Part shown: positions 1 through 33,021 of the stretch, piece by piece
How the letters are laid out: the number at the start of each line of letters is the position of its first letter
Numbering within the stretch: position 1 is the stretch's first letter
Source of the DNA: Pleurocapsa sp. MO_192.B19
Lineage (GTDB): Bacteria > Cyanobacteriota > Cyanobacteriia > Cyanobacteriales > Xenococcaceae
NCBI GenBank assembly: GCA_030064975.1
Contig: JASJDX010000003.1
Span: 1-33,021 of the forward strand
Reading direction: 5' to 3'
DNA length: 33,021 nt
The notes under the pieces: model-generated
Told to the model about the DNA's origin: nothing
The model's input: only the letters and a program-made list of their open reading frames with translations
The model's database searches: none
Position numbers and translations under genes: made by a program

Positions 1-1250
1 GCGGCGATCGCCAAACTCATAGCAATGCGGTGATCGGTAAAACTATCAACATCTACTCCTCTAAGTTCATTAACGCCAGTAATTTCTAGCCCATCAGCTA
101 ATTCGGTAATATTTGCGCCCATTTTGCCCAATTCTGTTGCCATTACTGCCAAGCGATCGCTTTCTTTAACTCTTAATTCTGCGGCATCCTTAATTACTGT
201 TGTGCCGACTGCATGAGCCGCTGCCACAGCTAAGATCGGAATCTCATCAATCAGGCGGGGAATTAGATCTCCAGAGATTTCACAAGCTTTAAGTTGACTA
301 TATTTAACCCTTAAGTCTGCTACAGGCTCTCCTGCCACAACCCGCTCATTTTCGCGCTTGATATCAGCCTCCATCATTTCTAATGCTGCTAAAACTCCAG
401 TACGAGTGGGATTAACTCCCACGTTAGTAATTAGTAAATCTGAACCAGGAACGATCGCTCCAGCTACTAGCCAGAAAGCAGCAGAACTTATATCCCCAGG
501 AACAACTACTTTTTGACCTTGTAGAGTAGGTTGTCCTGTCAGGGTAACACTATTACTATCAGCATCAATGGCTAAGGTTGCTCCAAAAGCCTGAAGCATT
601 CTTTCACTATGATCGCGAGACAAAGCAGGTTCAGTAACGGTAGTTTTACCATCGACCATCAAGCCAGCCAGCAAAACACAGGATTTAACTTGAGCTGAAG
701 CAATTGGGGAATGGTAGTGAACTGGTTTTAATTGTTGTCCTCTAACGGCTAAAGGAGCAAGAGAATTATCTTTTCTGCCCCAAATTGTTGCTCCCATTTG
801 CTCCAGGGGTTTTATTACCCGAGACATAGGACGCGATCGCAGAGAATGATCTCCTGTTACAGTAAACAAACGATTAGGATGGGATGCCAGTAAACCCAAC
901 ATCAAGCGCATAGTCGTTCCCGAATTGCCAGCATCCAAGACATCTTGCGGTTCTTGTAGATTGCCTAAACCTACTCCTTTGACTACTACCTGTTGCGAAT
1001 TTAATTCGGAAATTTCTGCCCCCATTGCCCGAAAACAGGCTGCCGTACTGCGAGGATCTTCTCCCAATAACAAGCCTTCAATCACTGTCTCTCCTTCGGC
1101 GATCGCTCCTAGCATTAAAGCACGATGAGAAATCGATTTATCTCCAGGGATGGTAATACTACCTTTAACTGCGATTCCTGAGGCGGTGGGTTTAATTAGT
1201 AATTTCTGAGAATGCTCAGTATCTAGGGTGCTAATAATAGAAGAAGACAT
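1..1250 (-). CDS. aroA: 3-phosphoshikimate 1-carboxyvinyltransferase (EPSP synthase), 3' end outside window
   Basis: Cytosolic shikimate-pathway enzyme that joins phosphoenolpyruvate to shikimate-3-phosphate, on the route to chorismate and aromatic amino acids. My translation from the ATG at 1248-1250 gives 416 codons before the window edge. It shows the family landmarks in order: GDKSISHR near residue 37, [11 protein letters not shown] near 107, [10 protein letters not shown] near 131, then in the second half [24 protein letters not shown] and [14 protein letters not shown] at the edge. Family members run about 430-450 residues, so only a short C-terminal tail is missing. I saw no frameshift. 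No strong Shine-Dalgarno precedes the start; a 12-bp perfect dyad lies 22 bases upstream. Identification is confident from the conserved blocks; only the C-terminus is unseen. Confidence 0.95.
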
Positions 1251-1271
1251 ATAAAGTAGTGAAGTAATAAT

Positions 1272-1307
1272 TTTTGATGCCAATCTTATCCGAGTTTGGC
1301 ATCAAAA
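1272..1307 (-). promoter_or_regulatory. 12-bp perfect inverted repeat upstream of aroA
   Basis: Arms TTTTGATGCCAA (1272-1283) and its exact reverse complement (1296-1307) are separated by 12 bases. The dyad sits 22 bases upstream of the aroA start. It could be a 5'-UTR hairpin, a repressor operator, or a terminator for the tnpB side upstream. There is no T-run on the aroA-sense strand directly after it, so an intrinsic terminator is less likely. Function is inferred only. Confidence 0.5.
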
Positions 1308-1382
1308 TAGATAAAGATCAATTCTTGAGAATTTAGGCGTTAATTTACTTAAGTACCTAAACAAAATTACTTACACATTGCT

Positions 1383-1479
1383 AGAATGCCTATTGCCGTT
1401 CATTTTTTACTAACTATTGCTAACAATATGAAAAATTCCTGCTTCCACTAGGGTAGTCGGCTACTTCCTATCCACAGGC
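1383..1479 (-). ncRNA. possible omega (re)RNA / right-end region of the tnpB element
   Basis: TnpB nucleases use a guide RNA transcribed from the 3' end of tnpB into the element's right end. The roughly 100 bases after this tnpB stop contain a short foldback (GTAG/CTAC around a 4-base loop near 1454-1465) and no ORF, which fits such an RNA. I cannot define the scaffold, guide boundary or transposon-adjacent motif by eye. The call rests on family knowledge and position only. Confidence 0.3.
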
Positions 1480-2580
1480 TTAAGTTCGGCAGTGACTCCA
1501 CCTACTTAGATTCAAGGCTGCATTCCAATCTCTTTCTTGAAATGAACCACAGCCAACACATAAAAACCATCTATCCGATAGCTTCAAGTCTGGGTTATAC
1601 CAGCCACAATTAGAACAAGTCTTGCTTGATGGGAAGAACCTATCAGCAATTGTTAACTTACTTCCGTAGAGTTGACACTTATACTCTAACTGCCTTCTGA
1701 ACTCGTGAAAACCCATGTCTGCAATAGCCTTAGCTAACTTGCCATTTTTCAACATTCCCGATACATTCAAGTCTTCGATTACTATCTCGCCGTGGTTCTT
1801 GGCTAAATAAGTTGTGAGTTTGTGTAATGTGTCTTTGCGGATGTTAGCTATTTTGGCGTGTAGTTTGGCTATTTTTAATTGGGCTTTCTTCCAATTAGCC
1901 GAACCAATTACTTTATTTCGGTTGAGCCATTGAAGTCGAGCAAGTCTTTTGGCATAACGCTTATAAGGCATATGACTGGGAAAAGTAATTCCCGTACTTA
2001 AATAAGCCAGCGTTTTAATTCCTAAGTCTGCTCCTACCTTTTCTACTGATTTAGTAGTTGGTTGTGGCTCAATTTCCATCTTGTAACTGATGTACCAGCT
2101 ATCTGCTTTCCTGGAGATAGTTACATTTTTGGGCTTGTAGCCGAAAGGAAGACGCTCGTAAGTTTTAACTACTCCAATCTTAGGTAATTGGATTTGAAAA
2201 TGGTCAACTACTTTGATTGTGCCATCAAGAGTAAAACTATCATTGCGCCCTTTTTTCTTGAATCTGGGCGGCTTAGATGTTTTTTTAAATGCTCTAGCCC
2301 AAGCTTCTCTTAACTGTCTTAAGGCAAACTGAGGCGCACATTTAGATGATTCGTAGTACCAGGGATAATCTGGTTTGACTATTGCTACCAACCATTTATG
2401 TAGGTCAATAGCGGAAGGAAATTTGATTTGAGCCTCTGGATTTTCTCTATTGTTATCTAGGATTTGCCTGGTTAACCCCAGTCCCCAATTCCAAGCATGA
2501 CGAGCTACACCAGCGTGTTTTGCTATTTGAGTTCGCTGATTGTTATTGAGCTTGAGTTTAGTCTTAAATCCGAGTAACAT
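1480..2580 (-). CDS. tnpB: RNA-guided endonuclease TnpB, IS200/IS605 family (OrfB)
   Basis: TnpB is the transposon-encoded RNA-guided DNA nuclease ancestral to Cas12. From the chosen ATG (2578-2580) the protein has 366 residues, a normal TnpB length, and begins MLLGFKTKLKLNNNQRT, a typical TnpB N-terminus. The reading frame stays open 37 codons further upstream, but that stretch is a hydrophobic sequence unlike TnpB and overlaps a decayed gene on the other strand, so I reject the longer start. The RuvC-like residues look intact: Asp185 in GADLGIKT, Glu269 in IVIEDLNVSG, Asp351 in ERDWNAALNL. A zinc ribbon lies between the last two (Cys322/325 and Cys341/344). A TATAAT-like hexamer lies just upstream of the ATG. 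No TnpA is present, so movement would need one in trans. Confidence 0.93.
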   Translation of the reverse strand: MLLGFKTKLKLNNNQRTQIAKHAGVARHAWNWGLGLTRQILDNNRENPEAQIKFPSAIDLHKWLVAIVKPDYPWYYESSKCAPQFALRQLREAWARAFKKTSKPPRFKKKGRNDSFTLDGTIKVVDHFQIQLPKIGVVKTYERLPFGYKPKNVTISRKADSWYISYKMEIEPQPTTKSVEKVGADLGIKTLAYLSTGITFPSHMPYKRYAKRLARLQWLNRNKVIGSANWKKAQLKIAKLHAKIANIRKDTLHKLTTYLAKNHGEIVIEDLNVSGMLKNGKLAKAIADMGFHEFRRQLEYKCQLYGSKLTIADRFFPSSKTCSNCGWYNPDLKLSDRWFLCVGCGSFQERDWNAALNLSRWSHCRT

Positions 2581-2609
2581 CGGAATATTATACAGCAATA
2601 TTACAGCAA

Positions 2610-2757
2610 ATGAAACGAATAGATATAAGACTGTCAGATGAAGATCAAGAGGTATAGCAATGCATATTGCAAGCAAAAAGAAATTACTCAATCTGATGCT
2701 GTCAGAACTTGGATTCGAGGGCTAAAGCGAAAGTTAAAGAAGGTAAGCAATAGTTAG
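2610..2757 (+). pseudogene. frameshifted ribbon-helix-helix (CopG/Arc-like) small protein
   Basis: Diverges from tnpB. Frame 1 from the ATG at 2610 reads MKRIDIRLSDEDQEV and then hits TAG at 2655. The +1 frame from 2653 continues as YSNAYCKQKEITQSDAV, then RTWIRGLKRKLKK, ending at TAG 2755-2757. Joined, these give a short protein with the RHH layout: a basic amphipathic strand (KRIDIRLSD), helix 1, a TxSDAVR turn, helix 2 (TWIRGLKRKL). The segment between strand and turn has the usual length, so one small indel explains the break. It may have been a DNA-binding regulator or antitoxin travelling with tnpB. The family call is from pattern only, and programmed frameshifting is possible though unlikely. 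Confidence 0.6.
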
Positions 2758-2770
2758 CGTTTGGCTAACT
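2752..2770. repeat. 7-bp stem-loop at the left edge of the tnpB element
   Basis: AGTTAGC (2752-2758) and GCTAACT (2764-2770) form a perfect 7-bp stem with a 5-base loop. It overlaps the end of the RHH remnant. It is either the subterminal hairpin of the IS end or a weak terminator of the dead gene; neither can be settled from one copy. Confidence 0.45.
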
Positions 2771-2844
2771 GTTAATTAACCTCTCTCAACTAGATAATTC
2801 ATTTTACAGGACTACTGTTTTAAAGCTTTATTGCTGTTGGTTCA

Positions 2845-2875
2845 ATAAAAAACGTCCAGATTCACCCTAGACGCT
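2845..2875 (-). terminator. intrinsic terminator of the ATP synthase operon
   Basis: On the minus strand a 9-bp stem (2867-2875 with 2851-2859, including two G-U pairs and a 7-base loop) is followed directly by a run of six T. It lies about 58 bases past the gamma-subunit stop and is the clearest end point for the atp transcript. Confidence 0.85.
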
Positions 2876-2932
2876 GAAAAATAAATTATTAATATCGACG
2901 CTTCTATCTGAAACAGCTAAAAGCTTATTTAA

Positions 2933-3877
2933 TTACAGAGCATTAGCACCTGCAACCACCTCAGAAAGTTCTTGAGTAATCGCTGCTTGTCTAGCTTTGT
3001 TATAAGACAAGGTTAAAGTGCCTATTAATTCTGAAGCGTTTTCACTAGCGTTGTTCATCGCAGTCATTCTGGCTGCTAGTTCACTAGCTGCTGCTTCTTG
3101 GAGAGAACGCAAAATTTGGTTGTTGATATAAAGAGGCAACAAAGCATTCAAGATTTGGACAGGATCTTGTTCAAAGATTGTATCTGGAGGAAATTCCGAT
3201 ACTGTGGTAGTTACTTTGTCTCTTTCTACGCCAAAATCACCGCCTTTGGTAGTCAAACGGAAGATTTCATCGTCTTGTACTTCCAAACCTTGAGTAGTTA
3301 GAGGTAGTAAAGTCTGGATAACTGGTCTAGAAGCAATTAGAGAGACAAATTTAGTATAGATAAGCTCTACCTTATCTACCTCTTCAGCTAAGAAAAGAGA
3401 TAATAGCTCATCACCGATTTCTGATGCTTCGGAAGCGGTAGGAATTTGCTCCAAACCAACAAAAGTTTTATCAATTGGAGCATTGCGTCGTTGAAAATAT
3501 TGAGTTGCTTTACGTCCAATTAGGACAAAGGTATACTCAACACCTTGTGCTGTTAATTCTTCAGCTCTAATCTCTGCTCTGCGAATTACATTTGTATTGT
3601 AGCCACCGCATAAGCCGCGATCGCCACTAACTACTAGTAATGCAACTTTTTTGATTTCTCGCTGCTGAAATAAAGGTAAATCAACATCTTCAAACTTAAG
3701 TTTGCCTTGAATATTATAGAGTACCTGTGCCAAATTATCGGCGAAAGGACGAGTAGAGTTTACCTGCTCTTGGGCGCGACGAACCTTAGCCGCAGCTACC
3801 AAGCGCATTGCTTCTGTGATTTTTTTGGTATTTTTTACCGAGCCGATGCGATCGCGAATCGCTTTTAAATTAGCCAT
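2933..3877 (-). CDS. atpG: F-type ATP synthase gamma subunit
   Basis: Central-stalk subunit of F1 that rotates inside the alpha3beta3 hexamer on the cytoplasmic face of the thylakoid membrane. The 314-residue product begins [20 protein letters not shown] and keeps the conserved [11 protein letters not shown] segment (Cys90) and the C-terminal [20 protein letters not shown] helix. Residues about 198-232 ([20 protein letters not shown] and following) are the extra segment that photosynthetic gamma subunits carry; the plant redox dithiol inside it is absent, as is normal in cyanobacteria. Last gene of the operon, 163 bases after atpA and before the terminator at 2845-2875. The name atpC is also used for this gene in cyanobacteria. 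Confidence 0.97.
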
Positions 3878-3923
3878 ATCTTTATAAGGGATGAATTATG
3901 AAGGATGAGGGATGAGGACTACA

Positions 3924-3978
3924 GGAAAAGGGAAAAGAAATTCATCAAACCCTTAACCCTTAACCTTTACCCTTTTCC
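3924..3978. repeat. inverted repeat and CCCTTAA-type short repeats in the alpha-gamma spacer
   Basis: GGAAAAGGG (3924-3932) pairs exactly with CCCTTTTCC (3970-3978). Between them run degenerate heptamers of the type CCCTTAA. The motif would fold in the atpA-atpG intercistronic RNA and resembles the low-complexity spacers common in cyanobacteria. No function can be assigned. Confidence 0.5.
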
Positions 3979-4012
3979 CCAAAACAGAACCCGTTAATTT
4001 CATCATAATCAG

Positions 4013-4040
4013 ACTGATTACTGATTACTGATTACTGATT
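4013..4040. repeat. four perfect copies of heptamer ACTGATT (STRR)
   Basis: Four tandem ACTGATT units fill 4013-4040 and abut the atpA stop codon (4041-4043). Short tandemly repeated repetitive (STRR) heptamers are a known cyanobacterial feature of intergenic DNA. Copy number here is likely variable between strains. Confidence 0.85.
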
Positions 4041-5630
<1,590 letters not shown>

Positions 5631-5641
5631 ATATTTATGCT

Positions 5642-6193
5642 TTATTGATTTAAGCTGATACTAATACGACGGAGTTGTCCACGAATACTGGCATCAATCA
5701 CTTTTGAGCCAACTTTAATAATGACACCTCCAATCAGATCGGGGTCAATGCTAGTTTTAAGCTCTACATCACGAGCTTGAGCGATCGCTTTGACTTTCTC
5801 AATTACGTTTTGCTTTTGCTCGTCATTTAGTTCTGTGGCTGAAGTAACTTCTGCCAGAACAGTTTGGTTTAGCTTGCGTAGTAAGTTGAGATATTGCTCC
5901 ACAATCGGTTCTAGAAAGACAATCCGTCTTTTGTCAACCAACAGCATCATAAAGTTAACCAAGTAAGGGTTTGCGTCGTTACCCAATACTTGCTTCAATA
6001 CTGCTTTTTTATCTTCTCCCTTGACCACAGGATTAAGAACAAAATCTTTAAATTCCCTAGACTCTTCAAGTAAAGAGCTTAGTGAGCGAAAGGTGTCGCC
6101 AAACTGGTTGGTCAAGTCTTGTTGCTGTGCCAAAGACATTAATGCCTGAGCATAGGGTTCGCCAACTTCGCTACTGATTAGAGTTCCACTCAT
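5642..6193 (-). CDS. atpH: F-type ATP synthase delta subunit
   Basis: Peripheral-stalk subunit (OSCP homologue) that fastens the b/b' dimer to the top of the F1 head. The 183 residues match family length. The N-terminus ([15 protein letters not shown]) is the helical bundle that contacts alpha, and the C-terminal [20 protein letters not shown] block with SIRGQLRRI is the family signature. Its Shine-Dalgarno AGGAGG (6203-6208) lies inside the last Gly-Gly codons of atpF, and only five bases separate the two genes, so translation is probably coupled. Called atpD in some cyanobacterial genomes. Confidence 0.96.
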
Positions 6194-6198
6194 AATTA

Positions 6199-6732
6199 TT
6201 AACCTCCTAATTTAGCGATGCTGCTGTCTATTAGCTTGCGTTGTGCTTCGTCATTAAGTATGTTATCCATACGAGATTTGGCACTTTCTAAAGCTAAAGC
6301 AACAACACGCTCCCTTAATTGAGCGATCGCTTTTTCTTGTTCGGAGCTTAGGTCTTTCCCTGCCATTTCTTTAAGGCGTTCGACCTCTTTTTCTCCTTGA
6401 GCCAAAATGATTTCTTTGGCTTTCTGAGCATTTGTTTCTGCTTCAGAGCGAATTTTAGCGGCTGTTTCTTTAGCTTCGGCTAGCTTTTTCTGTTCTTCGG
6501 CTAGGGTTAGTTCAGCTTGCTTTTGTTTCTGCTCAACTGCCTGAATTTGCTCGGCAATTTTGGAACGTCTTTCGATCAAAATATTTGTCAGTAGGGGTTT
6601 ACCAAAATAAATTAGTATCCCTACTAAAAGTGTCAGGTTGATTAGGTTAGTTTCTAAAATGTTTAAGTTTAAACCAAAACCGCTTTCAACCTCTGAGTTG
6701 GCTTCTGCTAGAAATAATAAAGTCTCTATCAT
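6199..6732 (-). CDS. atpF: F-type ATP synthase subunit b
   Basis: Peripheral-stalk subunit with one membrane helix. The 177-residue product has an N-terminal extension ([19 protein letters not shown]), typical of cyanobacterial and plastid b and possibly cleaved or flexible, then the membrane helix (about 26-46, [20 protein letters not shown]) and a long charged coiled coil rich in Glu, Lys, Ala and Gln to the C-terminus. It pairs with b' encoded just upstream. The last two codons carry the ribosome-binding site for the following delta gene. Confidence 0.95.
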
Positions 6733-6786
6733 ACCCAGATCTTGAGTTTTGTTATTTTTTTCATTTATGCCAGCTATTAATCAGTT

Positions 6787-7218
6787 TTACTTGATTAATT
6801 CTGGGTCGAGTATTTTTTCTAAGATTTGACGAGACAGAGAATCTACTTGCTGCTCTAAAGTTGCAAAAGCTTCTGCTTTTTGCTGCTCTATTTCTTGAGC
6901 GGCTGCTTCTCTTTGAGACTGAACTTCTTTTTGGGCTGCTGCTATTTTGCTAGCAGTAATTTCTTTGGCTTCTGCTTGGGCTTGTTGTACCAGATTTTGA
7001 GACTCTCGGCGCGCATCGGCTATCTGTTTCTCATATTCTTTGACTATGCTTTCCGCTTTGGCTAGTTTATCCTTAGAACCAATAGCACCACTACGAAGAT
7101 AATCCTCTCGTTCATCCAGCACCTTGATTAATGGCTTGTAAAATACTGCGTTTAACAGTGCTGTTAAGATTAAAAACTGCACTGCCATCAAAGGCAAAGT
7201 CGCATCAAAATCAAACAT
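6787..7218 (-). CDS. atpF2: F-type ATP synthase subunit b'
   Basis: Second, diverged b subunit, found in photosynthetic organisms, which forms the b-b' heterodimeric stator. The 143-residue product starts [20 protein letters not shown], a short N-terminus leading directly into the membrane helix, followed by [19 protein letters not shown] and a coiled coil of Ala/Glu/Gln/Lys. It is shorter than b and lacks b's N-terminal extension, the normal way to tell the two apart. Also named atpG in cyanobacteria. It lies 86 bases after the c gene, with a long hairpin in between. Confidence 0.95.
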
Positions 7219-7250
7219 TTTTTATAGGGCAAATTGGATTAAACAATCAA

Positions 7251-7293
7251 ATCTGTAGAGACACTAAATTATTAGTTTAGTATCTCCACAGAT
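7251..7293 (-). terminator. 18-bp stem-loop after the c-subunit gene (partial terminator or 3' stabiliser)
   Basis: Arms 7251-7268 and 7276-7293 flank a 7-base loop. On the minus (sense) strand all 18 positions pair, with two G-U wobbles; on the plus strand the same two positions would be A-C mismatches. The structure begins 12 bases after the atpE stop and is followed by a moderately T-rich stretch. This fits partial termination or protection of the upstream mRNA, which would raise c-subunit output relative to b'. The structure is visible directly; the role is inferred. Confidence 0.7.
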
Positions 7294-7304
7294 CTTAGAA
7301 AAGC

Positions 7305-7550
<246 letters not shown>

Positions 7551-7595
7551 TTACCTACCTAAATTTACTGAACAAAGAACTTTTTAAAAATGAAG

Positions 7596-7624
7596 TGAAG
7601 CAATGACAAAGTAATTATGCTTCA
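7596..7624 (-). promoter_or_regulatory. 7-bp inverted repeat in the a-c spacer
   Basis: TGAAGCA (7596-7602) and TGCTTCA (7618-7624) are exact inverse copies separated by 15 bases, about 50 bases upstream of the atpE start. It could fold in the leader of the c gene. Short arms and a long loop make this weak. Confidence 0.3.
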
Positions 7625-7669
7625 ACACATGAACAACTTTAGAAGTTAGATTACCTCTAATTAAATCTC

Positions 7670-8410
7670 TTAGTCGTGATCGACTAAAGCCTCGTGTATA
7701 TATGCTCCAGCAAGGGTAGCAAACACTAAAGCTTGAATTGCACTGGTAAATAAACCTAGTGCCATCACTGGTAAAGGAATCAACAACGGAACTAAAAGTA
7801 CTAATACAGCAACTACTAGTTCGTCAGCCAAAATATTACCAAATAGACGGAAACTGAGAGAAAGAGGTTTGGTGAAATCTTCTAAAATTGCGATTGGAAG
7901 CAGGATAGGAGTTGGTTCAATATAGTGTTTGAAGTATCCTAAACCTTTCTTTTTCAACCCAGCGTAGAAATACGCTAAGGAAGTGAGCAATGCCAAAGCC
8001 ACCGTTGTATTGATGTCATTTGTTGGGGCAGCTAGTTCACCAGAGGGTAACTCAATCAGTTTCCATGGCACTAACGCACCTGACCAATTTGACACAAATA
8101 TGAACAAAAACAAAGTGCCGATAAAAGGCACCCAGGGGCGATATTCTTTTTCCCCTAGCTGATTTCTCGCCAAATCCCGAATAAATTCTAGGGCAAATTC
8201 CATAAAGTTCTGGATGCCACTAGGAATTTTTTGGATGTTCCGAGTTGCAGCAATTGAAGCTATTACTAAAAGAGCTATTACAATCCAAGAATTGAGAAAA
8301 ACCTGCCCGTGAACTGTAAAGTTACCGATTTTCCAAAGAAAATGTTCGCCAACTTCCAATTCTGCCAGGGTAAAAATATTTAGAAAAGTCAAAGCACCTA
8401 GAATTTCCAT
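7670..8410 (-). CDS. atpB: F-type ATP synthase subunit a
   Basis: Stator channel subunit of Fo that carries the two proton half-channels against the c-ring. The 246-residue protein is polytopic. The essential arginine is Arg188 in [18 protein letters not shown], the family signature. Other conserved pieces are [21 protein letters not shown] and [16 protein letters not shown]. Length is normal. It follows atp1 by 64 bases. Synonym atpI in cyanobacterial literature. Confidence 0.97.
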
Positions 8411-8474
8411 ATGCCTAGATTGAGCAAAACATTAAAATAAAATCATTCTTGTAGTTTCTTTGAAATTGATTATT

Positions 8475-8954
8475 TCAAGCATCATTTTCTAGTTTTTCTG
8501 CTGGCCAAATAATTGACTGCACAGTGTAGATAACGATCGCTGGTTTATAAGTCAGAAATCCAAGAAAGACGGGAAGAATGTGCAATTGTTGCCATTGACT
8601 AGCGACAATTATAAGAATGGCAAAAAGCCCTATTCCCTTAGAACCGAAACGTGGTTGTTGACCTAGGCGTTCAACGTCTTTGGCTAACATCCTCAAATAC
8701 ACTAGTCCCACAGTTGCACCTAACAAATAGTTAAGAGCAGTGTTAAGAGAGCTAAAATACCACAAAGGAACAACAATTATTCCCATTAATACCAGAGTTG
8801 TCAATAACAACATTCGTTGTAATTGATAATATTCTGCCATCGGCTCATAATTTTCTAAAGAGTTAGAATCATGGGAAGTATAATGGTTTTCTTTTACTAG
8901 TGGTGGTTCGGGAGATTGATTAGACAAAGTTCCGCTACTCAGTTGCTGACCCAT
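8475..8954 (-). CDS. atp1: ATP synthase subunit I-like protein (Atp1)
   Basis: First gene of the cyanobacterial atp operon; the product is a small membrane protein thought to assist c-ring assembly or stability rather than to be part of the mature enzyme. Of 159 residues, the first 45 or so are polar and low-complexity (NQSPEPPLVKENHYTSHDSN). They are followed by membrane segments: LLLTTLVLMGIIVVPLWYF, ALNYLLGATVGLVYLRMLAK, GLFAILIIVASQW and LPVFLGFLTYKPAIVIYTV. The QLQRMLLLTTLVLMG region and operon position support the call more than any catalytic motif. The start is an ATG after an A-rich leader without a strong Shine-Dalgarno. Confidence 0.88.
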   Translation of the reverse strand: MGQQLSSGTLSNQSPEPPLVKENHYTSHDSNSLENYEPMAEYYQLQRMLLLTTLVLMGIIVVPLWYFSSLNTALNYLLGATVGLVYLRMLAKDVERLGQQPRFGSKGIGLFAILIIVASQWQQLHILPVFLGFLTYKPAIVIYTVQSIIWPAEKLENDA

Positions 8955-9257
8955 TCTTTATTTTGGTTACTGCAACTAGATTTTTCCTACATAAAGTTAG
9001 GTGATTCAAGTAACTACTTATCATCTAGATAAACAATTTACCTCAGTAAAACAAAGTATCTACTCGGTTATTACTTGGCAATACTTACGAACCTTGCAGT
9101 AATGCTTCTAAATCGCAGTCCCCAGCGATCATAACATGGTATTGTAACCAATTATTAAAAATTTCTAAATGGTCAATTTAAGAGGATTTAGTGAGGCTAT
9201 AGGATGGATAATATGAGTTCCTAACTATGGTTAAAGCGATCGTACTTTGGGATAAGT
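8955..9257 (-). promoter_or_regulatory. intergenic region upstream of the atp operon, with a candidate promoter
   Basis: This 303-base gap holds no credible gene. On the minus strand TTGCCA (9076-9081), 17 bases and TACTTT (9053-9058) form a candidate sigma-70 promoter about 100 bases before atp1. The -10 hexamer is a poor match, so this is a suggestion only. No strong hairpin or terminator for the upstream methyltransferase was seen. Confidence 0.3.
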
Positions 9258-10469
9258 TTAAGCCTTGGTACTCAATATAATTAATTGTCTTTCGTGGAGC
9301 GATCGCACTCCTGTAAGATCTAACTGACAATTGTTTAAGATTTTGGCGACACTAGTCTGTTGTTCGGTGTTTTTGTCACAAGCCAGCATAAACTCATACT
9401 CATCATCAGATAAATTTACCATCTGATATTCAAAATTGAGGAAGTTTTTACTGGGAAATCCTTGCATACAGGGACTACATTCAGGAATAGCTTTACTTAA
9501 TGTTTCGTCACTTGACCAATCTTTTTTACTTAGAGGAGGTTTGGCTAAAAAGAATTCGTAGTGAGTCAGATTAGGATCGAGTAGTTCTATTAAACGATAT
9601 AATTTGCGATCGCTCAAGTTTTTGGCTCTTTGCATTAAGTCGGATGATTCACCCACAAGCCGATCTAACTGCCAATATTTTGGATTAGAAAAACCAACAA
9701 AATCTAAACCAGAAGCATCAATTAATTCAAACAAAGTTTCCACGTTATAGTCAATTTCCTGGGGATGAACATACATATCGGCAAAAGCTTCATCGCGATG
9801 ATTTTCTAACGCCCATCTTTCTTTTTCTTGTTTGAGAATACGATTATTTTCTGGTAGGTTAGCGAAAACTTCTCGACCAACTTTGACCCCGTCGCGATAG
9901 TCGCCTCGTTTATCTCCTTGAAGTAAAGCGATCGCTTTTTGCATCAGGCTAATTTCCCAACGTCCTAATTCAGCATAGACGAAAATATGCAGAATACCAC
10001 CAGGCTTTAATTTTTTCGCTAACGCCTGAATGCCTTTTTCTGGTTCGGGTAAATGATGCAGTACCCCAACACAGTTAATAAAATCAAACTCTCCTTCTAG
10101 CTGCGTTGCTTCTTCTAGCTTGAGGTTAAAAAACTTGACTGGTTTAGCGTGTTTGGCAATTACTCCCGAACGGTTACAACGTTCTTCGGCAACTTCTAAA
10201 GCCTTTTCACTCAGATCAATTGCCGTCACTTCAGCTTCTGGGTTGAGGTGAATTAGATAATCTGTACCCGAACCCGTACCACAACCTGCATCTAAAATGC
10301 GAATGTTTTGAGTTTCGGGTTTTATTCCCGTACAGAAACTATAAGCTGCTGTCCAACTCCATCGCCAATTGTATCCAGGAGGTTCGAGATCCGAAAGAGG
10401 ATCGGGAGGAAAGGGATAGGTGTTATATAAATTGGCGACAGCCTGGTTAATTGCTTGAGAATCAGACAT
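9258..10469 (-). CDS. class I SAM-dependent methyltransferase, substrate unknown
   Basis: The 403-residue protein has a class I methyltransferase fold in its first half. Motif I is ILDAGCGTGSGTDYL (about 58-72), motif II ends in the acidic AIDLSEKALEVAEERC, and FINCVGVLHHLPEPEKG resembles the methyltransferase-11/25 post-motif region. The N-terminus (YNTYPFPPDPLSD) is a Pro-rich lead seen in a family of cyanobacterial methyltransferases. The C-terminal 200 residues show no motif I recognise apart from a Cys pair in PECSPCMQG. The gene appears monocistronic, downstream of a divergent promoter area and convergent with nothing. The substrate could be a small molecule, lipid or protein; the sequence does not tell. 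Confidence 0.82.
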   Translation of the reverse strand: MSDSQAINQAVANLYNTYPFPPDPLSDLEPPGYNWRWSWTAAYSFCTGIKPETQNIRILDAGCGTGSGTDYLIHLNPEAEVTAIDLSEKALEVAEERCNRSGVIAKHAKPVKFFNLKLEEATQLEGEFDFINCVGVLHHLPEPEKGIQALAKKLKPGGILHIFVYAELGRWEISLMQKAIALLQGDKRGDYRDGVKVGREVFANLPENNRILKQEKERWALENHRDEAFADMYVHPQEIDYNVETLFELIDASGLDFVGFSNPKYWQLDRLVGESSDLMQRAKNLSDRKLYRLIELLDPNLTHYEFFLAKPPLSKKDWSSDETLSKAIPECSPCMQGFPSKNFLNFEYQMVNLSDDEYEFMLACDKNTEQQTSVAKILNNCQLDLTGVRSLHERQLIILSTKA

Positions 10470-10610
10470 ATTTTGTAAGGATTAGGGATAAAAGATGAGA
10501 ATAATCTTATTTTTTGTAATATTAGACTGAAGGTATACACAATGTAATTACATATAATCAGTTTAAGTGTGACAGTGCAACTGTAATCTGGACGCTTCAA
10601 AAATTTTCCC

Positions 10611-10868
10611 CTAGTGCCTAGTGGCTAATGTTTTAATAATCTCAATTAATTGCTGCTGTTGGTTAGAAAGCTGTCTTTGTTGATCGGTAAGCTGTTGCTG
10701 GCGGTTGTCTTGGTTTTGCATAACCTCATAAATCCTGCTTTGATTCTGAGTCAAATCGCGCATCAGACTATACATTACATCGCGATCGCGTTTCATTTCT
10801 TGTATATCTGTAGTCAAAGCTGCGATCGCTTTGGCATTTGATTCAATTAATTTAACTATTTCTTCCAT
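10611..10868 (-). CDS. small coiled-coil protein of unknown function
   Basis: From the ATG at 10866-10868 the product has 85 residues (MEEIVKLIESNAKAIAALTT), mostly predicted coiled coil. A charged first half (DIQEMKRDRDVMYSLMRDL) is followed by a Gln-rich heptad stretch (NQDNRQQQLTDQQRQLSNQQ) and a short hydrophobic end. The frame is open 13 codons further upstream, but that would place the start inside the shared operator-like repeats, so I prefer the inner ATG. Similar short coiled-coil proteins are common in filamentous and unicellular cyanobacteria, with no known function. It diverges from the small gene at 10958. Confidence 0.6.
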   Translation of the reverse strand: MEEIVKLIESNAKAIAALTTDIQEMKRDRDVMYSLMRDLTQNQSRIYEVMQNQDNRQQQLTDQQRQLSNQQQQLIEIIKTLATRH

Positions 10869-10896
10869 TAAGTTTTTTGTAAAGCAAGACTTGTTA

Positions 10897-10956
10897 AAAT
10901 ACTGCACTATTATATCTATAATAAGCAGTAAAATACCATAAAATAGCGCAGTATTT
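10897..10956. promoter_or_regulatory. shared divergent control region with three GCAGTA motifs
   Basis: AAATACTGC (10897-10905) and its exact reverse complement GCAGTATTT (10948-10956) face each other across the 90-base gap between two divergent small genes. A third GCAGTA lies at 10925-10930. The outer copies each sit next to one of the two starts. The pattern suggests one regulator acting on both genes, possibly one of the two products. Inference from symmetry only. Confidence 0.45.
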
Positions 10957-10957
10957 G

Positions 10958-11152
10958 ATGGGTAGAAACAAACATTACAAATTAGGAAAAACTAAAAGAG
11001 TATTTATTCCAGAAGCGATCGCTGATGAAGTGTTAGAACTGGTTAAAATGTTGGATGAGATTGATAATCCTCAAAAAGCGATCGCTCATTTCAAAGCTAC
11101 TATTAAATATGTTAAAGAAATTAACTCGTCGTCAGTTATCAAAAAAAAGTAG
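10958..11152 (+). CDS. small basic protein of unknown function
   Basis: The product has 64 residues from ATG 10958 (MGRNKHYKLGKTKRVFIPEA); an in-frame TTG lies one codon earlier. The N-terminus is strongly basic, followed by PEAIADEVLELVKMLDEIDN, which looks like a helix, and a Lys-rich tail. The layout of a basic strand with a following amphipathic helix could fit a DNA-binding or antitoxin-like protein, but I do not recognise the family. Two HIP1 sites fall in the coding region, so the gene is resident rather than newly acquired. It shares operator-like repeats with the divergent coiled-coil gene. Confidence 0.55.
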   Translation: MGRNKHYKLGKTKRVFIPEAIADEVLELVKMLDEIDNPQKAIAHFKATIKYVKEINSSSVIKKK

Positions 11153-11239
11153 CAAACTACCAACACCCGACCTTTAAATCCCCTCGCTTAATTTCCAGAT
11201 TTATGATGAATAAAGTTGAACAATGAGGATTTGAACTAG

Positions 11240-11431
11240 ATGCGTTACAAAGTAAGACTTAAAAAAAGTGAAGAGGGATATGCTGTGTGGTGTCCTGGTT
11301 TACCTGGATGTTGGTCACAAAGACAAACTGAAGCAGAAGCTTTGGATAATATCAAAGATGCAATTGCAACTTACTTAGAAACAGTTGAAGAAATTAATCA
11401 AGATGCTGATTCTCGCTATTTATCTTTGTAA
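11240..11431 (+). CDS. HicB-like (UPF0150) antitoxin-family protein, no HicA partner
   Basis: The 63-residue product matches the compact HicB N-terminal fold, a partial RNase H-like beta-alpha unit: MRYKVRLKKSEEGYAVWCPG, then LPGCWSQRQTEAEALDNIKD and AIATYLETVEEI. The pattern aromatic-x-PxLPGCxSxGxTxxEALxNIxxA is diagnostic for the family. It lacks the C-terminal DNA-binding extension found in longer HicB antitoxins. In a HicAB module a HicA toxin of 55-80 residues would adjoin it; none is encoded on either side, so it is an orphan. GAGG about 12 bases upstream serves as ribosome-binding site. Such orphans are frequent in cyanobacteria and may have roles other than antitoxin. Confidence 0.85.
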   Translation: MRYKVRLKKSEEGYAVWCPGLPGCWSQRQTEAEALDNIKDAIATYLETVEEINQDADSRYLSL

Positions 11432-11436
11432 ATTTT

Positions 11437-11466
11437 GCTTAACAATTAAACGCTTAACAATTAAAC
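11437..11466. repeat. perfect tandem duplication of a 15-mer
   Basis: GCTTAACAATTAAAC occurs twice head to tail (11437-11451 and 11452-11466), just after the hicB-like stop. The rest of the 11467-11682 gap holds a small hairpin with GAGC/GCTC arms near 11624-11634 and no gene. Confidence 0.85.
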
Positions 11467-11682
11467 ATAGTGATACAAATCACGTAATTTTTCGTATAAG
11501 TTAATTTGGGAAAACGGGAACGCTATTTATATCAGTTAGCCGACTAGATATAGGCGTAAAGCGCGCGGAAGCTACCATAAGTGCCAAATGGTTTTGAAAC
11601 TATTGCTCTAATTAGCTTTCAAGGAGCGAAGCTCTTTTAATGCGCTCGCTGAAATACCTAGTTCAAAAGTTCTTAATTTGTT

Positions 11683-13170
11683 TTGGGTGGACTGTTTGAG
11701 CAAATGAATCGACCTGGAATTACTCCTGCGGGTAGATACAAAGGAGTAGACTATTTCAATGGTGGTTTGTTTGCCACAATTAATCCTATTGAATTAACTA
11801 AGGAAGAGTTAAACTATCTTGATGCAGCAGCGCGGGAAAATTGGCAACAGGTTCGCCCTGCCATCTTTGGGAATATTTTTGAGGGTACTGCTAATCAAGA
11901 AGAACGTCATGCTTACGGGATGCACTTCACTTCTGAAGCGGACATTATGAAAATTGTCAAACCCACCATTAGCAATTATTGGGATGACAAGATTGAGGCG
12001 GCTAATACCATTGCCGAATTAAATTCTTTACAGTTAGAATTGCAAAACTATCGCGTCCTCGACCCCGCCTGTGGTTCGGGAAATTTCTTATATCTGGCGT
12101 ATCAGGAGTTAAAAAAAATCGAAAAATCGCTGCTAGACAAAATCTCCGAACGCCGTAGATCTGAAACCCTCAAACAGCAGGTACAAATGGGTTTAGTTAC
12201 TCCCCTACAGTTTTACGGCATGGATATCAATCCCTTTGCAGTGGAACTAGCTAAGGTAACTTTAACTATTGCCAAAAAAGTCGCGATTGATCGCCTGGAA
12301 CTTACCGAACCAGAATTACCCCTCGACACTCTAGATAACAACATTGTCTGTCAAGATGCTCTCTTCACTCCCTGGGCAAAAGCAAGCGCAATTATAGGCA
12401 ATCCGCCCTTTTTAGGTGGTAACAAAATTAGATTGGAATTAGGTGATGATTATGCAGAAAAAATTTATCACAAATTTTCTAAAGTAAAATCTCAAGTAGA
12501 CTTATGTAGTTACTGGTTTAGATTAGCTCACGAAAATATTGATAAAAAAGATAGAGTTGGTTTAGTAGGTACGAATACGATAGCTCAAGGTAATACGCGA
12601 AAAGCTTCGTTAGATTATATTATGAATAACGGAGCTATTATTCATGAAGCTGTCTCTACACAGTCTTGGACTGGAGAAGCGGGCGTTCATGTAAGTATCG
12701 TCAATTGGTGTTATCAAAATACGAATGATTGTTACTTAGATAATAACAAAGTAGACAAAATTTCATCTTCTTTAAAAAACACTACAGATACTTCCAAAGC
12801 TATAAAATTAGCTGCTAATCGTGGTTATACATTTGAGGGTGTAAAACCAACAGGTAAAGATTTTATTGTTTCGCAAGAACAAGCTAAGAAATGGATTAGT
12901 TTGAATAACAAAAATGCAGAAGTACTTAAATTGTATTCTACTGGTTCTAACTTAACCAGCAATATCAAAGCAATTCCTGATAGATGGATTATTGACTTTT
13001 ACGGAATAAGTTTGGAAAATGTGATTGAATATAAATTACTTTTCGAGCATATCAGGGATAACGTAAAACCTGAAAGAATTAAAAATAGAGATAAAAAAGC
13101 TAGAGAAAATTGGTGGATATTTCAGAGAACTCGTCCAGAAAAAAAACTTATAGATATTTATGAAATCTAA
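11683..13170 (+). pseudogene. MmeI-like (type IIL) DNA methyltransferase/restriction enzyme remnant, truncated at both ends
   Basis: The open frame of 495 codons encodes the middle of a large MmeI-type protein, in which nuclease, helical spacer, N6-adenine methyltransferase and target-recognition domains are fused in about 900 or more residues. Visible here are FNGGLF near 25-30, the SAM-binding motif I DPACGSGNFL (127-136), GMDINPFAVELAK (179-191), motif IV NPPFLGG (240-246), and the end of the methyltransferase region with RENWWIFQRTRPEKK. The N-terminal nuclease and helical part are gone: an in-frame stop at 11674-11676 precedes the weak TTG start. The target-recognition domain is also gone, as the protein ends at IDIYEI. 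An active restriction enzyme is therefore not expected, though an orphan transcript may exist. Confidence 0.85.
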
Positions 13171-13363
13171 AGCAGTCCAGGATGAATCTGTGTTTCAACA
13201 AGCGATCGCTACAGTAGAAGCCTTGTCTGTAGAAGATCAAACTATTCTTATAGAAATCATCCAAAATCGCTTAAGGCAAAAAAAACACGTTCAATTAAAA
13301 CAGGATATTGAAGATGTAAGACAAGAATACAGAGAAGAACAAGTTACTGCACTTTTCAAATGA
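13160..13363 (+). CDS. small conserved hypothetical, antitoxin-like
   Basis: The 67-residue product contains QQAIATVEALSVEDQTILIE and IIQNRLRQKKHVQLKQD. The pattern AIxxVExLxxEDQxxLxEIIxxRL is common in small cyanobacterial proteins that often precede a toxin gene of the RelE/ParE or PIN type. No such partner follows here. It overlaps the truncated methyltransferase frame by 11 bases and contains a HIP1 site. Function and pairing are inferred from resemblance; it may itself be the survivor of a broken pair. Confidence 0.55.
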   Translation: MKSKAVQDESVFQQAIATVEALSVEDQTILIEIIQNRLRQKKHVQLKQDIEDVRQEYREEQVTALFK

Positions 13364-13387
13364 GTAGACCACAATAATGAAATTTTT

Positions 13388-13422
13388 AAAAGCTAAAAGC
13401 TAAAAGCTAATAGCTGATAGCT
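13388..13422. repeat. five-copy heptamer STRR (AAAAGCT type)
   Basis: Units are AAAAGCT three times, then AATAGCT and GATAGCT. It is a typical cyanobacterial short tandem repeat in the spacer after the antitoxin-like gene. The following 13430-13510 holds a short open stretch without a recognisable product. Confidence 0.8.
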
Positions 13423-13510
13423 ACGAACTAGCTAATCAAAAACGGAGTCTATTCAACTGAAAACGGCTGTAAATTTGGTTCTGTAGAAGATTTTTTAGCA
13501 GAATGTAGTT

Positions 13511-13798
13511 ATGAACCAAAGTATTGATTCAACTGTTATCTATCCCAATCTCAAGACCGCTGCTGCTGCCGTATGTCAAAGATGGTGTGAGGAACAAGGC
13601 TATACCAATCATTTCTATCAAAATGGTAGTTGGTGGGCATTTCCCCCAAATGGTGTGATTCCCGTCAAAATTCATGAAGTAATCGATCTAGAACACACCT
13701 TAGCCCAACGAGTCCAAGTAAAACACTATTCTATTGCTTTGTCTATTGCTTTACTTCCCGATGGCTGTATTGCTCCTCACAACCATCCTGAAATTTAA
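13511..13798 (+). CDS. conserved cyanobacterial hypothetical protein
   Basis: A 95-residue protein. The N-terminal part (YPNLKTAAAAVCQRWCEEQG) is a short helix with two Cys, followed by YTNHFYQNGSWWAFPPNGVI with several aromatics and PVKIHEVIDLEHTLAQRV. The end (IALLPDGCIAPHNHPEI) contains two His. I recognise the style as a small conserved cyanobacterial protein but know no function. There is no signal peptide or membrane helix. The ATG follows no strong Shine-Dalgarno. Confidence 0.6.
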   Translation: MNQSIDSTVIYPNLKTAAAAVCQRWCEEQGYTNHFYQNGSWWAFPPNGVIPVKIHEVIDLEHTLAQRVQVKHYSIALSIALLPDGCIAPHNHPEI

Positions 13799-13891
13799 TT
13801 ATCCAATGTTTAGTTTAGATCCTTTAGCGATCGCCTTCAATCAAAAATTACTTAATCATTTGATATTTAAGACAATCACTACGAAATTATT

Positions 13892-14974
13892 TTAAGCAAT
13901 TGTTACATCTTTTGATAAATAAACATCCTGTATGGCATGAAACAACTTAACACCTTCATCCATTGAACGTTGGAAAGTTTTTCTCCCAGAAATTAAACCA
14001 CAACCGCCAGCCCGTTTATTAATTACCGCAGTTCGCACCGCAGCAGCAAAGTCATTGTCTCCAGAAGCACCACCCGAATTGATTAAACCGCTACGCCCTG
14101 CATAACAATTCAGTACCTGATAACGAGTTAGATCAATCGGATGATCGCTAGTTAATTCACTATAAACGCGATCGTCAGTACGACCATATTTTTGACCAGT
14201 AGCATTAGCAACTGCTTTATAACCTCCATTACATTCAGGCAGTTTTTGCTTAATAATATCGGCTTCAATTGTTACCCCAAGATGATTAGCTTGTCCTGTA
14301 AGATCCGCTGCCAAATGATAATCTTTATCTTGTTTAAAAACATTGTTGCGCAGATAACACCAGAGAATAGTTGCCATGCCTAACTCGTGAGCGTGGGCAA
14401 AAGCTTCACTAACTTCTTGTATCTGGCGGGATGATTCCTCTGAGCCAAAATAAATAGTAGCACCTACGGCTACCGCACCTAAGTTCCAAGCTTGTTCGAC
14501 GCTACCAAACATAATCTGATCCGAAGGATTAGGATAAGTTAATAACTCGTTGTGATTTAGCTTGACAATAAAAGGGATACGATGGGCATATTTACGTGAT
14601 ACCATGCCCAATACACCTAGAGTGGTAGCCACAGCATTGCAACCACCTTCCAACGCCAGTTTAATAATGTTTTCGGGATCAAAATAAATTGGGTTGGGGG
14701 CGAAAGAAGCTGCCCCTGAATGTTCTATGCCCTGATCCACAGGCAAAATAGAAAGATAGCCAGTATTAGCAAGTCTTCCCGTAGAATATAGCTGTTGCAA
14801 ACTACGAAGCACCTGGGAATTGCGATCGCTTTGACTAAAAATACGATCTATAAAATCTTCTCCAGGTAAATGCAGCATATCTTTTGACACTTTTGCTTTA
14901 TGAGTCAATAAGCTTTCGGCTTCATTACCTAATAAAGATTCAAGAGAACTAGAAGGAGAAAAAGTAGTAGTCAT
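13892..14974 (-). CDS. fbaB: class I fructose-bisphosphate aldolase, FbaB/DhnA type
   Basis: Cytosolic enzyme that cleaves or forms fructose-1,6-bisphosphate by a Schiff-base mechanism, used in glycolysis and the Calvin cycle. The 360-residue product closely follows the bacterial FbaB layout: [19 protein letters not shown] near 78-94, VKLNHNE (138-144), the [11 protein letters not shown] block, then [20 protein letters not shown], where Lys242 is the probable Schiff-base lysine of the DeoC/FbaB superfamily strand. The C-terminal [19 protein letters not shown] forms the phosphate-binding end. Length matches E. coli FbaB (350). It is transcribed divergently from apcE. Cyanobacteria usually also have a class II aldolase, so its flux share is unknown. 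Confidence 0.95.
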
Positions 14975-18046
<3,072 letters not shown>

Positions 18047-18050
18047 ATAA

Positions 18051-18065
18051 GTTAGTCCCACTAAC
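18051..18065 (+). terminator. weak stem-loop after apcE
   Basis: GTTAGT (18051-18056) and ACTAAC (18060-18065) form a 6-bp stem with a CCC loop, four bases after the apcE stop. The nearest T-run is about 25-30 bases further on, so termination here is doubtful and some read-through to apcABC is possible. Confidence 0.35.
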
Positions 18066-18761
18066 GTTAATGTAGTAATCAATATCTTTAATTTTTTTCT
18101 AGATTAATTCAATTTTTTACCGCGGAATGCGGCTACAGTTATACTGTCGTTAGAAGACAATGTAACGGTGACCAGTTGAAAAACTAGGAAATTTTATTTT
18201 GGTATTGATTACTTAATTCTGGTTGCCAAATCTCAAAGGTATAGCAGGATTGAACATTAAATTCTGTTAAGACAGAGCAATCAACTGCAACAAAGTATCA
18301 GATGATAATTAAGTTGGATTATCACTCCAATAAAAAATCATCCCGCTAGAGACAAACAAAACTGTTGACTCTAGAGTGTTTTAAAAACAAAAGTTAACGT
18401 AAAGCAATATTTATTGTCAAGTGTTGCTTTATGTAAAAGTTTGTTAAGGCAGTAGCTACTTTTTGCACAATAGTTTAAGCAAGCTGCAATACTAATTTGT
18501 AGCTAAAAGTTGAAAACTGGGTAGCAAAACAGAGTAATCTATATCCAGAGAGATTGAACCAGAACCAGCAAAACGTGGATTTTAAGCTTTAGAACCTAGT
18601 TTAGTTGAATAACCTTGTCTCTTGTAACTTAGTTAAATCGCTTCGGCGACAAAGTTACACTTTACAGACAAGGAAGCTGGAAATCTTGTTTAACCAACAC
18701 TATCGGCTTTTTCGATAGCTCATTCATTATTTGATTTCATTGTATTGGGAGGAATCCATCG
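18066..18761 (+). promoter_or_regulatory. long structured leader/promoter region of apcABC
   Basis: The gap has no ORF but several foldbacks in the apcA-sense direction. A 10-bp stem with one G-U pair lies at 18398-18407/18424-18433. A nested hairpin at 18624-18658 has outer arms GTAACTT/AAGTTAC and an inner TCGC-TTCG-GCGA, the very stable cUUCGg tetraloop type. A 6-bp hairpin lies at 18700-18718 (CTATCG/CGATAG). A good Shine-Dalgarno (GGGAGGA) begins near 18750, before the ATG at 18762. Long leaders are usual for allophycocyanin operons; I could not place the start site. Confidence 0.6.
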
Positions 18762-19247
18762 ATGAGTATTGTCACGAAATCCATCGTGAATGCAGATGCA
18801 GAGGCTCGTTACTTGAGTCCTGGCGAATTAGAAAGAATTAAATCCTTTGTTACAACTGGTGAAAGCCGTCTACGTATCGCTCAAACTCTAACCGAGTCTC
18901 GTGAGCGTATCGTTAAACAAGCTGGCGATCAATTGTTCCAAAAGCGTCCTGATGTTGTTTCTCCTGGCGGTAACGCTTATGGGGAAGAAATGACTGCAAC
19001 TTGTCTTCGTGACATGGACTACTATCTACGCTTAATCACTTACGGTGTAGTAGCTGGTGATGTAACTCCAATTGAAGAAATTGGTTTGGTTGGTGCTAAA
19101 GAGATGTACAAGTCTCTAGGTACTGATGTAGGTGCTGTAGCTCAAAGCATCCGTGAAATGAAAAACGTAGCTACTTCTATGATGTCTGCTGATGACACGT
19201 CAGAAGCGGCTTCCTACTTCGACTACGTCATCGGAGCTATGCAGTAG
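18762..19247 (+). CDS. apcA: allophycocyanin alpha subunit
   Basis: Chromophore-binding core antenna protein that pairs with ApcB to form the (alpha-beta)3 trimers stacked in phycobilisome core cylinders. The 161 residues start [20 protein letters not shown]. The phycocyanobilin attaches to Cys81 in [15 protein letters not shown], preceded by [10 protein letters not shown], and the C-terminus is [12 protein letters not shown]. Length and sequence are standard. It is first in the apcA-apcB-apcC operon behind a long structured leader and a strong Shine-Dalgarno, fitting very high expression. Confidence 0.99.
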
Positions 19248-19356
19248 TATCTAGCCATACTCTACTGCTGATATACCAGTAACAAACTTTTTCAAAAATA
19301 CACTAACTTATCAGTGTTAAACAACTTAAGACTAGGTAAGATAAGGAAACAAAACT

Positions 19357-19842
19357 ATGCAAGACGCAATTACCTCTGTAATTAATTCAGCTGACGTTCA
19401 AGGCAGATACCTCGATGGTGCTGCTATGGATAAGCTCAAAAACTATTTTCAAACTGGTCAACTAAGAGTACGAGCAGCAAGCGTAATTAGTGCTAACGCA
19501 GCTAGCATCGTTAAAGAAGCAGTAGCAAAATCTTTGCTATATTCTGATGTTACTCGTCCTGGTGGCAATATGTATACTACTCGTCGCTATGCAGCCTGTA
19601 TCCGCGACTTAGACTATTACCTTCGTTATTCGACTTACGCAATGCTAGCTGGCGATCCTTCTATCCTAGATGAGCGCGTACTCAACGGTTTGAAAGAAAC
19701 TTATAACTCCTTAGGCGTTCCTGTTTCTTCTACAGTTCAAGCTATCCAAGCTATGAAAGAAGTGACTGCTAGCTTAGTTGGTGCTGATGCTGGTAAAGAA
19801 ATGGGCGTTTATTTCGACTATATCTGCTCTGGCTTAAGCTAA
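19357..19842 (+). CDS. apcB: allophycocyanin beta subunit
   Basis: Partner of ApcA in the core trimer. The 161 residues begin [20 protein letters not shown]. Phycocyanobilin binds Cys81 in [16 protein letters not shown]. Asn71 in RPGGNMY is the position methylated in beta phycobiliproteins. It ends [11 protein letters not shown]. It follows apcA by 109 bases, with an AAGGA-type ribosome site near 19344. The downstream spacer contains hairpins that may set the higher dose of apcAB over apcC. Confidence 0.99.
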
Positions 19843-19886
19843 GCTTATTGGCATCCTGAGTTTATCGTAGAATAGTAAGCGTAAAG

Positions 19887-20020
19887 ATTCGGGAAGTCTA
19901 GAGTGAGTGCTAGTTCTAATAAAGCTTAGTTTTTCGAGCGCGAAAGAAAAATAAGTTTAGATGATCTAGTATTGACTCCTGACTCCCGAATTTTGGTGTT
20001 TTAAGACTATTTAATAGTCT
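19887..20020 (+). terminator. apcB-apcC intercistronic hairpins (partial terminator or processing region)
   Basis: Within the 279-base spacer three nested or adjacent foldbacks occur. A hairpin at 19922-19958 has CTTA..TTTTTCG and CGAAAGAAAAATAAG arms around AGCG. It is enclosed by ATTCGGGA (19887-19894) and TCCCGAAT (19984-19991), with a further GTC/GAC pairing across a bulge. AGACTAT/ATAGTCT (20004-20010, 20014-20020) follows. They could attenuate transcription so that the small linker gene is made in lower amount than apcAB. Structures are seen; the effect is inferred. Confidence 0.5.
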
Positions 20021-20121
20021 CGAAACATATCACTGCATAAATAAGCAACATAATTTTTGTCGATCAAAATTCACTACAGGAAAATTAAACTTTTTTTTAT
20101 TAAATAAGGAGAATTTATCTC

Positions 20122-20325
20122 ATGCGTATGTTTAAGGTGACTGCTTGTGTTCCCAGTCAAACTAGAATTCGTACCCAAAGAGAACTGCAAAATACTTTCT
20201 TTACTAAACTTGTCCCTTACGATAATTGGTTTCGTGAGCAACAGCGAATCATGAAAATGGGTGGCAAAATTCTTAAGGTAGAGTTGGCAACAGGGAAACA
20301 AGGGGCAAATACAGGTTTATCTTGA
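20122..20325 (+). CDS. apcC: phycobilisome 7.8-kDa core linker ApcC
   Basis: Small linker (LC) that binds inside the terminal allophycocyanin trimers of the core cylinders and tunes their absorption. The 67 residues (MRMFKVTACVPSQTRIRTQR) match the CpcD/ApcC fold, with ELQNTFFTKLVPYDNWFREQ and KMGGKILKVELATGKQG. Length is standard. An AAGGAG Shine-Dalgarno lies about 11 bases before the ATG. It is the last gene of the operon, followed by a strong intrinsic terminator. Confidence 0.98.
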   Translation: MRMFKVTACVPSQTRIRTQRELQNTFFTKLVPYDNWFREQQRIMKMGGKILKVELATGKQGANTGLS

Positions 20326-20351
20326 AATACAGACGGCAACATTTAAGTAAG

Positions 20352-20376
20352 AGAGGTCAGTTGACCTCTTTTTTAT
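20352..20376 (+). terminator. intrinsic terminator after apcC
   Basis: AGAGGTC (20352-20358) and GACCTCT (20363-20369) form a perfect 7-bp stem with a 4-base loop, followed by TTTTTT. It closes the apcABC transcript only 17 bases before the first possible start of ftsW. Confidence 0.92.
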
Positions 20377-20392
20377 TGGTTAGCTGTTACCT

Positions 20393-21619
20393 TTGAGAAA
20401 AGAAAAAATAATATCTGTTAAAACTAAAATCGTGAGGCAATATCTAAGATATTTAATTCCCTTCGTCGATCCTCAAGTTAGATCTTGGACGTGGGAAGCT
20501 CGCTTGTTGAATTGGTTAACTTGTGTTTGGCTAATTATTGGCTTGGTCACTTTAGTATCAGCCTCTTATCCAGAAGGAATAGTTGATAATAATGATGGAC
20601 TATATATTTTTAAGCGACAGTTAATTGGGGTAGCGATCGGGATTATTGGATTTAATTTTATGGCTCGCCAGCCTCTACGGCAAACGCTGAAAATTTCTCC
20701 TTTAATGGTGTTAGTTTTGCTATTGCTGATTTTTGCCACCTTAGTTCCAGGTTTAGGTAAAACAACTATGGGAGCAAGTCGCTGGATTCCTATTGGCCCA
20801 TTTTCTCTACAACCATCAGAATTAATCAAACCTTTTCTAGTCTTACAAGCCGCCTATTTGTTCTCTCGCTGGGACAAGTTGCCAGGAAGAGTTCGCATAG
20901 TTTGGTTAACTGTATTTGCTCTGATATTGGCAGGGATTTTAAAACAGCCCAATTTAAGTACTACAGGACTGTGTGGTATGAGTTTATGGCTAATTGCCCT
21001 AGCAGCAGAATTACCTTGGAGTCAGTTAATAGTAGTTTCGGTTGGTGGCGTTGGTGTAGCTAGCCTTAGTGTTGCCTTAAATCCCTATCAGTTAGATCGG
21101 ATTACTTCTTTTATTAATCCTTGGCAAGACTATCATAATAAAGGATATCAGTTAATTCAAAGTTTACTAGCGATCGCTTCAGGTAGCTTAAACGGTTCTG
21201 GATTTGGGCTTTCTCAACAAAAATTAGCATACCTACCAATTCCCTCTACAGATTTTATTTTTGCAGTTTATGCCGAAGAATTTGGCTTTGTAGGCTGTGT
21301 GCTTTTGCTGTTATTAATTATTGGTTATGGAACTTTAGCTTTAAGGGTAGCAATTAAATGTCGTCACAGTATTCCTCGGTTAGTTGCTGTGGGAGCAATG
21401 GTATTTATTGTCGGGCAATCACTAATTAACATTGGTGTGGCAACGGGTTCTTTGCCAACTACAGGGTTACCTCTACCTTTCTTTAGCTACGGAATCAATT
21501 CAATTATTGCCTCTTTATTATTAGCTGGATTATTGGTGCGAGTTGCCAGAGAAAGTAATATAACTAAAGTAATTGCCCTCAATCAAATTGCTGCGGAAAG
21601 GAGTTTAACCAGGAATTAG
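20393..21619 (+). CDS. ftsW: septal peptidoglycan glycosyltransferase FtsW (SEDS family)
   Basis: Polytopic inner-membrane SEDS glycosyltransferase that polymerises lipid II at the division septum with a class B PBP partner. The 408 residues contain about ten hydrophobic segments from residue 40 on. Hallmarks are SRWIPIGPFSLQPSELIKP (129-147), Asp287 in PSTDFIFAVYAEEFG (the essential acidic residue of SEDS proteins), and the signature GSLPTTGLPLPFFSYG near 351-366. The AEEFG and NxGVATG pattern favours FtsW over RodA. The start is uncertain: TTG at 20393 gives a basic lead, while a GTG at 20432 (residue 14) is an alternative; neither has a clear Shine-Dalgarno. It sits immediately after the apcC terminator, so it may depend on read-through or on its own promoter inside apcC. 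Confidence 0.9.
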   Translation: MRKEKIISVKTKIVRQYLRYLIPFVDPQVRSWTWEARLLNWLTCVWLIIGLVTLVSASYPEGIVDNNDGLYIFKRQLIGVAIGIIGFNFMARQPLRQTLKISPLMVLVLLLLIFATLVPGLGKTTMGASRWIPIGPFSLQPSELIKPFLVLQAAYLFSRWDKLPGRVRIVWLTVFALILAGILKQPNLSTTGLCGMSLWLIALAAELPWSQLIVVSVGGVGVASLSVALNPYQLDRITSFINPWQDYHNKGYQLIQSLLAIASGSLNGSGFGLSQQKLAYLPIPSTDFIFAVYAEEFGFVGCVLLLLLIIGYGTLALRVAIKCRHSIPRLVAVGAMVFIVGQSLINIGVATGSLPTTGLPLPFFSYGINSIIASLLLAGLLVRVARESNITKVIALNQIAAERSLTRN

Positions 21620-21818
21620 AAAATGATCATACAATAGGGCATCTGACTTGAATCAGCAGAGCAACTGAATCAAAGAACAGATAGTAAATTACAGCCAAAC
21701 TAGATGTTATTTGCCAGATAAATTTATGTAGTTATCATTGAGATAAAACTATGTAAAAGATATAACTGCAATAAATCTTGCTAGAAATTGCCGCCTTATT
21801 TTTTAATCAAGATCAATC

Positions 21819-24800
21819 ATGCCTACTCCCAAGCAGAATCTAGTTGATTCCCCCCCCAAAATCCCCAATTCTGAGAAAATAATGCACGCTCCTGGCTCAA
21901 TTGTTGGTAATCGCTATCAGATTATTCAAAAGTTAGGTAGAGAGGAAATGGGTAAAACCTACCTAGCTAAAGATTTGCAAGCTACGGGGGATGCTAGATG
22001 TGCTGTAGAGCAGTTAAATCCGACCTTTGATAATGAAGTAAATTGGCGGATTATTAAACAGCATTTAATTAATGAAGTGGCAATTTTAGAAAGGCTGGGA
22101 GATCACCCTCAAATTCCTCAGTTCTATAACTATTTCATTGAAAATAAACGGTTTTATTTGGTTAGAGAATATATTGATGGAGATAATTTAGAGCAAGAAG
22201 TTGAACGTAAGATATTTGATGAGGCGGATACTATTTATCTGATTTACGATGCTTTAAGAATCTTAGACTTTATTCACAAAACTAACGTTATTCACCGCGA
22301 TGTTCAACCGATTCATTTAGTTAGGCGGAAGAAAAGTAATACTTTGGTTCTAATTAATTTCGGTGCAATTCGGGAGGTAGAATCAACAGAAATTAATCTT
22401 AAGGGGGAGTTGATTTCTAGTAAATTCTCAGGTAACTGGGCATATGTAGCACCAGAACAAAAAGTAGGAGAATCTCACTTTAGTAGTGATATTTACTCCT
22501 TAGCCAAAACCGCTGTTTATGCTTTAACTGGGCGCTCGCCACAAGAATTAGAACAAACTAATATAAGTTGGCAAAGTCAGTGTCAGATCAGTCCCAAACT
22601 AGAGAAGATTCTAACTAGAATGATGTCATCTAATGTTGATGAACGGTATAGATCTGCACTAGAAGTATTGAATGATCTGCGACCCTTACTTAAAATTAGG
22701 CAGGTGGTAGGAGGGCGTTACTCTATTACCCGCTATTTAGGGGGTAATGCAGAAATTGAGACATATTTAGCCGATAATTTACGTCGTCACTACCAATCCC
22801 CCTGTTTAATTAAGCAAATTAAGCTTCCACAGACTATTGAGCCGACTCAAGTCACTATCGAGCGGCGTTTTGCTGAAGAACTATCAATTCTAGAAAGATT
22901 GGGGTATCACGAACAAATTCCCCAACTGTGGGATCATTTTACAGAAAATGACGAATTTTATTTAGTTCAAGAATACATCCAAGGAGAAAACTTGGCTCAA
23001 AAAATAGAGCAGCAAGATTTATCTCTGGCACAGGTAATTCAGATTTTAGAAAGTACTTTGGTTGTTTTGGGGTTTATTCATCAAAACCGTATTATTCATC
23101 GTAATCTCAAGCCTTCTAATTTAATGATTCGCCATGAAGATCAGCAGGTTATTCTGACTGATTTTGGTATTTTGACAGATATAAAAACTTTACCCAACGC
23201 TAGGTCAGACTCTAGCCAGAGTGAAGATAAGAAGAACTATTGGTCTCCTGAACAAATTGCTGGGAGACCCACTATTAACAGCGATCTATATGCTTTAGGC
23301 ATGACAGCAATCGAAGTCTTAACTAAAGTAAAACCCAGTACACTGTCCAGAAATAAACGGACAGGTAAGCTATTGTGGCAAGAAAAAATTGTGGTCGATC
23401 GCCGTTTAGTTAAAATTATCGACAAGATGATTCATCTGGATGTAGGACAACGCTATCAATCTGCGGAGAAAGCTCTCCACGACCTCCAAAAAATAAATAC
23501 TTCTGCCAAGCCTTCAATTAGGCAGCCCCAGATGTTAAACAGCGAGGTTACAAATAGCCAGCAAATTATGAAGCCACGACTACGGCCATTTCATATTTTT
23601 GTCGGTTTATTAGGCATAACTTGTCTGTTGGGGAGCATTGAATTTGCTTTCCCTACAGTTAGACCAGCATACTACTGGTATCAAGGCAAACAACTGTTGG
23701 CAGAAAAACCCCAAGCTGCACTTAATAATTTTACTAAAGCTATCGATCTTAAACCTCAGAGTTCTCTGGCTTGGTCGGGAAGAGGCGATGCTTTATATAA
23801 TCAAGGACGTTATCCAGAAGCTTTGGAAGCTTATTATGAAGCAACGGAGCTAGATTCAACAGACTTTGAAAACTGGAAGAAACAGGGAAATGCTCTGTAT
23901 AGTTTAGAACAATTTACTAAAGCGATCGCTGCTTACGACTATGCCTTAGAATTAGACCAAGAAGATGGGGAGCTTTATAACCGCAAAGGGCGAGCTTTAT
24001 ATGAACTACAGCGTTACCAGGCAGCTTTAAAGATGCAGGAAACAGCACTGGAAACCGATCGTTTTAATGCTCAATTTTTAAGCGATCGCGCTAAGACTTT
24101 AGTGGCGTTGGGAAGCTACTATGAGGCTTTGACAGTGTTCAACCGGGTTCAAGCAGTTGAACCGTTCAATTTAAAGTTATGGCAAGATAAATCTTTAGTA
24201 TTAAAAGCTCTAAATCGTCCTAAAGAAGCAGAGAGAGTTAATCAAGAAATAATTCAGCATTACCAGAAAATTATCGAGAAACAGCCCCATAATGAAAAGA
24301 TATGGCTAGCTCAGGCTAACTTTTTTGCTGAAATTGAAATGTATCAGAAGGCGATTGATTCCTACGATCGGGCAACTAGACGAAAACCTAATTTATACGA
24401 AGCTTGGTTAGCAAAAGGCAAAGTTTTAGGGAAACTCGGTCAAGAGCAAAAAGCCTTAACTGCTTTAGATAAAGCCTTACAAATTCGTCCCGAATCTTAT
24501 AAGGCTTGGCAAGCCAAAGGTTTGGTATATCAAAACAACCAAAATAATTTACCAAATAATTTAGATAAAGCGATCGCCAACTATGATAAAGCTATTGCCA
24601 TTAATCCTAATTATGCTCCCCTGTGGCGCGATCGAGGATTAGCCTTAAATGAACAGGGAAATCATACTCAAGCCATTGAATCTCTAACTCAAGCTAGCAA
24701 AATTGCCCCTAACGATCTTAAAACCTGGATGGGTCTGGCAAATACCTGGGATATAATTGACCAAGATCAAAAAGCTTTATCTGCTTTGGATCGTGCCATT

Positions 24801-24968
24801 GAAATTAAACCGCAAGATCCAATGATTTGGAGTCAAAAAGGTTTAATTTACACGAAAAATGGTCAATACAACGAAGCCTGTGACACCTATCGTCAATCTC
24901 GTTTAGCTACTCCTAATGCGGCTGTCATTATCGATTCCATGAAAACATTAGGATGTCGAATGAATTAG
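21819..24968 (+). CDS. tandem pseudokinase - transmembrane - TPR protein
   Basis: A 1049-residue protein with two protein-kinase folds in series (about 31-290 and 298-560), one membrane helix (about 591-611) and a long array of TPRs (about 622-1030). Kinase-1 keeps HRD (159-161) and APEQ (211-214). It has lost the ATP-binding lysine (Glu64 in CAVEQL), the catalytic-loop Lys and Asn (DVQPIH at 161-166) and the DFG Asp (NFG at 180-182). Kinase-2 keeps Lys332 (LIKQI) and DFG (448-450) but has HRN instead of HRD (Asn429). Both Gly-loops are degenerate. Kinases with TPRs are common in cyanobacteria; here neither domain should phosphorylate, so a scaffold role is inferred. Topology places kinases in the cytoplasm and TPRs outside, or the reverse. 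A paralogue lies at 26141. Confidence 0.85.
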   Translation: MPTPKQNLVDSPPKIPNSEKIMHAPGSIVGNRYQIIQKLGREEMGKTYLAKDLQATGDARCAVEQLNPTFDNEVNWRIIKQHLINEVAILERLGDHPQIPQFYNYFIENKRFYLVREYIDGDNLEQEVERKIFDEADTIYLIYDALRILDFIHKTNVIHRDVQPIHLVRRKKSNTLVLINFGAIREVESTEINLKGELISSKFSGNWAYVAPEQKVGESHFSSDIYSLAKTAVYALTGRSPQELEQTNISWQSQCQISPKLEKILTRMMSSNVDERYRSALEVLNDLRPLLKIRQVVGGRYSITRYLGGNAEIETYLADNLRRHYQSPCLIKQIKLPQTIEPTQVTIERRFAEELSILERLGYHEQIPQLWDHFTENDEFYLVQEYIQGENLAQKIEQQDLSLAQVIQILESTLVVLGFIHQNRIIHRNLKPSNLMIRHEDQQVILTDFGILTDIKTLPNARSDSSQSEDKKNYWSPEQIAGRPTINSDLYALGMTAIEVLTKVKPSTLSRNKRTGKLLWQEKIVVDRRLVKIIDKMIHLDVGQRYQSAEKALHDLQKINTSAKPSIRQPQMLNSEVTNSQQIMKPRLRPFHIFVGLLGITCLLGSIEFAFPTVRPAYYWYQGKQLLAEKPQAALNNFTKAIDLKPQSSLAWSGRGDALYNQGRYPEALEAYYEATELDSTDFENWKKQGNALYSLEQFTKAIAAYDYALELDQEDGELYNRKGRALYELQRYQAALKMQETALETDRFNAQFLSDRAKTLVALGSYYEALTVFNRVQAVEPFNLKLWQDKSLVLKALNRPKEAERVNQEIIQHYQKIIEKQPHNEKIWLAQANFFAEIEMYQKAIDSYDRATRRKPNLYEAWLAKGKVLGKLGQEQKALTALDKALQIRPESYKAWQAKGLVYQNNQNNLPNNLDKAIANYDKAIAINPNYAPLWRDRGLALNEQGNHTQAIESLTQASKIAPNDLKTWMGLANTWDIIDQDQKALSALDRAIEIKPQDPMIWSQKGLIYTKNGQYNEACDTYRQSRLATPNAAVIIDSMKTLGCRMN

Positions 24969-25000
24969 TAAAATTAATAAATGAATTAGTAAAATTAATA
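24959..25000. repeat. perfect 21-bp tandem duplication spanning a stop codon
   Basis: Copies occupy 24959-24979 and 24980-25000 and are identical. The first contains the terminal ATG-AAT-TAG (Met-Asn-stop) of the TPR gene; the second repeats the same triplets after the stop. It looks like a recent slippage or duplication event in the convergent spacer with the fasciclin gene. Confidence 0.9.
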
Positions 25001-25041
25001 ATTTTAGGACTTAAGCATGGAAGGATAAGTCCCAAATCCAA

Positions 25042-25623
25042 CTATTTAGTTTCAGTTAAAAATTCAGGAGGAATTAAGACTTGGTCAAGGGGAATCACGA
25101 CACCGTCAGTAGCAGCAAGAGGTTCACTAGCAGTAGCTTCGTTTAACTTTACTCTAATCTTATTATCTCCCACAGGTACACTAGTAATTTGTACTGAATT
25201 TTTCTCTAATACAGTTGCTACCGATCCATGTTGGAAGTCTGATTCGCTAATTTGACCCATTACCATATGATATTGCATTAGCTTTTTCATGTTTTCTGGT
25301 TCAGTTAGCTTCTGTTTCATTTCAGGAGATAAAGCAGCAAATGCTTCTTCACTGGGAACTAAAATAGTTAAGTAGTTTTGGTTTTCTAAGGTTTCCAGTA
25401 AATTCGCTTCCTGTAAACGCGAATTAAAAGCTGGATATTGTTCTAACAACAGAGCAAGGTCGACCTCTTCGTCAGCAGATTGATAATAGGCCGCAAACGG
25501 GCTGAAAAAGCTAGCAGATGGATATAAAAATCCTTGTGCAAAAACTGGAGCAGTAACCGCACAAGTAGCTCCCGCTAAAACCGTTGCCATAGTTACTTGG
25601 TTAAATAATTGCTTTAATAACAT
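25042..25623 (-). CDS. secreted fasciclin (FAS1) domain protein
   Basis: From the chosen ATG (25621-25623) the protein has 193 residues with a clear Sec signal peptide (MLLKQLFNQVTMATVLAGAT, then CAVTAPVFA) and probable cleavage at VFA-Q. One FAS1 domain follows: LLEQYPAFNSRLQEANLLET, YLTILVPSEEAFAAL, QYHMVMGQISESD, and the C-terminal ATDGVVIPLDQVLIPPEF, which is the family H2-like end. The frame is open 41 codons further upstream, but that extension would bury the signal peptide, so I reject it. FAS1 domains mediate adhesion or matrix contact outside the cell. It lies antisense between two paralogous pseudokinase-TPR genes. Confidence 0.9.
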   Translation of the reverse strand: MLLKQLFNQVTMATVLAGATCAVTAPVFAQGFLYPSASFFSPFAAYYQSADEEVDLALLLEQYPAFNSRLQEANLLETLENQNYLTILVPSEEAFAALSPEMKQKLTEPENMKKLMQYHMVMGQISESDFQHGSVATVLEKNSVQITSVPVGDNKIRVKLNEATASEPLAATDGVVIPLDQVLIPPEFLTETK

Positions 25624-26140
25624 AGTCTTCAAGATATCAGGATAATATGTTGATGATTTTTTGAACTTTAGAAAACTCAATAATGATCGAACAAAGTTAA
25701 GTAGAGCGATTATTGAGGGAAATTTATCAGCACTATATACAGACAAACTACTTTTTAAATATAAATCCTACAGAAGAACTTTGCTGCTGAGTACTATCTA
25801 GTTCACTTATAATTCTTAATATAGATAAGACTAGATTCAAATATGCATTTTGATGCCAAAAATCTTGAGCTGAAAAAGCAATAATAGTTATTTTGTAGAA
25901 CAATAAACTAGAGAGGTAAAAAAAATATCAATTAGAGCGAGAAAAATTAAGATTTTTTAATTCTTTTCTCAGCCTGACTTCAGACTTAAGCTTAAAGATA
26001 AATATTTATAATTTACCTACCTAATACTATTATCTGAAAAATTCAAAAATTATAATGAAATCTTAACTTTAAATTTATAAATTAGTCGAATTGATCTAGT
26101 CAAATCTGGTTGTGAATCGGTAGTACAGCTACCTCTAATC
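25624..26140. promoter_or_regulatory. divergent control region between the fasciclin gene and the second pseudokinase gene
   Basis: The 517-base, very AT-rich gap has no credible gene. It holds one foldback, 25939-25950 with 25957-25970 (GAGAAAA/TTTTCTC plus ATTAA/TTAAT, two bases bulged). Several -10-like AT hexamers are present, but none has a convincing -35. Both flanking genes must start here. Confidence 0.4.
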
Positions 26141-28459
26141 ATGATGAAGGAAGACCAAATAAAAACAATTGGTGGACGATACAAGTTAATTCAAGAACTC
26201 AACCAAGGTAGATGGAGTAAAACCTATTTAGCAGAAGATTTGGCAATGCCCCAAAAATCAAAATGTATAGTCAAAGAACTCCGACTTAACCTTGAAGATC
26301 AAGCGAGTTTAGCAGAAATCAAAGCTTATTGGGTTCAAAAAGCCTCGATTTGGCAGACAAGAGTAATCAATAACCAAATTACTCCAATTACTCAACTCTT
26401 AGCCTGTTTTGAAGAAAATAAACACTTTTACTTGATTCAAAAATATATTGAGGGAGAAACTTTAGCCACAAGGCTACAAAAAACACCTCGATTAAGAGAA
26501 ACCGAAATAATAGACTGGCTCAAAAAAGTTTTGTCAATTCTAATCACTATACATCGACAGGGGATTGTACATGGTAACCTTAAGCCTTCTAATTTCGTCA
26601 TTACTCAACCAGATCGTCAAGTTATCTTAATTGATTTTGGGATTATTCATAATGTTGTCGAGTGTCTAATCACTCAAAAAAAATCAACAAAACTAATTAT
26701 CGAAGAAAATAGTTATTATCCCCAAGATTTAGTCAATGGCAAGCAAAAGCAAGCTTTTCAGGCTGATTACTACGCTGTTGGTATAATGGCAATCCAGGCG
26801 ATCGCCGACATAGACCCAGCCAAATTACCAATTAACCCTTCGGCAAAAGCTATTTTCAAACAAGAAAACCGAAAAATTACGCCTAAGTTAGTAAAAATAA
26901 TAGAGCGGATGACCAGTCTTGATGCTGCCGACAGTTATATATCGGCAGAAGAAATTATTACCGATCTCAATCAAATTAACTCCCCAGTGAAAAATATTCA
27001 GCCAAAAAATGGCAACTTAATTACTACAACCCCAATTCTTTCCCCAGAGTTACAAACCAAAATTAAAACTACGATTAAAAGAATTGAACACAAGCCTAAA
27101 TATATAGTAGCGGTAGTTATCGGTATCTTAGCCTTAGGGGGCATAGGGGAACTGTTATTTCCTACTTTACGACCGTTTTACCATGTCTGGCAGGGAAAAA
27201 AACAGCTACTAGAAGAACCCAAAGCTGCTCTTAACAGTTTTCAAGAGGCGATTAAAATCAACCCCCAATCCGCTTTAGCCTGGAAAAATCGAGGAGATGC
27301 TCTGTTCAATTTAGAGCGTTATCGGGCTGCTCTCTTTGCTTATGACAAAGCATTACACATCAGCCCTAATAATCCCAAAATTTGGCAAGGAAGAGGAGAA
27401 GCGTTATATCGATTAGAACGTTTTGAAGCAGCAGTAACCGCCTATGACAAAGCATTACAGTTAAACCCTAAAGATGCAGTAATTTTGAATCGTAAAGGCA
27501 GAGCTTTATATAAACTCGAACTTTACCCAGATGCCCTAGCAGCCCAAGATCAGGCACTAAGACTAAAACCAAATTATGTTAATGCTATGAAGGATCGTGG
27601 TATTGCTTTACTGGGAATCGGCAAACATGAAGAAGCTATGGTTGCCTTTAGCAATGCTCAGACTTTTGATCCTCTAAACCCTGAATTATGGCAAAACAAA
27701 GCTTTGGCACTGCAATATATTAATCAACCCCAGGAGGCAATGCGTCTGTATCAAGAAGCTGTAGAAGCTTACGATAAGCTAGTCCAAGACAATCCCAAGA
27801 ATATTACCGCCATGCTGGATAAGGCCAATGTGCTGAGTAAATTACAGCAGCATCAACAGGCACTGTCATCTTATGAACAGGCTTTGGAGGTTAATCCTGA
27901 TTCTCATTTAGCCTTGTTAGGCAAAGGTAATACTCTATTTGCTTTACGTCAATACGATCAAGCCCTAAAAGTATTCGATCGGGCTTTAAAGCTTCAGCCA
28001 AAATCTTATTTGACTTGGCATAATCGCGGCTCACTATTGCGGGATGGTCTGAAAAATTTATCAGAAGCGATCGCCTCTTACGATCGCTCTTTAGAAATTA
28101 ATCCCAACTTTTATCATGCTTGGCGCGATCGGGGTGTAGCTTTAAGCCAAAATCAACAGCATCCAGAGGCACTCAACTCATTTAAAAAAGCTTTAAATAT
28201 CCAGCCTAAGGATCATAAATCTTGGGTTGCTCGTGGTATTGCTCTATCATCATTAGACCGCAACGACGAAGCGATCTTTTCTTTTGATCGAGCAGCAGAA
28301 ATTCAACCCCAAGACCCCTTTGTTTTAATGAATCGCGCTACAGCTTTAGAAAAAAATCAAAGATATACCGAAGCCTGTGATATTTATCGACAGCTGATCA
28401 AAATTAATCCTGGATTTTCGCCAGCGATTAAAGGGATTAAAAGAGTAGGCTGTAGCTAG
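26141..28459 (+). CDS. pseudokinase - transmembrane - TPR protein (paralogue)
   Basis: A 772-residue protein with one kinase fold (about 11-280), one membrane helix (about 321-340) and a TPR array (about 352-765). The ATP lysine (Lys45, CIVKEL) and DFG (165-167, LIDFG) are kept. HRD is replaced by HGN (144-146), so the catalytic Asp is Asn146; the Gly-loop reads NQGRWSKTY and the APE segment is changed to YPQDL. The domain resembles kinase-2 of the protein at 21819: both have H-x-N-L-K-P-S-N and QVIL-x-DFGI. The juxtamembrane stretch (FPTLRPFYHVWQGKKQLL) matches FPTVRPAYYWYQGKQLL there. The pair therefore arose by duplication with loss or gain of a kinase domain. It starts with ATG-ATG. Its role is unknown; a sensor or scaffold at the membrane is inferred. 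Confidence 0.85.
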   Translation: MMKEDQIKTIGGRYKLIQELNQGRWSKTYLAEDLAMPQKSKCIVKELRLNLEDQASLAEIKAYWVQKASIWQTRVINNQITPITQLLACFEENKHFYLIQKYIEGETLATRLQKTPRLRETEIIDWLKKVLSILITIHRQGIVHGNLKPSNFVITQPDRQVILIDFGIIHNVVECLITQKKSTKLIIEENSYYPQDLVNGKQKQAFQADYYAVGIMAIQAIADIDPAKLPINPSAKAIFKQENRKITPKLVKIIERMTSLDAADSYISAEEIITDLNQINSPVKNIQPKNGNLITTTPILSPELQTKIKTTIKRIEHKPKYIVAVVIGILALGGIGELLFPTLRPFYHVWQGKKQLLEEPKAALNSFQEAIKINPQSALAWKNRGDALFNLERYRAALFAYDKALHISPNNPKIWQGRGEALYRLERFEAAVTAYDKALQLNPKDAVILNRKGRALYKLELYPDALAAQDQALRLKPNYVNAMKDRGIALLGIGKHEEAMVAFSNAQTFDPLNPELWQNKALALQYINQPQEAMRLYQEAVEAYDKLVQDNPKNITAMLDKANVLSKLQQHQQALSSYEQALEVNPDSHLALLGKGNTLFALRQYDQALKVFDRALKLQPKSYLTWHNRGSLLRDGLKNLSEAIASYDRSLEINPNFYHAWRDRGVALSQNQQHPEALNSFKKALNIQPKDHKSWVARGIALSSLDRNDEAIFSFDRAAEIQPQDPFVLMNRATALEKNQRYTEACDIYRQLIKINPGFSPAIKGIKRVGCS

Positions 28460-28482
28460 ATGTTAGTTCAAAGTTCGGAGTA

Positions 28483-28565
28483 TGCCCTACGGGCACGCTG
28501 AGTCTAACGACTTGCTCCGCAACCGCGAACGGAATTCGTAGGGGCGAATGGCAATTCGTCCCTAC
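28483..28565. repeat. two foldbacks in a convergent spacer
   Basis: TGCCC/GGGCA (28483-28495, loop TAC) is followed by a 12-bp stem of 28538-28549 with 28554-28565 (loop GGCA, one G-T position). The GTAGGGGCGAA type is a common dispersed palindrome in cyanobacterial genomes. The site lies between the convergent TPR and porin genes and could serve as a two-way terminator, although T-runs are missing. Confidence 0.65.
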
Positions 28566-28580
28566 TTCGGAGTTCAGAGT

Positions 28581-30788
28581 TTAAAAGCGGAAAGTAGTAC
28601 GAATTGTACCTACATAGATAGTGTCGTTATCCGCAATATGACCTGGATTAGTCACGAAAAAGAAGCCAGGGGTAATAAACACATTATCACTAGCTTTGAA
28701 ACGATAAAAGAATTCAAAGTGTAGAGATGTAGCTTCATCTTCTTGACCAATCCTTTCTGGTAAATCACCTGCCGCAACTAAACTCTCTACACCTTCTTCT
28801 GATGCGTTAATTTCTCCTACTGTATCTAGATTAGGATTATTATCAGTAACAACAGTATCCGACTCATTATTAATTACCTGTTCAAAAAATGGTACTGGTG
28901 TTCCTGGAGTTTCTGGTCCTGCATCGACTAATTTGGGAGGCATCCCAAATATAATACCGAATAAATCTCCTTCCCTACCAAAAGGATCGCTAAGACCGAA
29001 AGAAAGAGTAAAAGTTGCTGACTCTGCGAAAGGCTCTTCTCCTGCAGAATCTCCAATTCCGTTAATATCTGGATTTCCTACGGCAAAATCATCATCAAAA
29101 TCAGGAAGTGCATTGATAAAGTCAGTAAACGTATAGCCACCCCAAGCTGCCAAATTTATTTTCTCTGTAGCATTCCACTGGATACTTCCTCCTACAGCAT
29201 TTATTTGTGCTGGTTGATCGCCTAAGAAAAATCTACAACAGGCTTCAAACGTTGGATCGTTTTGATCGGCTTGCGGGGAAGGAATCCTGGCATTAGAAAC
29301 TAATCCTCCGGTTTCTGCATTGACGCTACCAGTAAAAGTCCCTAAAGTACCATCACTTGAATAGGCATTAACATAATTAATTCCAGTAACGATACTGTCG
29401 GTCGGTTGAACTAAAACTTGTACGCCCAAAGCACTGTGGTCTGCGCCCAAGAATCCCCCGTCTGGATCGCCGCTATCTCTGGTACCATAGGCAGCTTGAA
29501 ATCTTACTGGATCGGCAATCTTCCAATCAAAACCTACTCCTGCATCCATGGCACCACCAATACGTAAAATCGGATTAAGCTGCCCAAAACGAGAAATAGA
29601 ACCTCTGCCGATATCAAAAAACGGTGCATTGGCGGTAAGAACATTGCTGAGGGCGAAACCAAACGCCGAGCCATAAAAGACTACTTTGTCATCAAAAGCG
29701 GGAAAGCGATACTCCAAAATATCTAACACTACTTGATTTTCTAAACCTGCCTGATATCCAAGGCGAGCCATGTAAGTATTTAGAGAACCGACATTGGTGA
29801 AACCACCATTATCAAAGTTACCAGTAGTTAAAAACATTCGCAGACGATCTTCACCTGTAAAAGAACTTTGCAATCCCAAACGTGCTGTATAGGTAAAAAC
29901 AGTTTCCGTATCTGGATCGTCTCGATTAACACAATCAGCTCCTAGATCTTGATCTTCTAGATCGTCAGGTGTCAGATCCACGGTACTACACCCCCCTGGA
30001 GGATCGCCACCAAAAGCATCAGCAAGAGCAAAAATAACTTCTCCATTTAAGATGGTAGTGGTAGAAAATTGATTATCTTCTAACCATCCTAAGCGATTAT
30101 CTAGAGTGTCAACTCGTCCTTTGATCGCTTGCAGTTCCGTCGCAAAATCTTGACTTAGTCTACGAATAGTTTGTAAATCTTCTTGACTAACGGTTTCTTT
30201 TTCAGCAATTGAACGTTCAATTTTTTGTAAACAAGAATTTAATCCTGCGGCAAATTCATAACGACTGAGAGACTGGTTACCGCGAAATGTTTGATCGGGA
30301 AAACCGCCAATACAGCCATAGTTATCTACGAGGGAACGCAATGCTTCATATGCCCAGTCATCTGGTGCAACGTCTCGCATTTGGGAAACATTGGTAGATT
30401 GAACTAAATAAGCTTCAGGTATGATTGCCTCTACCCCTAAAGAGCCAGCATTAGTCTGATTATCGCTTAATAATGTGGTCGTTGGAGCTAATGTAGGTAA
30501 TGTAGAATTAATTGTCCCTGGAGTTTTGGCAGGCAATGGCAAACTCAAACTGGTTTTTGAAAGCAACTCAAAGCTATTCAAGCTATTATCAAAAAAATGT
30601 GGGCTTTGCTGCCAGTGGCGATCTCTTTTGGCGGAGAACTGCAACCAATTGTCCTCCTGGTTTTCCGAGAGCACATTGGCATCGAGCCAATCAAACTCAT
30701 GCTCATAAGACTCTGCTTTAGCTACAGATGTCGATAATAAAAATAAAGATAGTCCCAATAACCCAGATACTATAGACTTAGTTTTCAT
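28581..30788 (-). CDS. SLH-domain outer-membrane porin (cyanobacterial OprB/iron-uptake porin family)
   Basis: Outer-membrane beta-barrel anchored to peptidoglycan through an SLH domain. The 735-residue product has a signal peptide (MKTKSIVSGLLGLSLFLLST.., cleavage near AKA-E26), a Ser/Thr/Pro-rich spacer (about 60-130) and one SLH domain (136-187, MRDVAPDDWAYEALRSLVDN then CIGGFPDQTFRGNQSLSRYE). A coiled coil (186-238, ending RVDTLDNRLGWLEDNQ) and a barrel follow, ending in the aromatic TIRTTFRF. Family members are usually about 500-600 residues. The excess comes from the long N-terminal spacer and from acidic loop insertions, for example around GGCSTVDLTPDDLEDQDLGA and near the C-terminus. 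Substrate is not shown by sequence. A 15-bp palindrome lies about 125 bases upstream. Confidence 0.92.
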   Translation of the reverse strand: MKTKSIVSGLLGLSLFLLSTSVAKAESYEHEFDWLDANVLSENQEDNWLQFSAKRDRHWQQSPHFFDNSLNSFELLSKTSLSLPLPAKTPGTINSTLPTLAPTTTLLSDNQTNAGSLGVEAIIPEAYLVQSTNVSQMRDVAPDDWAYEALRSLVDNYGCIGGFPDQTFRGNQSLSRYEFAAGLNSCLQKIERSIAEKETVSQEDLQTIRRLSQDFATELQAIKGRVDTLDNRLGWLEDNQFSTTTILNGEVIFALADAFGGDPPGGCSTVDLTPDDLEDQDLGADCVNRDDPDTETVFTYTARLGLQSSFTGEDRLRMFLTTGNFDNGGFTNVGSLNTYMARLGYQAGLENQVVLDILEYRFPAFDDKVVFYGSAFGFALSNVLTANAPFFDIGRGSISRFGQLNPILRIGGAMDAGVGFDWKIADPVRFQAAYGTRDSGDPDGGFLGADHSALGVQVLVQPTDSIVTGINYVNAYSSDGTLGTFTGSVNAETGGLVSNARIPSPQADQNDPTFEACCRFFLGDQPAQINAVGGSIQWNATEKINLAAWGGYTFTDFINALPDFDDDFAVGNPDINGIGDSAGEEPFAESATFTLSFGLSDPFGREGDLFGIIFGMPPKLVDAGPETPGTPVPFFEQVINNESDTVVTDNNPNLDTVGEINASEEGVESLVAAGDLPERIGQEDEATSLHFEFFYRFKASDNVFITPGFFFVTNPGHIADNDTIYVGTIRTTFRF

Positions 30789-30913
30789 TTTATACTCCTA
30801 CTCCACGTTAAACAGTTAAAAAACCCGTTAAAAACAAAATTATTTTTGATCAATATTTGGATAAATAATTGTTTTTTGATTTCTTCTTAAGGAGTATTAA
30901 ATAGTTAAGCTAG

Positions 30914-30928
30914 ACAGTATAATACTGT
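30914..30928. promoter_or_regulatory. perfect 15-bp palindrome upstream of the porin gene
   Basis: ACAGTAT-A-ATACTGT is an exact palindrome that contains a TATAAT hexamer, in the 221-base gap between porin and protease genes. A repressor bound here would cover a -10 box. It does not match the classical Fur box closely. The regulator is unknown. Confidence 0.45.
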
Positions 30929-31009
30929 TTGTAATAAAAGTTATTTAAGACCGAGCATTTGTAACTATCTGTTAATGGTTTATCATCCAGGCTCTTAAAT
31001 TTTTAACAA

Positions 31010-32263
31010 TTAATTACAATCTTCTCCTAACAATAAGAATTCACAGCCTGGGGAAGGCTCATCCCTAAGCATATTTTTTAAGGAGAAACTTTTATAGACG
31101 TCTTGAACTACATCATCTTTTTCAGCTAGGTCTAATCTACCTGTAAGGTCTTCGCTAGCAGAGATATCCAAAACACCGTTGTTACTATCAGTTTTAAATA
31201 CAGGTGTCATCGCCGCTTCAATAAAAGTTTGACTGGGAGGTTGACGATTGAACAACACTTTGATATCTAAAGGATTCCACATTGACAAAAAATTATTGGC
31301 ATTTTGACCACTACTAAACTGAGTATGCAAAATCGGCGGATCGTAGTTGATTGCCGAAGATACAACTTGATCGATATCCTCGGACTCTAGACGTAAATTA
31401 TCAGTTTCAGCTTGGCTAACGGAACAATATTGTTGAACCATTTGCCCTTTATCTGCTGAACCTCGACCATGAACCCCAATTACAAAACCATTGCGGTCAA
31501 ATACTGGGCCTCCACTCATTCCAGGACGGGTTAAATCAATATAAAATAAGCTGTACCCATTTTCTCCCTGATTTGTGGCGATAGTTCTGGTCATGGGAGT
31601 CCAGGCTAAACGTCGCTGTCTTCGGGCAACCTTACCTCGACATTTGCCAGTTATGGGATCTTTTTCTTTTTCTGGATCTGGCCAACCAGAGATGTAAATA
31701 GTCTCACCGAGATTAACACTATTTACATCTCCAATAGAAGCAATCGGATATTCCTTTTCACTGCTAAAACTAATTACAGCTAAATCTGTTCCTGCTAATC
31801 TTCCTGGCACTATTAGGGAGTAGCAACCAAACCTCACTAAGTTTGTACTGGTAATACCTTCCTTTAAGGGACAATCTCGACCATCATCAACTTCTGTAAT
31901 AGTATGAACTATACCATCGCTAGTACGAATTCCATGAGGAATGTTTAATTTTAAATATCTTTGCTTGAGGTTATGGGTAACAGTCAAGACATAATAGTTG
32001 TTTTTTTGTCTACCAATAATCACACCTGAACCAGGATTCCAAACCCCATCAAGATTCTTTTTACTAGCTAAAGGATTATTACGATTTTCTTCTAACTCTG
32101 TGATTAATTCTGGTGTTAGTCCAGGGGCAACTAGAACTGTAGTTTGTCTAGCAATTGAGTTTATTTCTTCTAGGGACAACTCTGCTAAAGCTGGAGAAAC
32201 TACTGTGCAACTGAGACAAAAAGCTCCTAAAAACTGGCTAATGAATTTATTTAAAGCAAACAT
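31010..32263 (-). CDS. secreted trypsin-like serine protease
   Basis: The 417-residue protein has a signal peptide (MFALNKFISQFLGAFCLSCT.., cleavage near ALA-E28) and a chymotrypsin-fold protease domain (about 35-275). The catalytic triad is His97 (VLTVTHNL), Asp160 (AGTDLAVISF) and Ser250 (RPGMSGGPVF), all intact. Cys131, Cys147 and Cys208 could form disulfides. The C-terminal 140 residues have no motif I know and no PDZ domain, so it is not a DegP/HtrA type. Such periplasmic or extracellular trypsin-like proteins are widespread in cyanobacteria with unknown targets. It lies upstream of the porin on the same strand, but 221 bases apart, so probably its own transcript. Confidence 0.9.
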   Translation of the reverse strand: MFALNKFISQFLGAFCLSCTVVSPALAELSLEEINSIARQTTVLVAPGLTPELITELEENRNNPLASKKNLDGVWNPGSGVIIGRQKNNYYVLTVTHNLKQRYLKLNIPHGIRTSDGIVHTITEVDDGRDCPLKEGITSTNLVRFGCYSLIVPGRLAGTDLAVISFSSEKEYPIASIGDVNSVNLGETIYISGWPDPEKEKDPITGKCRGKVARRQRRLAWTPMTRTIATNQGENGYSLFYIDLTRPGMSGGPVFDRNGFVIGVHGRGSADKGQMVQQYCSVSQAETDNLRLESEDIDQVVSSAINYDPPILHTQFSSGQNANNFLSMWNPLDIKVLFNRQPPSQTFIEAAMTPVFKTDSNNGVLDISASEDLTGRLDLAEKDDVVQDVYKSFSLKNMLRDEPSPGCEFLLLGEDCN

Positions 32264-32290
32264 TTTAAAAAAAATACTCAGGCATTTTTT

Positions 32291-32396
32291 GACTGCGGAA
32301 GGCAGTCAAGCGCAAGTCCCGCGTCGGAGCGCGTTCCTTGGGCGAGGCAACCTCGCTCCTGTCGCTCCTCCTTTGCAAGGCGGGGAACGCTTGACT
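32291..32396. repeat. GC-rich foldback element (MITE/REP-like)
   Basis: Outer arms AGTCAAGCG (32304-32312) and CGCTTGACT (32388-32396) are exact inverse copies about 75 bases apart, with partial pairing continuing inward (TCCCGC with GCGGGGA). Inside is a perfect 6-bp hairpin GCGAGG/CCTCGC (32342-32356). Just outside is another, GACTGC/GCAGTC (32291-32307). The block is far richer in GC than its surroundings and starts 28 bases upstream of the protease ATG. It resembles dispersed non-coding repeats of cyanobacteria; mobility is inferred. Confidence 0.65.
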
Positions 32397-32534
32397 ATCT
32401 AAAAATATCTATAACTGTAACAATAAATACTGGGAGCAAAATTAATAATTATTAATTTTTAATTACTTACTGCCAATTTCCTACCAATACAAAAAGAAAC
32501 CAATAAAAAGGATGGTTAAAATCCTTAGATTTTA

Positions 32535-32796
32535 TTAAAGTGAGCTGAGCTGGACGCAAAGCTTCGGCTTTATACTAGTTGATTGGGATTTAACTAATTC
32601 TGGATAATATTTATCTATTTTAGTTAGAGGATCGATGGCAGTGGCAATAGCTTGTTGATAAAAAGCGATCGCTTTTTGGTGATGTTCGGAAAGCTTGGCG
32701 GTATTACCTAAACTAAATAAAGTATTAGCTTCTATTTCTGGTAACTGGAGTTTTTTAGCGATGGTTTAACCCAGATACCAATCGTCGGTTTTTTGA
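32535..32796 (-). pseudogene. fragment of a TPR-repeat protein
   Basis: The minus strand reads QKTDDWYLG, a stop (TAA, near 32765), then TIAKKLQLPEIEANTLFSLG, NTAKLSEHHQKAIAFYQQAI and a tail ending at TAA 32535-32537. The A-N-x-L-F-x-L-G-N ... H-H-Q-K-A-I-x-F-Y-Q-Q-A-I pattern is a TPR unit of the kind found in CHAT/TPR proteins. It has no start, an internal stop and only about one and a half repeats, so it is a remnant. One HIP1 site lies inside it. The rest of the 32401-32989 gap is AT-rich and empty. Confidence 0.6.
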
Positions 32797-32989
32797 CCGC
32801 ATTTTTAGAACAGCATTGGTTAGAAGCCAAAAGAAAGCAAAATAGCTACAGTTGTCTTTTCTCATAAAAGTATTTACATTTACATCCACTTATCATTGAA
32901 ATAAAGCAATTATATGTTGTTTTTCATAGATTTAATACTATGATAAATAATGATTAATTAAATTTAAGATATAAAGCAATCAAATATTT

Positions 32990-33021
32990 ATGAGTCAAGC
33001 TTTTAGTCAGACTATCTGGCT
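32990..33021 (+). CDS. 5' end of an unidentified gene, cut by the window edge
   Basis: An ATG at 32990 opens a frame reading MSQAFSQTIW, with the next codon cut (CT-, Leu). It follows a 190-base AT-rich leader without other features. The short start is reminiscent of NAD(P)H dehydrogenase NdhF-type N-termini, in which a Trp-Leu pair begins the first membrane helix, but ten residues cannot support a name. There is no strong Shine-Dalgarno. Confidence refers to the presence of a gene start only. Confidence 0.35.
   Translation, partial: MSQAFSQTIW

Follow-up and report, generated by a model that had tools for sequence, protein, structure and literature searches.

Altered catalytic residues and a possible non-catalytic role in two kinase-like membrane TPR proteins of Pleurocapsa sp. 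MO_192.B19

Two genes in the window, a stretch of 33,021 nucleotides from Pleurocapsa sp. MO_192.B19 (contig JASJDX010000003.1), encode kinase-like membrane proteins, P1 and P2, in which none of the three kinase-like domains has the full set of catalytic residues. Sequence comparison makes it somewhat probable that both were retired stepwise as phosphotransferases but kept as proteins, with D2 of P1 (and less surely P2) as an ATP-binding pseudokinase lacking the catalytic base, D1 as its degenerate partner, and the assembly as a membrane switch or scaffold. A graded series exists among living relatives at the same ftsW locus, with two canonical domains in G086 and G103, one altered domain in G199 to G201 and two in the genus of the window, and a post-enzyme role is therefore testable with near relatives as controls. 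Bacterial pseudokinases are many and hardly studied by experiment, according to the available text of PMC12599244.

The architecture of the two proteins was analyzed by Pfam and hydropathy (Table 1). P1 has two Pkinase stretches followed by TPRs, and P2 has one. A profile search of the kinase domains, as the earlier note had proposed, gave PF00069 scores of 207.7 bits for P1 and 75.2 bits for P2 against a cut-off of 31.7, indicating the Hanks-type kinase fold in both; the best stretch of P2 covers profile positions 57-212 of 263. Each protein has one strong hydrophobic segment C-terminal to the kinase part, at residues 593-611 from the ATG in P1 (597-615 of the 1053-residue stop-to-stop frame) and 322-340 in P2. 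Both reading frames are open and the membrane segments and TPR arrays are present, as had been described earlier. Counts of Lys and Arg on the two sides of the membrane segment are 5 versus 4 in P1 of the window; in G120 and G086 the two sides are level or the bias runs the other way, which leaves the topology uncertain. Searches for promoters and terminators returned about as many hits as shuffled sequence did (20 versus 19.6; 5 versus 5.0).

Table 1. Features of the P1 and P2 region, numbered from the first nucleotide of the window
Feature	Position	Strand	Basis and remarks
ftsW-like gene upstream of P1	20393..21619	+	conserved locus marker
P1: tandem kinase-like D1-D2, TM, TPR array; 1049 aa	21819..24968	+	ORF, Pfam, hydropathy
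P1 domain D1	21888..22703	+	beta3 Lys to Glu, HRDVQPIH, NFG; APEQ kept; no activation-loop Thr
P1 domain D2	22704..23543	+	HRD to HRN; retains Lys, alphaC Glu, Asn, DFG; no activation-loop Thr
P1 TM segment	23595..23651	+	hydropathy; coordinates converted from stop-to-stop frame
P1 TPR part	23703..24968	+	Pfam TPR_16 from residue 629; membrane side presumed
Fasciclin-domain gene, divergent from P2	25042..25746	-	Pfam, locus comparison
P2: single kinase-like domain, TM, TPR array; 772 aa	26141..28459	+	ORF, Pfam, hydropathy
P2 kinase-like domain	26141..27010	+	HRD to HGN; retains Lys and DFG; PQDL at the APE segment; alphaC Glu not seen in alignment row
P2 TM segment	27104..27160	+	hydropathy

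The catalytic motifs were located by phmmer alignment with solved kinases. In D1, AVE stood opposite AVK, HRDVQP opposite HRDLKP and NFG opposite DFG, the HRD Asp being still in place. D2 and P2 showed HRN and HGN, respectively, opposite HRD and retained the Lys and DFG. A home-made profile placed the motif residues of all three domains identically, giving beta3 Lys/HRD Asp/DFG Asp states of E/D/N for D1 and K/N/D for both D2 and P2. The earlier claim that each domain lacks catalytic residues was thus borne out by two methods. Active Hanks-type kinases have the three residues together, and D1, D2 and P2 do not. All three domains fall under the sequence definition of a pseudokinase in the available text of PMC12599244, the loss of at least one of these residues in a domain with no reported activity. 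The profile alignment showed the APE segment as APEQ in D1, SPEQ in D2 and PQDL in P2, in agreement with the APE-like segments noted before in two domains. The alphaC Glu was not seen in the alignment row of P2. D2 has LGGNAEI where the usual GxGxxG loop would be, and the loop is odd in canonical relatives too. The AlphaFold2 model of D1-D2, built from a four-row alignment (the window and L125-L127), had a pLDDT of 40.1 and a pTM of 0.33, and the pocket was not visible in it.

The genome of the window has 40 Pkinase hits. In the loci covered, 34 domain rows have a residue in the HRD column; 9 of these deviate at one or more of the beta3 Lys, HRD Asp and DFG Asp, and D1, D2 and P2 account for three. 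Motif loss is uncommon in this genome, yet pseudokinases are not rare there. Of the other six rows, one deviates by no more than a gap at the Lys position, and another two, with HRD and DFG intact, carry Leu there and may be alignment slips.

Seventeen full-length P1 orthologues were found, every one downstream of ftsW. Both domains are canonical in two of them (G086 and G103, from a sister genus), D2 alone is altered in three (NFG in G201, HRN in G199 and G200), and both domains are wrecked in G202. In the genus of the window D1 is impaired and D2 has HRN in all 11 orthologues. This D2 invariably keeps the Lys and the Asn of DxKPxN and has kept the DFG Asp in 10 of 11. D1 is more variable: Gln replaces the Lys of DxKPxN throughout, while one of the 11 keeps the beta3 Lys, one has Gln there, three keep the DFG Asp and two have lost the HRD Asp. 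Of 13 genomes of the genus, G205 carries P1 in broken frames, and P1 was not found in G208, an assembly 81% complete. The tandem of G162, P1-like at 36% identity and on a short contig without ftsW, was left out of these counts; both its kinase-like domains are impaired. The earlier note held that canonical orthologues would point to strain-specific decay. Such orthologues do exist, but they sit in the sister genus and hence date the loss. The changes in P1, judged from this comparison, are not strain decay.

In the genus, none of the 11 D1 and none of the 11 D2 has the activation-loop Thr, which is not part of our definition of an impaired domain; G086, G103, G201, G199 and G200 have it in D1 and D2 alike. 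In a set of 100 domain rows, 45 were without the HRD Asp and 42 of these have Asn; the set takes in 10 single kinases and 12 b proteins out of 24 (a tandem clade described below) and excludes the singles from the genome of the window, three nearly identical proteins of f9, a heavily degraded row from G162 and any row having more than 60 gaps. Activation-loop Thr set against HRD Asp gave 71/23 versus 11/36 by a Fisher test that ignores kinship and is meant as description, not as a probability. The link breaks in the clade of family f9, where a base-less D1 and a degenerate D2 retain the Thr, as well as in D2 of G199 and G200.

The P2-type genes are one set with members in genera g2 and g4. Asn replaces the HRD Asp in 7/7 of the proteins, the DFG Asp is kept in 7/7 and the Lys in 6/7; the activation-loop Thr is missing in five, one of which has Ser. 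In a tree that included the motif columns, this set groups as sister of the D2-TM-TPR region in P1 proteins (SH-aLRT 98 and 94), and its position and membership rule out a recent duplication of P1 into P2.

Selection on the altered domains was estimated from five pairs within the genus. dN/dS was 0.083-0.245 for D1 and 0.058-0.180 for D2, indicating purifying selection, the ratios being rough for the two pairs with dS above 1 in the kinase domains. The D2 value was below that of the C-terminal part in 5/5 pairs, and the D1 value was below it in 3/5 and above it in 2/5. In the f9 clade both domains were below the C-terminal part in 4/4 pairs, D2 at 0.018-0.079 against 0.157-0.191. Genus-wide fixation together with purifying selection reads better as a non-catalytic role than as decay. 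The shift away from catalysis proposed in the earlier note is supported to this extent; its attribution to 'the family' was too wide, since canonical members exist in the P1 family.

The ancestors of P1 and P2 would have been membrane Ser/Thr kinases with TPRs. D2 most likely binds ATP/Mg, as the Lys, alphaC Glu, Asn and DFG Asp are retained; the catalytic base being gone, nucleotide occupancy would serve as a conformational signal, not as part of a reaction. The residues kept suggest the nucleotide- and cation-binding pseudokinase class, whose members bind ATP and a cation (PMC8141879, available text). P2 may use the same nucleotide signal, less surely: nucleotide binding had been thought plausible for both domains, and the retained Lys and DFG favor it in D2, but the missing APE and unseen alphaC Glu argue against a sound ATP pocket in P2. 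D1, in which the Lys is gone, as is the Mg-binding Asp in most cases, could provide a partner surface for D2, and the single membrane segment would connect the TPR array on the far side of the membrane with the state of D1-D2. We infer ATP binding, the D1-D2 contact, the direction of signalling and the location of the TPRs outside the cytoplasm. P1 and P2 may now be switches or scaffolds instead of enzymes.

The possibility was considered that D2 and P2 remain genuine kinases, though slow ones, in which phosphate transfer persists with Asn in place of the base, and that D1 regulates D2. The earlier statement that the HRD Asp, Lys and DFG Asp are required for phosphotransfer proved too strong, because Asp to Asn in HER3 and JAK2 is reported to support catalysis (PMC7586955, available text), and SpkE, listed without the catalytic Asp and reported inactive in the text available from PMC2176072, is reported active in that from PMC11863333. 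These precedents and the other nucleotide residues of D2 make slow catalysis worth considering, though rather unlikely, given that the activation-loop Thr is gone from every D2 of the genus and most P2-type proteins and that P2 has lost the APE too. It is also conceivable that the kinase part has become dispensable and is slowly decaying, the protein being maintained by its TPRs alone. The degraded domains of G202, the broken gene of G205, the differing motif states of D1 within the genus and the two pairs with a raised D1 ratio fit such decay. It appears improbable in view of the low D2 ratios in every pair, the low D1 ratios in three of five, the f9 values and the fact that Asn remains Asn. 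An adopted chemistry, as in SelO and SidJ, would make use of the Lys, Asn and DFG kept in D2 and has precedents in the available text of PMC12599244; no new conserved pocket residue was identified, and we regard it as very improbable. The preferred reading remains a membrane switch or scaffold that has ceased to be an enzyme. To our knowledge, no relative with a new chemistry occurs in the P1/P2 clade.

The gene order around P1 was also compared. The ftsW gene lies upstream on the same strand in 18/18 family loci read, including one broken copy, an arrangement similar to the actinobacterial rodA/pbpA-pknA/pknB cluster. A fasciclin gene lies between ftsW and P1 in 5/18. In the window the gene is divergent from P2, and five genomes besides that of the window have a similar gene divergent from P1. 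Upstream of ftsW, apcA and apcB were found in 13/18 family loci; G199, G200, G204 and G205 have other genes there and G207 a contig end. Twenty ftsW loci from other genomes (17 families), drawn from 97 genomes with a hit and including G068 of the same family as the window, had no kinase in the stretch read; apcA or apcB was near ftsW in 14. A partnership of FtsW and P1 was rejected on these loci, ftsW being kept as an orthology marker only, and the neighborhood may be a locus accident.

By sequence, the solved structures closest to D2 and P2 include the membrane kinases StkP and PknB, which have one kinase domain and PASTA repeats, whereas the best matches of D1 are CDPK1 chains. StkP and PknB are active kinases, and P1 and P2 have TPRs in place of PASTA; their scores for the PASTA kinase family NF033483 (188.8 and 81.7 bits) lie below the cut-off of 450. 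JAK, with its JH2 pseudokinase and JH1 kinase, and HER3 share the Asp to Asn change with D2 and P2. These are eukaryotic tyrosine kinases, JH2 lies N-terminal of JH1, and neither domain of P1 is canonical; no kinship is claimed. The cbSTKII-TPR kinases of the 2007 cyanobacterial survey (PMC2176072) also combine a kinase domain with TPRs, among them Tery_4781 with TPR(11), one of nine proteins with deviating motifs, and Tery_4782 with TPR(10). P1 differs in its two tandem kinase-like domains, and P1 and P2 differ in the impairment of every such domain; the available text of that survey describes neither tandem pairs nor losses traced over relatives. CP1 pseudokinases (PMC12599244, available text) have likewise been annotated from cyanobacteria, with motifs lost in varying combinations, but they have no TM segment and are linked to a COG3899 domain. 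The membrane segments place P1 and P2 outside CP1, and no ATPase domain was among the 25 best Pfam rows of either protein, with 26 families matched in all for P1 and 32 for P2. ActPs2 pseudokinases from the same text also have Asn for the HRD Asp but are mostly actinobacterial, with beta3 Lys to Arg and, in most, a DFG deletion; D2 and P2, which keep the Lys and DFG, do not belong there.

Other tandem kinase-TM-TPR proteins show related patterns. In the f9 clade, which belongs to another family, both domains lost catalytic residues separately from the lineage of the window, and a similar end state was reached independently. In its genus g57 the roles are swapped in 8/8 proteins, D1 having HRN with the Lys and DFG kept and D2 having Lys to Glu and NFG; VEQ is read at the Lys site of both window D1 and g57 D2. 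The b clade has a canonical D1 and an HxN D2 in 24/24 and in this resembles the tandem of JAK. The Lys, HRD Asp and DFG Asp are kept in both domains of the c pair, G027, G056 and G154. Tandem kinase domains in these cyanobacteria often but not always lose the base by Asp to Asn. The trees favor, but do not prove, that the tandem arose separately in the f clade (p-AU 0.199 with all D1 constrained together, 0.071 with all D2 together); separate loss needs no separate origin, since each clade has canonical members (G086 and G103; G056).

The altered sites of the window and g57 are complementary. One half of the pair (D2 in the genus of the window, D1 in g57) keeps the Lys, Asn and DFG with Asn for the base, and the other (D1 in the window, D2 in g57) keeps the HRD Asp with Glu for Lys and NFG for DFG. 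That two lineages reached this pair in swapped domain order by selection, as a phosphorylation-free membrane switch set by nucleotide occupancy, is an unlikely idea, the pair being seen in two lineages only, varying in the D1 motifs of the window's genus as given above, and absent from g39, G170, G008 and G202. If selected and not due to chance, an ATP-holding domain beside an ATP-free one would constitute a bacterial membrane switch. A class-level survey with a 16-row profile (E<=1e-105), which sets a floor as three candidates were scored per genome and the sample held no f9 tandem genome, found at least six two-domain matches in at least four of 388 genomes.

Alignments to solved kinases and a home-made profile were concordant for the three kinase-like domains: Glu, HRDVQPIH and NFG in the first domain (D1) of P1, Lys, HRNLKPSN and DFG in its second (D2), and Lys, HGNLKPSN and DFG in P2. 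The motifs read in the earlier note were correct. The pattern is real and conserved and places P1 and P2 among a known kind, the bacterial pseudokinases, with an unusual stepwise ladder of loss, described below.

Features in the window and a related protein elsewhere in the genome
Feature	Position	Description
IS605 OrfB-like transposase	1480-2691	Cas12f1-like TNB domain
MmeI-type DNA methyltransferase domain	11683-13170	495-aa frame
P1	21819-24968	two kinase-like domains, TM, TPRs
Fasciclin-domain gene	25042-25746	
P2	26141-28459	one kinase-like domain, TM, TPRs
SLH/OprB porin gene	28581-30788	after P2
Trypsin-like protease gene	31010-32263	after P2
b-clade protein (L096)	G000:C225:18425-20038	window's own genome

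The source genome (6.79 Mb, 82% complete) has named locus relatives in Pleurocapsales cyanobacterium LEGE 10410, Pleurocapsa sp. CCALA 161 and a Myxosarcina MAG. Full-length P1 orthologues were present in 17 of the 27 family genomes, 11 from the 13 of the window's genus and 6 from four other genera; the G200 search row has one stop, and its 1053-aa frame as read includes both domains. Within the genus, the G205 orthologue is split over three broken frames (L136, 7050-10095) and none was found in G208, a genome 81% complete. The ftsW gene lies 5' of P1 on the same strand in all 18 loci read, the broken copy counted. In a domain tree built after removal of the motif columns, the 17 D1 sequences formed one set (SH-aLRT 96) and the 17 D2 sequences, with one G162 domain, another (SH-aLRT 99).

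Both domains are canonical in the sister-genus genomes G086 and G103. D1 is canonical in G201, G199 and G200, with D2 carrying NFG in the first and HRN in the other two. In the window's genus D1 is impaired in 11/11: the beta3 Lys is Glu in nine, Gln in one and kept in one, the DFG Asp is Asn in eight and kept in three, the HRD Asp is kept in nine and Asn in two, and the DxKPxN Lys is always Gln. D2 has HRN and Lys in 11/11 and the DFG Asp in 10. Both domains are wrecked in G202 (E/HQA/KFS and E/HRY/GLG).

Across five pairs within the genus, dN/dS, which is rough wherever dS exceeds 1, ranged over 0.083-0.245 in D1, 0.058-0.180 in D2 and 0.146-0.196 in the C-terminal part. The C-terminal value exceeds that of D1 in three pairs and that of D2 in all five. 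Canonical D1 gave 0.087 and 0.071 in two sister-genus pairs, indicating that D1 of the window's genus is somewhat relaxed but still held by selection.

A whole-length search of the 27 genomes, followed by a tree, gave seven P2-type proteins (one each in G000, G120, G149, G068 and G209, a pair in G162); their sister group is the D2-TM-TPR portion of the P1 proteins. Asn replaces the HRD Asp in 7/7, with Lys in 6/7 and the DFG Asp in 7/7; base loss in P2 thus likely predates the window's genus. One G162 P2-type protein adjoins a P1-like tandem protein (L210); the first domain of that genome's P1-like tandem is very degraded (L102/L210). The fasciclin gene is divergent from P1 or a P2-type gene at 11 family loci: from P1 in G086, G103, G201, G200 and G199, and from the P2-type gene in G000, G120, G149, G068, G209 and one G162 copy. 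It lies between ftsW and P1 in 5 of 18 loci, and no fasciclin gene was found there in the other 13.

Further tandem clades were identified. In the b clade (L096 and 23 alike, a second tandem type spread over the family; TM checked in four, TPRs in one), D1 has the canonical Lys, HRD Asp and DFG Asp and D2 has HxN in 24/24, a JAK-like pairing in reversed order. Among f-clade proteins, that of G056 has two canonical domains. Family f9 carries the f-clade protein in 13 of 14 genomes, with D1 Asn in 13/13. Genus g57 (8/8) combines D1 HRN, Lys and DFG with D2 VEQ, HLD[LV]TPWS and NFG; g39 (3/3) has HRN and HSN, and G170 and G008 differ. Unlike those of the window's genus, g57 domains retain the activation-loop GTPGY, and in each of four pairs both domains (dN/dS 0.018-0.158) fell under the C-terminal part (0.157-0.191). 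Of 100 domain rows, 45 no longer have the HRD Asp and 42 of these carry Asn instead; on the tree this takes 11 changes or more. A mirror-image convergence between the window's genus and g57 is possible and worth testing.

The Lys, Glu, Asn and DFG kept by D2 suggest ATP binding with the base absent. ATP binding is less clear for P2, and D1, having lost those nucleotide residues, may best be seen as a surface. The alphaC Glu is invariant in both domains across 16 P1 proteins; the P2 column, weakly aligned in the home-made profile, is Lys. Lys plus Arg in the N- and C-terminal 30-residue flanks of the P1 TM numbered 5/4 (window), 10/3 (G149), 10/5 (G046), 3/3 (G120) and 2/3 (G086); TPRs outside with the kinase-like part inside is the conventional assumption rather than a finding. 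The P2 row without the Glu and these mixed counts lower confidence slightly. TPRs are linked to kinase control in PknG (PMC8546545), Asp to Asn is reported to sustain catalysis in HER3 and JAK2 (PMC7586955), and SpkE is described as inactive (PMC2176072) and as active (PMC11863333). The HER3 and JAK2 reports and that of active SpkE count against a non-catalytic reading. Pseudokinases are treated in PMC12599244 and PMC8141879; no paper on cyanobacterial tandem or TPR pseudokinases was among the matches listed, subscription literature being mostly outside coverage.

The same genome encodes two other kinase-like proteins in which the catalytic Asp is absent, L001 (HRNIKPEN with NFG) and L030 (HKNINSSS with NFS). 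The MmeI-type frame may be a fragment of some larger enzyme. In G149, similar porin and protease genes lie near the P2-type gene, and P1 is on a different contig (L105).
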